From Bryobacterales bacterium (lineage in GTDB: Bacteria > Acidobacteriota > Terriglobia > Bryobacterales > Bryobacteraceae), in assembly GCA_020852175.1 (NCBI GenBank), contig JADZBH010000050.1, positions 46,038 to 110,037 of the forward strand: a DNA stretch of 64,000 bases, read 5' to 3'. The position numbers and the translations under genes were made by a program. This document shows positions 1-64,000 of this stretch, piece after piece (the stretch's first letter is position 1; every line of letters starts with the position of its first letter). The notes under the pieces were generated by a model that saw only the letters and a list, made by a program, of their open reading frames with translations, was not told the DNA's origin and made no database searches.

Positions 1-1273
1 CTATACGCGCCAGGGGAACCCGGAATGGGCCGGCACCGAACGCGACGGCAAGGCCCCGATCCGCAGTAACGATCTCTTCTTTGGAGCCAAGGAAGGCGAC
101 CTCCAGCGCGACTGGGTGGACCGGCGCAAGATTGGCATCCCGCAGGCCGACGAGATGCAGCGCCTGCTGGCCAATCTCATCCTGCATATGAGCGCCGGAC
201 AAAAGCCCCTACCTCGCCTCTGGTATCTTCCCTTCGGCAAGAAGGCCGCGCTGGTGATGACCGGCGACGATCACGCTAACGGGGGCACCGCGGGCCGCTT
301 CGACAGCTACATCGAGAAAAGCCCGGCGGGTTGCCGCGTTGACCGGTGGGAGTGCGTGCGCAGCACTTCCTATATTTATGTGGATACGCCGTTCACCGCT
401 GAAGAGGCGCAGTACTATGACCGCAAGGGCTTCGAGGTGGCGCTCCACCTGCCGCTGGACTGCCAGAACTTCACGCACTTTACCCTGCGCGGACAACTGG
501 CCTCCCAACTCCGCTTGTTCGCCCGCAAGTACAACTCGATTCCGCCGCCCGCCACCCTGCGCACCGATTGCATCGTTTTCTCCGACTGGATCACGCAACC
601 CACAGTGGAAGCGGCCAACGGCATCCGCCTTGATACGAACTACTACTATTGGCCGTCCACCTGGGTGAACGACCAGCCGGGGTATATGACAGGCTCCCTG
701 CTGCCCATGCGGTTTGCCGGAGCCGATGGCTCCGTGGTGCACAACTACCAGGCCGCGACCCAGATCACCGACGAATCCGGTCAGAGCTTTCCCTATACGC
801 CGGACACACTGCTGGATTGGGCCGTGGGCCCGAAAGGCTACGCGGGCTTCGTGGTGGCGAATATTCATACCGATCTGGCACTGGGCGTCCTGCAGGTGAT
901 CTCCGATACCGTGGTGGCCTCGGCTCAGCAACGCGGCGTGCCCGTCATCAGCGCCCGCCAGATGCTGCAATGGGTGGAGGCGCGCGAACGAACGCAGTTC
1001 ACCGATTACACCTGGGATGGCTCGACGCTCGGGTTTCAGGTGGCGCTATCGCCCGGAGCCGAGGGCGCCGAGGCCATGGTTCCGCGCGTTTCCGGGCGGC
1101 TCGGCGTGGCCTCGGTCACTGTGGATGGCGCACCCGTGCGGTTCCGCGAAGAGAGCTTTAGGGGAATTTCCTATGCCATTTTTCCGGTGGGCAATGGGGA
1201 ATGTAAGGTCCTTTATCGCGCCGCCGCTGCGCCCGTGATGGCACAGCCAGCGTCCACCAGCCTGAGTGAATAG
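1..1273 (+). CDS. Secreted polysaccharide-deacetylase-like protein, 5'-truncated by window edge
   Basis: Reading frame is open from base 2 (YTRQGNPEWAGTERDG...) into ORF 116..1273; contains VMTGDDHANGGTAGRFD and closely resembles the N-terminal third of the 1641..10079 product. Confidence 0.75.
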   Translation, partial: YTRQGNPEWAGTERDGKAPIRSNDLFFGAKEGDLQRDWVDRRKIGIPQADEMQRLLANLILHMSAGQKPLPRLWYLPFGKKAALVMTGDDHANGGTAGRFDSYIEKSPAGCRVDRWECVRSTSYIYVDTPFTAEEAQYYDRKGFEVALHLPLDCQNFTHFTLRGQLASQLRLFARKYNSIPPPATLRTDCIVFSDWITQPTVEAANGIRLDTNYYYWPSTWVNDQPGYMTGSLLPMRFAGADGSVVHNYQAATQITDESGQSFPYTPDTLLDWAVGPKGYAGFVVANIHTDLALGVLQVISDTVVASAQQRGVPVISARQMLQWVEARERTQFTDYTWDGSTLGFQVALSPGAEGAEAMVPRVSGRLGVASVTVDGAPVRFREESFRGISYAIFPVGNGECKVLYRAAAAPVMAQPASTSLSE

Positions 1274-1640
1274 GATCGGACAACACACAAAGCGCCGGCG
1301 TACCAGCACTCCGGTTTGTGGGTTCCGGTACTCCCGTAATCCCTCTGAAGTCCTGATTTGCAAGGGTTTTGAAGCACTCAGACCCTTTTCGTCGCGACCC
1401 GGTTCACGCGCCGCAGGCACAAATCGCACTGCCGCGACACTCCAGCCCGGCGCATCGAGAGCAAGGGAACGGCACTATTGGAAACGCTTGGGCAAACTTC
1501 TCAGGAATCTGTGACGGTTTTAGGGAAGGGACCTGAGAGCGGCTACCGACACGCTTTCCTAACCTGCTGATAAAAAAGACGCGAAATTTTTGTTTCACCC
1601 CGGCCGGGTTGGTCCTCCACATGCTTTTCAGGGAACCACT

Positions 1641-4600
1641 GTGAAAACTCGTGCGACCTTGTCAGTTCTATTCGGAGCTACCCTTCTCTGCACGGCGGCC
1701 CTGGCGCAGTCCAATCCCGTGCTCGTGGTGGGTACCACATCGAACGCGTTCACTTCCTACTACACGGAGATCGTGAGGGCCGAAGGGTTCAGCGGCGCCA
1801 GTTACGCCGACCTGACCACCGTGAACGCCTCCGTGCTGGCCAGCCGCGACGTCGTCATCCTGGGCGAGACGACGTTGACGGCGGCCCAGGTAACCATGTT
1901 TGCCGACTGGGTAGCGGCAGGCGGCAAACTGATCGCCATGCGGCCCGACAAGCAACTCGCCGGCCTGCTGGGCCTCACGTCCACGCCGAACACCCTGGCC
2001 GAGGGCTACCTGCTGATCAATACGTCGCAGGCGCCCGGCGCGGGGCTGGTGAGCCAGACAATTCAGTATCACGGCATGGCGGACCGGTACACGTTGAGCG
2101 GCGCGACGGCCGTGGCCACGTTGTACTCCACCTCGACGCTGGCTACCACGAACCCGGCGGTGACAATCCGCAACGTGGGCGCGCTGGGCGGCCAGGCGGC
2201 GGCATTCACCTACGATCTGGCGCGGTCGATCGTTTACACGCGCCAGGGCAACCCGAACTGGGCCGGCACCGAGCGTGACGGCATTCCGCCGGTGCGCAGC
2301 AGCGACATGTTCTACGGCGCGTCGAGCACCGATCCCCAGCCCGACTATGTGAATCTGAGCAAGGTGGCCATTCCGCAGGCCGACGAACAACAGCGCCTGC
2401 TGGCCAACATGATTCTCTACATGAACCTGAGCAAGAAGCCGCTGCCCAGGCTCTGGTACTTCCCCTTCGGCAAGAAAGCAGCCGTGGTGATGACCGGCGA
2501 CGATCATGCCAATGGCGGAACCAGCGGACGCTTCGACAGCCACATCGCCGCCAGCCCGGCCGGCTGCGTCGTGGACAACTGGGAGTGCATCCGCAGCACC
2601 TCCTATATCTACACCAGCACGCCGCTGACGCCCGCGCAGGCGCAGGCCTACAACGCCCAGGGCTTCGAACTCGGCGTCCACGTCACGACGGAGTGCCAGG
2701 ACTACACGGCGAGCAGCATCGCGGCGACCTACGCAAGCGAACTCGCCGGTTTCGGCGCCAAGTACACGACCATTCCCGCGCCGGTCACCAACCGGACTCA
2801 CTGCATCGTTTTTTCGGACTGGTCCAGCCAGCCCGCGGTGGAAGCCGCCAACAACATCCGCCTCGATACGAACTATTACTATTGGCCGCCAGCCTGGGTG
2901 AACAACGTGCCCGGCTTCATGACCGGCTCCGGCCTGGCGATGCGCTTCGCGGACCTGAACGGGGCCTCTATCAATAATTATCAGGCCGCCACGCAGATGA
3001 CCGACGAATCCGGCCAGAGCTTCCCCTATACCTCGGACACTCTGTTGGACCGCGCGATCGGTCCGGAAGGCTATTACGGCTACTTTGTCGCCAATATCCA
3101 TACTGACAACGCCTTCGGCGTCCTGCAGGAGATGTCGGATGCCGTGGTGGCCTCGGCCAAGGCGCGCAACGTGCCTGTCATCAGCGCCAAACAACTGCTG
3201 CGCTGGCTGGATGGCCGTGAAGCCACCAGCTTCACCAACTACACCTGGAACGGCACGGCGCTTGGCTTTACGATATCGCTGGGAACGGGCGCCACGGGCG
3301 CCGAAGTGATGGTGCCGTCCACCTCGGCCAGCGGTTCTGTCTCGGGCGTCACCATCGGCGGCTCGCCGGTCACCTTCCGCACCGAAACCATCAAGGGAAT
3401 TCAGTACGCGATCTTTCGCGCCGCCAGCGGCGTGGTGGCGGTCAACTACTCCTCCTCGGTGGTGTCTGTCTCGGTCGCTCCGCAGACGGTTTCGCTCAGC
3501 GCCGGGCAGTTTCAGAATTTCACGGGTACGGTGACCGGCGCCGCCGACACCTCCGTCACTTGGTCCATCAGCCCCGCGACCGGATCCCTCACCGTGCTGA
3601 ACGCGACCTCGGTGCGCTACAACGCACCGGCCTCGGTTGCCGCCACGACGAACGTGACGGTCACGGCCACCTCGGTGCAGGATCCGTCGAAGTCGGCCTC
3701 GGCCGTGGTGACGCTCAACCCCTCTGGCGGGCCGTCCAGCCCCAGCTTCACCGATACGACGGCCGCCGATTTCGGAGCCGGAACCGGTGTTTCCACTTAC
3801 ATCTCGGAGAAAGAGGATGGCGAGGTGCAGTCCCTGCCCGCCGCCGGCGCTGAGTTTTCCGGTTCGGCCCTGCCGGCTGGCTGGAACAGCGTGGTGTGGC
3901 AGGCGGGCGGCACGGCCACGGTCTCCGGCGGGGCGGTGCTGCTCAATAGCGCCCGCGCCGGCACCGACGCCATTTATACGCAAGGAGGCGTCCTCGAATA
4001 CTCGGCCACCTTCAGCACGGCCGCTTATCAGCACGCCGGCTTCAGCGTGGACTTGAGCACCGCACCGTGGGCTATCTTCAGCACGGGCGAGGGCGGAGCG
4101 CTGTTCGCGCGGTCCCATGATGGCACGACACCGGTGGAAACCAACCTCGGGGCCAGCTATCTGGGAGCTCCTCATGTCTACCGCATCCAGTGGATCGCGG
4201 GCACGATCATCTACTCGATCGACGGCGTGCAGGTGGCCAGCCACGCCCTGAATATCGCCGCCTCCCTGCGGCCCATGTTCAGCAGTTTCCTGACCGGCGT
4301 CACGCCGCTGGCCGTGCAGTGGGCCCAATTGACGCCCTACGCCGCGCCGTCCACCTTTACCTCGCGCGTCCTTGACGCCGGCCTTGCTCTTCCCTGGAGT
4401 GTCGTGAACTGGACCGCCACTACGCCTGCCGGCACATCGCTCGCCATGAGCGTCCGCACAGGCAACGTGCCCGTGCCGGACGCCACCTGGAGCACCTTCA
4501 ACGCCATCGCCAGTGGCGGCACGGTGGGCGTCACGGCGCGCTACCTGCAATATCAGGCACAATTCACCTCCAGCGACGTGAATGTCACGGCGGCCTTGCG

Positions 4601-7600
4601 CAGCATCACCGTCAACACCACCGCGGCGATCGGCAACGTCTCCTCGGGCAACATCTCCTCCACCGGCGCCACGCTTACCTGGACCACCACGGCGCCTTCG
4701 GATAGCCAGGCCGACTATGGCACGTTGATCTCCTACGGCTCCACGACGCCGCTCGATCCGAGCATGGTCACCAACCACGCCGTCACGCTTTCCGGCCTCA
4801 CGCCCAACACGCTTTACCACTTCCGCGTGAAGAGCCGCGACGCCCAGGGCGCGCTTCTGGTATCCGACGACTACACCTTCACCACCTCGCCCTCGGCGTC
4901 CATCGTCATCACGGGCATTCAGGCGGCGGGCGTGGGCACGACGGCCAACGTCACCTGGACCACGGACCGCGCTTCGGACTCGCGCGTCGACTTCGGCGCC
5001 ACACCTTCGGCGCTGCCCTTCGTGGCCACCGGCACCACCGGCTCCACGGCCCACGCCGTGCAACTCACCGGCCTTACTCCGGGCGTTCCGTACTATTTCC
5101 GCGTCACCTCGGCGGACGCCTTCGGCTCGTCCACCTCTCCCGCTCCTCCGGCCACGCTTTCCTTTGTTCCCTCCGATAACGTGCCTCCCGTGATCTCCGC
5201 CATCACCGCGACGCCTTCGGCCACTTCGGCGGTGGTCGCCTGGACCACCAACGAACTCTCCAACAGCCGGGTGAATTACGGCGCCTCGGCGGGCGCGCTC
5301 AACCTGAGTGTCAATGACGCGGCCCTGGTCACCGCGCACAGCGTCACGCTGCCGGGCCTGACGGGCAACACAACCTATTACTACACGGTCACCTCGACGG
5401 ATGCCTCGGGCAATCCGGCCACAGCGCCTGTCTCCCCGGCCAGCTTCACCACGCCGGACGGCAGCGCGCCCGCCATCACGGGCGTCGCGGTCGTGCCCGG
5501 CCTGCTCGGCGTCGCCACCGTGAAGTGGACCACGAACCGGGCCTCGAACTCGCGCATCGACTACGGCACAACGGCGGGCAGCCTGCCGCTGAACGCGAGC
5601 GACGCGGCCATGACCACCACGCACACGCTGCGCCTCACCGGTCTGGCCCAGGGCCAGCGCTACTACTTCCGGCTCTCCTCGACGGATGCGGCATCGCTCA
5701 CCGGCGTCTACCCGGACGCCAACCTGCCCGCCGCCAGCTTCGTTGAAAACGCGCTGTCCTTGTGGAACGCCAGCACCACGCCGGCGGTGATTTCCGACCC
5801 CGATACTTCGCCTGTCGAACTCGGCGTGAAATTCACTTCGACATCGGCCGGAACGGCCGTGGGCATCGCCTTCTATAAAGGAGCGGCCAATACGGGAGCG
5901 CATACCGGCTCGATCTGGTCGGCCGCGGGTACGCTGCTGTCCACCGGCTCTTTCACGAACGAAACGGCCAGCGGCTGGCAGCAGATGATGCTCAATACGC
6001 CGGTCGTTATCGCCGCCAACACCACCTACATCGTTTCCTACCGCGCCCCCAACGGACGCTACTCGGTGAATGAGAACTTCTTCGCCACGGGGCTCACCAA
6101 CGGTCCGCTCACCGCGCCTGCCTCGGCCGGCGCGGGCGGCAACGGCACCTTCTCCTATGTCATCGGCCAGGCGCCGCTCAGCACCTACAACGCCACGAAC
6201 TACTGGGTGGACGTGGTGTTTCTCGACAACGTCGCCCCCGCCGTCTCCAACGTCGCGGCGGCTCCGGCGGCCACCTCGGCCACGGTCACCTGGACGACTA
6301 GCGAAGCCGCCAACGCCCTGGTGCAGTACGGCACGTCGGCTTCGAACCTGAACCTGACCGCTTCCACAGCCGCGTTCGCGACGGCGCAGAACGTACTGCT
6401 CACCGGGTTGACGGCGAACACCACTTATTACTACCGCGTGGTTTCGGCCGACACGGCGGGCAACGCCACCGAATTTCCCCTTACGCCAGCCGTGCCGAAT
6501 TCGTTCACCACACAGGCCGCCGTGGCTCTGAACATCACCGGCGTCACCGCCGTGGCCGGTTCCACCAGCGCCATCGTCACCTGGGCGACGAACGTCATCG
6601 CCAACTCGCGCGTCGATTATGGCACCAGCGCGACGACGCTGAACCTGTCCGCCAATGACGCCGCCAATGTCACCGGCCATTCGGTGACGCTGAACGGGCT
6701 GACCCCGGCTACCACCTACTACTTCCGCGTCACCTCCACGGAGCCTGGCGGAGCCACGCTTACCTCGCCCGCCGCGCCGCAACCGGCCGCGAGCTTTCTT
6801 ACGAATCCGGGCTCGCCCGGCGGCGGCAACCCGCCCAGCGAGTGGGACATCTCCGGATCGGGCGATGCGAACCTTCAGGGCTTCTCCACCGAAATCAGCT
6901 ATAACCTCGGCGAAACGGCCCGGTTCAAGATCAAGTCGAACGCCAGTTCCTATCGCATCGACATCTACCGCCTGGGTTACTACGGCGGCAATGGAGCCAC
7001 CTTCATCGCCACGGTGAACCCCAGCGTCGCGTTACCGCAAAGCCAGCCCAACTGTCTGTCGGAGCCCTCGACGGGCCTGATCGACTGCGGCAACTGGGCC
7101 GAATCGGCTTCGTGGGCGATTCCCGCCAACGCCAAGTCGGGCGTGTACGTGGCCAAGCTTGTCCGCCTGTCCGGCGGCACGGGTTCCAGCCACATCGTCT
7201 TCGTGGTACGCGATGACGCCAGCACGGCTCAAATCGTTTTCCAGACCTCGGACACCACCTGGCAGGCCTACAACGAATACGGCGGCAACAGCCTGTACAC
7301 CGGGTCGCCGGCCGGCCGCGCCTATAAAGTCAGTTACAACCGGCCGTTCATCACGCGCGGCAACTCGGCGCAGGACTGGGTGTTCAACGCTGAATACCCG
7401 ATGATCCGCTGGCTGGAAGCCAACGGGTACGATGTCACCTACATCGCCGGCGTCGATGCGGACCGCCGCGGCAATCTGCTCACCAACCACAAGATCTTCA
7501 TGTCGGTGGGCCACGACGAATACTGGTCAGGTACGCAGCGCGCCAATGTGGAGGCGGCGCGCGCCGCCGGCGTCCATCTGGCCTTCCTTTCCGGCAACGA

Positions 7601-10079
7601 GGTGTTCTGGAAGACCCGCTTCGAGAACAGCATCTCCTCGCCGGCCACGTCTTACCGTACGCTGGTGTGCTACAAGGACACGCACGCCGATGCGCGCATC
7701 GACCCCTCCGGCATTTGGACCGGAACCTGGCGCGACCCGCGGTTCAGCCCGCCGGGCGACGGCGGACGCCCGGAGAACGCCCTGACCGGCACCATCTTCA
7801 CGGTGAACTGCTGCACCTATGCGATCACCGTGCCGGAAGCCGAAGGCAAGTTGCGCTTCTGGCGCAACACCACCATCTCCAATCTCAGCCCGGGCCAGGT
7901 GGCCACGCTGCCCGACGGCACGCTCGGCTACGAATGGGACGAGACGCTGAACAACGGCTTCGCGCCTCCGGGCCTGATGAAGATGAGTTCGACGACGGTC
8001 AACGTTCCCGAACACCTCCTTGATTACGGCACCAACTACGGCCCGGGCGCCGCGACACACGCGCTCACGTTGTACAAACACGCCAGCGGCGCGCTTGTTT
8101 TCGGCGCGGGCACCGTGCAGTGGAGCTGGGGTCTGGACAGCAACCACGACCGCGGCAATGCTCCAGCCGACGTCCGCATGCAGCAGGCCACGGTAAACCT
8201 GCTGGCCGACATGGGCGTGCAGCCCACCACGCTGCAGGCGGGCTTGCTGCCCGCCATTAAGAGCACGGATACGACGGGACCAACGGTCACCATCTCCTCG
8301 CCTGTGAATGGCGCCACGGTGCCCAGCGCGGGCACGATCACCGTTTCGGGTACAGCCGCCGACGTGGGCGGCGCGGTGGCTTCCGTGGAATACTCCACCG
8401 ACGGCGGCGCCACCTGGCTTCCGGCCAATGGACGGGGAAGTTGGAGCTTCTCCTGGACCACGCCGTTCAGCGGCAGCGCCACCATTAGCGTGCGCGCCAC
8501 CGACGACAGCGCCAACGCAAGCGCCACGCCCGCGCAAGTCACCGTGACGGTGGGTGCGGGTACGAGTTGCAACCCCTGCTCCATCTGGCCGGCCGCGGTA
8601 CCGGCCAGTCCGCAGGACGCCGACACCAGCGCCGTGGAACTCGGCGTGAAGTTCCGCGCCTCGGCCGCCGGGAAAGTCACGGGCGTCCGCTTCTACAAGG
8701 GCGCGGCCAACACCGGCACGCACACTGGCAAGCTGTGGTCGAGCACTGGCACGCTGCTGGCGTCGGTCACTTTCCAGAACGAGACGGCATCGGGTTGGCA
8801 GGAAGCGTTGTTCACCACGCCGGTGAACATCACGGCGAACACCACCTACGTCGTTTCTTACTGGGCCCCGGTGGGACGCTATGCGGCCGACGGCAACTAC
8901 TTCACCACCCAGGGCGTCACCAACGGCCCGTTGACGGCGCTGCGCAGCGGCGTGGATGGCTTGAACGGCGTCTTCAACTACACCGGCTCGGCCTTCCCCA
9001 ACACCTCTTATCAGGACACCAACTACTATGCGGACGTGCTGTTCGTACCCGATGCTCAGGGGCCGGACACGACGCCGCCGGTGATCTCCGGCCTTACGGC
9101 GACGCCTTCGGGCACGCAGGCCGTGATCGCCTACACCACGAACGAGGCGGCGGCGGGCGTGCTGAACTACGGCACGGCCCCGGCCAGTCTCACTTTGACG
9201 CAGTCCTCGCCCGCGCTCGCCACCAGCAAGAGCTTCACGGTGACCGGGCTGACGCAAGGCACAACCTACTACTACGCGGTGACGGCCACCGACGCGGCCG
9301 GCAACGCCGCCACCTCGGCCGTGGCTTCGTTCATCGCCGGAACGGCCGACACGACGCCGCCCGCGGTCAGCGCCGTGACGGCCACGCCGTCCTCGACCTC
9401 GGCTCTGGTTTCCTGGAGCACCGATGAAGCGGCGCAGGGCCGCGTCACCTTTGGCACCTCGGCGGCGAACCTGTCCAGCGTCGTCACCGACACGACGCTC
9501 ACCACCAGTAAGAGCCTGACGCTCACCGGACTCACCGGCGGCGTCACTTATTACTACCGCGTGGTGGCCACCGATGCCGCGGGCAATGTCACCACGTTCC
9601 CCGCGCCGCCCGCCGCGCCACTTACCTTCACCACCGTGTTTGGCGTGCCGAACTCGACCACGATCGTCACAGGCACGGCCGCGGGCGGGAATGCCGCTTC
9701 GCTCGCCGCCAACGACAACAACCTGTTCCAGGTGGCTTCCACCACCACGGGCACTCCGCGGCTGACCAGCTATACCGGTCTGATTCCGAACGTGCCGCGG
9801 ACCTCCACGGCGCTGCGCCTGGACGTGCGCGCCAGTGCAACGCGCACCTGCACGCAGGTGATCTCCATCTACAACTACGGCAGCAGCGCCTGGGTGCAAC
9901 TCAACTCCCGCTCCATTGGAACCACGGAAACGACGGTGGCCAATCTGAGCCCGGCGGGGGCGCCTTCGAACTTTATCTCCGGCGCTGGCGCCACCGGCGA
10001 TGTACAGTTCCGAGTGGATTGCAGCCGCTCGACACTGAACTTCACACATAGGAGTGAATTTGTGCGATTGTCTTACTAG
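1641..10079 (+). CDS. Giant secreted multidomain protein: deacetylase-like N-terminus, about eight FN3-like repeats, two DUF4082-like modules, N,N-dimethylformamidase-beta-like domain, Ig-like domain
   Basis: ORF 1590..10079; GTG start at 1641 gives signal peptide VKTRATLSVLFGATLLCTAALAQ; repeated WTTNxxSNSRVxYGT...GLTxNTTYYYRVxSTDAxGN units; two ELGVKF...FYKGAANTGxHTG...ETASGWQ modules; SVGHDEYWSGTQRANVEAARAAGVHLAFLSGNEVFWKTR. Confidence 0.85.
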   Translation: MKTRATLSVLFGATLLCTAALAQSNPVLVVGTTSNAFTSYYTEIVRAEGFSGASYADLTTVNASVLASRDVVILGETTLTAAQVTMFADWVAAGGKLIAMRPDKQLAGLLGLTSTPNTLAEGYLLINTSQAPGAGLVSQTIQYHGMADRYTLSGATAVATLYSTSTLATTNPAVTIRNVGALGGQAAAFTYDLARSIVYTRQGNPNWAGTERDGIPPVRSSDMFYGASSTDPQPDYVNLSKVAIPQADEQQRLLANMILYMNLSKKPLPRLWYFPFGKKAAVVMTGDDHANGGTSGRFDSHIAASPAGCVVDNWECIRSTSYIYTSTPLTPAQAQAYNAQGFELGVHVTTECQDYTASSIAATYASELAGFGAKYTTIPAPVTNRTHCIVFSDWSSQPAVEAANNIRLDTNYYYWPPAWVNNVPGFMTGSGLAMRFADLNGASINNYQAATQMTDESGQSFPYTSDTLLDRAIGPEGYYGYFVANIHTDNAFGVLQEMSDAVVASAKARNVPVISAKQLLRWLDGREATSFTNYTWNGTALGFTISLGTGATGAEVMVPSTSASGSVSGVTIGGSPVTFRTETIKGIQYAIFRAASGVVAVNYSSSVVSVSVAPQTVSLSAGQFQNFTGTVTGAADTSVTWSISPATGSLTVLNATSVRYNAPASVAATTNVTVTATSVQDPSKSASAVVTLNPSGGPSSPSFTDTTAADFGAGTGVSTYISEKEDGEVQSLPAAGAEFSGSALPAGWNSVVWQAGGTATVSGGAVLLNSARAGTDAIYTQGGVLEYSATFSTAAYQHAGFSVDLSTAPWAIFSTGEGGALFARSHDGTTPVETNLGASYLGAPHVYRIQWIAGTIIYSIDGVQVASHALNIAASLRPMFSSFLTGVTPLAVQWAQLTPYAAPSTFTSRVLDAGLALPWSVVNWTATTPAGTSLAMSVRTGNVPVPDATWSTFNAIASGGTVGVTARYLQYQAQFTSSDVNVTAALRSITVNTTAAIGNVSSGNISSTGATLTWTTTAPSDSQADYGTLISYGSTTPLDPSMVTNHAVTLSGLTPNTLYHFRVKSRDAQGALLVSDDYTFTTSPSASIVITGIQAAGVGTTANVTWTTDRASDSRVDFGATPSALPFVATGTTGSTAHAVQLTGLTPGVPYYFRVTSADAFGSSTSPAPPATLSFVPSDNVPPVISAITATPSATSAVVAWTTNELSNSRVNYGASAGALNLSVNDAALVTAHSVTLPGLTGNTTYYYTVTSTDASGNPATAPVSPASFTTPDGSAPAITGVAVVPGLLGVATVKWTTNRASNSRIDYGTTAGSLPLNASDAAMTTTHTLRLTGLAQGQRYYFRLSSTDAASLTGVYPDANLPAASFVENALSLWNASTTPAVISDPDTSPVELGVKFTSTSAGTAVGIAFYKGAANTGAHTGSIWSAAGTLLSTGSFTNETASGWQQMMLNTPVVIAANTTYIVSYRAPNGRYSVNENFFATGLTNGPLTAPASAGAGGNGTFSYVIGQAPLSTYNATNYWVDVVFLDNVAPAVSNVAAAPAATSATVTWTTSEAANALVQYGTSASNLNLTASTAAFATAQNVLLTGLTANTTYYYRVVSADTAGNATEFPLTPAVPNSFTTQAAVALNITGVTAVAGSTSAIVTWATNVIANSRVDYGTSATTLNLSANDAANVTGHSVTLNGLTPATTYYFRVTSTEPGGATLTSPAAPQPAASFLTNPGSPGGGNPPSEWDISGSGDANLQGFSTEISYNLGETARFKIKSNASSYRIDIYRLGYYGGNGATFIATVNPSVALPQSQPNCLSEPSTGLIDCGNWAESASWAIPANAKSGVYVAKLVRLSGGTGSSHIVFVVRDDASTAQIVFQTSDTTWQAYNEYGGNSLYTGSPAGRAYKVSYNRPFITRGNSAQDWVFNAEYPMIRWLEANGYDVTYIAGVDADRRGNLLTNHKIFMSVGHDEYWSGTQRANVEAARAAGVHLAFLSGNEVFWKTRFENSISSPATSYRTLVCYKDTHADARIDPSGIWTGTWRDPRFSPPGDGGRPENALTGTIFTVNCCTYAITVPEAEGKLRFWRNTTISNLSPGQVATLPDGTLGYEWDETLNNGFAPPGLMKMSSTTVNVPEHLLDYGTNYGPGAATHALTLYKHASGALVFGAGTVQWSWGLDSNHDRGNAPADVRMQQATVNLLADMGVQPTTLQAGLLPAIKSTDTTGPTVTISSPVNGATVPSAGTITVSGTAADVGGAVASVEYSTDGGATWLPANGRGSWSFSWTTPFSGSATISVRATDDSANASATPAQVTVTVGAGTSCNPCSIWPAAVPASPQDADTSAVELGVKFRASAAGKVTGVRFYKGAANTGTHTGKLWSSTGTLLASVTFQNETASGWQEALFTTPVNITANTTYVVSYWAPVGRYAADGNYFTTQGVTNGPLTALRSGVDGLNGVFNYTGSAFPNTSYQDTNYYADVLFVPDAQGPDTTPPVISGLTATPSGTQAVIAYTTNEAAAGVLNYGTAPASLTLTQSSPALATSKSFTVTGLTQGTTYYYAVTATDAAGNAATSAVASFIAGTADTTPPAVSAVTATPSSTSALVSWSTDEAAQGRVTFGTSAANLSSVVTDTTLTTSKSLTLTGLTGGVTYYYRVVATDAAGNVTTFPAPPAAPLTFTTVFGVPNSTTIVTGTAAGGNAASLAANDNNLFQVASTTTGTPRLTSYTGLIPNVPRTSTALRLDVRASATRTCTQVISIYNYGSSAWVQLNSRSIGTTETTVANLSPAGAPSNFISGAGATGDVQFRVDCSRSTLNFTHRSEFVRLSY

Positions 10080-10091
10080 GCTTCGAACTCC

Positions 10092-11354
10092 TTGTACAGA
10101 CTCGACTGGCTGGAACAGCTAAAGCTGAAAACGGCACGTGTGCCGGAACGCATGCAGGTGGCAGGAGTTCACCCCGCCGTCTGGCAACTGGGGTTCACCA
10201 GCATGCTCACCGACATCTCGGCGGAGATGGTGACCAGCGTTCTGCCGGCCTTCCTGGTCCTCTACCTGCATGTAAGCCCGCTGGCTTACGGCGCGGTGGA
10301 CGGCCTGTATCACGGGATGGCCGTGGCGCTGCTCAGCATCGCCGGCAGCATCGTGGCCGACCGCCGGCGCAGTTACCGCGAGGTGGCCGCCGCCGGCTAT
10401 GGTATCTCGGCCGTCTGCAAGCTGGCGCTGGCCGCCGCCGGTCCCGCCTGGGGCTGGGTGGCCACGATCATCGCCATTGACCGTGTAGGCAAGGGGGCGC
10501 GCGTGGCGCCGCGCGACTCACTCATCAGCCTGCACAGCAAACGGGAACTGCTGGCCACCTCGTTTGCCGTGCACCGGTCGCTGGACGCCTGCGGCAGCCT
10601 GTTGGGTCCCCTGGCGGCCTTTCTCATCCTGTCGCGCCTGCCGAACGGCTATAACGCCGTCTGGCTCACAAGTTTCGTCTTCGCGCTGCTGGGCCTGGCC
10701 ATCCTCCTCCTGTTCGTGCGCAATCCATCGCCTGAAACCGGCGGCGGCGCGGTCCATTCCTTCCGGGAAATGCTGGCCCTCCGCGAGAACCTGCCCTTCC
10801 GGGGCATCCTGGCCGGTTCGGCGATTCTCGGCGCGCTTACCGTGAGCGATGGGTTCATCTACCTGTCCCTGCAACGAACCTCGGGCCTTGCGCCCACCTA
10901 TTTCCCGCTGCTGTTTTCGGCTACCTCCTGCGGTTACATGCTCTTCTCTCTGCCCGCCGGAATGCTGGCCGACCGTTTCGGCATGGTGCGCGTCCTTCTC
11001 AGCGGCTACGCGGTTCTGATCGCCGTCTACCTCGTGCTCGCCTTCGCCGGGCCCCTGCCGGGACTGATTTTCCTGATTCCCGCCCTGATGGGACTCTACT
11101 ACGCCGGCACCGAGGGCATTCTGCGGGCGCTGACCAGCCGCGTCGTCCCGGAGCATCTCCGAGCCAGCGGCCTGGCCGCGCTCACCACCATGCTCGGGTT
11201 TGGTAAGTTGTTTTCAGCCCTGCTCTTCGGCTACGTATGGCAGACCTATCACGAACGGACCGCCATGGCCGTCTTCGCCATCGCCTTCGCCTGCCTGCTT
11301 CCTTTCGTCTGGTTCATCCTTAGACCCCGCAATGACCACTCCCTCGCCGCGTAA
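10092..11354 (+). CDS. MFS transporter
   Basis: 420-aa polytopic membrane protein; GFTSMLTDISAEMVTSVLPAFL, RVGKGARVAPRDSLIS. Confidence 0.85.
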   Translation: MYRLDWLEQLKLKTARVPERMQVAGVHPAVWQLGFTSMLTDISAEMVTSVLPAFLVLYLHVSPLAYGAVDGLYHGMAVALLSIAGSIVADRRRSYREVAAAGYGISAVCKLALAAAGPAWGWVATIIAIDRVGKGARVAPRDSLISLHSKRELLATSFAVHRSLDACGSLLGPLAAFLILSRLPNGYNAVWLTSFVFALLGLAILLLFVRNPSPETGGGAVHSFREMLALRENLPFRGILAGSAILGALTVSDGFIYLSLQRTSGLAPTYFPLLFSATSCGYMLFSLPAGMLADRFGMVRVLLSGYAVLIAVYLVLAFAGPLPGLIFLIPALMGLYYAGTEGILRALTSRVVPEHLRASGLAALTTMLGFGKLFSALLFGYVWQTYHERTAMAVFAIAFACLLPFVWFILRPRNDHSLAA

Positions 11355-12465
11355 AACGTCACCCGCTCTCATCTTCCTCATCCTTTGCCTTGTCAGCTTC
11401 GCCGCCCTGGGGCTGTACTTCTTCCGGGCCACACGGCAGACTGGACCAGCGAACGATGCGGAGCAATCGGAGACCGCGCCCTCCTCCGGGCCGCCGGCTG
11501 CCAATCCCAGCCCCTCGCCGTCCGGTTCCGAACCCGCGGCTGGAGCCAAACCGGCCGATGCTTCCACCCAGCCCGACGAACTCGCCACACCCGCTCCCAA
11601 ACGCATCTACTTCCGTTCCACCAACGTCGAACGCGGCTATGGCCAGATGGCCTATCTCGACCTTCCCCGGCTCGATGCCCCGCCTTCGCTCACCAGTCTC
11701 TCCTGCGAAGTGCTCGACGTTTCGATTTCCGGCGCTGGCATCTGTCTGGTGGCCACGCGCGGCGTCCTCACACGCTATGACGCCATCCTCTTTAATCCCG
11801 GCGGTAAGACGCGCCACAGCATTCCTCTGGGGGGCATTCCCAGCCGCACCCGGCTGAACCGGGACGGCACGATGGCCGCCACCACGGTCTTTCTCACCGG
11901 CCACGGCTACGATTCGGTGGACTTCACCACCGAAACGCTGCTCATCGACACCCGCACCGGAACGCCGCTGGTCAACCTGGAGGAGTACTCCGTGTCCCGC
12001 GGCGGCAAGCGCATCGACGCCAAGGATGTGAACTACTGGGGCGTCACCTTCACGCCCGACGGCAAACGCTTTTATTGCACGCTTTCGACGAACCGCCAGC
12101 ACTACCTGGTGCGCGCCGATATCGCCACCAGGACAGGGGAGACGCTGCGCGACAACGTCGAGTGCCCCTCGCTGTCGCCCAACGGTAAGCGCGTGGTCTA
12201 TAAGAAGCGTATCCCCGGCAGCCGCGTTGCCTGGCGGCTGCACATTCTCGACCTGGCCGCCAACGTCGAGACGCCGCTTCCTGAAACGCGGAGCGTGGAC
12301 GATCAACTCGAGTGGCTCGACGACGGCCATGTGCTCTATTCCTTGCCCGAAAATGCGTCCACGCCGAGCCCCGGCACCGACGTTTGGATGATCGACGTCG
12401 ATCGGGCGACGCCCCCCACGAAGTTCCTTCCGAAGGCCTACTCACCGTCTGTAGTCCGGCAATAG
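11332..12465 (+). CDS. TolB/WD40-like beta-propeller protein with N-terminal TM anchor
   Basis: ORF 11200..12465; ATG at 11332 gives MTTPSPRKTSPALIFLILCLVSFAALGLYFF; FTPDGKRFYCTLS and LSPNGKRVVYKKR propeller-type repeats; overlaps the MFS 3' end. Confidence 0.65.
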   Translation: MTTPSPRKTSPALIFLILCLVSFAALGLYFFRATRQTGPANDAEQSETAPSSGPPAANPSPSPSGSEPAAGAKPADASTQPDELATPAPKRIYFRSTNVERGYGQMAYLDLPRLDAPPSLTSLSCEVLDVSISGAGICLVATRGVLTRYDAILFNPGGKTRHSIPLGGIPSRTRLNRDGTMAATTVFLTGHGYDSVDFTTETLLIDTRTGTPLVNLEEYSVSRGGKRIDAKDVNYWGVTFTPDGKRFYCTLSTNRQHYLVRADIATRTGETLRDNVECPSLSPNGKRVVYKKRIPGSRVAWRLHILDLAANVETPLPETRSVDDQLEWLDDGHVLYSLPENASTPSPGTDVWMIDVDRATPPTKFLPKAYSPSVVRQ

Positions 12466-12504
12466 ACCCGGGAGTACGTCTAGCCGTCCTCTTACTTAGA
12501 ACCT

Positions 12505-12529
12505 TAGGGGAGGGGGATTCCCACCCCTA
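12505..12529 (+). terminator. Possible hairpin/terminator after the TolB-like gene
   Basis: TAGGGG-A-GGG...CCC-A-CCCCTA stem followed by agtacttt; weak T-tract. Confidence 0.35.
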
Positions 12530-12980
12530 GTACTTTCGCCCTGTAACCGTTGTTGGATAGCCACACTCCACGCGCTGGTTCCAAGGTCCTGGAACTGTAC
12601 AGTGAAGGTTTCATTAGGAATATATCTTATTTGTTATCAATGTATTACAAGTATGACGTTGGACCTCCATCCTCAGGTGGTGCTTTTGAAGTACGATTTT
12701 TGGTTGTCATTGCTACCTCACCAGCGGTAGTAAGGTGGAGGACTGCGTCTACTCCTGATGTTCGCCCAGGAAGACTGCACAGAATCCCACGATTCGGACA
12801 TCCGGCCCCCAGCACCTTAGATCCACATTCCTGAGTTTTGGGATTCCATCCGCGAACTCGGCCTTCAGCCTGATTCGAAGTGTGAAAAGTCACTCTAACT
12901 CATTGAAAAATGAATAGCTTTACCTCTGGAGCGTGAATTGCTTCAGTCAAGGCGTGCGGACTTCCGCCCAAGGCTGATTC

Positions 12981-13721
12981 GTGATTCTGCTGGCGACCTA
13001 CCACGAGATAACCGAAAACGATTCCCGGTACGTGTACTCGATTAGTACTTCCCGGTTTGTCGAGCACACTCAGGTGCTCGGCCACCTTGCCGTGACGACG
13101 GGCTCGACGGCCCTTAGTTTCGACGATGGCCATCTTTCGAACTACGAGTTGGCTCTGCCGATTCTGGAGACGCACAACTGCCGGGCGATTCACTTTTTGT
13201 CGGCGAGTTGGATTGGGCGGCGGGACAGTTTCATGGACTGGAATCAGGTGCGGGAGTTGCAAAGGGCGGGGCACGAGATTCAGAGCCACTCCTGGTCGCA
13301 CCCGTTTCTGACCGAGTGCAAGGACGAGGATCTGGAACTCGAACTGACACGGTCGAAGGAAGTGATCGAGGACCGGCTGGGCGTCGAGGTGACGGCGATT
13401 TCGATGCCCGGCGGACGTTGGGACCGGCGCGTGGTGCGCGCCTGCGCCATGGCGGGGTATCAGCGGATCTATCTATCGGACCCGTTTTTCCGGCCCCGCA
13501 TCGTGGACAACGTGGAGATTCTGGGCCGGCTGATGGTGAGCCGGACGATGAGCGCGCATTCTCTGCACCGTTGGGTGTCGGGCAACAACCGGCAGTTCGG
13601 CATTGAGTGGATGCGGCGGCGCTCGAAGGACCTGGCGCGGAACGTTCTGGGGAATTCGATGTACCACCTGCTGTGGCGCACCCTGGGCGGCGCCGAGCGG
13701 AGTTTGCAGGGGCGCGGCTAA
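12981..13721 (+). CDS. Polysaccharide deacetylase family protein
   Basis: LSFDDGHLSNYELALPILETHNCRAIHFLSASWIG...HEIQSHSWSHPFL NodB-type motifs. Confidence 0.85.
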   Translation: MILLATYHEITENDSRYVYSISTSRFVEHTQVLGHLAVTTGSTALSFDDGHLSNYELALPILETHNCRAIHFLSASWIGRRDSFMDWNQVRELQRAGHEIQSHSWSHPFLTECKDEDLELELTRSKEVIEDRLGVEVTAISMPGGRWDRRVVRACAMAGYQRIYLSDPFFRPRIVDNVEILGRLMVSRTMSAHSLHRWVSGNNRQFGIEWMRRRSKDLARNVLGNSMYHLLWRTLGGAERSLQGRG

Positions 13722-13724
13722 GGA

Positions 13725-14903
13725 GTGGCGAGGAAGGGCATGATTACGGCGGCGCATCTGATGAGCAGCGGCGGGCTTTACGGGGCGGAGCACATGTTCC
13801 TCTCCCTGGCCGGCGGCTTGCGCTCGCTGAACTGCCACGTCCGGCTCGGCGTGTTTCACAACGCGCAGGCGGGGCGCCCGGCGCTGGGCGACGCGGCCCG
13901 GCAGCAGGACATCGAGACGGCGCCGTTTCACTGCCAGGGCCGTTGGGATTGGAGTTGCTTGCAAGCGATCCGTTCCTGGCTGCGCGTGACACGGCCCGAC
14001 GTGGTGCATTGCCATGGCTACAAGGCCGACCTGTACGGATACGTGGCGGCCCGGGGCCTGGGAATCCCGCTGGTGGCCACCTGCCACAACTGGACCAATG
14101 AGAACCGCAACCTGAAGCTCTACGCGCATGCCGACCGGGTGGTGTTGCGGCGGTTCCATCATGTGGCGGCCGTCTCGGCGAATGTTGAAACCTGTCTGAT
14201 CGGCGCGGGCGTGCCGGCGCGGAAGCTGTCCGTGATTGGCAATGGCGTGCCGGTGGAGGCGATCGCATCGGCCGGGCCGTCGCTGGGAGCGCTGGCCGGG
14301 GAGTCCCGCCAGTTGGTGGGCGCGGTGGGCCGCATGGTGGAGAGCAAGGGCTTCGATGTGCTGCTGCGGGCCATTCCCCGCGTGATCGAAGAGGCGCCGG
14401 GGACGAAATTCGTCCTTGTAGGCGACGGTCCGGAGCGGGAACGCCTGGAGGCGATGGCCGCCGGGATGGGCCTGCGGCAGCATGTGGTGTTCACCGGCGT
14501 GCGCGGCGATATGCCGGGCGTCTACCGTTCGTTGAGCCAGTTCGTGCTGCCTTCGTTCAACGAAGGCATGCCGATGTCGGTGCTGGAGGCCATGGCGGCT
14601 TCGGTCCCGGTGGTGGCTACGCGCGTGGGGGCCCTGCCGGAGTTGATTGGCGATGCACAGGCGGGGATGCTGGTAAACCCGGGCGAGCCAGGCGAACTGG
14701 CCGGGGCGATTCTCCAACTTCTGCGGGCGCCGGCGCAGGCGCGCAGCATGGGCCTGAACGGTTACGCCTGGGTGCGGGACCGGTATTCCTCGCGCGCGAT
14801 GGCGCAAACCTATCTCAAGCTGTACGAATCGCTGCTCGGCGAAGGGCGTTCGAGCGGAGCGCTGGTCGCGGGCGAAGTCGTGGACAAGGGAGCAGCCGCA
14901 TGA
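13725..14903 (+). CDS. Glycosyltransferase family 4
   Basis: SSGGLYGAEHMFLSLAGGL...VGRMVESKGFDVLLRAI...LPSFNEGMPMSVLEAMAASVPVVATRVGALPELI. Confidence 0.92.
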   Translation: MARKGMITAAHLMSSGGLYGAEHMFLSLAGGLRSLNCHVRLGVFHNAQAGRPALGDAARQQDIETAPFHCQGRWDWSCLQAIRSWLRVTRPDVVHCHGYKADLYGYVAARGLGIPLVATCHNWTNENRNLKLYAHADRVVLRRFHHVAAVSANVETCLIGAGVPARKLSVIGNGVPVEAIASAGPSLGALAGESRQLVGAVGRMVESKGFDVLLRAIPRVIEEAPGTKFVLVGDGPERERLEAMAAGMGLRQHVVFTGVRGDMPGVYRSLSQFVLPSFNEGMPMSVLEAMAASVPVVATRVGALPELIGDAQAGMLVNPGEPGELAGAILQLLRAPAQARSMGLNGYAWVRDRYSSRAMAQTYLKLYESLLGEGRSSGALVAGEVVDKGAAA

Positions 14904-16090
14904 GCGCCGGGACGATGCCCGCGCCGGCGGCCGGGACGCTCGTGCAAACCTCGCCGAAGATCCGCGTGATGTTCGTCATCGACGAACTGTGTGAGATGGG
15001 CGGCGCCGAGAGGGTGTTGATTCAGATGATCCGGCGGTTGCCCCGGGAGCGCTACGAACCGGTGCTGGCGACCTTCCGCATCGACCGCTCCCTGCCGTTT
15101 CTGGACGAGGTGGATTGTCCGCTGCATGTGGTTCCGCTGCGGCGCACCTATGGATGGTCCGGCTTGCGGGCCGCTGTCGTGCTGCGGCGGCTGATGCGCG
15201 AGCATCGCACCGAAATTCTGCATACGTTCTTTGAAACGTCGGACCTGTGGGCAGGCGCCATCGCGCGGTTGTGCGGCGTGCCGGTGCAGATCTCCAGCCG
15301 GCGCGACATGGGCATTTTGCGGTCGTGGAAACACAAGCTGGCCTACCGCCTGTTGTCGGGCCAGTTCGCGCAGGTGCAGTGTGTTTCCGGACAGGTGCGG
15401 CAGTATGCCGTGAGCACTGATGGCCTGGCGGCCGGGCGCGTGGTGACGATCCACAACGGGCTGCCCGAGTCGCGCATCCAGCCGGACCAGGGCAGGGAAG
15501 AGGCGCGCCGGGCGTTGGGGTTGGAGAAGGCGTCGCACGTGGTTTCCACGGTGGCTCACATTCGCCGCGTGAAGGGCGTGGATGTGTTCGTGAAGATGGC
15601 CGCGCGTCTGGCGGCGCGGTATCCGGAGGCCGTGTTCCTGGTGGCCGGCGAGAATCATCAGCCGGCGCATTACGCCGAATTACAGGCGATGGTGGCCGCC
15701 TCGGGGCTCGAAGGCAACGTGCGGTTTCTGGGCGGGTTGAACGACGTATCGCACCTGCTCCACGCAAGCGATGTGTTCTGCATGCTCTCGCGCAACGAGG
15801 GACTGTCGAACGCCATTCTCGAGGCGATGGCCGCCGGTGTTCCCTGCGTGGCCACCCGGGTGGGGGGCAACCCCGAGTTGGTGGAGCCTGGCGCCAATGG
15901 AATGTTGGTGGCAAACGAAGACGATGAAGCCGCCGCCGAAGCGGTTTCCTTCCTGTTCGACCGGCCGGAGGAGGCCGCCAGGATGGGAGAAAACGGACAG
16001 GCCCGCGTGCGGGACCGGTTCAGCGAAAGCGCCATGATGCAACGGCTCTGCGAGGAGTACGAGCGGTTGCTTCCACGAGAGCGCGTCTGA
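14900..16090 (+). CDS. Glycosyltransferase family 4
   Basis: ELCEMGGAERVLIQMIRRL...HIRRVKGVDVFVKMAARL...SRNEGLSNAILEAMAAGVPCVATRVGGNPELV; ATGA overlap with upstream gene. Confidence 0.92.
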   Translation: MSAGTMPAPAAGTLVQTSPKIRVMFVIDELCEMGGAERVLIQMIRRLPRERYEPVLATFRIDRSLPFLDEVDCPLHVVPLRRTYGWSGLRAAVVLRRLMREHRTEILHTFFETSDLWAGAIARLCGVPVQISSRRDMGILRSWKHKLAYRLLSGQFAQVQCVSGQVRQYAVSTDGLAAGRVVTIHNGLPESRIQPDQGREEARRALGLEKASHVVSTVAHIRRVKGVDVFVKMAARLAARYPEAVFLVAGENHQPAHYAELQAMVAASGLEGNVRFLGGLNDVSHLLHASDVFCMLSRNEGLSNAILEAMAAGVPCVATRVGGNPELVEPGANGMLVANEDDEAAAEAVSFLFDRPEEAARMGENGQARVRDRFSESAMMQRLCEEYERLLPRERV

Positions 16091-16115
16091 TTGCTCGGGA
16101 GGAGAAGAGGGAGAT

Positions 16116-17273
16116 ATGGAGAACATTGTGTACTGGGCGGCAATGGCGGGAGCCGCGATTGCCTTTGGAGCCATTTTTTATGTGTACATCGGGTATCCGC
16201 TGCTGATGTTCGCGTTGTCGCGGATCGTGCGCCAGGCAAAACTGGAGACCGGCCACTACCCCAAGGTTACTTTTCTGATCGCGGCCTACAACGAGGCCGA
16301 GAGCATAGAGCGCAAGCTGCAAGAGACGCTGGCGCTCGAATACCCGCCGGACAAACTGGAAATCCTGGTGGTGTCCGACGGTTCCAGCGATGGCACCGAT
16401 GAGCTGGTGAAGAACTGCCAGGACAGCCGCGTGCGCCTGCTGCGCGTGGAGGGCCGTCTGGGCAAGACGAACGCCCAGAACAAGGGCGTCGAGGCGAGCA
16501 CGGGCGAGGTGATCGTATTTTCCGACGCCACGGCCGTTTATCACACACGGGCGCTGGTGTACATGATGCAGCACTATGCCGACCCCAAGGTTGGCGCCGT
16601 GAGCGGACGCTATCAGTACTTCGACCCGAACGGAGCCTCGCCCACGGGGCTGGGTTCGATGGCGTTCTGGAACTACGAAAACATGATCAAGATGTACCAG
16701 TCGCAGGTGGGCACGCTCACCGGCTGCTCGGGATGCATCTATTCGGTGCGCCGCTCCTGCTATGTGCCGCTGGCGGCCGATGTGTGCAGCGACCTGGTGG
16801 AGCCGCTGCGGATTGTCCGCAACGGATACCGCGTGGCGTTCGAGCCGCGGGCGCTGGCCTATGAAGCGACCACGAAAGAGACGAAGCAGGAGTTCAAGAT
16901 GCGCGTCCGAGTGGCCACGCGCGGCATGCGCGGCATCCTGGGCTCGCGGCTTCTGAGTCCGGCCGGGCGGCCCTACATCGCCTTCCAGTTGTTTTCCCAC
17001 AAGGTGATGCGCTGGCTGGTTCCGGTGTTTCTGCTTCAGTTCTTCGCCAGCACCTTCGTGCTGGCTTTCCATGAGCCCGTTTTCGCCAACCTGGTCGGCT
17101 TCCAGGTGGGTTTTTATGGAATGAGCCTGTTGTCTCTGAAGCTTCCGCTGCACCGGGCCTCGAAGTTGCTGGGCCTGCCGCTGTTCTTCTGCACGCTGAA
17201 CGCGGCGGCGCTGGTGGGCATGATCGAGGTGATCCGGGGCCAGAAGTACACCGTGTGGGAGACCGTTCGCTAA
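16116..17273 (+). CDS. Glycosyltransferase family 2, membrane-associated
   Basis: VTFLIAAYNEAESIERKLQETL...VVSDGSSDGTDELV...C-terminal TM segments. Confidence 0.9.
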   Translation: MENIVYWAAMAGAAIAFGAIFYVYIGYPLLMFALSRIVRQAKLETGHYPKVTFLIAAYNEAESIERKLQETLALEYPPDKLEILVVSDGSSDGTDELVKNCQDSRVRLLRVEGRLGKTNAQNKGVEASTGEVIVFSDATAVYHTRALVYMMQHYADPKVGAVSGRYQYFDPNGASPTGLGSMAFWNYENMIKMYQSQVGTLTGCSGCIYSVRRSCYVPLAADVCSDLVEPLRIVRNGYRVAFEPRALAYEATTKETKQEFKMRVRVATRGMRGILGSRLLSPAGRPYIAFQLFSHKVMRWLVPVFLLQFFASTFVLAFHEPVFANLVGFQVGFYGMSLLSLKLPLHRASKLLGLPLFFCTLNAAALVGMIEVIRGQKYTVWETVR

Positions 17274-17289
17274 GGGGGGAGTCATTCCG

Positions 17290-18075
17290 ATGAGAATCGA
17301 GTTCATTACACAAGACGATCCGCTCTATATCCTGCCGCTTTTCCAGGAATTCCTGCCCCTGTGCGACGGGAAGTTCGAGGTGACTCAGATTTCCAGTTGC
17401 CCGACGATGGGCAGCCGCCCCCGGACGCAGTTGATGCGAGAACTGTTCGCACTGTACGGCCCCTGGGGGATGACGAAACTGATCGGAAAAGTGGCCAGTT
17501 CGCGCATTCTGGGCCGGCTGCCGGCCTCACGCACCAGTTCCACCTTCCATTCGATGGCGCAGTTGTGCCGGACGCACGAGATTCCGTATGTACGCATCGG
17601 CAACCCCAACGCGACCTCGTTCGTCGAGGGGTTGAGCCAGCGCAAGCCGGACCTGATCGTCTCGGTGGCCTGCCCCTACATTTTGAAACGGACGCTGCTG
17701 TCGGTGCCGCCGCTGGGGTGCATCAACATTCACCACGCGCCGCTGCCGCGCTATAAGGGCATGATGCCTACCTTTTGGCAGATGTATCATGGGGAGCGTT
17801 CGGTGGGCCTGACGATCCACTACATGTCCGAAGGGCTCGACGAAGGACCCATCATTTTGCAGGAACAACTGGCCGTGGACGCGGGCGAGGCGCTCGATCA
17901 CCTGATCCGCCGTTCCAAGCGCCACGCGGCCGGGGCGCTCAACCGCGTCCTGGGCCAGTTCCTGGCGGGCGAGGTCCGGACTTCGATGCCGGTCAAGTCC
18001 GAAGGGAGTTATTACACATTTCCGACTCTGGCCGAGATCCGCGACTTTCATCGCCGCGGACTTCGGGCGATCTGA
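17290..18075 (+). CDS. Formyltransferase family protein (methionyl-tRNA formyltransferase-like fold, probably sugar N-formyltransferase)
   Basis: GCINIHHAPLPRYKGMMPTFWQMYHGERSVGLTIHYMSEGLDEGPIILQEQL retains the N-x-H...D catalytic pattern. Confidence 0.85.
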   Translation: MRIEFITQDDPLYILPLFQEFLPLCDGKFEVTQISSCPTMGSRPRTQLMRELFALYGPWGMTKLIGKVASSRILGRLPASRTSSTFHSMAQLCRTHEIPYVRIGNPNATSFVEGLSQRKPDLIVSVACPYILKRTLLSVPPLGCINIHHAPLPRYKGMMPTFWQMYHGERSVGLTIHYMSEGLDEGPIILQEQLAVDAGEALDHLIRRSKRHAAGALNRVLGQFLAGEVRTSMPVKSEGSYYTFPTLAEIRDFHRRGLRAI

Positions 18076-18080
18076 GCCGA

Positions 18081-19127
18081 ATGCCCATGCGCGCGCGCGT
18101 GGCGGCCAAATGGCTGCTCGCACACTCCCTCCGCGCCACGGGCATTCTTTACTGGGCCCGTCGCCACCTCCTCCGGCGGCGGGCCCGATTTGTACTCACC
18201 TTCCACAGAATTCTCCCGGAAAGCGCGCGCGATCGCGCCTGTTCTCCCGCTGGCATGTGTGTGTCCGGGCCGGTTTTCGCGCAACTGATCCGCTATCTCG
18301 AATCCGCTTATTGCATACAACGCCTGGAAGAAGCCGCGCCGGACCCCGGAAGCGGACGCCCGGGCGTGGCGATCACCTTCGACGACGGCTGGCGGGACAA
18401 TCTGCCTCATCTTCGCGCGTTGGACCAGGCCGGGCATCCGGTGGTCGTGTTTCTGGTGACCGGACGCATGGACATGCGATTTCCATTCTGGCCGGAGCGA
18501 GTGGTGTGGATGGCGCGCCAGGCGGGGCAGTCGTCGGAAATGAGCCGGCGGTTCAAGGAAACCTTCGCGGACGCGAATCTGCGATGGGAACCGGCAAGCG
18601 GCCCGGCGGTGCTGCTGGAGGCTCTGAAACAGTTGAGCGAGGCCGAGCGGGAGTCGCAGGTGGCCCGCTGGGACCGTGAGTTCTGGGATGAGCGAAGCGC
18701 GCTTGGGTGCGACCCTCTGGCTTCCACCATCAGTTGGGAAGAGGCGCGGGCGTTCCGGGGAACGAACATCCGTTTCGGCTCCCACACGGTGAGCCATCCG
18801 CTGCTGGATCAAACGGCGAATACTACGGCGGAGTTGGCAGGTTCCCTGCAAGACCTGCAGGCGCAACTGGGGAAAGACAGCGATGTCCTGGCCTATCCGA
18901 ACGGGAACTGGACGCCGGCCGTCCGTGCGGCGGCCGAGTCGGCCGGCTACCGGTGGGCATGCACCACCGAGGAGCGTTGCCAACTGCCGGAGGGCGATCC
19001 GCTGCTGATTCCGCGGTTCAACATGAGCGACGGAAAGCTGGTGAATCCCTGGGGACGGTTCTCACCGGCAGTGTTCGAGTTCGCCACGGTGTGGAAGGCG
19101 TGGCGCGCGTTGCGCTCAACAGGCTGA
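18081..19127 (+). CDS. Polysaccharide deacetylase family protein
   Basis: ORF 17775..19127; ATG at 18081 (MPMRARVAAKWLL...); VAITFDDGWRDNLPHLRAL, GSHTVSHPLLDQT, LAYPNGNW. Confidence 0.85.
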   Translation: MPMRARVAAKWLLAHSLRATGILYWARRHLLRRRARFVLTFHRILPESARDRACSPAGMCVSGPVFAQLIRYLESAYCIQRLEEAAPDPGSGRPGVAITFDDGWRDNLPHLRALDQAGHPVVVFLVTGRMDMRFPFWPERVVWMARQAGQSSEMSRRFKETFADANLRWEPASGPAVLLEALKQLSEAERESQVARWDREFWDERSALGCDPLASTISWEEARAFRGTNIRFGSHTVSHPLLDQTANTTAELAGSLQDLQAQLGKDSDVLAYPNGNWTPAVRAAAESAGYRWACTTEERCQLPEGDPLLIPRFNMSDGKLVNPWGRFSPAVFEFATVWKAWRALRSTG

Positions 19128-20570
19128 GCGCACGCGGCGATCCGTGACCGGCCTGGCCGCCTCGCCGAGGGAGGCTTCGGCCTCGTCGCGGGCCTCTGCC
19201 GGGGAGGCTTCCGCCTCCTCTGCTTCCTCTTCCTCCGCTTCTTCGTCTTCTTCTGCGGCGCGTTCGGTGTCTTCGCTCGGGTCTTCCAGCAACTGATTCC
19301 CGCGCGCCACCATGCCCATGATGATGCAGGTGTAGCCGGTGATTTCCAGGAAGCTCCAGCGGTCGCCGAATACGTTCAGGAGCGCCACGCAGACCATATA
19401 GCCCAGGCCGCCGACGGCAAGGCCCGAGAGCATGCGGTCGTCATCGCTGGCATCCCGGTAGAGACGCCAACAACTCCAGATGGCGGCGGCGAGCAGGGCA
19501 AGGTAGACGAGCAGCCCGAGTATGCCCATTTCGGCGAGGAGCCGGAGGTAGTAGTTGTGCGTGTCGTGGAGACCGCCGTAACCGGCCAGCAGCCGGAAGG
19601 TGTCGAAGCCGGACCCGAATAGCGGGTTGGACATGAACATGTCCAGGGCAAGAGTCCACATGACCATGCGCCCGGCGGCGGAAGATTCCAGCGCGCCGTC
19701 GCTGGTATGCAGCATGGTGACGCGGTCGATCACGGCTCCGGGAACCAGCGCGTAACCGCCGGCGAGCGTGACGATCAGAACGCCCGCCGTGACCACCAGC
19801 AACATGCGGCGTTTCAACAGGCAGACCAGAAGGAAGCTGATGGCCAGTGCGACATAAGCGCCGCGGGAGAACGTGAACACCACGCAAACGGTGGTGATGA
19901 TAGCCAGCAGTGTGAGCGCCTGGCGTTCCAGAAATTTGCGCGTGGCGGCGAAGCCGAACAGAAACACGGCCATCTGGGCGAAGAAAGCCGCGACGCCATT
20001 CTCACCGGCGATGGGCATGGTGCCCATGTCCCGCAGTCCGTAGGAGAAGTTGGTGAAGCTGCGCCCGCGAAGGCTGAACAGGAAGCCGCGGTCGGACCAG
20101 GCGAGCCCCGCGCACATAAGGGCTATGGCGATGAACATCTGTTTCCGCGTGCGGATGGCGCCCATGGCCAGAAAGGGGATGAGAAAGATGCGGGCGTAGT
20201 TCTTCCAATTGGAGAAGCGTTCGTCGCCCTCGGTCAGCGGCAGCGGGAAGTCGTTCAGCAGCGATCCGGTCCACAGCGTGACGAAGGTGAGAGCCCAGAG
20301 AGCGAAGATCGGAACCCGGAAGGACGCCTTGGAGAAAAGTGTATTGCCCTTCAGAATGATGCCGATGGCGACGGCGATCAGGACGAAGTCCACCAGTTGA
20401 GCGCCATAGGGCATCTCGTGGAGCTTATAGCGGACGGTCTGATTGGGGATGAGCGGAATGAGAACGAAGAGACCCACGGCGGGCATGCGCACGATGGAAA
20501 CCAGCGCGCCCGCGATCAGCGCCAGGTAGAGAACGATGAGAACGTACGGGCCTAAACCTAATCCAAGCAT
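19116..20570 (-). CDS. O-antigen ligase/polymerase family protein with acidic C-terminal tail
   Basis: Polytopic protein with DTHNYYLRLLAEMGILGLLVYLALL typical of Wzy/WaaL-type; tail DEEAEEEEAEEAEASPAEARDEAEAS. Confidence 0.82.
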   Translation of the reverse strand: MLGLGLGPYVLIVLYLALIAGALVSIVRMPAVGLFVLIPLIPNQTVRYKLHEMPYGAQLVDFVLIAVAIGIILKGNTLFSKASFRVPIFALWALTFVTLWTGSLLNDFPLPLTEGDERFSNWKNYARIFLIPFLAMGAIRTRKQMFIAIALMCAGLAWSDRGFLFSLRGRSFTNFSYGLRDMGTMPIAGENGVAAFFAQMAVFLFGFAATRKFLERQALTLLAIITTVCVVFTFSRGAYVALAISFLLVCLLKRRMLLVVTAGVLIVTLAGGYALVPGAVIDRVTMLHTSDGALESSAAGRMVMWTLALDMFMSNPLFGSGFDTFRLLAGYGGLHDTHNYYLRLLAEMGILGLLVYLALLAAAIWSCWRLYRDASDDDRMLSGLAVGGLGYMVCVALLNVFGDRWSFLEITGYTCIIMGMVARGNQLLEDPSEDTERAAEEDEEAEEEEAEEAEASPAEARDEAEASLGEAARPVTDRRVRSAC

Positions 20571-20594
20571 GGAAAATCACCTTCGCCGGAGCCG

Positions 20595-21281
20595 TCAGGC
20601 GGCCCGGGCCGTAACCAGATAATGCGTGCCGCGCTGGATCCGGATGGCGGTGAAACCGGCGCGTTCCAGGGCACGCGTGATGGAGGCGTCGGTTTGAAAG
20701 GAGGCATAGCCTTTTCGGGGAAAGTCGATCAGTTTCTGGGCGGCATGGAACAACAACCCATTCACAAGACTAAAGCTCATGAGCACCATGCCGCGGAGGC
20801 TCTCCTCCTTCATCAGCTGTTTCTGTTTATCCCAGGAGTGAAGAGTCATCCAGACGCTGCCCCGCGGTTTCAGAACCCGGCGCACCTCGCCGAGACTGCG
20901 TGTGAGATCGGTATACGGGAGCGAGGTGCGCGCGATCACCATATCGAAAGTCGAGGCGGCGTAGGGAAGAGCTTCCGCGCGGCAGCAGGTGAAACGGACG
21001 TTCTCGCTGAGCGTGCGGCCGAAGCGCATGGAGTCCATGTCGATGTCGCAACCGAAGGAAACAATGCCGGGACGGATGGCTTTGAGGGTTTGTCCGGCGC
21101 CGCACCCGAGGTCGAGGACCTGGTGATGAGGCGGAGGAACGGGCGGGTTGAGATGGCGCGGATGGGAGGGATCGAGGCTGATGGCAAGTTCGGCGAGGTT
21201 GTATTCAATAGCATTTTTCATGTAAGCCCAGTACGGTCCATACCGTGATGTATACCGGACCATAAGCAACTGCATTGCCAC
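20595..21281 (-). CDS. SAM-dependent methyltransferase
   Basis: VLDLGCGAGQTLKAIRPGIVSFGCDIDMDSMRFGR...AEALPYAASTFDMVIARTSLPYT. Confidence 0.88.
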   Translation of the reverse strand: MAMQLLMVRYTSRYGPYWAYMKNAIEYNLAELAISLDPSHPRHLNPPVPPPHHQVLDLGCGAGQTLKAIRPGIVSFGCDIDMDSMRFGRTLSENVRFTCCRAEALPYAASTFDMVIARTSLPYTDLTRSLGEVRRVLKPRGSVWMTLHSWDKQKQLMKEESLRGMVLMSFSLVNGLLFHAAQKLIDFPRKGYASFQTDASITRALERAGFTAIRIQRGTHYLVTARAA

Positions 21282-21347
21282 GCTGAACGCTTGGAATCAC
21301 ACGGTTTGCGGCGGTTCGGGGTACCTGGTGCGGAGAAAGATTTTCCA

Positions 21348-22550
21348 CTAGTCCGCATTCGTGGGAAAGGCGGAACCGGTGCGGCTGGCCCCCTTGCCTC
21401 GGGGCGAAGAGGAGGCGCTACCGCCGTTGATTTCTCCAGGGTACAGGATGTCCACGTTGCGGCGGTCCAGAACAGTGTGTTGGGTGTAGGCGGCTGGAGC
21501 CACGGCATCGCCCGCTGCCATGGCGCAGGCGAGTTTCACCAGGCGTTCTCCGTAACGTTCAGGAAAATAGGCGACTGAGGCCAGGAAGGCGCTACCCGGG
21601 CGGCGGATCTCCAGGCGGCCCTCGCGCATGGCGTTGTGACCCACGATGGCCACCGATTTTTCACGCCGGGCCGAGCGAACCGCCTCCACCACGCCGATGG
21701 CGCTGATGTCGTTGAATCCGGAGACCAACAGGCGCGCGCTGGGGTCGAGTTGCTTGAGTAGCGCCGCCATGGCGAGGTAGCTGGCCTGGCGGTCGGCGTT
21801 GCCGTGAAGGTGGATGACGCGGGATTCCTCGACGCGGGGCAGCACGTCGCGGAGCCCCACCAGAACCCCGGCCAGGCGTGCCTGGACATTGGTGCTGGTC
21901 TGGGCGCCCTCCACCAGGACAACCTGGTCAAAGCTCCCGTTCCAGCGCTCGCGGGCGAAGTTGCCCAACGCCTGGCCGGCGAGTTTACCGGCCTGGTAGT
22001 TGTTAGCTCCAAAGTAGACGCCGCCCGGGATGGGGCGTTCCACGGTGATAAACGGACGGCCGTTGCTGGTGAGATGGTCGGCCATCATGTGGCCAATAGA
22101 TTCAACGGGCTGGAAGAATATGGCGATATCGACGCGCGCTTCGATCAGCGTTTCGGCGCTGCGCATGGCTTGGTGAACGTCGTCATGGTCGTTGTGCAGG
22201 AGCATGATGTCGATTCCCGCCAGCCGGGCCGCGGACTGGAGCGACGCAGTGACATCCTCGCGGAAGGTGTTGCCGGTGAGCGGAGCGGCATAGCCGATCA
22301 GCAACCTGCGGCGGCGGCTCGTGGCCCGGTAACGCTTGCTTTCGTCACGGGAGACGTAGCCGCGCTGCTCCAGCGTGGTCAGCAGACGGTAGACAGCCAG
22401 CCGCTGGATGCCCGTATGGGTGGCGATCTCATGAATGCCTATGGGGTGGCCAGCGCGTTCCACGGTTTCCAGAACGGTGAGTCCCTTGTCGAGCGTGCCT
22501 GCTCCGGCGCGGCGCGCTGTTTTTTTCAACGCTGGTCTTGACTTCTCCAT
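21348..22550 (-). CDS. Transcriptional regulator: IclR-type winged HTH fused to periplasmic-binding (RbsB/LacI-like) sensor domain
   Basis: LDKGLTVLETVERAGHPIGIHEIATHTGIQRLAVYRLLTTLEQRGYVSRD followed by LIGYAAPLTGNTFREDVTASLQSAARLAGIDIMLLHNDHDDVHQAMRSAETLIEARVDIAIFF; start MEKSRPALKK at 22550 preferred. Confidence 0.82.
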   Translation of the reverse strand: MEKSRPALKKTARRAGAGTLDKGLTVLETVERAGHPIGIHEIATHTGIQRLAVYRLLTTLEQRGYVSRDESKRYRATSRRRRLLIGYAAPLTGNTFREDVTASLQSAARLAGIDIMLLHNDHDDVHQAMRSAETLIEARVDIAIFFQPVESIGHMMADHLTSNGRPFITVERPIPGGVYFGANNYQAGKLAGQALGNFARERWNGSFDQVVLVEGAQTSTNVQARLAGVLVGLRDVLPRVEESRVIHLHGNADRQASYLAMAALLKQLDPSARLLVSGFNDISAIGVVEAVRSARREKSVAIVGHNAMREGRLEIRRPGSAFLASVAYFPERYGERLVKLACAMAAGDAVAPAAYTQHTVLDRRNVDILYPGEINGGSASSSPRGKGASRTGSAFPTNAD

Positions 22551-22578
22551 GGGATTGACATAACAAGTATGCATCAAA

Positions 22579-23496
22579 ATGAACCCGAGAGATTATTATT
22601 TGAACATTCTCGTTGTGGGTTTGCTGGCCGCATTCGGTGTTCCAGGCGCATCCGGCCAGGAGCAGGCACGCGATTGGGCCTCGATCGTGGGGCAGCGATT
22701 CCGCGTGGAACGCGACGTGGTGTACCGCACGGCGCCGGGCGGCATGGAGTTGAAGCTGGACTTTTACATGCCTTATGACAAGAAGCCAGGCCCGACGATG
22801 GTGTACATCCATGGCGGCGGCTGGGCGAACGGAAGCAAGGAACAGTACGTCCTGTGGTATCTGCCGTATCTCCAGTTGGGCTTTCGCGTGGTGGCGGTGC
22901 AATACCGGTTGAGCGGCGTGGCGCCGGCGCCCGCCGGAGTGGAGGATTGCCGGTGTGCGTTCCGGTGGATCGCGCGCCACGGGGCCCAGTACGGTGTCGA
23001 TCCGGACAACTTGATTCTGACGGGCGGTTCGGCGGGCGGGCACCTGGTGCTGTTGACGGCGATGCTGGACGATTCGTTCGACGCCGCATGCGGCGATACG
23101 GGGCCAGCGCCGCGGGCGCGGGCGGTGGTGAACTATTACGGCCCCACGGATCTGGAGGAGATGTTCGTGGCCGGGCAGCCGTCCGTGGTGAAGTGGCTGC
23201 GGGGGCCAGGAGACCAGCGGGCGCTGGCGCGGAAGCTCTCGCCGTTGCGGTGGGTGAAGCCCGGTGTTCCTCCTGTGCTGACGCTGCACGGCGAGGCGGA
23301 CAAAACGGTTCCGGTCAGCCACGGCATCCGCCTGCATGAGGCGTTGACCAAGGCGGGCGTGGAGAACCGGTTGGTGACCATTCCCGGCGGCGCCCATGGC
23401 CGCCACACCTGGACCGACGCGGACACGATTCGTGCGCAGAGGGCCATCGAGGAGTTTCTGGGCAAGTATGCGGCCGCGGGGCGGCCGTCCAAGTAA
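22579..23496 (+). CDS. Secreted alpha/beta hydrolase (esterase/acetyl-hydrolase-like)
   Basis: VYIHGGGWANGSKEQ, LTGGSAGGHLVLL, HGEADKTVPVSHGIRLHEAL; the true start may be the TTG at 22600 behind gagag. Confidence 0.85.
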   Translation: MNPRDYYLNILVVGLLAAFGVPGASGQEQARDWASIVGQRFRVERDVVYRTAPGGMELKLDFYMPYDKKPGPTMVYIHGGGWANGSKEQYVLWYLPYLQLGFRVVAVQYRLSGVAPAPAGVEDCRCAFRWIARHGAQYGVDPDNLILTGGSAGGHLVLLTAMLDDSFDAACGDTGPAPRARAVVNYYGPTDLEEMFVAGQPSVVKWLRGPGDQRALARKLSPLRWVKPGVPPVLTLHGEADKTVPVSHGIRLHEALTKAGVENRLVTIPGGAHGRHTWTDADTIRAQRAIEEFLGKYAAAGRPSK

Positions 23497-23509
23497 TAAA
23501 GGAGTCAAG

Positions 23510-26500
23510 ATGTTGAATCAATGCCACCGTCTGGCGATCCGGATGTTGTTCTGTGCGTTCGCGGCCGCGTCCTGTTACGCGCAGACCATTACTGGGACCA
23601 TTGTCGGATCGGTTGTCGATCCCAGCGGCGCCGCGCTCACGGGCGCCGAGGTTTCCGCCGTGCAGAAAGCCACGGGCGCCAAGCGCACGGTGCACTCCAA
23701 CGAGCAGGGTGATTTTCTGGTGGGAAGCTTGCAGCCTGGCGAATACAGCGTCTCGGTGTCGCGCGACGGTTTCAAGACGGCGCAGAGAACCGGCATCGTG
23801 CTCTCGTCGGCCGAAACGCTGCCCGTGGGCCGGATCGCGCTGGAGATCGGCTCGATTTCCGAACAGGTGTCGGTGACGGCCGAAGGGGTGGCCGTGCAGG
23901 TGGCCAGTTCGGAGCGTGCCGGCGTGATCAGCAGTTCACAGTTAGAGAACCTGATGACGAAGGGGCGGAACGCCATGACGCTGCTGACCCTGCTGCCGGG
24001 CGTGGTGGACGGCCAGGGCGTGGGCAGCCAGGAACGTATCGACCGTAACTTCGATTTGAACGTGCAGGGCAACCGGCGCAACGCGAACACGGTGACCGTG
24101 GACGGTATGCCGGTGAACCCGATGGGCAACAACTTCAACGGCGTGGTGATGGTGAGCCAGGACGCCATCGCCGAGGTGAAGGTCCTGATGTCCAACTACC
24201 CGGCCGAGTACGGCCGCTCGACGGGCGCCACGGTGAACTTCGTCACCAAGTCCGGCACGAAGGACTTCCACGGCCTGTTTTCCTACTTCAAACGCCACGA
24301 GCAGTTCAACGCGAACGACTTCTTCAACAACCGGCTCAGCCGGCCGAAGGCGCGCTACCGTTACAACACGTGGAATTACAACATTGGCGGTCCGGTGCCC
24401 ATCTCGAAAATCAACAAGAACCGGGACAAGCTGTTCTTTTTCTGGTCGCAGGAGTTCTGGCCACTCACCGTGCCCACCTCCATCGCGCAATTGACCGTGC
24501 CGACGCTGTTGGAGCGGCGGGGCGACTTCACGCAGTCCATCGACCTGAACGGGCGCGTGATTCCGGTGACCGACCCCACGTCGAGGCAGGTGTTTCCGGG
24601 CAACGTCGTGCCGGCGAGCCGTCTGGACCAGAGCGGTCTGGCCCTGTTGAAGGTGTTCCCCGATCCCAACTTCAGCGATCGCGGCGTCTCCGGCGGGCGT
24701 TACAACTATGTGTTCCAGTCTGAAAACCAGACGCCGATACGCATGGAAAACGCCCGTGTGGATTACAACATCCGGCAGAACCATTCACTCGCGTTCACGC
24801 TGGCCTCTTATGTGGACCAGCAGAGCGGAGCGGTAGGCATCCTGACCTCGGGTTCGACGACCAACTGGCCCCAGATGAAGAAGACCTACCGGCTGCACGG
24901 CCAGGGCTACATTCTGCGCTATACGGGCGTGCTGTCGCCGACGCTGATCAACGAAACCAGCTTTGGCTGGACGCGGCGTCCCGAGGGCAACAGCGCGGAG
25001 GAGGCCGAAATCAAGCGCAACCAGAAGGTGACGGCGGGCTACACGGCCGGACAGTTCAACCCGGAGATCAATCCGCTGGGGTTGATTCCGAACGCCAACT
25101 TCGGCGGCGTCACCAACCCGGCCACCCTCTACATGGAGGGCCGCTTTCCGTTCTACCAGAAGCTGCACGCCTTCAACCTGACCAACAACCTCACCAAGGT
25201 GATGGGAAGCCATACGTTCAAGACGGGTATCATGGTGGAGCGCAACTATCAGGGCTCCTTGAGCGACGGGCAGTACACGGGCACCTTCAATTTCCAGCCA
25301 ACGGTGAACAATCCGCTCGATAGCGGGTATGCCTACTCCAACGCGGCGCTGGGGGTGTTTCAAACCTATTCGGAGGCGTCCAGCCGGGTGATTCTCAGTT
25401 TCCGGCAGCACGCCGTGGAATGGTTCGTGCAGGACACCTGGCGCGCCACGCGGCGGCTGACGTTGGAATTGGGAATGCGTTTCCATCATCTGACGCCGAT
25501 CTACATGCGGTCCGACCGGTTGACGACATTCGCTCCGGAGTTGTACAACGCAAGCCAGGGTGTGCAGTTGATCCGCCCGGCGCGCGTGAATAACGTACGC
25601 GTGGGCGTCCATCCAGTGACCGGCGCGGTGCTGCCGGCGACCCTGATTGGCGCCATCGCGCCCGGCACGGGGAATCCGACCAACGGCATGGCCGTGGCTG
25701 GCCAGAATGGCTTCCCGCGGGGACTGATCTCCGGCTATGGCATTCAGTTCGGACCGCGCATCGGCTTTGCGTACGACGTGTTCGGCACGGGCAAGACGGC
25801 GATCCGCGGCGGCTTCGGCCAGTTCTACGGACGTCCGAACATGTCGGAAAACCTGCTGCGGTTCTCCGCGCAGCCACCGTTGATCTCGACGCCGACCGTC
25901 TACTACGGCATGTTGAACAGCCTGACCTCCTCTGCCGGTTCGATCTTCCCGCAGGGCGTCAATGCGTTCGACCGCAGCGACCGTGTGCCGCGCATCATGA
26001 ATTTCAGCCTCTCCGTGCAACAAAACATCGGCTGGAACACGGTGGTGGACGTGGGTTACGTGGGCTCGCTCGGACGAAACCAACTCTGGATTCGCGATCT
26101 GAACCCGATTCCGGCCGGGGCGAACTTCGATCCGCGCAACGCCGATCCGTCGAATCCGTCCACGCCGCTGACCTCGTCGTTCCTGCGGCCCATCGTCGGC
26201 TACAACGACATTCTGATGTCGGAGCCGGCGGCGTCGTCCAACTATCATTCGATGCAGGTGACGGCGCGGCGGCGCTTCGCCAAGGGGTTCCAGTTCGGCA
26301 TGGCCTGGACCTGGTCCAAGTCGATGAACTACAACAATTTCGATACGAACCCGGTGAGCGTGCTGCTGCCGGTGCGCGTTTGGAACTATGGTTTGTCTTC
26401 CGCGGACCGTACGCACAACGCGCGCATCGACTGGACCTGGGACATCCCGGCGCCGAAGTTGGCGAACAAGGTGGCGCACTTCGTGGCCCGGGACTGGCAG

Positions 26501-26965
26501 CTTTCCGGTATCACCAGTTTCGGGTCGGGCGCCCCGCTGGGCGTCGGCTACACGCTGGTGACGGCGCAAGACATCACGGGCACGGCGAGCCAGGCGGCGC
26601 GCCTGAATCTTACGGGAAATCCCATCATCCCGAAGGGCGAACGCACTTTCAGCCGCAACTTCGATCCGTCGGTGTTCCGGCTGCCGGCGCGGGGCACGTT
26701 CGGCAACTCGGCCACGACGCAGATTCGTGGGCCGGGCATCAACAACTGGGATATCTCGCTGCTGAAGACGTTCCCGGTGCATGAACGCCTGCGCGTGCAG
26801 TTCCGGGCCGAGGCTTACAACGCCTTCAACCATACGCAATTCGCGTCGCTGGATACCACGGCGCGGTTCGACGCGCAGGGCAACCAGGTGAACTCGCGGC
26901 TGGGCGAATTCCTCGCCGCGCGCGCGCCGCGCATCATGCAGCTTGCCCTGAGGCTCTACTTCTAA
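23510..26965 (+). CDS. TonB-dependent receptor with N-terminal carboxypeptidase-regulatory-like domain
   Basis: ORF 23396..26965; ATG 23510 behind ggag; signal peptide; TITGTIVGSVVDPSGAALTGAEVSAVQKATGAKRTV; plug and barrel, ends APRIMQLALRLYF. Confidence 0.92.
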   Translation: MLNQCHRLAIRMLFCAFAAASCYAQTITGTIVGSVVDPSGAALTGAEVSAVQKATGAKRTVHSNEQGDFLVGSLQPGEYSVSVSRDGFKTAQRTGIVLSSAETLPVGRIALEIGSISEQVSVTAEGVAVQVASSERAGVISSSQLENLMTKGRNAMTLLTLLPGVVDGQGVGSQERIDRNFDLNVQGNRRNANTVTVDGMPVNPMGNNFNGVVMVSQDAIAEVKVLMSNYPAEYGRSTGATVNFVTKSGTKDFHGLFSYFKRHEQFNANDFFNNRLSRPKARYRYNTWNYNIGGPVPISKINKNRDKLFFFWSQEFWPLTVPTSIAQLTVPTLLERRGDFTQSIDLNGRVIPVTDPTSRQVFPGNVVPASRLDQSGLALLKVFPDPNFSDRGVSGGRYNYVFQSENQTPIRMENARVDYNIRQNHSLAFTLASYVDQQSGAVGILTSGSTTNWPQMKKTYRLHGQGYILRYTGVLSPTLINETSFGWTRRPEGNSAEEAEIKRNQKVTAGYTAGQFNPEINPLGLIPNANFGGVTNPATLYMEGRFPFYQKLHAFNLTNNLTKVMGSHTFKTGIMVERNYQGSLSDGQYTGTFNFQPTVNNPLDSGYAYSNAALGVFQTYSEASSRVILSFRQHAVEWFVQDTWRATRRLTLELGMRFHHLTPIYMRSDRLTTFAPELYNASQGVQLIRPARVNNVRVGVHPVTGAVLPATLIGAIAPGTGNPTNGMAVAGQNGFPRGLISGYGIQFGPRIGFAYDVFGTGKTAIRGGFGQFYGRPNMSENLLRFSAQPPLISTPTVYYGMLNSLTSSAGSIFPQGVNAFDRSDRVPRIMNFSLSVQQNIGWNTVVDVGYVGSLGRNQLWIRDLNPIPAGANFDPRNADPSNPSTPLTSSFLRPIVGYNDILMSEPAASSNYHSMQVTARRRFAKGFQFGMAWTWSKSMNYNNFDTNPVSVLLPVRVWNYGLSSADRTHNARIDWTWDIPAPKLANKVAHFVARDWQLSGITSFGSGAPLGVGYTLVTAQDITGTASQAARLNLTGNPIIPKGERTFSRNFDPSVFRLPARGTFGNSATTQIRGPGINNWDISLLKTFPVHERLRVQFRAEAYNAFNHTQFASLDTTARFDAQGNQVNSRLGEFLAARAPRIMQLALRLYF

Positions 26966-26969
26966 GACA

Positions 26970-28178
26970 ATGCCCGCGCATCGAGCCTGGATCCTGTGCG
27001 CGCTGCTGTTTTTCGCCACGGCGCTGAGCTTCCTGGACCGCCAGGTGCTCAGCGTCCTGGCGCCGCAGTTGATCCACGAGTTTGGCATGTCCAATGCCGA
27101 GTACTCGCGCGTCGTGTTCGCCTTCGTGGCGAGCTATACGTTGATGTTCGCTTTCGGCGGACGGTTGATGGATACCCTTGGGACGAAACTGGGTTTGGCC
27201 CTTTCGGTGGGCGTGTGGTCTCTGGCCAGCGCGGCGCATGCACTGGCCACCGGAGCGTGGACGCTGGGCGCGGCGCGGTTGTTTCTCGGGGTGGGCGAGG
27301 GCGCCTGTTTTCCAGCGGCCACCAAGGGCGCCGTGGAGTGGATGCCGCCGGAAAAACGCGCGCTGGCGGTGGGGTTCGCCAATGGGGGCTCGGCGTTCGG
27401 CGCTGTGCTGGCGCCTCCCCTGACGGTGTGGTGGACGGCGATTTTCGGCTGGCGCGGAGCATTCATGGCGACGGCGCTGCTGGGAATTTTGTGGCTGGTG
27501 CTGTGGTTGAACGCCTTCCGGGGTTTGCCGCGCCAGGAGACGGTGGCGGCGGGCCGGACGGGTTTCGCATCGTTGCTGTCGAGGCCGGAGATGCGGCGGC
27601 TGATGATCGCCCGGTTTTGCTTCGACCCGGTGTTCTACTTCTACATGTTCTGGATTCCGCAGTATCTGTCGCGCGAACGCGGGCTGTCGCTGACCGAAAT
27701 CGGCAACCTGACCTGGATTCCATTTTTCGCCCTGGGAGTGACGAACATCGCCGCCGGACGGGCTTCCGACATTCTGGTGAAGCGCGGGTGGACGCCGCGC
27801 CGGGCGCGGTTGACGCTCATGTTCGCGGCCGCCGCGCTGACTCCCGCGTCATGGCTGGCCTCGACGGCGGGCACGGCCGTGATGGCCATTGGCCTGATGT
27901 CGATTCTCATGTTCGCGCACGGTATCTGGATCGCGAATTACATTACGCTGATAGGCGACACGGTGGCGCCCGGCGAGGTAGGCACCGCCGTGGGTTTAAC
28001 CGGCACGAGCGGAGGACTGGCGGGAATGGTGTCGAATCTGGTGGTGGGCCCGGTGGTGGATTCCACGGGCTTCGCGCCCGTGTTTCTCGTGTCGGCGCTG
28101 CTGTATCCGCTGGCGTGGTTGATTCTCGCGCTGCGGCGGAACAGGCCGGAGCGCCAGGTTGTGAAAGGAGTGGCATGA
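26970..28178 (+). CDS. MFS transporter (hexuronate/ACS-like)
   Basis: SFLDRQVLSVLAPQLIHEFGMSNAEYSRVVFAFVASYTLMFAFGGRLMDTLGTKLGL. Confidence 0.9.
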   Translation: MPAHRAWILCALLFFATALSFLDRQVLSVLAPQLIHEFGMSNAEYSRVVFAFVASYTLMFAFGGRLMDTLGTKLGLALSVGVWSLASAAHALATGAWTLGAARLFLGVGEGACFPAATKGAVEWMPPEKRALAVGFANGGSAFGAVLAPPLTVWWTAIFGWRGAFMATALLGILWLVLWLNAFRGLPRQETVAAGRTGFASLLSRPEMRRLMIARFCFDPVFYFYMFWIPQYLSRERGLSLTEIGNLTWIPFFALGVTNIAAGRASDILVKRGWTPRRARLTLMFAAAALTPASWLASTAGTAVMAIGLMSILMFAHGIWIANYITLIGDTVAPGEVGTAVGLTGTSGGLAGMVSNLVVGPVVDSTGFAPVFLVSALLYPLAWLILALRRNRPERQVVKGVA

Positions 28179-29623
28179 ACGTTCCACGGAGGAAGCCCCG
28201 TACGGCGCGGGTGGGAGTATTCGGCGTCGGATACCACGTCTACTGGAATCAGTTTCCTGGGCTGCTGGATGAATTGCAGGCGAAGCTGAACGTGCTGGTG
28301 GAGCGTGTGCGGACGACGGGCGTGGCGGTGGAAAACTTCGGCATGATCGACAAGGCGCAGGACGCTTATGCGCTGGTGCCGAAGTTGAAAGCCGCCGATT
28401 TGGACCTGGTGTTCTGCGACATGCTGACGTATGCGACCTCGGCGACGTTCGGCGCCGTGGTACGCGCGTTGGACGTGCCCATCGTGCTGGTGGCCTTGCA
28501 GCCGCTCAAGGCGATGGACTACCAGCGGGCGACCACGCACATGCAGTTGGCCAACGACGACTTCTGCTCCGTGCCGGAGTTTCTCGGCGTGGCGATCCGC
28601 ATGGGCAAGCGGCCGCCGGAGGTCATTCTGGGGACTCTGGAGGACGATCCGGAGGCCGAGGCGGAACTGCGCCAGTGGTGCGGCATCGCCATGGCGCTGC
28701 ACGACGTGAAGCGGGCGCGCATCGGCCACTTCGGCCATCCCATTGAGCACATGCTCGACATGCAGACCGACCAGACGGCCTTGACGGCGGCCTTCGGATG
28801 CCACATCGTGCAAACCGAGGCCGACGACCTGCTGCGGCTGAGCCGGGACGTGCGCGAAGACGAGATACGGAATAAATGTTCCGAGATTCTGAACCTGTTC
28901 GATACGCCCGATCCCGGGGCCGATCCGCTGACGGCGAAGCTGACCGATGAGCATCTGCGCAAGGCGGCCTTCGCCGCCGTGACGCTGGACCGGTTCATCG
29001 CTCATCATCAGTTGGACGGGCTGGCCTACTATTACGACGCCGAGCCGGGTTCGCCGCTGCGCGACCTGGTGACCAACCTGATCGTGGGCAACTCGCTGTT
29101 GACCGCCGCCGGGTTTCCCATGTGCGGCGAATCGGACCTGAAGACCTGCCTGGCCATGCTGCTGATGGACCGTCTGGGCATTGGCGGCAGCTTCGCCGAG
29201 TTTCATCCGGTGGACTTCCGCGAAGGGTTCGTGCTGGTGGGCCACGACGGGCCGCACCACATCAACATCGCCGATGGCAGGCCCGTGCTGCGTTCGCTGT
29301 CGCGGTATCACGGCAAGCCGGGCAGCGGAGCCAGCGTCGAGTTCCGGATCAAGGAAGGGCCGATCACGATGCTGAGCGTAGGCGTGAAGGCCGATGGCAG
29401 GTTCAAATTCATTCTGGCCGAAGGCGAGAGCGTGAGCGGACTGATTCCGGCGACGGGCAACACGAACACGCGCGGGTTCTTCGGGCCGGACATTCGCGGC
29501 TTCCTGAAACGATGGGTGTCCGAAGGACCCACGCATCACTTCGCGCTGGGCGTGGGACATCACGCGGCCAGCCTGCGCCACATCGCGAATGCCCTGGGGA
29601 TTGAAAGCGTGGTTGTCGAATAG
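28175..29623 (+). CDS. L-fucose/L-arabinose isomerase-like family protein
   Basis: ORF 26996..29623; ATG at 28175 overlapping the MFS stop (ATGA); VFGVGYHVYWNQFPGLLDEL...GESDLKTCLAMLLMDRLGIGGSFAEFHPVDF...HHFALGVGHHAASLRHIANALGIE. Confidence 0.8.
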   Translation: MNVPRRKPRTARVGVFGVGYHVYWNQFPGLLDELQAKLNVLVERVRTTGVAVENFGMIDKAQDAYALVPKLKAADLDLVFCDMLTYATSATFGAVVRALDVPIVLVALQPLKAMDYQRATTHMQLANDDFCSVPEFLGVAIRMGKRPPEVILGTLEDDPEAEAELRQWCGIAMALHDVKRARIGHFGHPIEHMLDMQTDQTALTAAFGCHIVQTEADDLLRLSRDVREDEIRNKCSEILNLFDTPDPGADPLTAKLTDEHLRKAAFAAVTLDRFIAHHQLDGLAYYYDAEPGSPLRDLVTNLIVGNSLLTAAGFPMCGESDLKTCLAMLLMDRLGIGGSFAEFHPVDFREGFVLVGHDGPHHINIADGRPVLRSLSRYHGKPGSGASVEFRIKEGPITMLSVGVKADGRFKFILAEGESVSGLIPATGNTNTRGFFGPDIRGFLKRWVSEGPTHHFALGVGHHAASLRHIANALGIESVVVE

Positions 29624-29651
29624 GACCTGGTTGTGGAATAGGAGACGTCAC

Positions 29652-32600
29652 ATGCGTGCGGTGTTTGCAGGTGGACTGGCGGCCGCGGCGGCCCTGTTGC
29701 TGGCCGGCCAAACGGGTTCCGCGGACGAGTGGGAGCGCGGCTGGCGGAACCCTCCGCGCGATGCGCGCCCACACACCTACTGGCTGTGGTTGAACGGTTA
29801 TGTGGACCCGGCGGCGGCCCGCGAGGAGTTGCAGGCCATGAAGGATGCCGGCTTCGGCGGCGTGCTTCTGTTCGACATGGGTGCGCGCGGTCCCAAGGAG
29901 GCGCAACCGCCGGCCGGTCCGGCGTTCCTGAGCCCGCCCTGGATGAAGCAGTTCAAGGAGTCCGTGGACCAGGCGCGCGGGCTGGGCTTGCAGGTGGACT
30001 TTTCGGTGGTCTCCAGTTGGGACATGGGCGGACACTGGATTCCACCCAAGTACGGCAGCATGGGACTGTATCCGGTGGAGACGGCGGTGGCGGGCGGCCG
30101 CGCCGTGGATATCGAACTGCCCTTTCCCCGGAAGCCGCCCAATGCGCCCGCCGGACCGGACGGCAAACCCGTGTTCTGGCGCGATGCTGCCGTGCTGGCG
30201 ATTCCCTCGAATCTCCGAGGCCCGGGACATGACTTCGTGATTCAACTGGAACCCGCCGGCGAGCAGGAGTTGAAGGAAGCGGTGCTGGACAACGGCACGC
30301 CGGGCGGCTCGCCGGAGACGGCGGCGATGACGCCCGCCAGGGCGTTCAGCGTGGCCGTGTCGTCCGGAGGGACGAGCGACGCCGACTTCCGCGAGGTGTT
30401 ACGCGGCGAACTCCCCGCGGGCGCCGGCGCGCACCGTTTCGCGCTGCCCGCCGGGACGCGCGGACGGTATGTGCGGCTGCGGCTGCTGAGCGCGCACGAT
30501 CCTTCGAAACCGCATTGGACGCTCGGCGAGTTCTCCCTGTTCAATACGGCCGGCGTGAGCGTGGCGCTCGGCTACCAGGGCAATCAGTTGCGCCGCGGGG
30601 CGACGATGGTGCGCTCGACGGCGCCGTTGGGGTACGGGCAGGAGTGGAATCGCGAAAACCTGCACGACGGCAGCGTGAGCGGTTCACGCGGGGTCTTCGC
30701 CAGCGCCGGGCCGCCGCCCTTCCAGGTAGCCGCGAAGAGCCAGGTGATCGATGTGACGCGGTTCGTGAACTCCAATGGACGCCTCCAGTGGAACGCGCCG
30801 CAGGGCGAGTGGACGATTCAGCGGTATGTGGTGATGAACATCGGCGAACGGCTCAAGGTGCCAAGCCCGAACAGCGATGGATGGGCCTCAGACCATTTCA
30901 GCGCGGAGGCGACGCGCGCGCACATGGACTACGTCGTGGCGCGGTTGCGCGAAACTTTCGGTGACCTGAAGTCGAGCGGGCTCTCGAACCTGTATCTGGC
31001 CAGCTACGAAGTGGTGGGGCCGGTGTGGTCGCCGGGCTTTCTGGACGATTTCAAGAAGCTGCGCGGCTATGACATGACGCCCTTCCTTCCCGCCGTGTTC
31101 GGCGCGAGCGTGGTGGATAGCGAAACCACGGCGCGATTCCTGTTCGATTACCGCAAGACGCTGAGCGACGTGTTGATTCGCGCCTACTACGCCGCCGCGC
31201 GGGAAGAAGCGCACAAGGCCGGGCTCGGCATCAAGTCGGAAGCGGGCGGCCCCGGGCCTCCGGTGCACAACGTGCCCGTGGATTCCCTGCTGGCCAACGC
31301 GGCCGTGGACGAGATTCAAGGGGAGTTCTGGCCGTTCCGGCCGAACGCCGATGCCTTGTGGGTGGTGAAGGAGACCGCCGCCGCCGGGCACCTGTATGGC
31401 AAGCCCAGGGTCCACATGGAGGCGTTCACCTCGTTTGACGGCTGGCGCGAAGGTCCGCAGGATTTGAAACCGCACGCCGACCGTGTGTTCTGCGAGGGCG
31501 GAAATCACATGGTGTGGCATACCTGGACGCATGCTCCGCCGGAAGCCGGCAAGCCCGGGTGGGTGTACCAGGCGGGAACCCACGTGAATCGAAACGTACC
31601 GTGGTTTCCGAAAATCAAGCCCTTTCTCGATTACCTGTCCCGTTCGTCCTACCTGCTGCAGCGCGGCCAGTTCGTGGGCGACGTGCTCTATTACTACGGC
31701 GACGGCGGCTATCGCTTCATCCCGCCCCGCAAGGTAAAGCCGGGCCTGGGGCCGGGATACGACTACGACTACACGAACTCGGACGCGCTGCTGAACCGGT
31801 TGTCGATGAAGAACGGACGGTTCACGCTGCCCGACGGAACCAGCTACACCGTGCTGGTGTTGCCCGATGAACGCGACATGCTGCCGGCCGTGCTGGAGAA
31901 ACTGGAACGGCTGGTGTCGGAGGGCGGCACGGTGATTGGACCAAAGCCGTTGCGCGCGGTTGGCCTTGAAGGCTACCCGAACAGCGACACGACGGTAAGA
32001 GAACTGGCGGCGCGGCTGTGGGGCGATTTGGATGGCACGGCGAAGAAGGTGCGCACGCACGGCAAAGGCCGCGTGATATGGGGCCAGACCGAGCGCGAGG
32101 TTCTCACTTCGATGGGCATTGGCCCGGACTTCGTCGCCCCGGCGGCAGTCGACTTCATCCACCGGAGGGAAGGCGCCTCGGATCTCTACTTCGTCCGGAA
32201 CACGACGGACCAGCCCTTGACGGCCGCGCCGCGCTTCCGTGCGGGGAACCGGCTGCCGGAGTTGTGGAATCCGGTGACCGGCGAGACCGGTACCGCGGCG
32301 GCGTGGCGCCGCCAGGGCGCTTCGATGGAGGTGCCGCTCGATTTGCCGCCCAACGGCAGCATGTTCGTTGTCTTCCGGCGGGCGGCTCCGGCCGCGCCCG
32401 CGAAGAGGCCGGCGGTGAAGTTGCCGGAGGCGGTCGCCATTGCCGGACCCTGGACGGTGGATTTCGCGGGCGGTCCTCAGGCTATCGGATTTCCACGGTT
32501 GAGTTCGTGGACGGAGAGTACGGACGAGCGGGTGAAATACTTTTCCGGCACCGCGCGCTACCGCGCCACGTTCCGCATGCCCGCCAACTGGCGAAGAACG

Positions 32601-32921
32601 GGAGTGGCTCCGCGCATCGACCTGGGACGCTTATGGACCATCGGCGAGGTTTGGCTGAACGGGAAGCCGCTTGGCATCGCATGGACCGCGCCGTTCTCCG
32701 TGGATGCGTCCAGCGCGCTGCGTGATGGCGACAACGAACTCGTGGTGGAGGTGACGAACAACTGGTTCAACCGGGTTGTGGGCGATTCGAAATTGCCGCC
32801 GGAACAGCGGACGACGCGTACCAACATGATGCAGTCAGGCGGTAAGCCCTGGAACCAGCAGGAGCCGGCCGCCTCCGGGTTGTTCGGCCCCGTACAAGTA
32901 ACCTTCACTCCGGCGCGGTGA
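29652..32921 (+). CDS. GH106-like alpha-L-rhamnosidase
   Basis: Signal peptide from ATG 29652; WERGWRNPPRDARPHTYWLWLNGYVDPAAAREELQAMKDAGFGGVLLFDMG; C-terminal galactose-binding-like VWLNGKPLGIAWTAPFSVDASSALRDGDNELVVEVTNNWFNR. Confidence 0.85.
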   Translation: MRAVFAGGLAAAAALLLAGQTGSADEWERGWRNPPRDARPHTYWLWLNGYVDPAAAREELQAMKDAGFGGVLLFDMGARGPKEAQPPAGPAFLSPPWMKQFKESVDQARGLGLQVDFSVVSSWDMGGHWIPPKYGSMGLYPVETAVAGGRAVDIELPFPRKPPNAPAGPDGKPVFWRDAAVLAIPSNLRGPGHDFVIQLEPAGEQELKEAVLDNGTPGGSPETAAMTPARAFSVAVSSGGTSDADFREVLRGELPAGAGAHRFALPAGTRGRYVRLRLLSAHDPSKPHWTLGEFSLFNTAGVSVALGYQGNQLRRGATMVRSTAPLGYGQEWNRENLHDGSVSGSRGVFASAGPPPFQVAAKSQVIDVTRFVNSNGRLQWNAPQGEWTIQRYVVMNIGERLKVPSPNSDGWASDHFSAEATRAHMDYVVARLRETFGDLKSSGLSNLYLASYEVVGPVWSPGFLDDFKKLRGYDMTPFLPAVFGASVVDSETTARFLFDYRKTLSDVLIRAYYAAAREEAHKAGLGIKSEAGGPGPPVHNVPVDSLLANAAVDEIQGEFWPFRPNADALWVVKETAAAGHLYGKPRVHMEAFTSFDGWREGPQDLKPHADRVFCEGGNHMVWHTWTHAPPEAGKPGWVYQAGTHVNRNVPWFPKIKPFLDYLSRSSYLLQRGQFVGDVLYYYGDGGYRFIPPRKVKPGLGPGYDYDYTNSDALLNRLSMKNGRFTLPDGTSYTVLVLPDERDMLPAVLEKLERLVSEGGTVIGPKPLRAVGLEGYPNSDTTVRELAARLWGDLDGTAKKVRTHGKGRVIWGQTEREVLTSMGIGPDFVAPAAVDFIHRREGASDLYFVRNTTDQPLTAAPRFRAGNRLPELWNPVTGETGTAAAWRRQGASMEVPLDLPPNGSMFVVFRRAAPAAPAKRPAVKLPEAVAIAGPWTVDFAGGPQAIGFPRLSSWTESTDERVKYFSGTARYRATFRMPANWRRTGVAPRIDLGRLWTIGEVWLNGKPLGIAWTAPFSVDASSALRDGDNELVVEVTNNWFNRVVGDSKLPPEQRTTRTNMMQSGGKPWNQQEPAASGLFGPVQVTFTPAR

Positions 32922-32940
32922 CGGTTCCGCTCCGGCGGCG

Positions 32941-34011
32941 CTACTCGACGGGCGCGCCATCGAGGCGCGATTTCACGACGCTCATCGCAGCTTCGATGAC
33001 CCGCTGCGCCCGCAACCCGTCGTGATGCGACGTGGGGAAGGGCAGGCTGTGGCGGCAGCACTCGATGAAGGCCGCGGCCTCCGCCTTGTATGCCGGTCCG
33101 AAGCGCTCGACGAACTCGGGTACGCCCGGTCCGCCATCCCCGCCCGGAAACACTCTCCGGTCGAGGGGGCCGGCGCGGCCTCGCCGTCCGTAGGCCTCCA
33201 CGACGACCTCGGAAGGGCGTTGTGAGAAGCGGCCGATCTGGATTTGGCCTTGATCGCCATAGAGCACCGATTCGACGCGGTAGCCGGAGACATGATTACG
33301 CGTCACCTGCACCTGCCCCAGCAACTCTTCGCCAAACCACATGTGGAGCATGGCGTCGTCGTAGTCCTCCTGGCATCCGGCGATGTGTTTGTTGTAGAGC
33401 ACCGAACCGGTGGCCATGGCGCGGTCGGGCATGTGCCCGGCGAACCAAAGAATCTCATCGACGTTGTGGACGGACATGTCGGGTAAGATACCGCCGCTTT
33501 GATAGGTATCCGGCGGAGGGCCGGAATCCTCGAGCGCGGAATAGATTTTGAACAGCCGGCCGATGGCGCCCTGCTGGACAAGTGCGCGGCCATGGGCGAG
33601 AGCGGGATCGAAGCGGCGCTGGAAGGCGAGCATGAGCGCGCCGGGAAAGTCGCGGTCGAGTTCGGCGGCGCAGGCAAGGTCGCCGGAGAGCGTGCCGGTG
33701 AGCGGCTTTTCCATGAGCACGCGATGGCCGGCGCGGATCAGAGTCATGGCGTGCCTCTGGTGGTGCTCGGTGGGCGAAACCACCATGGTGGCGCGGCAGA
33801 GCCCGGACAGCACGTATTCCTCGACACTTTCAAAGAGCGGCCCCTGGTAGCCGAGCGCGCCGGCGAAGGAGCGGAGCCGGGCGGCGTCCTGGTCGACAAC
33901 AGCGCTGAGGCGGCACACTCCCTGTTCGCGTTCGAGCGCCAGCAGGTGCGTGGCGTGCACCCACCCCATACGTCCGATTCCCACGATGCCCAATGCCAAA
34001 GGTTCACTCAT
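32941..34011 (-). CDS. Gfo/Idh/MocA family oxidoreductase
   Basis: LGIVGIGRMGWVHATHLLAL...MVVSPTEHHQRHAMTLIRAGHRVLMEKPLTGTL. Confidence 0.9.
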   Translation of the reverse strand: MSEPLALGIVGIGRMGWVHATHLLALEREQGVCRLSAVVDQDAARLRSFAGALGYQGPLFESVEEYVLSGLCRATMVVSPTEHHQRHAMTLIRAGHRVLMEKPLTGTLSGDLACAAELDRDFPGALMLAFQRRFDPALAHGRALVQQGAIGRLFKIYSALEDSGPPPDTYQSGGILPDMSVHNVDEILWFAGHMPDRAMATGSVLYNKHIAGCQEDYDDAMLHMWFGEELLGQVQVTRNHVSGYRVESVLYGDQGQIQIGRFSQRPSEVVVEAYGRRGRAGPLDRRVFPGGDGGPGVPEFVERFGPAYKAEAAAFIECCRHSLPFPTSHHDGLRAQRVIEAAMSVVKSRLDGAPVE

Positions 34012-34106
34012 GCGATTTGCCTCCGGCTATGGTAGAACGGGCGGGCGTGAATTGCAGCGTCGCTTCCGCGGCACGGCGTCCTTCCCCGAGAATGGTAGGG
34101 AACCAC

Positions 34107-35240
34107 ATGATGGCGCACACGATGGAAGAGATGAAAGCCACGCCCGATTTCCGTCTGGCGCGGAGCGGGCGATTTCTGGTGGCGGAACTCCTCCGGCCGC
34201 ATTCCGTGTTGAGCACCTCGGTGCGCGGCGGCGGCCGCCAGGATTCGTTGCGCTACCTGGTGAACCATCAAAGCTGTGAAGGCGCCGGGCATCGCGAGCG
34301 GTACGAAATGATCTCCGAAATGGGGCAGGAAGGGTACCACGACAGCGCGTGCGCCGAAATCGGGCTCGATCCGGCGGCGGTGGCGATGATGGGAACGGCG
34401 GCCAACATGAACTACGCGGCTCTGGTGGACGCCGCCCACGAAGGGTTATGCGTGATGGCGGTCGTGACGGCCGGGGTGCGGGGCAACGCAACATGCGCGG
34501 GCGATCCGTCGGGATGGTGCGAAACCGCTGAGGGCTGGCGGAAGGTTGAGCAGGCGGGCACCATCAACACGATGCTGCTGATGAACCGTCCGTTGACCGA
34601 GGGGGCGCTGGCGCGCGCGGTGGTCACGATGACGGAGGCCAAAAGCGCCGCTCTGCAAAGGTTGGCGGTTCGCAGCCGGTATTCCCCCGATGTCGCCACG
34701 GGCACGGGCACGGATCAGTACTGCCTGGCGGCGGCGAGCACCGGAGCAAGGCCGCTCACCTCGTCGGGACCGCACGTCATGCTCGGCGAACTCATCGGCC
34801 GCGCCGTGCGCGATGCCACGATGGAGGCTCTGCGGTGGCAGAACGGGTTGGAGCCAAGCGAGACGCGCGGTCTGTTTCACGCTCTCGGCTGGATCGGATT
34901 GAAGGAGGCCACCTTCTTTGACGATATCGCCGGAAGGCTGACCGGGCGCGAACTGGAACTGCTTCGCAGCAATGGCAAGCCAGTGATCTATGAGCCGCTG
35001 GTGGCCGCCTCGGCCTACGCGGTCGCCGCCGTCCTGGACCGGGTACGCTACGGAACTTTGCCGGCGGGCGCCGCCAGCGAAGCGCTCCGCCAGCAGGCCG
35101 CCTTGATGGCCGCGAACCTAGCGGCCAAACCGGAGAACTGGCCCGAGTATCGCCGCGCGCTCGTCCGGGCGGAGCCGGAACACGCGCGGGAACTCGTGTT
35201 GGATGCCATCGCGCTTGGCTGGTCGTCGAAGTGGAAATAG
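34107..35240 (+). CDS. cbiZ: Adenosylcobinamide amidohydrolase CbiZ-like
   Basis: LLRPHSVLSTSVRGGG, GTAANMNY, VMAVVTAGVRGNATCAGDP; immediately upstream of cbiB; start chosen at ATG 34107 (ORF extends to 33993). Confidence 0.75.
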   Translation: MMAHTMEEMKATPDFRLARSGRFLVAELLRPHSVLSTSVRGGGRQDSLRYLVNHQSCEGAGHRERYEMISEMGQEGYHDSACAEIGLDPAAVAMMGTAANMNYAALVDAAHEGLCVMAVVTAGVRGNATCAGDPSGWCETAEGWRKVEQAGTINTMLLMNRPLTEGALARAVVTMTEAKSAALQRLAVRSRYSPDVATGTGTDQYCLAAASTGARPLTSSGPHVMLGELIGRAVRDATMEALRWQNGLEPSETRGLFHALGWIGLKEATFFDDIAGRLTGRELELLRSNGKPVIYEPLVAASAYAVAAVLDRVRYGTLPAGAASEALRQQAALMAANLAAKPENWPEYRRALVRAEPEHARELVLDAIALGWSSKWK

Positions 35241-36205
35241 CGGCGCTCGCACCGGACGCATGGCTGCTGGCCGCGGCGGTGGCGCTCGATTTGCTTCTCG
35301 GCGACCCCGTGTATGGCGCGCATCCCGTGCGTCTCATGGGCGGAATGCTCGCCTGGTTTGAGAACCGGTTGCGCGGCGCCGGGTTCAACGGCTATGGCGG
35401 CGGCGTCGCGCTCCTCGGGCTGCTGGCCGCGGTTTGGTGTGGAGGGCTGGCGGTTGCGCTGCTGGCCGCAGCTCGGGTTCACGCCTGGTTGGCCATGGCG
35501 CTACACATCTTCCTTGTCTACTCGCTGCTGGCTTTGCGCGATCTGTTACGCCATGCCTGGGCCGTGGAGCGCGCGGCCCGGCGCGGCGACGTGGCTGGAG
35601 CGCGCGCGGCGGTTGCTCAACTGGTGGGCCGGGACACGAACCGGATGGACTTTGCCGCCTGCCGGCGGGCGGCCATCGAGAGCCTGAGCGAAAATCTCAC
35701 GGATGGTTTCATCAGCCCGCTATTCTGGTACGCTGCGGGCGGCATACCCGGATTGGTGCTGTTCAAGGTGGCCAGCACGATGGACTCGATGGTTGGCTAC
35801 AAATCGAAGAAGTACATTCGCTTCGGGTGGTGCGGCGCGCGACTGGACGATCTGCTGAACCTGTTGCCGGCGCGTCTCACATGGCTTTTACTGGCCGTCG
35901 CGGCGCTCTTCATTCCGGGTTGCTCGGCGGCAAAGGCGCTGAGAACCGGATGGCGTCAGCACGGCATTCTGCCCGGTCCGAATTCGGGCTGGAGCGAAGC
36001 CGCCATCGCGGGCGCGCTGCAACGAAGGCTGATCGGACCCGTCTGGGCCAACGGCCAGTTGGTCACGGCGATTTGGCTGGGTGACGCCGCCGACCCTCCC
36101 GCCGGAGACGCCGCCGATTTGCCGCGCGCCTCGTGGCTCGCCGTCGCGGCGGGCATGGCGGCCGCGGCTCTGACGATCTGCGTCCTCGCACTGCGCGCGC
36201 GTTGA
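35231..36205 (+). CDS. cbiB: Adenosylcobinamide-phosphate synthase (CbiB/CobD)
   Basis: AVALDLLLGDPVYGAHPVRLMGGMLAWFENRL, ESLSENLTDGFISPLFWYAAGGIPGLVLFKVASTMDSMVGYKSKKYIRFGW. Confidence 0.92.
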   Translation: MEIAALAPDAWLLAAAVALDLLLGDPVYGAHPVRLMGGMLAWFENRLRGAGFNGYGGGVALLGLLAAVWCGGLAVALLAAARVHAWLAMALHIFLVYSLLALRDLLRHAWAVERAARRGDVAGARAAVAQLVGRDTNRMDFAACRRAAIESLSENLTDGFISPLFWYAAGGIPGLVLFKVASTMDSMVGYKSKKYIRFGWCGARLDDLLNLLPARLTWLLLAVAALFIPGCSAAKALRTGWRQHGILPGPNSGWSEAAIAGALQRRLIGPVWANGQLVTAIWLGDAADPPAGDAADLPRASWLAVAAGMAAAALTICVLALRAR

Positions 36206-36229
36206 CCGGCCGGGAGCCTCCATCCTACC

Positions 36230-36430
36230 GTTGGACTTCCTCGGGTGCCCGCTTGGGCCTAACAGGGAAGTCCGGTGAAATGCCGGCGCTGTCCCGCCAC
36301 TGTATGTGAGGCTGGCCGTTTGCAGTATGCCACTCGGTTCGCATGAACCGGGGAAGGCGAAAACGGCCTCGGCAGCGATACGCTGCCAACCTCCAAGCCA
36401 GGAGACCTGCCTGGGGATGACGGCTGACTT
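36230..36430 (+). promoter_or_regulatory. Cobalamin riboswitch
   Basis: cctcgggtgcccgcttgggcctaacagggaagtccggtgaaatgccggcgctgtcccgccactgt ... aagccaggagacctgcc (B12 box at about 36396..36411). Confidence 0.93.
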
Positions 36431-36543
36431 TCTGCGGAGAACGGAAAGTATGCGGATCATCTCTCTCACATCTCGCATCCATGCGCGAAGGCCGCTTGCC
36501 TCGCCGTGGGAAGTCTGTAGTCTCATTCAGGAGGACAGACCCC

Positions 36544-36824
36544 ATGAGTATCGCCACCAAACTTGCGCGAACGCACCCTGCTCATTCAGTGGGAACTGCT
36601 TCAGACCGGCTCGGTGTTGGCCCCGCCGCCGGAGAGCCGGAAACCGCTGGCGCCCGTACCGGCGGAATTCGTGGACGCGCCGTTTCGAGACGACGCTCGA
36701 TCTGTTCCGCGGCTCCCGCTTATAAGCGCCGTACTTCGCCGTTACGCGCTCACGCACGTTTGAACTTCCCGGCTTCGCCAAGGTGAATCTGGCTGGCAGC
36801 TATCGTTTCCGGGAGGACGGATAG
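36544..36824 (+). pseudogene. Apparent remnant of a TonB-dependent (corrinoid?) receptor downstream of the riboswitch
   Basis: ATG 36544 behind aggagg; one frame of the 3' part reads RFETTLDLFRGSRL*APYFAVTRSRTFELPGFAKVNLAGSYRFREDG* with an in-frame TAA at 36723 and a beta-barrel-like C-terminus; the upstream part is in different frames. Confidence 0.6.
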
Positions 36825-36835
36825 AACCCGGCGGG

Positions 36836-38242
36836 CTAACCGCCCACAAGTTCCGCCAGCACGGAGGGTGAAGCATTTACCTCCAGCCAGTCGGCCAGGG
36901 CGTCATAGTGGCGTTCCTTGCGCGGTTCCGGGGGGGTGAAGCCGAATAACTCGGCCACCAGTTCCGGCGACTCCAATGCTCCATGCAGGTAGGTGCCACG
37001 CACGCGTCCCCGCGTGGCGCCTTCCGGCGCACTGTTTTCGAGAAAGGCAAACGGCTCCACCGCTCCCACGGCTTCGCTTCGGCCCATGTGAATTTCATAG
37101 GCGCTGAAGCGCGTCCCGGATGCCGTATGCGCCAGGCGCGTTTGGGTCGTCTTTTCCGCCTCCATCACCGTGCGCACCGGCAACAGGCCCAGTCCGCGCG
37201 CCGAGCCAGGCGCGCCATCCACTCCCAGAGGGTCTTCGATGCGTTCGCCCAGCATCTGATAGCCGCCGCAGATGCCGAGGATCGCCGCGCCAGCTGCGTG
37301 TTGCGCGAGAATCCAATCGGCCAGTCCCGACTCGCGCAACCAGGCCAAGCCGGCGAGGGTGGCTTTGGTTCCCGGAAGAATCACGGCGCGAAAGTCGCGC
37401 TCGGGCGGACGCTCCAGCCAGGCCGCGCCGGGCAGCAGGGAGAAATCCGTCGTGTTGGATATGTGCGGGAACCGGATGATGGCAACCCGGGAGTCTTCCT
37501 CCTGTCCGCTTCCGGCGGCGGGATCCGACAGGGAATCCTCGGCATCCAAACGCAGGCCATGCTCAAAAGGAAAGACGCCCAGGCAGGGGATTCGCGCGCG
37601 TTCCTCCAAAAGGGCCGCTCCATCCCAGAAGAGAGAACGGTCCCCTCGAAACCGGTTCACGGCGAAGGCGCGCACCAGCGCGCGGTAGCCGGGCGGCAGC
37701 AGGTCGAGCGTGCCAAGAATCGAGGCGAACACGCCGCCGCGCTCGATGTCGGCCACCAGCAACGCGCGTGCTCCAGCGTCCTGGGCCATGCTCAGATTCG
37801 TGAAGTCACGTCCCCACAGGTTGATTTCCGCCACGCTGCCCGCGCCTTCCATCACCACCACGTCGCAGCCGGCGGCCAGCGAGCGGTAGGCCCGGCGCGC
37901 TTCGGCCCGGAGAAACGGCGCGTGTTCGTAGTAGTCGCGCGCGTGAACCGTGCGCCACACCTTTCCATGGAGGATCACCTGCGAGCGGGAGTCGCCCACG
38001 GGTTTGAGAAGAACGGGATTCATGGCGGCGCAGGGTTCCTTGCCACAGGCTTGCGCTTGCGCCACCTGCGAACGGCCAATTTCGCCTCCTTCCCGGCAGG
38101 GGAAGGAGTTGTTCGACATGTTTTGCGCCTTGAAAGGCGCCACGCTCAGACCGCGGCGGGTGAGCAGCCTGCACAATGCCGTGGCCATCCAACTCTTGCC
38201 CACGTTCGAAGCCGTGCCGCCGACGAAGATTGCGCGCGCCAT
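36836..38242 (-). CDS. cobQ: Cobyric acid synthase (CobQ/CbiP)
   Basis: FVGGTASNVGKSWMATALCRLLTRRGLSVAPFKAQNMSNNSFPC, LGICGGYQMLGERIEDP. Confidence 0.93.
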   Translation of the reverse strand: MARAIFVGGTASNVGKSWMATALCRLLTRRGLSVAPFKAQNMSNNSFPCREGGEIGRSQVAQAQACGKEPCAAMNPVLLKPVGDSRSQVILHGKVWRTVHARDYYEHAPFLRAEARRAYRSLAAGCDVVVMEGAGSVAEINLWGRDFTNLSMAQDAGARALLVADIERGGVFASILGTLDLLPPGYRALVRAFAVNRFRGDRSLFWDGAALLEERARIPCLGVFPFEHGLRLDAEDSLSDPAAGSGQEEDSRVAIIRFPHISNTTDFSLLPGAAWLERPPERDFRAVILPGTKATLAGLAWLRESGLADWILAQHAAGAAILGICGGYQMLGERIEDPLGVDGAPGSARGLGLLPVRTVMEAEKTTQTRLAHTASGTRFSAYEIHMGRSEAVGAVEPFAFLENSAPEGATRGRVRGTYLHGALESPELVAELFGFTPPEPRKERHYDALADWLEVNASPSVLAELVGG

Positions 38243-38280
38243 GCTGTTCTATTGTCGGCGACGAGCGCGGCGCATGGCGA

Positions 38281-39219
38281 TCAGCCGTTCCGGCCGCGCC
38301 CGCTCAACGTGAGCGCCGGGCTGAGTACCGTCCCGGTGGCGTACGCGTGAGGCTCGTCCTCGATCCGCACCCGCACCGTGTGGGCGGGAATGGGCTTGCG
38401 TTCGGGAAGGGTCGAACAGGCGATGACGGGGCAGGGCGCGTGGCCGATGACATCGAGTGTATTCGGGCCTGGCCGTGATGCTCCCGAGCCATGTCCGGAG
38501 CCGACCACGATGGCGTCGGCATGCCAGCGCCTGGCTTCCTCGTGCAGAACGGCCGCCACGGCTCCGTGACGCACCTGGACCTGCGCCTGCACCGGGAGCA
38601 GCGACACGAGCGGCTCCAACCGGCGCCGCGCTGCCGCGGAGTCCAATTCGACAGGTGCGTCCGCACGGCTTCCGGCGACACCCAGCATTCCCTCGTCACT
38701 TCCGGCCACGGTATGCACCACCAGGAGTTGCGCGTCCCATGCCGTCGCGCACCGCGAGGCAAACTGCAGGACGGCCTCGCCTTGAGGTCCTGGCCCGATT
38801 CCACAGAGCAACCGCCTGTGGCGTACGGACTCCATGTCCCTGACAATTCTGGGAGGGGCAACCCACACCGGCACGCGCGTCAGCGAAAGCAGTTCCTTCG
38901 TGTTTGAACCACGCAGAAGCTGGCGAATCCAGCCATGGCCCCGCGTGGGCATCAAGATCATATCCGCGCCGATCGCGCGGGCGTGGCTGGCGATGGCATG
39001 AGGCGGGTTTCCCGGCAGAACGGTCTTGGGCGCCGGCGTGTCCGTCCAGGCGTGCTCGAAGCCCTCCGGCCATGAGCGAGGCCTGCCTTGCAGGGAATCG
39101 GCGGCCACGTGGAGCAGGTGCAGCCTGGCCCCCATCGACGCGGCCAGCCGCGTGCCATACTGTAGCGCCACTTCACAGGGCTGCGTCAGGTCGAGTGGCA
39201 GAAGTATCCGACGAATCAT
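38281..39219 (-). CDS. Universal stress protein, tandem UspA domains
   Basis: MIRRILLPLDLTQPCEVALQYGTRLAASMGARLHLLHV...SHARAIGADMILMPTRGHGWIRQLLRGSNTKELL; second domain ends DAIVVGSGHGSGASRPGPNTLDVIGHAPCPVIAC; caggag SD before ATG at 39219. Confidence 0.88.
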   Translation of the reverse strand: MIRRILLPLDLTQPCEVALQYGTRLAASMGARLHLLHVAADSLQGRPRSWPEGFEHAWTDTPAPKTVLPGNPPHAIASHARAIGADMILMPTRGHGWIRQLLRGSNTKELLSLTRVPVWVAPPRIVRDMESVRHRRLLCGIGPGPQGEAVLQFASRCATAWDAQLLVVHTVAGSDEGMLGVAGSRADAPVELDSAAARRRLEPLVSLLPVQAQVQVRHGAVAAVLHEEARRWHADAIVVGSGHGSGASRPGPNTLDVIGHAPCPVIACSTLPERKPIPAHTVRVRIEDEPHAYATGTVLSPALTLSGRGRNG

Positions 39220-39265
39220 GCAGGCGTCTCCTGTCAACCGGAAAGTAATCGGGTCACCCGTTATG

Positions 39266-39281
39266 AGCACGCGCCGTGCCA
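39266..39281 (-). promoter_or_regulatory. Sigma-54 (-24/-12) promoter for the UspA gene
   Basis: Minus strand TGGCACGGCGCGTGCT; GG/GC dinucleotides separated by 10 nt; about 47 nt upstream of ATG 39219. Confidence 0.65.
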
Positions 39282-39313
39282 ATCTCGCCGGTGAGCCTTA
39301 TCGCCGGAGCGTC

Positions 39314-39775
39314 TTAACCAAAATAGTCGCCGTGCGCTTCCGGCTGGTAGAGAATGGCCTCCACCACCAGAGTGGCGAGCACACCCGCCACGGGGCAGGT
39401 GAACCGGCTTCCCGTCCGGGCGCCCAGTAGCGCCGCGCCGAGGGGCGTGAGTACGGAGATCTGTCCCTTGCCGCGATTGGCGCAGGCGGGAAAGGCCAGC
39501 GCCACCTCCATCCTGTGCCCCGATTCCACGTCGCACAGCCGGACACGGGAGTTCATCGTCACCACGTCGTCCGGAATCGACTCCGGCGCGACGGGAATCG
39601 AATGGCGGATGCTCGATTCCAGGTCCTGCAATATCTCCCCTTCGATCCGGTTGCGTACGAACACGGATTGCAGCAGCAAGCGCTCGGCATCGGGAATGGT
39701 GATGAGCAAACGGCGCTGGTCCGGAGCCGGACCAGCAGCCATCGCGGACGGGGACATCAGTTGCGTATCCAGCAC
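39314..39775 (-). CDS. GreA/GreB-family (Rnk-like) elongation-factor-type protein
   Basis: IPDDVVTMNSRVRLCDVESGHRMEVALAFPACANRGKGQISVLTPLGAALLGARTGSRF. Confidence 0.8.
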   Translation of the reverse strand: MLDTQLMSPSAMAAGPAPDQRRLLITIPDAERLLLQSVFVRNRIEGEILQDLESSIRHSIPVAPESIPDDVVTMNSRVRLCDVESGHRMEVALAFPACANRGKGQISVLTPLGAALLGARTGSRFTCPVAGVLATLVVEAILYQPEAHGDYFG

Positions 39776-39793
39776 GGGGATTCCTCGCTACGC

Positions 39794-40015
39794 TTACCAG
39801 TTACAGCGGTTGGGACATTTCCAGAAGCCTCGTGGAAGCGAACCATCCGGAATGGGTTCGGGAAACCATGTGGAGCCGCAGCGTTCACACTGGAGCGCCC
39901 TGCCGTAGCGGTTCAGCAACCGTACTCCGAGCTTGGCCATCGCGGCCCCGGTTAACCGTTGTTTGTCTTCCCGGGTGATCGTATCGGTCATGGGTATCGT
40001 GTCGTTCATGGGCAT
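39794..40015 (-). CDS. Small zinc-ribbon-like protein
   Basis: CERCGSTWFPEPIPDGSLPRGFWKCPNRC two Cys pairs; aaggag SD 9 nt before ATG at 40015. Confidence 0.6.
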   Translation of the reverse strand: MPMNDTIPMTDTITREDKQRLTGAAMAKLGVRLLNRYGRALQCERCGSTWFPEPIPDGSLPRGFWKCPNRCNW

Positions 40016-40475
40016 GGTAACGGTCTCCTTCCTGTAGGGTGATTCTCCGCGCTTCGGCGCGGCGCAGAACGTCGCGCCACCTGTGCGCGGCCGAGTGCAG
40101 CGCCGGATGTTGCGGCGTGGCGAGCGCGCCCCCGATGGCCTCGGCCGCTTCGGCCCGCGACGCCTCGCCAGTGGCGGCGCACTCCGCGGCCAGAACGTGG
40201 CTTACGGCGGCGCCGGCCAGAAGGCGCAGATGGATGTCCGCGCTCACGTCGGCGAGGATGCGCGCCGCGGCTAGCAGCACCGCATCCGCGGGGGTATCCA
40301 GCTTGACGATCGCCTGTAGTCCGGCCTGCCGCAGCCTTGGGTTGAAGGGATACCTCACCAGCCGGGCCAGACCGCACTGATTCTGGTTCAGAGTGCCGCT
40401 GTCGCGGATCTGCTTGAGTTGATCGAGCACCCGGCTCCACTCCCGCAAGTCGCCAAACGGATCGCAGAGGTTCAT
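39885..40475 (-). CDS. Hypothetical HEAT-like helical protein; 3' part overlaps the zinc-ribbon ORF in another frame
   Basis: RLRQAGLQAIVKLDTPADAVLLAAARILADVSADIHLRLLAGAAVSHVLAAECAATGEASRAEAAEAIGGAL; the tail after about 40020 looks non-coding-like; start may be an internal GTG. Confidence 0.4.
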   Translation of the reverse strand: MNLCDPFGDLREWSRVLDQLKQIRDSGTLNQNQCGLARLVRYPFNPRLRQAGLQAIVKLDTPADAVLLAAARILADVSADIHLRLLAGAAVSHVLAAECAATGEASRAEAAEAIGGALATPQHPALHSAAHRWRDVLRRAEARRITLQEGDRYHAHERHDTHDRYDHPGRQTTVNRGRDGQARSTVAEPLRQGAPV

Positions 40476-40489
40476 TCACTGTGAATGTG

Positions 40490-40505
40490 TGCAAGTTCGG
40501 GGCCA
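40490..40505 (-). promoter_or_regulatory. Sigma-54 promoter upstream of the 40475->39314 unit
   Basis: Minus strand TGGCCCCGAACTTGCA; canonical -24/-12 spacing. Confidence 0.65.
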
Positions 40506-40651
40506 CTTGGCGGCGTGCCGGCGAAGCCATTTCCCGAAGGAAATCAGGCTCAACCGCTTGCCCCGGCATCGTGAGGTGCCGCAATGCGGGCACTGCTGCC
40601 TGTTTTCAGGCACCTGCCCGGCGGCTCCGTCCCGTTTGACCGGCCGTTCGC

Positions 40652-42043
40652 CTAGAGTGCGGGCTCCTCGTCATCGCCGCGGCGGCGAATGCCGTGTTTT
40701 TCCATCCGGTAGATCAACGCCTTACGGCTGACATCGAGATACTTCGCCGCCTGGGTCTGGTTGCCGTGGAAGCGATCCAGCGCGCGCAGGATCAGATCCT
40801 TTTCCACCGCCTCCAGGCTCACTCCATGCGCCGGAAGCTGCAATTGCAACATATCCACGGCCGGACGCTCGCGTTGCAGGAAATCCGGCAAATCGGCCAG
40901 AGCAATCTCATCGCCACGAGCCAATACGACGATCCGCTCCATTACGTTCTCCAACTCGCGGATGTTGCCCGGCCAGCGGTAATCCTGAAAGCGCGTCATC
41001 AGCCCGCCTGGTAAAACCAGTTCAGGCCGCCCCTGCTCCTGCTTGGCCTTGCGGAAAAAGTGCTGCACCAGTTCGGGGATGTCGTCGGCGCGGTTCCGTA
41101 GCGGCGGCAACTCCAGCGGAATCACCGCCAGACGGTAGTACAGATCCTCGCGGAACGTGCCGTCCTCGATCATCGCCTTCAAATTGCGGTGTGTCGCCGC
41201 CACGATGCGCACGTCCACCTTCACCGGTGCGGTCGCGCCCACCTTCTCCAGTTCCCCCTGCTGAATCAACCGCAGCAGTTTCACTTGCAGTTCGCCCGGC
41301 ATCTCGCCGATCTCGTCGAGAAACAGCGTGCCCCCATTGGCCAGTTCCACCTTGCCCGCCTTGTGCGTCATCGCCCCGGTGAAGGCGCCCTTCATGTGGC
41401 CGAACAGTTCCGACTCCAGCAGGTCGCGCGGAATGGCGCCGCAGTTGATCGTCACGAAGGGTTTATCGCGCCGCCTGCTGTTGACGTGAATCGCCCGGGC
41501 AAGCAGTTCCTTGCCCGTTCCCGTTTCGGCATGGATGAGAATGGTGGAGTTGCTCTGGGCCGCGCGGGCCGCCATGTCCAGAACGGACAGCAGGGACTCC
41601 GAGTGGCCGATGATGTTCTCAAAGCCATATTTGCGGTCCAGGCTCGACCGGAGCGCGCGGACCTCTTCGAGCAGCCGGAAGTGATCGAGCACCCGGCTTA
41701 CCGACAGGCCGAGTTCATCGTAGTCGATGGGCTTGGTCAGATAATCGTACGCCCCGGCGCGCATCGCGTCCACGGCGCTTTGAATGCTGCCGAACGCCGT
41801 GATGATGACGGCAGGAATTTCCGGATGCAGGCGGCGCATGCGGTCGAGCAGGTCGATGCCCGACATTCCCGGCATTTTCCAGTCTGTGAGCACGAGCGAG
41901 GGCGGCTCCCGGTCCATCTCCTCTAAAGCCGCTTCGCCTCCGGAGGCCGTCACCACGCTGTAGCCCATCTCCTCCAACTGCGTCTGGAGCACCCAGCGCA
42001 GGTTGTCGTCGTCGTCCACCACCAAAATGCGCGCCGGTGTCAT
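40652..42043 (-). CDS. NtrC-family sigma-54-dependent response regulator
   Basis: REC domain [35 protein letters not shown]+ [33 protein letters not shown]-terminal Fis-type [27 protein letters not shown]. Confidence 0.95.
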
Positions 42044-43149
42044 CCGTTTTGCACACCGGCCGGCAGGACCACAGAAAAGGTCATGCCGGGCCCTTCGTTG
42101 GCCCGCGCCAGCAGGGAGCCTCCCATCTGGCGTACGATCTGGTGGGCAACGGGCAGGCCGAGGCCGGTGCCGTGCTCCTTGGTGGTGAAAAAGGGATCGA
42201 ACAGACGGTCGATGTGAGCGGCGTCCACGCCATGGCCCTGGTCCTTCACGCCGATGGAGATGCGGCCGCCGCCCGCCGCGGCCGACAGGGTGACGGTCCC
42301 TCCGTCCGGGCTCGCCTCGATGGCATTGATCATAAGGTTTAGAAGCACCTGCTCCAGATGTTCAGGATCGCATTCGGCCGCCAGAAGATCGTCCTCGACC
42401 GACTTTTCAAAGTGAACCGTCTTGCCGCGCACGCCGTGGCTGGCCAGTTCCAGCACATGTTCCAACACTGGCCCCAGTTGCAGCAAGCGGAGCCTCGGAG
42501 GGCGCGGCCGGGCGAAGTTGAGAAAATTCGTCAGCAGGCCGTCCAAACGGTCGCATTCGCTGGAGATGATTTCCAGGCACTTCGAGTTTTTTGGATCCAG
42601 AGCCTGGCCCCGCGCGAGAATGGCCGCCGCACCGGAAATGCTCGCCAGCGGGTTGCGGATCTCATGCGCCAGACCGGCTGAAAGTTGACCGATGGCCGAG
42701 AGGCGCTCAGCGCGCTTCATGCCGTCGAAGTTGGCCTGAACCCGCTCATAGACGCTGCTCAACTGGCCGGCCATGCGCTGGTAGTGTAACCGCAACTTTC
42801 TCTCGCGGCCCGCCGTAAGCGAGGCCGCGGCAGCCAGCGCAAGCAGTGCGGCGGCCTGGGCGGCTCCTGCGGGCAGGAACGGGTGCGGCGTCCACGCGGC
42901 GGAACTGGCCGAGGACAGCAGCGCGGCCCCCACACCGCCCGCCCAGCCAAGCCAGGCCGCGGCCAGCAACACGGGAATGCTGTATCCTGCCGCCGCGCCT
43001 CCAGGCGTCCAACGGTCCGCCGCCATGGCAATGCCGAAGACAAGCAGGCACACAGCCCAGCGCACGCCGGGCCTGGCCGCGCCGCCATCCAGAAGATTGT
43101 TGAACCGGCTTGTGACCGCCGCGCCTCTCCCAGCCTCACTTGCCCTCAC
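42040..43149 (-). CDS. Sensor histidine kinase
   Basis: LSAGLAHEIRNPLASISGAAAIL (H-box), NLMINAIEASPDGG (N-box), DQGHGVD...HGTGLGLPVAHQIV; TM segments at the N-terminus; ATGA overlap with the regulator. Confidence 0.93.
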   Translation of the reverse strand: MRASEAGRGAAVTSRFNNLLDGGAARPGVRWAVCLLVFGIAMAADRWTPGGAAAGYSIPVLLAAAWLGWAGGVGAALLSSASSAAWTPHPFLPAGAAQAAALLALAAAASLTAGRERKLRLHYQRMAGQLSSVYERVQANFDGMKRAERLSAIGQLSAGLAHEIRNPLASISGAAAILARGQALDPKNSKCLEIISSECDRLDGLLTNFLNFARPRPPRLRLLQLGPVLEHVLELASHGVRGKTVHFEKSVEDDLLAAECDPEHLEQVLLNLMINAIEASPDGGTVTLSAAAGGGRISIGVKDQGHGVDAAHIDRLFDPFFTTKEHGTGLGLPVAHQIVRQMGGSLLARANEGPGMTFSVVLPAGVQNG

Positions 43150-43229
43150 TCAGCATTTCCTCTCCACACATGATGGGGGCAAACCGAGTGCGCTGGCAAC
43201 CGGCGGCGGCGCGAGGCCACCGAGGCGTC

Positions 43230-43655
43230 TTATGCGATGGTAGCCAGGGGCGCGTTGTGCGGTACGGCAATGCTTTCCATGGAACGCGTAATGCGCTTCT
43301 GCAAGCTGGCCAGCGGATCGCGCACGCTCTCGGGAATCCCGCTTTGCCGTGCATCCATGTTTCGCACCAGGGCCTCGCTTTGCCACTGATCGCCCGTCAC
43401 CACGACAGGTTGCGGAATCAGCAGCGCCGCGCCCCTGTGAAACACCGCCGCTTCCAGCAGAACGGCCGGGTCATCCACATAAATCACAGTGCATGGCGCC
43501 ACGCCCGCTCCCAGTTCGTTCCGGATGCGCCCGGCCACATCGAGTTCCATGGCGGTTCGCAAACCGTGTTTGTGTAGCGCCGAGCGTACCCGGGCGAGAG
43601 CAACCTCATAAGGTTCGGTGAGCGTGTAGGTGACTACTGCCGGTTCGCTGAACAT
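43230..43655 (-). CDS. DUF302-domain protein
   Basis: TYTLTEPYEVALARVRSALHKHGLRTAMELDVAGRI...CTVIYVDDPAVLLEAAVFHRGAALLIPQPVVVTG. Confidence 0.75.
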   Translation of the reverse strand: MFSEPAVVTYTLTEPYEVALARVRSALHKHGLRTAMELDVAGRIRNELGAGVAPCTVIYVDDPAVLLEAAVFHRGAALLIPQPVVVTGDQWQSEALVRNMDARQSGIPESVRDPLASLQKRITRSMESIAVPHNAPLATIA

Positions 43656-43682
43656 GTTCGTGTTGATCCCGCATAATCAGTT

Positions 43683-43698
43683 AGCAATCGGCTCGCCA
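43683..43698 (-). promoter_or_regulatory. Sigma-54 promoter for the DUF302 gene
   Basis: Minus strand TGGCGAGCCGATTGCT; canonical spacing; 28 nt upstream of ATG 43655. Confidence 0.6.
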
Positions 43699-43801
43699 TT
43701 GTGCGTACGATCCTCCAGGGTGCATCCACAGCCTCACGGCCCGCCACGCAGGGGGGACTGGCTTCCTGGCTGCCTCTTACCGGACAGCATTGTGCGTTTT
43801 G

Positions 43802-43826
43802 GGGCAGTCCCTGTACGGCACTGCCC
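43802..43826. promoter_or_regulatory. Inverted repeat, candidate NtrC-type enhancer (UAS)
   Basis: GGGCAGT-ccctgtacggc-ACTGCCC perfect 7-bp arms between two divergent sigma-54 promoters. Confidence 0.45.
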
Positions 43827-43867
43827 GGATTCGCTTGTATTTGGCCTGTTTTGAACGTTTGCGGGTT

Positions 43868-43883
43868 TGGCAAGCCACTTGCA
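43868..43883 (+). promoter_or_regulatory. Sigma-54 promoter for the Rnk-like gene at 43935
   Basis: TGGCAAGCCACTTGCA; canonical spacing. Confidence 0.7.
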
Positions 43884-43898
43884 CTATGACTGGCTTCA

Positions 43899-43914
43899 GG
43901 CACGGATCCGTGCC
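43899..43914. repeat. 16-bp perfect palindrome in the predicted 5' leader
   Basis: GGCACGGATCCGTGCC. Confidence 0.8.
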
Positions 43915-43934
43915 AAGTTTCTGGGAGGCACGTT

Positions 43935-44345
43935 ATGCGAGATCGGATCTACATCACCGAAGAAGACGCAGGGAGGCTGCGCAGGCTCATCGCCGGACGC
44001 AGGGCGGGACATACCTCCGACGATAGCTATCTCGATCTGCTCGAGCAGGAGTTGGATCGGGCCGAACTGGTGGAACCCAGCGCGATTCCGGCTGACGTTG
44101 TCACCATGAACTCCGAGGTCAGCTTGAAGGATCTCGACTCGGGAGAGATTCGTGAGTACCGCCTGATCTTCCCGACCCAGAGCAGGACGGAGACCAGCGT
44201 CTCCGTGCTAGCCCCCATTGGCACGGCCATGCTCGGCTATCGCACGGGCGATGTCTTCGAGTGGCGTGTGCCCAAGGGGATCCGCCGCTTGAAGGTGTTG
44301 AAGGTCATGCACCAGCCCGAGGCCGTGGCCGCCGGACGGCACTAG
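43935..44345 (+). CDS. GreA/GreB-family (Rnk-like) protein
   Basis: IPADVVTMNSEVSLKDLDSGEIREYRLIFPTQSRTETSVSVLAPIGTAMLGYRTGDVFEWRVPKGIRRLKVLKVMHQPEA. Confidence 0.85.
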   Translation: MRDRIYITEEDAGRLRRLIAGRRAGHTSDDSYLDLLEQELDRAELVEPSAIPADVVTMNSEVSLKDLDSGEIREYRLIFPTQSRTETSVSVLAPIGTAMLGYRTGDVFEWRVPKGIRRLKVLKVMHQPEAVAAGRH

Positions 44346-44580
44346 CCGTCCAGCGCCCGGTTCTTGCATGGAGAACCGCCTTCGGAGCCCGGCCAGCCAC
44401 GTACGCAAGCCGGGCATGATTCCCTGAAGGCGGCCAAAATACAACGGCGCGGTCGAGGCGCGTAAAGCCCTCGCCGCGCCGTTTGGCCGTTCAGAGCAAG
44501 CGATTCGGAAGGCACTTAAACAGGCGCCCCCGTGCTTTGCGGCCGTCTTGACGCCGCATCCGCAGTGGGGCAGGCCTCGA

Positions 44581-44808
44581 TCAGACAGCTTCGAAGCCCG
44601 CCTCAACCGCCATGGCGACCGGGTCCGGCTCGCCGAACCCGCCAGCACCAATCTCCGCTCGAATCCACCGGAAGCCTACCCAAAGGCTCACCGCCAGCAC
44701 GGACACCAGCAGGAACGTCAACGCCCGCAAAAGCAGCACATCGGTGCAACTCGACCGCCGGTGGGCTTCGCGCCCCTCCTGACAACACTCCCTTAGATAC
44801 CGTCGCAC
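44581..44808 (-). CDS. Short single-TM protein (75 aa)
   Basis: GTG start at 44808 with AGGAGG 6 nt upstream; VRRYLRECCQEGREAHRRSSCTDVLLLRALTFLLVSVLAVSLWVGFRWIRAEIGAG...; start overlaps the upstream gene's end. Confidence 0.6.
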   Translation of the reverse strand: MRRYLRECCQEGREAHRRSSCTDVLLLRALTFLLVSVLAVSLWVGFRWIRAEIGAGGFGEPDPVAMAVEAGFEAV

Positions 44809-45293
44809 GACGCACCTCCTTCCTCGCCCCGTTGCATCCACGCATGCCAGGCGCTCGCCACGCTCCACATTACTTCGGACTCCCGCAGCGGGCTCGCCAG
44901 CACGTCGAAACCGCCCTGTGCCGTTACCTCGTGCTCCAAGGCCCGGATATCGCCCACAACGATCAGCGCCGGAGGGTCCGGTACCGTCTCCAGCAGACCG
45001 GCGATGTCCAGCCATGTGCCATCCGGAAGCGTCTCTTCACAAATCACCACCGCCGTGCCTCCGGGGCGCAGCAGCGCTTCTCCGGCCGCGCACGTGGCCG
45101 CCGATGCCGTCGTCCATCCCAGGTTTTGAAACAAGCCGGAAATGTAGAGGCTCAACGTCACATTGCCGATGGCTACAATGTCGATTTCCGGGCGCTCATG
45201 CGGCTGAAGCGCCGCCGGCCTGAGTGAGGCCATTGGCTGCGTCCGGCCGATCTTCGAAGGCGCGCTGGGTGCATATGCAGTCATCGGGTTCAT
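44793..45293 (-). CDS. Response-regulator receiver-like protein (degenerate REC fold)
   Basis: EIDIVAIGNVTLSLYISGLFQNLGWTTASAATCAAGEALLRPGGTAVVICEETLPDGTWLDIAGLLETVPDPPALIVVGD. Confidence 0.55.
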   Translation of the reverse strand: MNPMTAYAPSAPSKIGRTQPMASLRPAALQPHERPEIDIVAIGNVTLSLYISGLFQNLGWTTASAATCAAGEALLRPGGTAVVICEETLPDGTWLDIAGLLETVPDPPALIVVGDIRALEHEVTAQGGFDVLASPLRESEVMWSVASAWHAWMQRGEEGGASCDGI

Positions 45294-45322
45294 CCTTTCG
45301 TGGAGGGTTACCCTAAAACGAT

Positions 45323-45338
45323 TGCAATTCGCGGGCCA
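45323..45338 (-). promoter_or_regulatory. Sigma-54 promoter for the REC-like/TM-protein unit
   Basis: Minus strand TGGCCCGCGAATTGCA; canonical spacing; 30 nt upstream of ATG 45293. Confidence 0.65.
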
Positions 45339-45350
45339 ATCGTGAACCGG

Positions 45351-46445
45351 CTACTGTGCCGGGCGTTGGCGGGCCTCCCAGGGATCGCTCCATCTCGGAT
45401 CGCGTGTCATCTCCACATCGGTCAGCGACCGCAGGAACTCGATCAGATCGCGCTTGTCCTCGGGACTCAAAGGAAGCGGTTGCATACGGGAGTCTTTGTT
45501 TGGATGAGAGTAACGGCCTCCGCGCGCATAATGGTCCACCACCTCTTCCAGCGTCGCCATGCTGCCGTCGTGCATGTAGGGCGAAGTCAAGGCGATGTTC
45601 CGAAGCGTCGGCGCGCGGAAGCGCCCCAGGTCCTCGCTCCTGGCTGTGTGCTCGAACACGCCGCGGTTCGGCGCGGCGTACCGTGATACTCCCGTATTGG
45701 CGAACCCGTCTCCGCCACGCCCTGGCGCGGCCCCTCCCTCGCCCGCCACCGCGCCGCTGAAGTTCCATCCTCCATGGCAGTGGAAGCAGCCGCCACGCTC
45801 CCCGGAAAAGAAAATCACCTCCCCGCGTTTGGCCGCTGGAGAAAGAGCATTCTCCTCGCCGCCCCAACGATAGCGGTCATAAGGCGAACGCAGGGAAACG
45901 ATCGTACGTTCGAACGCGGCCAAGGCCTTCGTCACGTTATCCAGCGTGAACGCCTGCGCCTGTCCGGGAAAAGCCCTTGCGAACAGGTCGCGGTAGATGG
46001 GGACGCCGCGCAGAGTTTCGAGGAACCGCGCTTCGTGCCCGGCCAGGCCGAGTTCCACGGGCGCGGTACCCAGCATGGGCGCCAGCGCCTGCTTCTCCAG
46101 CAGCGTCATGCCCGGGTGGGCCCACGTCAGCGTCACCGCATAGGCGGCGTTCACCAGGCTCATGCTGCCGCGTGGATGCAGTTGGCCCGTGGTTCCTTCG
46201 GAGCGCGCGCGGCCATCGGTGAAGGCAAGCTCCTGTTTGTGGCAACTGGCGCACGACTGCCCGCCGTTCACCGACATCCGCTTGTCGTAAAAAAGACGGC
46301 GGCCCAACTCCACCTTGGCCTGAGTGAGCGGATTCCCGGCCGGGATTAAGGGGCGGGGGAAGCCTGGGGGCAGATTCCAGTTCCACTCCGCTCCGGCAGA
46401 CACCCCGGCAGCCAGCAGCAGCGCGCATGCGCTCCACGCCCTCAC
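45351..46445 (-). CDS. Diheme cytochrome c peroxidase (MauG/CcpA family)
   Basis: Signal peptide; CASCHK and CFHCHG heme motifs; LGRRLFYDKRMSVNGGQSC; TLRNIALTSPYMHDGSMATLEEVVDHYARGG. Confidence 0.93.
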   Translation of the reverse strand: MRAWSACALLLAAGVSAGAEWNWNLPPGFPRPLIPAGNPLTQAKVELGRRLFYDKRMSVNGGQSCASCHKQELAFTDGRARSEGTTGQLHPRGSMSLVNAAYAVTLTWAHPGMTLLEKQALAPMLGTAPVELGLAGHEARFLETLRGVPIYRDLFARAFPGQAQAFTLDNVTKALAAFERTIVSLRSPYDRYRWGGEENALSPAAKRGEVIFFSGERGGCFHCHGGWNFSGAVAGEGGAAPGRGGDGFANTGVSRYAAPNRGVFEHTARSEDLGRFRAPTLRNIALTSPYMHDGSMATLEEVVDHYARGGRYSHPNKDSRMQPLPLSPEDKRDLIEFLRSLTDVEMTRDPRWSDPWEARQRPAQ

Positions 46446-47584
46446 GCCGCCAACACCGCTCCCGTCGATGTGGTGTCATAGCCGGCCAGCGATTCCAGTT
46501 TGCGGCGCAACGAAGCCCGCTGCAGCACGTCGAGAAACGACTGCACCAGCGGCAGCGCCGCCGTCTCCTTGCGCATCACGAAGTCATACCGCGCGCCGTG
46601 AAGCGGCACGAAATCGAGCGCGAACGCACGGGCGGCCGACCGCGTCGCCACGCAGGCGTCGGCGCTGCCCGAACTTACGGCAAAGGCCGCCGCCAGGTGC
46701 CCGTGCGCGATCCGTTCATAGCCGTGAATCCGTTCCGGCTCCAGTCCCGCCGCCGCGGCCAGTTTGTCCAACAGCGCCCGGCTTCCGGCCCCCGGCTCGC
46801 GATTCACAAAGGTCACGCCGCGCCGCGCCAGGTCCTCGACCTTTCCAATGCCCTTCGGATTTCCAGGCGCCACCACGAAGCCTTCCTCCCAATGAGCGAA
46901 GGTCACCACCACCAACTCCTCGCCGGGGAACTCCCGCCGGATGTACGGCAGGTTGAACTCGCCAGTTCGCGGGTCCTCCAGGTGCGATCCGGCGATGTGC
47001 ACCTTGCCCTCCTTCAGCCAGCCGAGCGCCCGCTTGCTGGAGGCGGCCGCCGAGACAACCTCCACCCCCGCCTCGCGCTCGGTCATCCTCGACAACAGGC
47101 TTGCCGCCGGATCGCAACCGGCCACCAAGAGCCGCTTGTGGAACTCCTCTTCGCGTCCGAATACCATCAGCCGCGCCTCGGCTTCGCGCTTGCGCGTGCG
47201 CGGCGGACCCGGCGTCCGAGCCACCAGTCCGTCGGCCTCCGGCATATAGTACGGCGCGGCGTTGACCGGCACGCTCATCCACCCCTTGCCGACACGGCAG
47301 ATGCGCACAGGCATCCCGTTCACCGGTTCCTCCGCGTCCAGGAAGCGGGCAGGCAGCAGGCCGGGTTCCTCGACGCTCACCGGGGCGAGCGAAAAGATCT
47401 CCTCGACGCTCACCTCCAGCAACCCGGCCAGCAACAGCGACAACTCCGTATTCGGCAGATAGGTTCCCGCTTCGATCGCGTAGATCGTCTGGCGGTTCAC
47501 GCCGATTCGAGCCGCCAGTTCCGCCGCCGTCAAACCCCGGCTCTTCCGGATCTCCGAGAGCCTGTTCCGCACCCTGTGTTTCAT
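46442..47584 (-). CDS. XRE-type HTH regulator fused to substrate-binding (PBP-like) domain
   Basis: RLSEIRKSRGLTAAELAARIGVNRQTIYAIEAGTYLPNTELSLLLAGLLEVSVEEIF; C-terminal GVTFVNREPGAGSRALLDKLAAAAGLEPERIHGYERIAHGHLAAAFAVSSGSADACVATRSAA. Confidence 0.88.
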   Translation of the reverse strand: MKHRVRNRLSEIRKSRGLTAAELAARIGVNRQTIYAIEAGTYLPNTELSLLLAGLLEVSVEEIFSLAPVSVEEPGLLPARFLDAEEPVNGMPVRICRVGKGWMSVPVNAAPYYMPEADGLVARTPGPPRTRKREAEARLMVFGREEEFHKRLLVAGCDPAASLLSRMTEREAGVEVVSAAASSKRALGWLKEGKVHIAGSHLEDPRTGEFNLPYIRREFPGEELVVVTFAHWEEGFVVAPGNPKGIGKVEDLARRGVTFVNREPGAGSRALLDKLAAAAGLEPERIHGYERIAHGHLAAAFAVSSGSADACVATRSAARAFALDFVPLHGARYDFVMRKETAALPLVQSFLDVLQRASLRRKLESLAGYDTTSTGAVLAA

Positions 47585-47594
47585 TCGTCCGATC

Positions 47595-48080
47595 CTACTT
47601 CCTCAACCGCACCACTTCCAGCTTCGTCAGCATCCGCACGGAACGCGCATGCGCCTTGTCGCCCGGCGCCACCAGTTGGAACCGTCCCCGCTCGCCGAAC
47701 AACGGCTTGCCGTTGGCCGTGTCGGCCAGCAGCACCCGGTTGCCGGTGAAAGCCGGGTCCAGTTCGGCCAGCGAATACACCGCCTGGTAGCCGTCCTGCG
47801 CATGAACGAGCACATAGCTCGCCATCGCCTTCCCGCGCAGTTGATCGCCCTGCGGCACGCCGGCCCGCTTCAGCAGTTCATCCACCCAGACACCCTCGTA
47901 GAGGGTTTCCACGCCATGATCGGACGCCTTCACGGAGGCTCTCGGCATCCGGGCCAGATCTCCGGACGCGAGCGTCAGGGGCCGCGTTACGTCGCCAGCC
48001 ACCTGCACCGCGGCGGTGGGCTCCTGGGCGCTCGCGCCAGCGGCAAGCAATAGAAAGAAGCAGAGATGCCTGGTCAACAT
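47595..48080 (-). CDS. Secreted Oxidored_molyb-like (sulfite-oxidase fold) domain protein lacking a mature-chain cysteine
   Basis: Signal peptide MLTRHLCFFLLLAAGASAQ; VQVAGDVTRPLTLASGDLARMP...YEGVWVDELLKRAGVPQG...VLVHAQDGYQAVYSLAELDP...NGKPLFGERGRFQLVAPGDK. Confidence 0.75.
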   Translation of the reverse strand: MLTRHLCFFLLLAAGASAQEPTAAVQVAGDVTRPLTLASGDLARMPRASVKASDHGVETLYEGVWVDELLKRAGVPQGDQLRGKAMASYVLVHAQDGYQAVYSLAELDPAFTGNRVLLADTANGKPLFGERGRFQLVAPGDKAHARSVRMLTKLEVVRLRK

Positions 48081-48137
48081 GAAGGTACGCCTCGATAGTA
48101 GTGTTTGAACGACGAAGTCATGTTAACACGAATTGTG

Positions 48138-48159
48138 TATGATGTGTATTCACGACATA
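48138..48159. promoter_or_regulatory. Imperfect palindrome, candidate operator in the divergent intergenic region
   Basis: TATGATGTG-TATT-CACGACATA, 7 of 9 arm positions symmetric; between 48080(-) and 48161(+). Confidence 0.35.
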
Positions 48160-48160
48160 T

Positions 48161-50185
48161 ATGCTTTTACATAACCTTTTTCGATGTTTACTGCTTCTCC
48201 TTTCCGCGTGCGCCGTCATGGCGCAAACCGCCCCGGATCCCGGCGGAAAGGAGGCATCCCCAAGCCAGGCGGACGAAAAGGCCAAAGGCGCATTCGACGC
48301 CGGCCGCATCACGGTCACCGTCACGGCATCCGCCACCCAGACACCCACCGCCGGGACGCTGGAGGAAGCCTCCTACCGCGCGCGCAATCTCGTCAAGACC
48401 GCCGACGCGCTCAACCTGATGCCTGGCGTCACGCTGCAACGCATCGGAAACCGTAACGAGCGCGGCGTCTTCGTGCGCGGTTTCGACTTCCGCCAGGTGC
48501 CGCTCTACATGGACGGCATCCCCATTTACGTCCCCTGCGACGGCTATGTGGATCTCGACCGCTTTCTCACGCTGGACGTCAGCGAAATTCAGGTGGCCAA
48601 GGGCTTCACCTCGCCTCTGTTCGGCCCCAACGCCCTGGGAGGCGCCATCAACATCATCTCCAAGGCGCCCACGAAGAAACTGAACCTCGACCTGGGTACG
48701 GGCTACGCATCCGGCAGGCAGGTGAATGGCTTTGTCAACGCCGGCACGCGCTTCCGCGCATTCTGGCTGCAGGGCGGTTTCGCCTGGCTCGGCAGCGACA
48801 CCTTCCCCTTATCCCGCAATTTCCAGACCAACCCGCTGCAGCCCGGTTTTGAGCGGCGCAACGCCTACCAGACAGACAGCAAAGGCCGCATCCGGTTCGC
48901 CTGGACGCCCAACAGCCGGGACCAGTACACCTTCACTTACGCCAAGCAAAATGGAGAGAAGGGCAACCCGCCTTATGCGGGTACGGACCCCGCCGTCCGC
49001 GTCCGTTACTGGCAGTGGCCCCGTTGGGACAAGGAGAGCGTCTACTTCATCGGCAACAAATCCATGGGAGAGGGCAGCTATCTTCGGGTGCGTCTTTACT
49101 ACGACAAGTTCGACAACCTGATCCGCGCCTACGACAACGCCAATTACAACTCGCAAAACCTCGGTTCGTCCTTCAACAGCCCCTACGACGACGGAACCTA
49201 TGGGACCACGACCGAGTATGGCGTCAAGGCCGGCGAGCGCCAGGACATCCGTTTCTCCTTCTACTTCAAGGACGATACGCACCGCGAGGGCAACCTGGGC
49301 GAACCGGTGCGCACCTTTCGTGACCAAACCTACTCATTCGGCTTTCAGGACACCCTCCGCCTGGCCTCGCGCACCTCGGCCCTACTCGGCTTCAGCGCCG
49401 ACCGCCTCGACACGCGCAATGCGCAGAACTTCGTCTCCGGCCAGGTGACGCCCTTTCCGCTGGCTCGCGTGTGGTCCTACAATCCACAGGCGGGCATCTT
49501 CCACGCGCTCACGGACTCGTCCAAGCTCCACTTCACCTTCGCCCGCAAATCCCGCCTGCCCACGGTGAAGGACCGCTACAGCTACAGGATGGGACAGGCA
49601 ATCCCCAATCCGAATCTCATGCCCGAGCGCTCGGACAACTACGAAGCGGGCTACACGCGCCTGTTCGGCACGCGCACCTTCGTCGAAGCCACTCTGTTTC
49701 GCAGTAACATCTCCGCCTCCACGCAGCGTTTCTACCTCCAGCCCAACCTTTACCAGCTACGAAACCTGGGCGAGGCTCGCTATCTTGGCGGCGAGGCTGG
49801 CCTGCGGACCAGCCTCACGAACGCGCTCCAGCTCACGGCCAACTACACCTACCTGAGCCGCCGCAACCAGACGATGCCCGCGGTGATCCTGCTTGACACG
49901 CCTCGTCACAAGACCTACGCCACGCTCACCTACCGCATCCACCCGCGCGTCACCGTCCTGGCCGATCACACGTACGAAGGCGGCCGCTGGAACCAAAACG
50001 ATGCCGGCCGCGTGTCGCGGGCGCCGAGTTTCGCTGCGGCGGGCTTCGGCGGCTCGGTGCGATTCTTCCGCGACGCGGAACTGCAAGCGGGCGTGAACAA
50101 TCTGTTCGACCGGAACTACTTCCTGGCGCAGGGCTATCCGGAAACCGGCCGCAACGCCTATGTGAACCTGCGCTACCGCTTTTAA
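48161..50185 (+). CDS. TonB-dependent receptor
   Basis: Signal peptide MLLHNLFRCLLLLLSACAVMAQ; plug LNLMPGVTLQRIGNRNERGVFVRGFDFRQVPLYMDGIPIYVP, GPNALGGAINIISKAP; ends NLFDRNYFLAQGYPETGRNAYVNLRYRF. Confidence 0.93.
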   Translation: MLLHNLFRCLLLLLSACAVMAQTAPDPGGKEASPSQADEKAKGAFDAGRITVTVTASATQTPTAGTLEEASYRARNLVKTADALNLMPGVTLQRIGNRNERGVFVRGFDFRQVPLYMDGIPIYVPCDGYVDLDRFLTLDVSEIQVAKGFTSPLFGPNALGGAINIISKAPTKKLNLDLGTGYASGRQVNGFVNAGTRFRAFWLQGGFAWLGSDTFPLSRNFQTNPLQPGFERRNAYQTDSKGRIRFAWTPNSRDQYTFTYAKQNGEKGNPPYAGTDPAVRVRYWQWPRWDKESVYFIGNKSMGEGSYLRVRLYYDKFDNLIRAYDNANYNSQNLGSSFNSPYDDGTYGTTTEYGVKAGERQDIRFSFYFKDDTHREGNLGEPVRTFRDQTYSFGFQDTLRLASRTSALLGFSADRLDTRNAQNFVSGQVTPFPLARVWSYNPQAGIFHALTDSSKLHFTFARKSRLPTVKDRYSYRMGQAIPNPNLMPERSDNYEAGYTRLFGTRTFVEATLFRSNISASTQRFYLQPNLYQLRNLGEARYLGGEAGLRTSLTNALQLTANYTYLSRRNQTMPAVILLDTPRHKTYATLTYRIHPRVTVLADHTYEGGRWNQNDAGRVSRAPSFAAAGFGGSVRFFRDAELQAGVNNLFDRNYFLAQGYPETGRNAYVNLRYRF

Positions 50186-50186
50186 A

Positions 50187-50394
50187 GTACTCGCGCAAAA
50201 CGGACTCGCCCGGAGCGGTCAAGCGCGGCGAGTCTCTTCCCGGCTTGGCGACGCTCCAGGCGGCCTTTGCGCTTTTGAAGTACTCGCGCAAAACGGACTC
50301 GCCCGGAGCGGTCAAGCGCGGCGAGTCTCTTCCCGGCTTGGCGACGCTCCAGGCGGCCTTTGCGCTTCTGAGGAATTCGCGCGCAACGGAGCCC
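50187..50394. repeat. 93-bp tandem direct repeat, two near-identical copies plus degenerate partial third
   Basis: gtactcgcgcaaaacggactcgcccggagcggtcaagcgcggcgagtctcttcccggcttggcgacgctccaggcggcctttgcgctt at 50187 and 50280; internal stem GACTCGCC...GGCGAGTC. Confidence 0.9.
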
Positions 50395-50417
50395 GCGTGC
50401 CGCGGCCCTGTTTGCTG

Positions 50418-52895
50418 CTACCGGGACTTTTTCGCTTCGTCCCACTCGCGGCGGTAGCGCGCCGCCGCTTCCGGTTGCCCCAGCGCGGCGTAGGCGGCGG
50501 CCAGATCCTCCCGCGCGCCTTGCAGCCAACTGACGGCGGGCTGTGTCTGGGCCTGTAACAGGCCGTAGCCCGCCTGGGTCTCCCGGACGGCCTCGCGCCA
50601 GCGCTTTTGTTTAGTGAGCGAACGCCCCAGCCGCACGCGGGCGATCGCCGTGTTCAGATGCGTCGCCGAGAGCGCTTTCGTGTAGCGCGCCACCACGTCG
50701 CGGAACATCTGCTCGGCCCGTGTGAACTCGCCCCGGCGCAGATACACCGTGCCCCGGTTCGACATCGCCGTGGCCACCAGGTAGTGCGCGTCGCCGCGAG
50801 TACGCCGGTAAATCTCCTCCATACGCTGAAAATACCTCTCGGCCTCGTCGAACTCGCCGGCGCCGGTCGCGAGGTTGCCAAGATCGTTGAGCACCGAGGC
50901 CACGCGCGCATGATCCCCGCCCATCGCTTTTTCCTGAACCGCCAGCGCCCGTACGAGCAAGGGCCGCGCCTCGCCAGGCCGCCCCTGATATAAAATGTCG
51001 CGGCCCAGCATCGTCAGCGCCGAGCCCGTCTCCGGATGTGACGGCCCATACCAGGCCTCGATCAATTCGAGAGCCCTCCGCAAATAGGGCTCGCCCTGGG
51101 CGTATTGCCCGGTGTCGAACTCGATGGCGCCCAGGTTGGTCAGATCGCCAGCCACCAGCGGATGCCGTTCGCCATGCGCGCCGATGCGCCATGCCAGCGC
51201 CTGCCGGTTCAGCCGCCGGGACTCGTCATACTGTCCGGCGTAGAAATGCGCGCTTGCCAGAGCCGAGGCCGCCGCCGCCAGCCTCTCCCCATCGGAGCCG
51301 CGTTGCCGGCGCGCCAGCACGCGTTCCAGGATCTTCACCGCGTCGCCGTAGCGCCCACGCTCGGTGAGAATCCGTCCCAGCGCCTCTTCGGCCCCCGCGT
51401 CGCCCGGCTGCCGCGCCATTGCCTGCCGCGCCAGCCGCTCGGCGTCATCGAACTTTCCTTCTTCGGACCGCAGCAGCGCCAACTCCGTCAGACTCTTCAC
51501 AGCCTGCTCGCCGGAAGGGGACTTGCCGGCCGCCAGCGTCAACAAGCGGCCGGCGTCTTCATACCGTCCCAGCCGACCATACATGCGGCCCAGCGTGTCG
51601 AACACCTCGGCCTGCACCTCGGGATCGCGATCGAGCGCGGGCGCCTCGCGCACGCCGCGGTCGATCAGCGTTTCCACGGTCAGCCCGTGCGCCGGTCCGG
51701 CCGCCTTGTCGCCCCCTTCAAACAAATTCAGTAGAAATGTTTGGATGCGCCGCGCCCTCTCCGCCGAGGCCACGGCCCGGTCGCGGCTTTCCTTCAACTG
51801 CCATGTGAAATATCCGGCCAGCGCCAGCGAGACGGCCAGGCCCGACGCCGCCGCGGTGGCGCCGGCGCGGTTTCGCGCCAGGAATTTCCGCAGCCGGTAG
51901 GCGCGCGAATCCGGGCGCGCCTCCAGCGGCTCGCCCGCCAGGTAGCGCCGCACGTCGCCCGCCAGCGCGTCCGCGCCGCGGTAGCGTTCGGCCGGATCGG
52001 CATGCGCCGCCTTGCCCGCGATCACGTGCAACTCGTCCCAAGCCGCCGCTCCCGGCGCCTGGTCCAGCAGTTCGCGCAACAGCACGCCGAGAGCGTACAC
52101 GTCGGTGAACACGCCCGCCGGTTCCCCACGCACTTGCTCGGGGGCGGCATAGCGTGGCGTCATCATGCGGAACTCCACGCGCGTCTGGTCATCTTCACGC
52201 CGCGTGTCTTCCAGGCGCTTGGCGATGCCAAAATCGAGCAGCTTCGGCAAGCCCGCGCGATCCACCAGAATGTTGGATGGCTTCAGGTCCCGGTGAATCA
52301 CGGCGCGCTCATGCGCGTACTGCACCGCCGCGCACACCTGGAGAAACAAAGCCAGCCGGTCCTCCACCCCAAGCGCTTTCCGGCGGCAATGCTCCACCAG
52401 TTGTTCGCCCTCCACGAGTTCCATGGCGATCCACGGCGTTCCTTCGGCGGTCACGCCCGCATCCAGCAACGCGGCGATGCCCGGATGCCGCAGGCTCGCC
52501 AGCGTCCGCTGTTCACGCTCGAAGCGTTCGCGCCGCGCCGGCGACACCCAGGCGTCGCGCAGAATTTTAACCGCCGCCTCGCTCGCCAGGTCGTCGCGCC
52601 GCGCCCGGTACACCACGCCCATGCCGCCTTCGCCAATCACCGCGCCCAGGCGGTAGGGTCCGCAGGCGTGCGTCTCCAACGCCGCCAACATCCCGCTGGT
52701 GACCGCCGCCGCCCCTTGGTCCAGCAGGCTTTCGCCCGCCGCGTCTTCATCCAGCATCGCTTCCAGACGCAGCCGCAACCCCGGATTTCCGCCGCTCTCC
52801 TCGGCCACGAATGCCCGCCGCTCCTCCAGCGGCAATTCCACCGCGCGGCTGAACAACTCGCGCAGACGTTCGAACTCCCGCGACTCCTCCGTCAT
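50418..52895 (-). CDS. Serine/threonine protein kinase with C-terminal TPR repeats
   Basis: LGAVIGEGGMGVVYRARRDDLASEAAVKIL, VIHRDLKPSNILVD, LLDFGIAKRL; C-terminal TPR-like array; ATG 52895 overlaps the sigma-factor stop. Confidence 0.93.
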   Translation of the reverse strand: MTEESREFERLRELFSRAVELPLEERRAFVAEESGGNPGLRLRLEAMLDEDAAGESLLDQGAAAVTSGMLAALETHACGPYRLGAVIGEGGMGVVYRARRDDLASEAAVKILRDAWVSPARRERFEREQRTLASLRHPGIAALLDAGVTAEGTPWIAMELVEGEQLVEHCRRKALGVEDRLALFLQVCAAVQYAHERAVIHRDLKPSNILVDRAGLPKLLDFGIAKRLEDTRREDDQTRVEFRMMTPRYAAPEQVRGEPAGVFTDVYALGVLLRELLDQAPGAAAWDELHVIAGKAAHADPAERYRGADALAGDVRRYLAGEPLEARPDSRAYRLRKFLARNRAGATAAASGLAVSLALAGYFTWQLKESRDRAVASAERARRIQTFLLNLFEGGDKAAGPAHGLTVETLIDRGVREAPALDRDPEVQAEVFDTLGRMYGRLGRYEDAGRLLTLAAGKSPSGEQAVKSLTELALLRSEEGKFDDAERLARQAMARQPGDAGAEEALGRILTERGRYGDAVKILERVLARRQRGSDGERLAAAASALASAHFYAGQYDESRRLNRQALAWRIGAHGERHPLVAGDLTNLGAIEFDTGQYAQGEPYLRRALELIEAWYGPSHPETGSALTMLGRDILYQGRPGEARPLLVRALAVQEKAMGGDHARVASVLNDLGNLATGAGEFDEAERYFQRMEEIYRRTRGDAHYLVATAMSNRGTVYLRRGEFTRAEQMFRDVVARYTKALSATHLNTAIARVRLGRSLTKQKRWREAVRETQAGYGLLQAQTQPAVSWLQGAREDLAAAYAALGQPEAAARYRREWDEAKKSR

Positions 52896-53443
52896 GCGGC
52901 GCCGCCCCGCATCCGTTGCGCCAGCCACGCCCGCGCCATGCGCCAGTCGCGCATCACGGTGGCTTCGGAAACACGGAACAACTCCATCAACTCCGTCACT
53001 TCCAGGCCACCGAAAAACCGGGCCTCCACCATGTGCGCCTGCCGGGCATCGAGCGATTCCAGTTCGTTCAGCGCCTCTTCCAGGGCCAGAACCTCTTCGG
53101 CATCCGGCGCCCTGGGCGCGCCATGCTCCTGCACCGTGTCCAGCGGCACCAGTTGCGCCACGCCTTCGCCCCCGCGCTTCTGCGCCTGCCGCCGCCGCGC
53201 GGCCTCCACCAGAATCTGACGCATCGCCCGCGCCGCGATCCGTTTGAAGTGCAGCGGCGATTCCACGTCCAGCCCGGGAGCGCCACGCAGCCGCATCCAG
53301 GCCTCGTTCACCAGCGCCGTCGGGTTCAGCGTCGCGCTCCGGTCCCCCTGTTTCACGGAAGCCGCCAGCCGCCGCAACTCTTCATAAGTGACCGAGAACA
53401 GATAGTCCAGGTTCGGCGAGCCGGAATTTTTCGCAGGTCCCAT
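52892..53443 (-). CDS. ECF-type RNA polymerase sigma factor
   Basis: YLFSVTYEELRRLAASVKQGDRSATLNPTALVNEAWMRLRG...FKRIAARAMRQILVEAARRR...LDARQAHMVEARFFGGLEVTELMELFRVSEATVMRDWRMARAWL; start may be 53497. Confidence 0.9.
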   Translation of the reverse strand: MGPAKNSGSPNLDYLFSVTYEELRRLAASVKQGDRSATLNPTALVNEAWMRLRGAPGLDVESPLHFKRIAARAMRQILVEAARRRQAQKRGGEGVAQLVPLDTVQEHGAPRAPDAEEVLALEEALNELESLDARQAHMVEARFFGGLEVTELMELFRVSEATVMRDWRMARAWLAQRMRGGAA

Positions 53444-53497
53444 GACAGTTCTCCCGCCCCCCTCACGCAATGCGCAGTGAGACCGTTCAATAATCAT

Positions 53498-55213
53498 ATG
53501 ACCATGAAGACCGTTCCCGCGTTTCTGTTCGCGATGGCTCTGTTCGCGCAGCAGGGCGATTGGCTTTCCCTGTGCTCTCGTTGCGCCTCGCCCGCCGTCT
53601 ACGCCAAAACCGGCACTGGCACGGAGAACTCCGTCGCCGAAGCCCGCTTCACCGATGCCGGATTCCGGGAGGATTGCACCAGCCAGGGCTTCAAAGGCGC
53701 GGCCATTACCAAGTGCGTCGCCGATTTGAAGAAAGAGGATGGCGGCAAGATCTATCGCGCCTCGGCCAACTGCACGGCGGGAACGTTCAAGCCCACGGAC
53801 GGCAAGTCATACACCTTTGCCGGCGTCTGGGACGCCTCCGACATCGGCGAGGGCCGCACCAAGTGGCGCGACACGGCCACGGGACAAATCACCGGACGCG
53901 ACAACGCCAGCGGCGGGCTTGCCCTCAGCCAGCAATGGGAGGTCCTCTGCCCGGGCCCGCTGAAAATCCGTACGGCGGCCAACTCCGCCCGTCCGGCCGC
54001 GGTTCGTCCTGCCGCCTCCGCGCAGGCGTCCGCCCCCACGCCGAACGTCTGCAACGGCGCGCCGCAGTGCGCCGAGGTGAACCCGTTTAGCGCCACCATC
54101 ACCGATTTCCGCACCAGCACCAGCGGCGGCTACCGTCTGGTCACCGCTACCGTGCGTTTTCAGAACAAGCTCTCGCGGCCCGTCATTCTCGGCTACCTTT
54201 CCGGCGGCGGACTTGCCATCGACGACCGCGGCAACCGTTTCGGCATGAATGAGAACAACGGCCTGCAGGGCCTCGGCTTCATCCGCCAGAACCAGGTGGA
54301 TCCGAAGTTCATCATCGGCCCCGGCCAAACCTCCAACGCCCGGCTGGAATACAACTGGTATCCGCGTGGCGGCGAGATCTTCGGCCAGGTCTACGATCTC
54401 GAATTCACCATTCGCGAGATCCTTCCCGTGTCGGCCACGCAGTTTCGCATCGGGGCCGAGTATCCGCTGCGCTACCGCGGGCTGGGCGATCGCGTCACCT
54501 CTTCCGCGCCGCCCCCTGCTCAGACGGTAGCCGGAGGGCAGACGGTAGCCGGAGGGCAGACCTCCTCGCCCGCGCCCCTGAGCGCCGCCGATCTGGCCAA
54601 CGCGCAAAATGCAACTCCGTCCGCCGCTCCCGCTCCCATTCCCGAGCCGGCGGCCGACCCGTGCGCGGGCGCGCCCCGCTGTTATTCCGCCGGTCCCTTC
54701 ACGGCGCAAATTCAGGGCATGACGCAGGCCATGCAAAACGGCTACCAGGTGCTGCGCTATAACGTCCGTTTCCGGAATCTCACGCCGCAGTTGCTCGTGC
54801 TGGCTTACAAGAACATCACCGCCGTCTCCATCGACAATCACGGCCAACGCCTGAACCAGAGCCGCCAGCCGGTTACCGGCATGGGATTTTGGGGCGGCGG
54901 CCACGCGAACGCCGACTTCCAGGTGGCGCCCGGCCAGTACCGCGACGCGGTGTTCGAGGTCTGGCGCTACATCGCCAGAACGCAGGTGGGCACGGCCTTC
55001 ACCTTCGATTTCACCGTCCACCAGTTGGAACTGCTGCCGGCCAACCAGGTGCGCGCCCTGCGTGAGTTCACCGTCAACTTCGCCGATCTGACGCCCAGCA
55101 ACCCCATCGGCGGCTTCACCTCCACCAGTCCCACGGGGGCCAACCCCCAGCAGGGCCAAAGCGTGAACGAAGCAGTGCGCTCGCTGAAGGACATCTTCAA
55201 GAAGAAGAGATAG
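53498..55213 (+). CDS. Secreted protein with an internally duplicated beta-rich domain
   Basis: ORF 52916..55213; ATG 53498/53504 then MKTVPAFLFAMALFAQQGD; two homologous segments starting CNGAPQCAEVNPFSATI... and CAGAPRCYSAGPFTAQI... Confidence 0.65.
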   Translation: MTMKTVPAFLFAMALFAQQGDWLSLCSRCASPAVYAKTGTGTENSVAEARFTDAGFREDCTSQGFKGAAITKCVADLKKEDGGKIYRASANCTAGTFKPTDGKSYTFAGVWDASDIGEGRTKWRDTATGQITGRDNASGGLALSQQWEVLCPGPLKIRTAANSARPAAVRPAASAQASAPTPNVCNGAPQCAEVNPFSATITDFRTSTSGGYRLVTATVRFQNKLSRPVILGYLSGGGLAIDDRGNRFGMNENNGLQGLGFIRQNQVDPKFIIGPGQTSNARLEYNWYPRGGEIFGQVYDLEFTIREILPVSATQFRIGAEYPLRYRGLGDRVTSSAPPPAQTVAGGQTVAGGQTSSPAPLSAADLANAQNATPSAAPAPIPEPAADPCAGAPRCYSAGPFTAQIQGMTQAMQNGYQVLRYNVRFRNLTPQLLVLAYKNITAVSIDNHGQRLNQSRQPVTGMGFWGGGHANADFQVAPGQYRDAVFEVWRYIARTQVGTAFTFDFTVHQLELLPANQVRALREFTVNFADLTPSNPIGGFTSTSPTGANPQQGQSVNEAVRSLKDIFKKKR

Positions 55214-55273
55214 CGCCCCTGCTGGTCTCCCCCTTCGATACTATGTTGGGCAGGATCCCAGGAGGCCTGTCCT

Positions 55274-56881
55274 TTGAACAGACGACAACTACTGAAGAGC
55301 GCCGCTCCCGCCGCCGGACTCACGATACTCCGTAGCGGCATGTTGCGCGGCCAAACCGCGCCCAGCAACCGGCTGAACGTCGCGCTTGTCGGCGTGTGGG
55401 GACGCGGCACGGCGCACTATGCCTCGTTGCGTCACGAAAACGTCGTGGCCCTCTGCGACGTGAATGAACCGCGCATGAAAGAGGCCCTGCAACTCTTTCC
55501 CAAGGCCAAGACCCATTGGGACTGGCGCCGCCTGATGGACCAGAAGGACGTGGAAGCGGTGATCATTTGCACGGCCGACCATCATCACGCGTTCATCGCC
55601 AACTGGGCGCTGAACCGCGACATGCACGTCTTCTGCGAAAAGCCGCTGGGCATCAGCGTCGATGAGGTGCGCACGGTCCGCGCCAACTACAATAAGCGCA
55701 AGGCCAAGGTGGCCACGCAGCACGGCACGCAGCGCCATGCCTACCCGAACTTCGAGCGTATCCGGGAACTGATTCTCGATGGCGCCATCGGCGAACTGCA
55801 CACCGTCCATAGTTGGGACAGCCGCCGCCTGCCGCGCCCCGGCTATCCGCAGGCCGAAGGCCAGCCGCCGGCAGGTCTCCAGTACGAGCAGTGGATCGGC
55901 CCCTCGCCGTATCACCCGTACAGTCCGCAGTACTTCGGCGGCTCGTCCGGCCTGAACTGCCTGTTCTGGAACATGTACCGTGACTTCGGCGTCGGCCAGA
56001 TGGGCGACATGGGGGCGCACACCATGGACCTGGTCTGGAACTCGGTGGACGCCGGCGCGCCGCTGGGCATCGACGTCGATTGGGAGGTGAGCGACAAGTA
56101 CGATCCCAACATCTGCCCGGTGAAACTGAAGGCGATCTTCGACCACCCGGCCAACTCCTGGCGCGGTCCAGTGAAGCTGGTCTGGTATCAGGGCGGGCTC
56201 AAGCCGGAAGCGCCGAAGGGCTTCATTGACGTGGAACGCATCGGCAACGGCGCGTTGTTTGAAGGCTCGAAGGGCGTCATCCTGGCCGACTTCACCAGCC
56301 GCATCGTCATTCCCAACAACGACGATGGCGACTTCACCTATTACAAGCGCCGCGGCAAGGGCGAACTTCTGCCTCTGATCCTGGGTTCCGGCCAGCCCAC
56401 GCAAGGCCAGCCGCGGCAGCCTGCCCGGCCGGCGCCGCGCAGGCAGCAGGCGCAATCGCTGCCCGGCGGCATGAGAGCCATGCCCAGCGCCGAGATCGGC
56501 CCCAACGGTTTTCCCGCCGTGCAAATGATGGACGGCAACATTCCTCCCGCTCTTGGCATGCCGAATACCACCGTGGAGGCCCTGGTCGCGGCGGAGAAGG
56601 CAGGCCAGGCGGCGCCCGGCCGCCCCGACGTGTTCCAAACCGATTGGATCGAAGCCTGCAAAGGCCGCCGCAACGGCGTCACGCACGGCACCAGTTCCAA
56701 AACCCACTGCGACTTCGATTACGCCGGTTCCATGATGGAGCAGATGCTGCTCGGCCTCGTGGCTCACCGCGCAGGCAGGAAACTCGCCTATGATCCGGCC
56801 ACCGGCCGCGTCACGAACATGGCCGAAGCCAACGACTGGCTGAAGCGCACCTACCGTCCGAACTGGACGCTCAACGGCTGA
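55274..56881 (+). CDS. Gfo/Idh/MocA family oxidoreductase, secreted (Tat-like leader)
   Basis: MNRRQLLKSAAPAAGLTILRSG; LNVALVGVWGRGTAHYASLRHENVVALCDVNEPR...VFCEKPLGISVDEVRTV. Confidence 0.9.
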   Translation: MNRRQLLKSAAPAAGLTILRSGMLRGQTAPSNRLNVALVGVWGRGTAHYASLRHENVVALCDVNEPRMKEALQLFPKAKTHWDWRRLMDQKDVEAVIICTADHHHAFIANWALNRDMHVFCEKPLGISVDEVRTVRANYNKRKAKVATQHGTQRHAYPNFERIRELILDGAIGELHTVHSWDSRRLPRPGYPQAEGQPPAGLQYEQWIGPSPYHPYSPQYFGGSSGLNCLFWNMYRDFGVGQMGDMGAHTMDLVWNSVDAGAPLGIDVDWEVSDKYDPNICPVKLKAIFDHPANSWRGPVKLVWYQGGLKPEAPKGFIDVERIGNGALFEGSKGVILADFTSRIVIPNNDDGDFTYYKRRGKGELLPLILGSGQPTQGQPRQPARPAPRRQQAQSLPGGMRAMPSAEIGPNGFPAVQMMDGNIPPALGMPNTTVEALVAAEKAGQAAPGRPDVFQTDWIEACKGRRNGVTHGTSSKTHCDFDYAGSMMEQMLLGLVAHRAGRKLAYDPATGRVTNMAEANDWLKRTYRPNWTLNG

Positions 56882-56890
56882 ACCTTCACT

Positions 56891-57529
56891 CTACTTCACG
56901 GCCAGCGGGCGGTATTCGATCTTCCGGATGCCGCCCGTCGTGTTGTAGGAAGCAAAGCCGAGCGGCGTGGAGAGTTTGATGTCGCCCGGCCTCAGGCCGA
57001 TCGTCCGTCCGCCCACCTGCACGTTCACCACGCGCCGCCCGTCGATCCACGCCTCGATGCGCTCATCGGTCACGCGGATGCGGAAGGCGTACCAGCGGCC
57101 CGTCTCGAAGTTCACATAGGTGCGTGTCTCGTTGTCCGAGGCGTCCCACCCGTCAATCGACGAGATGCCGACGATGTCGCCGCCCCAGCCGCCCAACACC
57201 CACGTCGCATGATCGCCGCCGGCGGGAAGCGTCACGCTGGCGAAGAAGTCGCCGCCCAGCAGGCGCGCCGCCTCGAATCGCAGTTCGTAGTCCGATTTCG
57301 GGAAGGCGCCCTGCCACGTCACCCCCGTCAGCGGCTGCCCCGCCGTCAGAATCAGCGCACCCTTTTCCACCTTTACGCCCGGCTGCCTCGGGAACGGCGT
57401 CACCGACCACGCCCCCAGCGAAGCGCCGTCGAACATCGGCTTCCATGCGTCACCGGCCGGTTGCGCGGAGCACAGTCCCGCCGCGCACGCCGCCATGGCC
57501 AGAAGCCATGCCGCTGTCCGTCGAACCAT
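56891..57529 (-). CDS. DUF1080 (3-keto-disaccharide hydrolase-like) secreted protein
   Basis: Signal peptide from ATG 57529; WKPMFDGASLGAWSVTPFPRQPGVKVEKGALILTAG...SDYELRFEAARLLGGDFFASVTLP. Confidence 0.85.
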   Translation of the reverse strand: MVRRTAAWLLAMAACAAGLCSAQPAGDAWKPMFDGASLGAWSVTPFPRQPGVKVEKGALILTAGQPLTGVTWQGAFPKSDYELRFEAARLLGGDFFASVTLPAGGDHATWVLGGWGGDIVGISSIDGWDASDNETRTYVNFETGRWYAFRIRVTDERIEAWIDGRRVVNVQVGGRTIGLRPGDIKLSTPLGFASYNTTGGIRKIEYRPLAVK

Positions 57530-57562
57530 GCCGCGCTCCGTTTCCGCCGCCACCGCTTCCAC

Positions 57563-58660
57563 CTACCGCAGAAGGGGCCGCAGCGCCTTGGCGAATTCCT
57601 CAGCCTGCCGCACGAACCCAAGATCGGTCGGGTGCGAGCCGTCGATAGTGCCCTCGCCGTCGCCGCCCAACAACCGCGCCGCTTCCAAATAGGCCACGCC
57701 CGGCGCCTTCTCCGCTTTTAGCTTCGCGTACTCTTCCCGCAAGGCCACATGGTTGGTCTCGTTGCGTTCACGCCGTTGCGGGTTCAAAAAGCTGTCGGCG
57801 TAGTTCCGGTCCTCCACCAGTAGAATGGGCGTCTTCGGATGCGCGGCGCGCAAGGTCTTCACAATCGGCACGGTCCGTTCGCGCACCTCGGCCGCCACCA
57901 TATTCGGCAGGCAGTCGATCACGAAGACGGCCGGGTCCAACTCCACCAGGAACCTGGTTACTTCGGGCTCCATTTTTCCATTCCCCGAGAAGCCCAGGTT
58001 CAACACTTCGCGATCCAGCCAGCGGCCCAACAGCGACACGTGCGTCATGCCCGAGCGCGACGCCGAGTAGCCGTGCGTGATCGACGTGCCGTAAAAAACA
58101 ACCGGCTTGCGTCCCGCCGGACGCGCCGCCGCCTTCCCCGCCGTACTTCCTTTCGGGAAGCCGATTTCCAGGGACTTCAGCTCGTTTCCCATCGGCAGGT
58201 ACAGCATGTATTCGCGCTCGCCCGCAGTCATCGACGGCGCCAGCGCGTCCACGTTGTCCGGATACTTCGTGGCCCGTCCGATGCCCAGCCATCGCCACTG
58301 CGCGGCCCCGGACTTCACGTACAGATCCAGTCCGCTCGATGCCACCGCCGTGCTGTTGGCGCCGGCCAGCCTCTCCAGCCCCAGGCTCCAGCGCGCATGA
58401 ATGGACGTTGTGTGGGCCACGAAGCGCACCAGCAGGCCCGCCGATTGCCGGCTCAGGCTCCACACGGCATCGCGCACCACGCCGCGCGCCCGTCCCGGCA
58501 GCCTGTCGTAGGGCGCGTCCACGTCGCGAAACGCCTGCCCTTCCAGGGTGAACTGCCGCGCATCGTGCCAGGTGAGTTCCGGCTTCGCCTCCGTTTGTTG
58601 CGCCGCACCCGCCGCCGCTCCGCCGAGCAGCCAGCCAAACTCTCTTCTGCCAATCGTCAT
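57563..58660 (-). CDS. SGNH/GDSL-family hydrolase with N-terminal accessory domain
   Basis: VVFYGTSITHGYSASRSGMTHVSLLGRWLDREVLNLGFSGNGKMEPEVTRFLVELDPAVFVIDCLPNM...DGSHPTDLGFVRQAEEFAKAL. Confidence 0.88.
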   Translation of the reverse strand: MTIGRREFGWLLGGAAAGAAQQTEAKPELTWHDARQFTLEGQAFRDVDAPYDRLPGRARGVVRDAVWSLSRQSAGLLVRFVAHTTSIHARWSLGLERLAGANSTAVASSGLDLYVKSGAAQWRWLGIGRATKYPDNVDALAPSMTAGEREYMLYLPMGNELKSLEIGFPKGSTAGKAAARPAGRKPVVFYGTSITHGYSASRSGMTHVSLLGRWLDREVLNLGFSGNGKMEPEVTRFLVELDPAVFVIDCLPNMVAAEVRERTVPIVKTLRAAHPKTPILLVEDRNYADSFLNPQRRERNETNHVALREEYAKLKAEKAPGVAYLEAARLLGGDGEGTIDGSHPTDLGFVRQAEEFAKALRPLLR

Positions 58661-58707
58661 TGCCCCATCAGTCTATCCGATCGCCGCCGGCCCGCCACCC
58701 GTTGCGG

Positions 58708-59052
58708 TTACCGGGCCGGTACTTCGGGCACGGGATCCGGGCTCCCCAGGGCCACCGCCCCACGGCACGACCACAACCGCCGCACCGTCAACCGCGCACC
58801 CTCCGCGATTCCGAAGCGCGTCACCGCCTGCCGTGAATACTCCGAGCAGGTGGGCCGGTAGCGGCAGCGGACGATCAGGCTCGACACCGGGCGCAGCCAC
58901 CGCTGGTAGGCCTCCACCAGCCGCACATAGCCCCGCGCCGTCCACTGCCGTTCGGGCGCTCTTCTGGCGTCGGCCCCCGCCAGAACCAGGGCCAGAGCCA
59001 CCGCCGCCAGATATCCGTGCGGCTGCCTCAGGCAGCGCCGCAATGCGGGCAT
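58708..59052 (-). CDS. yidD: YidD-like membrane protein insertion efficiency factor
   Basis: LVEAYQRWLRPVSSLIVRCRYRPTCSEYSRQAVTRFGIAEGARLTVRRLWSCRG...GSPDPVPEVP; start MPALRRCLRQ at 59052. Confidence 0.85.
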   Translation of the reverse strand: MPALRRCLRQPHGYLAAVALALVLAGADARRAPERQWTARGYVRLVEAYQRWLRPVSSLIVRCRYRPTCSEYSRQAVTRFGIAEGARLTVRRLWSCRGAVALGSPDPVPEVPAR

Positions 59053-59399
59053 CGCGTACTTACCAGCAGCCGCTTGTTCTTGCAGTTTTGGCACTCCACC
59101 AACTCGCCCTTGGGCCGCGACAGGACGTAGATGATCAGTCCCACCACGCTCAGGAACAGCACCAGAGCCATCCACAACACAGGGCTGTCCATGCCTCGCG
59201 CCTTGGCGTCGCGCGCCACCCAAACCAGCAGCGCGATATTCACCACCAGAATCACGATCGGGATCAGCACCAGCGTCCCGCTGCATGCCAGGCAACTGAG
59301 CGCGGCCGCCACGCCGCCGTCGTCGTCGGCCAGCAGAGGCGCGCCCAGCAACAACGCGGGCAGGCAGAGTCGGGCGCTACGGGTAAGGAAGGAATTCAT
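59028..59399 (-). CDS. Small membrane protein with PLDc_N-like TM region and C-terminal zinc ribbon
   Basis: MNSFLTRSARLCLPALLLGAPLLA; PVLWMALVLFLSVVGLIIYVLSRPKGELVECQNCKNKRLLVSTRCPHCG. Confidence 0.7.
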   Translation of the reverse strand: MNSFLTRSARLCLPALLLGAPLLADDDGGVAAALSCLACSGTLVLIPIVILVVNIALLVWVARDAKARGMDSPVLWMALVLFLSVVGLIIYVLSRPKGELVECQNCKNKRLLVSTRCPHCGAA

Positions 59400-59457
59400 G
59401 TGGGCAACCAGGGTCTTGGTAGCAAACGATAGCCGCTTCCCGCCGCCCAAGTCAAGT

Positions 59458-59494
59458 AAAAAGCAGAACCCCGGAAGCGCGTGGCTCCCGGGGC
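59458..59494 (-). terminator. Rho-independent terminator of the aldolase gene
   Basis: Minus strand AGCCCCGGGAGCCACGCGCTTCCGGGGTTCTGCTTTTT. Confidence 0.75.
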
Positions 59495-59520
59495 TCGGTT
59501 TACGGTGTGAAGCCGGTTCC

Positions 59521-60366
59521 CTAAAACAGGTTCGTCGGCCTGCGGGACCACTTCTGCCCCTTCTCCGCGGCGATTCCCTCCAAGGCCGCCACGTGTGCGC
59601 CAGTCTGCGTCAGAACATGGTGCAGGTCATTGCCGATACTGATGAACCGGAAGCCTTTTTCAAGGAATTCGCCCACGCGGGCCGTCCCGAACAGGAACAG
59701 CCCCAGGATTACGTTGTTCTTTTTTGCGTTGGCCACAAGTTTCTCCGTCGCCGCGCCAATTTCGGGCGAGGTGTACATGTGGGGAAATTCATACTTTTCG
59801 AACAGCCCCATCGACATGCACAGGTCGTTCTGGCCCAGGAACAGAATATCCACGCCGGGCACCGCCGCGATGGATTCCATGTTCTCGATGCACGATGCGG
59901 TTTCCACTTGCAGCGCGACGACGATGTTCTTGTTGGCGTTGGGCACATAGCCCAGCAGCCCCGCCTTGTGCGTCGACCGCTGCGGGAAGTACACGCTGCG
60001 CGTGCCCGCCGTCGGATAACGAGCGCAACTTACACCCGCCTTCGCCTCCTCGGCATTGTTGATGTAGGGAATCAGCACGCCGTCGGCTCCCAGATCCAAC
60101 GCCTGCTGAATTCCGTTCCGGTCGTGGTAGCCGCCCACGCGCACCATGGACTTGGCGCCGCCGCTGGCAATCGCGCACAACATCGCCGAAAGCCGCTCCG
60201 GATCCATCGGGCCGTGCTGCATGTCCACCAGCAGCCAGTCATATCCGCTGTGCGCCAACTGCTCGGCCACCGTGGGACTGTGCGAATTGAGAAACAGCCC
60301 CATTTTGGGCTGTCCCGCGCGCAATTGCGCTTTGAAATCGGCGCCGCTCAGCGTCGCATCAGACAT
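59521..60366 (-). CDS. HpcH/HpaI aldolase family protein
   Basis: MGLFLNSHSPTVAEQLAHSGYDWLLVDMQHGPMDPERLSAMLCAI...VRVGGYHDRNGIQQALDLGADGVLIPYINNAEEA. Confidence 0.92.
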   Translation of the reverse strand: MSDATLSGADFKAQLRAGQPKMGLFLNSHSPTVAEQLAHSGYDWLLVDMQHGPMDPERLSAMLCAIASGGAKSMVRVGGYHDRNGIQQALDLGADGVLIPYINNAEEAKAGVSCARYPTAGTRSVYFPQRSTHKAGLLGYVPNANKNIVVALQVETASCIENMESIAAVPGVDILFLGQNDLCMSMGLFEKYEFPHMYTSPEIGAATEKLVANAKKNNVILGLFLFGTARVGEFLEKGFRFISIGNDLHHVLTQTGAHVAALEGIAAEKGQKWSRRPTNLF

Positions 60367-60493
60367 AGATCACTTTCCTCCCAGATTCTCTCCCGGTGCG
60401 TCCACGGGCCGGACGCCGGGGCTCATGACACTATAACCCAACGCGCGATTCCAGCCTCCGGAGGCTCACCCGCTGCCCCCCTACAATAGGAGG

Positions 60494-61690
60494 GTGGCTC
60501 CGCTCCCCATCGAAGATCAGATCACTTACATCAAAAAGGGCCTTGCCGAACTCATCCGCGAGGAGGATCTCCGCGAACGCCTGAAACAGGCGGCCGCCAA
60601 GGGCACGCCCCTCCGCGTCAAGGCCGGTTTCGACCCCACCGCGCCGGATCTCCACCTGGGCCACACCGTCCTGCTCCGCAAAATGAAACATTTTCAGGAC
60701 ATGGGGCACCAGGTCATCTTCCTCATCGGCGACATGACCGGCCTGATCGGCGACCCTACGGGCCGCAACATCACGCGCCCGCCCATGACCCGCGAACTGA
60801 TCGCCGAGAATGCGGAAACCTACAAAGCGCAGGTCTTCAAGATCCTCGATCCCGAGCGCACCGTCGTCGATTTCAATTCCCGCTGGCTCGAACCCATGCG
60901 CTTCGAGGATATGATCCGCCTCTGTTCGAAGTACACCGTGGCGCGTCTCCTGGAACGGGACGATTTCTCCAAGCGCTTCCGCGAAAATACGCCCATCAGC
61001 GTCCACGAACTGCTCTACCCTCTTGCCCAGGGCTACGATTCGGTGTCCCTGCGCTGTGACGTGGAGATGGGCGGCACGGACCAGAAGTTCAACCTGCTGG
61101 TGGGGCGCGAGTTGCAGCGCGATTGGGGCCAGCCGCCGCAAATCGTCGCCACCGTTCCCTTGTTGGAGGGCCTGGATGGCGTCGAAAAAATGTCCAAGTC
61201 CAAAGGCAATTACGTCGGGATCGCCGAACCGGCCGCGGTGATGGTGAAAAAGCTGATGTCGATCCCGGACGAACTCATGCCCCGGTACTGGGAGCTTCTC
61301 ACCGACCGTTCCCTGGCCAGTATCGCCGCCATGAAGAACAGCCACCCGCGCGAGGCGAAGCTGGAGATGGCCGAAACCGTCGTCCGCGACTTCCACGGCC
61401 ATGCCGCCGCGCGCGAGGCCTGTGAGGAGTGGCTGCGCGTGGTCAGCCAGGGGCAGGTTCCTTCCGACATCGAGGAGTTCGCCCTGGATGGCGCGCTGCG
61501 CATCGACAAAGCGCTGGTGCACACCGGGCTTGCCCTTTCCGGCGCCGATGCCCAGCGCAAGGTGAAGTCCGGCGCGGTGGAGGTGGATGGGGCGCGCGTC
61601 TCCGACTTTGTCACGTTGGCCGCCCCCGGCCAGTACATCGTGCGCGTCGGCAAAGGCTGGAGGAAGGTTGTCCTGCGCAATGGAGCCTGA
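60494..61690 (+). CDS. tyrS: Tyrosyl-tRNA synthetase
   Basis: [60 protein letters not shown]-terminal S4-like domain. Confidence 0.95.
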
Positions 61691-62522
61691 GGTCCTCTCC
61701 CCGGCCGATCTCCCTGACCTGCTCGCCTTGTGCCGCGCCGCGCACTGGAACCAGACCGAGGCCGACTGGCGGCGCGTGCTCGCGCTCGAGCCTGAACTCT
61801 GCCTTGGCATCCGCGCCGGCGGCCGCATCGTCTCCACCGCCGCCGCCGTCACCTACTCTCCCGCCGAGGGCTTTCCGCCGCTTGCCTGGATCGGCATGGT
61901 GCTGACGGACCCTGAACATCGCGGCCACGGCTTCGCCCGCCGCCTGATGACGCGGCTCACCGCCACGCTGGACGGCCGCGGCTTCGCGGTGCAGAAACTG
62001 GACGCCACCAGCATGGGCCTTCCGCTGTATGAACAACTCGGCTTCCTCGCCGAGCAGCCCGTTGAACGGTGGCAGCGCGACCCTTCGAGGAAGCGCATAC
62101 AGGCCAGCGGCGTCGTCGAACCTTTCCGCTGCGACGCGGCGCTCGACATCCCCGCTTTCGGGTGGGACCGCTCGCGCCTGCTGCCCTCTCTGCTGGATGC
62201 GCCCGGGGCCGACGCCGCCCTCACCGAAGGCGGATTCGCCATGGGCCGCCCCGGAGCCATCGCCGCTTACTTTGGCCCTTGTGCCGCCCGTTCGCCGCTG
62301 GCCGCCAAACGCCTGGCCAACTGGTTCCTGGCGCGCCACCACGGCGAAGTCGTATTCTGGGATCTGCTCCCTCATAACGGAGAAGCCCAGGCGCTGGCCC
62401 GGTCGCTTGGCTTCCGTCCCGTCCGCACGCTGGTGCGCATGGTGCGCCGGCCGCCCGGCGTCACCGAGCCTCCGCGGCGTGACGAGCACATCTTCGCCAT
62501 CGCCGGCTTCGAGTTTGGATAA
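61680..62522 (+). CDS. GNAT-family N-acetyltransferase
   Basis: ATG at 61680 overlaps tyr[57 protein letters not shown]. Confidence 0.85.
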
Positions 62523-63982
62523 TGCAACGCAAACGGCTTGTTTGGAAACTTCGTGAAAGCGAACTCGTGTTCGCGGAACAGACCCTGGTCGGGGGCCTCG
62601 TCCCCGTCGCTCCGATCCCCGCGCCCGACGGCGCGCTCTATGACGACCCTGAGCGCGCCTACTCCCGGGCCATGCTGCTTGAGGAGCAGGGCGCCGCGTT
62701 CGTCGTGCTTGGCGCCGAGATCCTCCGCGCCGGCAAGCCCCTTCTCACGGCGGAAGAGCAGACCCGCCGCGTCATCCCCGTCCTGAAGAAACTGCGGGGT
62801 GAAATCGGCATCCCCGTCGCCGTCGCCACCACCCGCGCCGAAACCGCCCAGCGCGCCCTGGAAATGGGCGCCGAAATCATCTATGACCAGAGCGCGGCCA
62901 GCTTCGAGCCACAAATCGCCAAGATCGCGGCCGAGGCCTCCGGTGTTCTGATTCTCGGCCACATGCGCGGCACGCCGGAACGCTGGGCCAAGCAGGCCCC
63001 GGTCCCCGATCCCATCGCCACGGTGCTGGAAGACCTGGACGCCGGTGTCCATCGCGCCCGCATGGCACACCTGTTGAACACGCAACTGGCCGTAGAACCC
63101 GGCTTCAACATGGGGAAACGCCGCGACGAGAATATCGCCGTCGCCGCCCGCGTCTTTCTGCTGAACCGCTTTGAACTGCCCGTGTGCGTCAACGTCGCCA
63201 TGCCGGGGGTGTTGAACGAGGAATCCTCCGGCGCCTCGCTCGCCGTGGCCACGGCGGCCGTCCTGGGCGCCGCCCATATGCTGATCGCCTTCGACGTTCC
63301 CGGCACCCTGGCCGCCGCCGCCGTCGCCGACGCCATCGGGCGGGTGAAGGCGTACGAGGCCAGCGTACAGCCCAAGGAAAAGCTCCGCGAAACGCCGGGA
63401 TTCGGGAAACGTCCGCTGGGGCGGGAGAGCCGGCCGCCGCGCGAGGATGCTCCGGCCGCCGCACCCGCCGAACCTGCCCGGCCCGCCTTCCAGCAGAACC
63501 CCAAAGGGCCCCGCGCCGTTCGGCCGCCTGTCTCCAGGCCGCCTTCGCGTGGAACGGACCGTCCGCCTGCCGGTGGCGACCGTCCGCCTGCCGGTGGCGA
63601 CCGTCCGCCACGCCGTGAAGGCCCGCCACGCCCGTTCCAGCCGCGCGACGACCGGCGTGACGACCGGCGCGATGACCGTCCGCCGCGCCCGTTCCAGACT
63701 CGCGATGATCGGCGTGACAACCGGCGTGATAACCAGCGCGATGACCGGCCGCCGCGTCCGTTTCAGCCGCGCGATGACCGGCCGCCGCGTCCGTTTCAGC
63801 CGCGCGACGACCGGCAGGATAACCGCCCGCCGCGCGGTTTCAACCCTCGTGGCGACCGTCCTCCCATGGGTGGAGGCCGTCCGCCCCGCCGCGATTTCGG
63901 CCCGCGCGATCAAGGCGGACCGAAACGCTTCTCCGGACCGCGCCCTCCGCGCGGCCCCAAGACGAACAAGCCCGGCGAATAG
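62522..63982 (+). CDS. Dihydropteroate-synthase-like (TIM-barrel) protein with Arg/Pro/Asp-rich low-complexity C-terminal tail
   Basis: FVVLGAEILRAGKPLLTAEEQTRRVIPVLKKLRGEIGIPVAVATTRAETAQRALEMGAEIIYDQSA...LGHMRGTPERWA...VEPGFNMGKRRDENIAVA; tail repeats RPPRPFQPRDDR. Confidence 0.65.
   Translation: MQRKRLVWKLRESELVFAEQTLVGGLVPVAPIPAPDGALYDDPERAYSRAMLLEEQGAAFVVLGAEILRAGKPLLTAEEQTRRVIPVLKKLRGEIGIPVAVATTRAETAQRALEMGAEIIYDQSAASFEPQIAKIAAEASGVLILGHMRGTPERWAKQAPVPDPIATVLEDLDAGVHRARMAHLLNTQLAVEPGFNMGKRRDENIAVAARVFLLNRFELPVCVNVAMPGVLNEESSGASLAVATAAVLGAAHMLIAFDVPGTLAAAAVADAIGRVKAYEASVQPKEKLRETPGFGKRPLGRESRPPREDAPAAAPAEPARPAFQQNPKGPRAVRPPVSRPPSRGTDRPPAGGDRPPAGGDRPPRREGPPRPFQPRDDRRDDRRDDRPPRPFQTRDDRRDNRRDNQRDDRPPRPFQPRDDRPPRPFQPRDDRQDNRPPRGFNPRGDRPPMGGGRPPRRDFGPRDQGGPKRFSGPRPPRGPKTNKPGE
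63540..63860 (+). repeat. In-frame tandem repeats encoding GDRPPAG and RPPRPFQPRDDR units
   Basis: 33-bp unit ccgccgcgtccgtttcagccgcgcga[t/c]gaccgg at 63749 and 63782; 21-bp unit gaccgtccgcctgccggtggc repeated upstream. Confidence 0.85.
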
Positions 63983-64000
63983 CCGGGCGGGACTCGAACC
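63979..64000 (-). tRNA. Partial tRNA 3' end (T-loop and acceptor strand), cut by window edge
   Basis: Minus strand GGTTCGAGTCCCGCCCGGCTA: G53-TTCGAGT-C61 T-arm signature, then CCCGC and a 7-nt acceptor strand; identity not determinable. Confidence 0.5.

Follow-up and report, generated by a model that had tools for sequence, protein, structure and literature searches.

Does a short stretch of chromosome that carries five sigma-54 elements around one NtrC-type two-component system operate as a local regulon? The question is raised by an island of 6.07 kb (positions 39266-45338) within the window, meaning the whole analysed stretch of 64,000 nt from a Bryobacterales bacterium (Acidobacteriota; GCA_020852175.1, contig JADZBH010000050.1) with a genome of ~5 Mb. 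An earlier note on this DNA had described the island as a self-contained regulon with a plausible stress or dormancy role. The present analysis, drawn from sequence, indicates with a probability of about 0.82 that the island is a local sigma-54 regulon under its own NtrC-type system. The promoters, the enhancers, their conservation, the helical phasing and the complete two-component system were read in the DNA, and from these we infer the binding, the transcriptional read-through, the physiology and the signal. The new element is a palindromic enhancer (UAS), TGYSCG-TTTT-CRGGCA. While the regulon is of a familiar type, its target set is unusual, and a literature search returned no paper on Bryobacterales or Solibacter that describes a sigma-54 regulon of Rnk and Usp, nor any report of such a compact sigma-54 regulon for Acidobacteriota.

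The two-component system

The response regulator (40652-42043, minus strand) displays the NtrC-family features that were looked for, namely a receiver, an AAA+ domain with the GAFTGA motif in its translation and a Fis-type HTH (PF00158, E 2e-71; PF00072, E 2e-30; PF02954, E 3e-14), together with a palindromic enhancer 5' of -24/-12 elements. Its PDB relatives are NtrC1, LuxO, NtrX and ZraR. As the earlier note held, it is the only clear enhancer-binding protein of the window; the genome encodes 13 clear full-length sigma-54 activators and a single copy of rpoN. The histidine kinase (42040-43149, minus strand), whose gene overlaps that of the regulator by 4 bp, was recognised in a domain search by HisKA and HATPase_c behind a hydrophobic N-terminus, and is a single membrane kinase that carries no known sensor domain.

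Both proteins stayed below the equivalog cut-offs compared. The regulator scored 463.1 bits against the NtrC equivalog TIGR01818 (cut-off 558.6), and 470.2 and 395.7 bits against the AtoC and ZraR equivalogs (cut-offs 714 and 760). The kinase reached 215 and 207 bits against the AtoSC and ZraSR equivalogs (cut-offs 646 and 479). AtoSC and ZraSR are thus among the best-scoring NCBIfam models for the pair, yet the scores lie far under the cut-offs and the target genes are unrelated.

The -24/-12 elements

The five 16-mers proposed in the earlier note were confirmed in position and strand, and all of them lie outside called genes and 5' of a correctly oriented start, with the GG and GC doublets of -24/-12 promoters at the fixed spacing. 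Four are on the minus strand: TGGCACGGCGCGTGCT (39266-39281) precedes a tandem universal stress protein (Usp) of 313 aa (38281-39222, minus strand; PF00582, E 8e-40), TGGCCCCGAACTTGCA (40490-40505) the HEAT/Zn-ribbon/Rnk unit, TGGCGAGCCGATTGCT (43683-43698) the DUF302-like gene, and TGGCCCGCGAATTGCA (45323-45338) the REC-like/TM unit. The fifth, TGGCAAGCCACTTGCA (43868-43883), is on the plus strand before Rnk. The distance from element to start is 47 nt for Usp, 28 nt for DUF302 and 52 nt for Rnk; for the REC-like gene it is 90 nt with the start chosen by the gene caller, or ~30 nt to an upstream ATG at 45293. The annotated HEAT ATG lies only ~14-15 nt past the -12 element, which suggests that the true start is further downstream, or that this promoter mainly serves the zinc-ribbon and Rnk genes.

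The strict pattern TGGCN7TTGCW is matched by four of the five elements, the one before Usp ending in GTGCT instead of TTGCT. This pattern occurs 7 times in the window, in comparison with 1.2 +/- 1.1 in shuffles (0/100 reached 7), and 147 times across the whole genome, against 69 for the reversed pattern. With 5 strict matches in 6.07 kb, the island is the densest strict-site cluster of the genome, and random placement gave a cluster as dense in 75 of 20000 trials. Three matches were discarded as promoters or regulon members: the one at 40901-40916 lies inside the regulator gene and is considered background, that at 35280-35295 lies inside the ORF 35231-36205, and a 16-mer identical to TGGCCCGCGAATTGCA near another activator (C41:38453) lies inside a called gene. 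By using a matrix of sigma-54 base frequencies, 10 promoter-positioned sites scoring >=13 were found in 425 kb of the same genome, a sample that deliberately took in the neighbourhoods of other enhancer-binding proteins, and 5 of the 10 are in the island. The strict pattern and the conservation are independent of this matrix. The five elements are not a product of chance.

Since the region had been picked for these motifs, the main support comes from conservation, which is independent of the picking. The sister species retains 75 of the 80 bases that make up the five sites (16/16 for DUF302; 15/16 for each of Usp, the HEAT unit and Rnk; 14/16 for the REC-like unit). Intergenic DNA outside the sites is 63-67% identical around Usp, around HEAT and between DUF302 and Rnk, and 83% identical in the REC region. 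The HEAT-unit site is kept there although the HEAT gene itself has been deleted, and the promoters of Rnk, DUF302 and HEAT are found again in ~20 Bryobacterales loci.

The enhancer palindrome and the genes beside it

Rnk and DUF302 are divergently oriented, and two copies of the palindrome lie between their promoters. The main copy, TGTGCGTTTTGGGGCA (43791-43806), is common to both promoters and has a conserved core; the second, weaker copy, TGCCTCTTACCGGACA (43771-43786), is exactly 20 bp away, and the 20-bp pair also appears in loci L114, L115, L120 and L163. A perfect 16-bp palindrome, TGCCTGAAAACAGGCA (40597-40612), precedes the HEAT-unit promoter by 91 bp and is identical in the sister species (16/16). 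Across 8 aligned regions TGTGCGTTT is invariant where the mean column identity is 45%, and the distance from UAS to the Rnk site is 56, 65-69 or 77-79 bp, in steps of one helical turn. The exact pattern TGYSYGWWWWCRSRCA has a single match in the 5-Mb genome, the island copy at 40597-40612; with up to one mismatch, 25 places were found against 10 for the control. Among 15 near-UAS places inspected, that of the island is the only one with a sigma-54 site spaced as promoter and enhancer would be. The reading as a sigma-54 island built on one complete two-component system of NtrC type is supported, and it now has a matching enhancer that is nearly island-specific genome-wide.

The genes downstream are unevenly characterised. 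The plus-strand Rnk (43935-44345), an RNA-polymerase-binding 'nucleoside diphosphate kinase regulator', is a true family member (NF004396, 120.6 bits, cut-off 109; E. coli Rnk, PDB 3bmb, E 4e-24). The DUF302-like protein (43230-43655, minus strand), whose gene probably heads a DUF302-HK-RR transcript, is recognisable through homologues alone (locus L126, E 5e-9): PF03625 gave no match for the window protein, 36.3 bits for the L126 homologue and 18.5 for the L120 orthologue, with a cut-off of 23. The 'HEAT-like' protein (39885-40475, minus strand) is all-helical and HEAT/ARM-like, without a significant PDB match and with weak matches to designed armadillo proteins alone (E 1.4e-3, TM 0.41); its C-terminal part, which overlaps the zinc-ribbon gene, is missing from the orthologues. 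The zinc-ribbon-like protein of 73 aa (39794-40015, minus strand) has no Pfam match and is 89% identical in G001 and 42-64% in other genera. The remaining Rnk-like protein (39314-39775, minus strand) carries the GreA_GreB C-terminal domain (PF01272) but scores 87.6 bits against NF004396, below the cut-off of 109, so the name Rnk given to it earlier is loose. No sigma-54 site of its own was found, and it is probably the last gene of the HEAT/Zn-ribbon/Rnk unit.

In related loci, Rnk2-class genes have a sigma-54 site in 23/25 cases, 22 of them with a UAS. DUF302 has the site in 13/20 loci, each time accompanied by a UAS, and lacks it in 7/20; for HEAT both occur in 6/8. Operon-internal control genes gave 0/26 (RR), 1/24 (HK) and 0/13 (MreB), and the UAS was found in 0/23 Rnk loci outside the Bryobacterales. 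These locus counts overstate the independent evidence, because several of the genomes are near neighbours. As seeds of the UAS matrix, 8 sites spotted by eye in these loci were used, so their own scores are circular; most of the related loci were added later and did not serve as seeds. UAS-bearing orthologues of the regulator have SRKAL in the recognition helix, and sister regulators mostly SRRTL, SRKTL or SRKVL, a correlation with few independent changes. TGYSCGTTTTCRGGCA is the predicted target of the regulator.

That the regulon is self-contained is well supported where Rnk, DUF302(-HK-RR) and the unit of HEAT, Zn-ribbon and Rnk-like genes are concerned, with sites and UAS in ~20 related loci, and less so for Usp and the REC-like unit, where no UAS was found within 250 bp of the sites, even with lower thresholds. 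The REC-like protein (44793-45293, minus strand) has a receiver fold (AlphaFold core pLDDT ~95; Foldseek to REC domains, best E 5e-7, TM 0.79 by target), but motif alignment places a Glu at the phospho-acceptor Asp position, after an invariant Cys (C-E-E motif). Its gene overlaps that of a single-TM protein of 75 aa with a GTG start (44581-44808, minus strand; 81% in the sister species). Usp and the REC-like/TM unit are probably sigma-54-driven; their tie to the local regulator is less sure.

It may be, and we regard this as a serious if not favoured possibility, that the island is mixed: Rnk, DUF302(-HK-RR) and the HEAT unit would obey the local regulator, and Usp and REC-like/TM another activator, or the local one acting over >1 kb. 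The missing UAS, here and in most relatives, and about a dozen other activators in the genome speak for such an arrangement. Against it, the sister species has kept both sites, other genera retain in the island REC-like genes that have a sigma-54 site, and a weak UAS-like match precedes the REC-like genes of loci L121 and L154.

Two further explanations carry less weight. The link between regulator and UAS rests on co-occurrence, so the palindrome could belong to another palindrome-binding regulator while this one controls genes elsewhere; we consider it improbable, as the UAS adjoin sigma-54 promoters at helically phased distances, and do so in the clade having the system beside Rnk, few UAS occur elsewhere in the genome, and NtrC-family consensus sites are similar palindromes (NmpR, GCGCA-N5-TGCGC; PMC11841059). 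That the elements are chance TGGC-N-TGC matches chosen by eye in a GC-rich genome would agree with the 147 genome matches and with most matches in the sampled stretches not being promoter-positioned. Density, promoter position, fixed gene and enhancer distances and conservation in ~20 related loci make it extremely unlikely, and for the Rnk, DUF302 and HEAT promoters conservation and phasing rule it out. Altogether, the evidence strongly supports a local NtrC-type regulon, with the HK-RR genes themselves probably among its targets.

Proposed output and related systems

In the proposed mechanism, a membrane-sensed signal would lead the kinase to phosphorylate the regulator, which would oligomerise on the enhancer pair of Rnk/DUF302 and on the single enhancer of the HEAT unit. 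Through its GAFTGA loop it would then open sigma-54 polymerase at the -24/-12 promoters, with Rnk, DUF302 and the HEAT/Zn-ribbon/Rnk-like unit as outputs, and read-through of the DUF302 transcript into HK-RR may provide positive feedback. Since the products bear mainly on RNA polymerase and on survival under stress, switching them on would probably slow down or shield a cell that is not growing, and we infer a stress or dormancy role for the island. Sigma-54 sites also precede HPF-like (5/5) and DksA/TraR-like (5/6) genes of relatives, which favours a growth-arrest role. In the own genome the single HPF match is beside rpoN (C5), and the island has none. Tentatively, the system could be a dedicated brake on gene expression that converts one membrane signal into Rnk, Rnk-like and Usp (in relatives also DksA-like and hibernation-factor-like proteins), an activator-controlled growth-arrest route beside the stringent response, with the pseudo-receiver (Asp to Glu) as extra output or feedback.

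To our knowledge, the physiological trigger of Rnk-type polymerase-binding factors is poorly known, and the island ties a membrane sensor to such factors. For Acidobacteriota it also offers a sigma-54 regulon that is compact, open to testing and equipped with a defined enhancer, and an enhancer code readable across many uncultivated genomes, from which candidate growth-arrest genes can be listed.

Among known systems, NmpRSTU of Myxococcus xanthus, induced by low oxygen and with a universal stress protein and a CBS protein among its targets, likewise combines an NtrC-like regulator, palindromic paired enhancers, sigma-54 sites and stress-type targets (PMC11841059). It differs in its enhancer consensus, in relaying its signal through several kinases, one of them heme-binding, where the island has one membrane kinase, and in its targets, which in the island are Rnk/DUF302/REC-like. 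In E. coli NtrBC, NtrC activates relA (PMC4066584), and an NtrC-family sigma-54 activator similarly links a nutrient signal to a transcription-acting factor; the island regulator falls under the NtrC cut-off (463 vs 559 bits), and its targets are Rnk-type, with no nitrogen genes. Unlike E. coli Rnk, the island Rnk is predicted to be under sigma-54 and enhancer control. In many relatives Rnk is followed by an MreB paralogue.

Sigma-54 elements in the island and its relatives

All five -24/-12 elements proposed for the island (39266-45338) were confirmed in position and strand, and each lies in the correct orientation upstream of its gene (Usp, the HEAT unit, DUF302, Rnk and REC-like). The strict pattern TGGCN7TTGCW has 7 matches in the window (1.2 expected); over the whole 5.0 Mb it has 147, and its reversal has 69. 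According to the complete position lists, no other 6.07 kb of the genome is as dense as the island, which has 5 strict matches, one of them within the response regulator (RR) gene; under random placement, a cluster as dense was obtained in 75 of 20000 trials. By using a position matrix of sigma-54 frequencies and a gene caller, 10 promoter-positioned sites were found in 425 kb of the genome, a sample that took in its other activator neighbourhoods, and half of them (5/10) are in the island. The genome harbours a single rpoN copy and 13 clear full-length sigma-54 activators.

Another strong sigma-54-like site, TGGCAATGCAGTTGCT, is located beyond the island (21265-21280, - strand). A second cluster in the same genome (locus L101, G000:C55:62001-79504) lies near another activator, with promoter-positioned sites before genes read, without a family search, as CRP-like, Usp and small receiver-like. 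The rpoN gene and the sole Ribosomal_S30AE (hibernation factor) match in this genome are neighbours (G000:C5:347937-348763), an arrangement known from E. coli.

Relatives were drawn from a search of 60 genomes and then from a named collection, which placed the window among Bryobacterales. The sister species retains all five sites (75/80 bases); the intergenic DNA around them is 63-67% identical near Usp, HEAT and DUF302-Rnk, and 83% identical near REC. Across 25 loci, in which counts overstate independence because many genomes are close neighbours, a sigma-54 site lies ahead of Rnk2-class (23/25), DUF302-like (13/20), HEAT-like (6/8) and REC-like (8/13) genes, the within-locus controls giving 0/26 for RR, 1/24 for the histidine kinase (HK) and 0/13 for MreB. 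In 13 loci a MreB paralogue follows the sigma-54-driven Rnk gene, an arrangement absent from the window (L117:2927-3949; L119:8331-9350; L121:13123-14199; L152 to L163).

A candidate enhancer

Side-by-side comparison of upstream sequences revealed a common palindrome, TGYSCG-TTTT-CRGGCA, a candidate enhancer (UAS) whose matrix was seeded by eye. Two copies, exactly 20 bp apart, lie in the gap that separates the divergent promoters of Rnk and DUF302: the main one at 43791-43806 and a weaker one at 43771-43786. A perfect palindrome (40597-40612) is found upstream of the HEAT-unit promoter. Across eight aligned regions, whose mean column identity is 45%, TGTGCGTTT is unvarying. Among 22 Bryobacterales Rnk loci, 21 carry the sigma-54 site and 20 the UAS, which occurs in 0/23 Rnk loci of other groups. 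The distance to the promoter is 56, 65-69 or 77-79 bp, in steps of one helical turn.

The earlier note had proposed a self-contained local regulon. This is supported, since in this genome the exact UAS is present only in the island. When up to one mismatch is allowed, 25 places match, compared with 10 for the control; of the 15 inspected, the one in the island is alone in having a sigma-54 site at a distance that fits a promoter and its enhancer. No UAS was found near the Usp and REC-like promoters, which makes these two less certain members of the RR's regulon.

The two-component system

The RR (40652..42043) is a complete NtrC-family activator that fits none of the named equivalogs tested. 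In the HK (42040..43149) a hydrophobic N-terminus is followed by HisKA and HATPase_c; family search confidently recognised no sensor domain. DUF302, HK and RR follow this order on one strand, with a 4-bp HK/RR overlap and no sigma-54 site of their own for HK and RR, which suggests that both are also transcribed from the DUF302 promoter, in positive feedback.

In other genera, a sister system (RR 63-67%, HK 43-52% identical) lies near a different palindrome, TGTCCCAAAA-CGTACA / TGTCCCAAATGGGACA (L116:6654-6669; L116:11302-11317; L123:10041; L124:12126; L126:12067; L127:14065), and its recognition helix is mostly SRRTL or SRKTL, versus SRKAL; both differences possibly reflect a specificity split after duplication.

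Putative target proteins and proposed role

The + strand gene (43935..44345) encodes a true Rnk, and the other copy (39314..39775) is Rnk-like. The REC-like protein folds as a receiver, with Glu at the phospho-acceptor Asp position in most orthologues. The HEAT-like protein consists of helices only, and its fold matches are weak; its ATG lies only ~14 bp past the -12 element, and its C-terminal part, overlapping the zinc-ribbon gene, is missing from orthologues. The ORF is ~50 aa longer than these and the overlap is out of frame (131 bp, 39885-40015), possibly through frameshift or decay. In the sister species (L114:8480-8790) the HEAT-like gene is deleted, and the sigma-54 site and a perfect UAS are kept before the zinc-ribbon and Rnk-like genes.

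In the same islands of relatives, sigma-54 sites precede HPF-like (5/5) and DksA/TraR-like (5/6) genes. Together with Rnk, Rnk-like and Usp, these seem to form a group that acts on RNA polymerase, ribosomes and survival, and for this reason our best guess from the gene content is a role in growth arrest or stress. Among studied systems, the closest analogue is the NmpRSTU system of M. xanthus (PMC11841059): low oxygen induces it and a Usp is among its members, although its binding consensus and relay differ. Activation of relA by E. coli NtrC (PMC4066584) offers a likeness in principle, an NtrC-type activator feeding a transcription brake.
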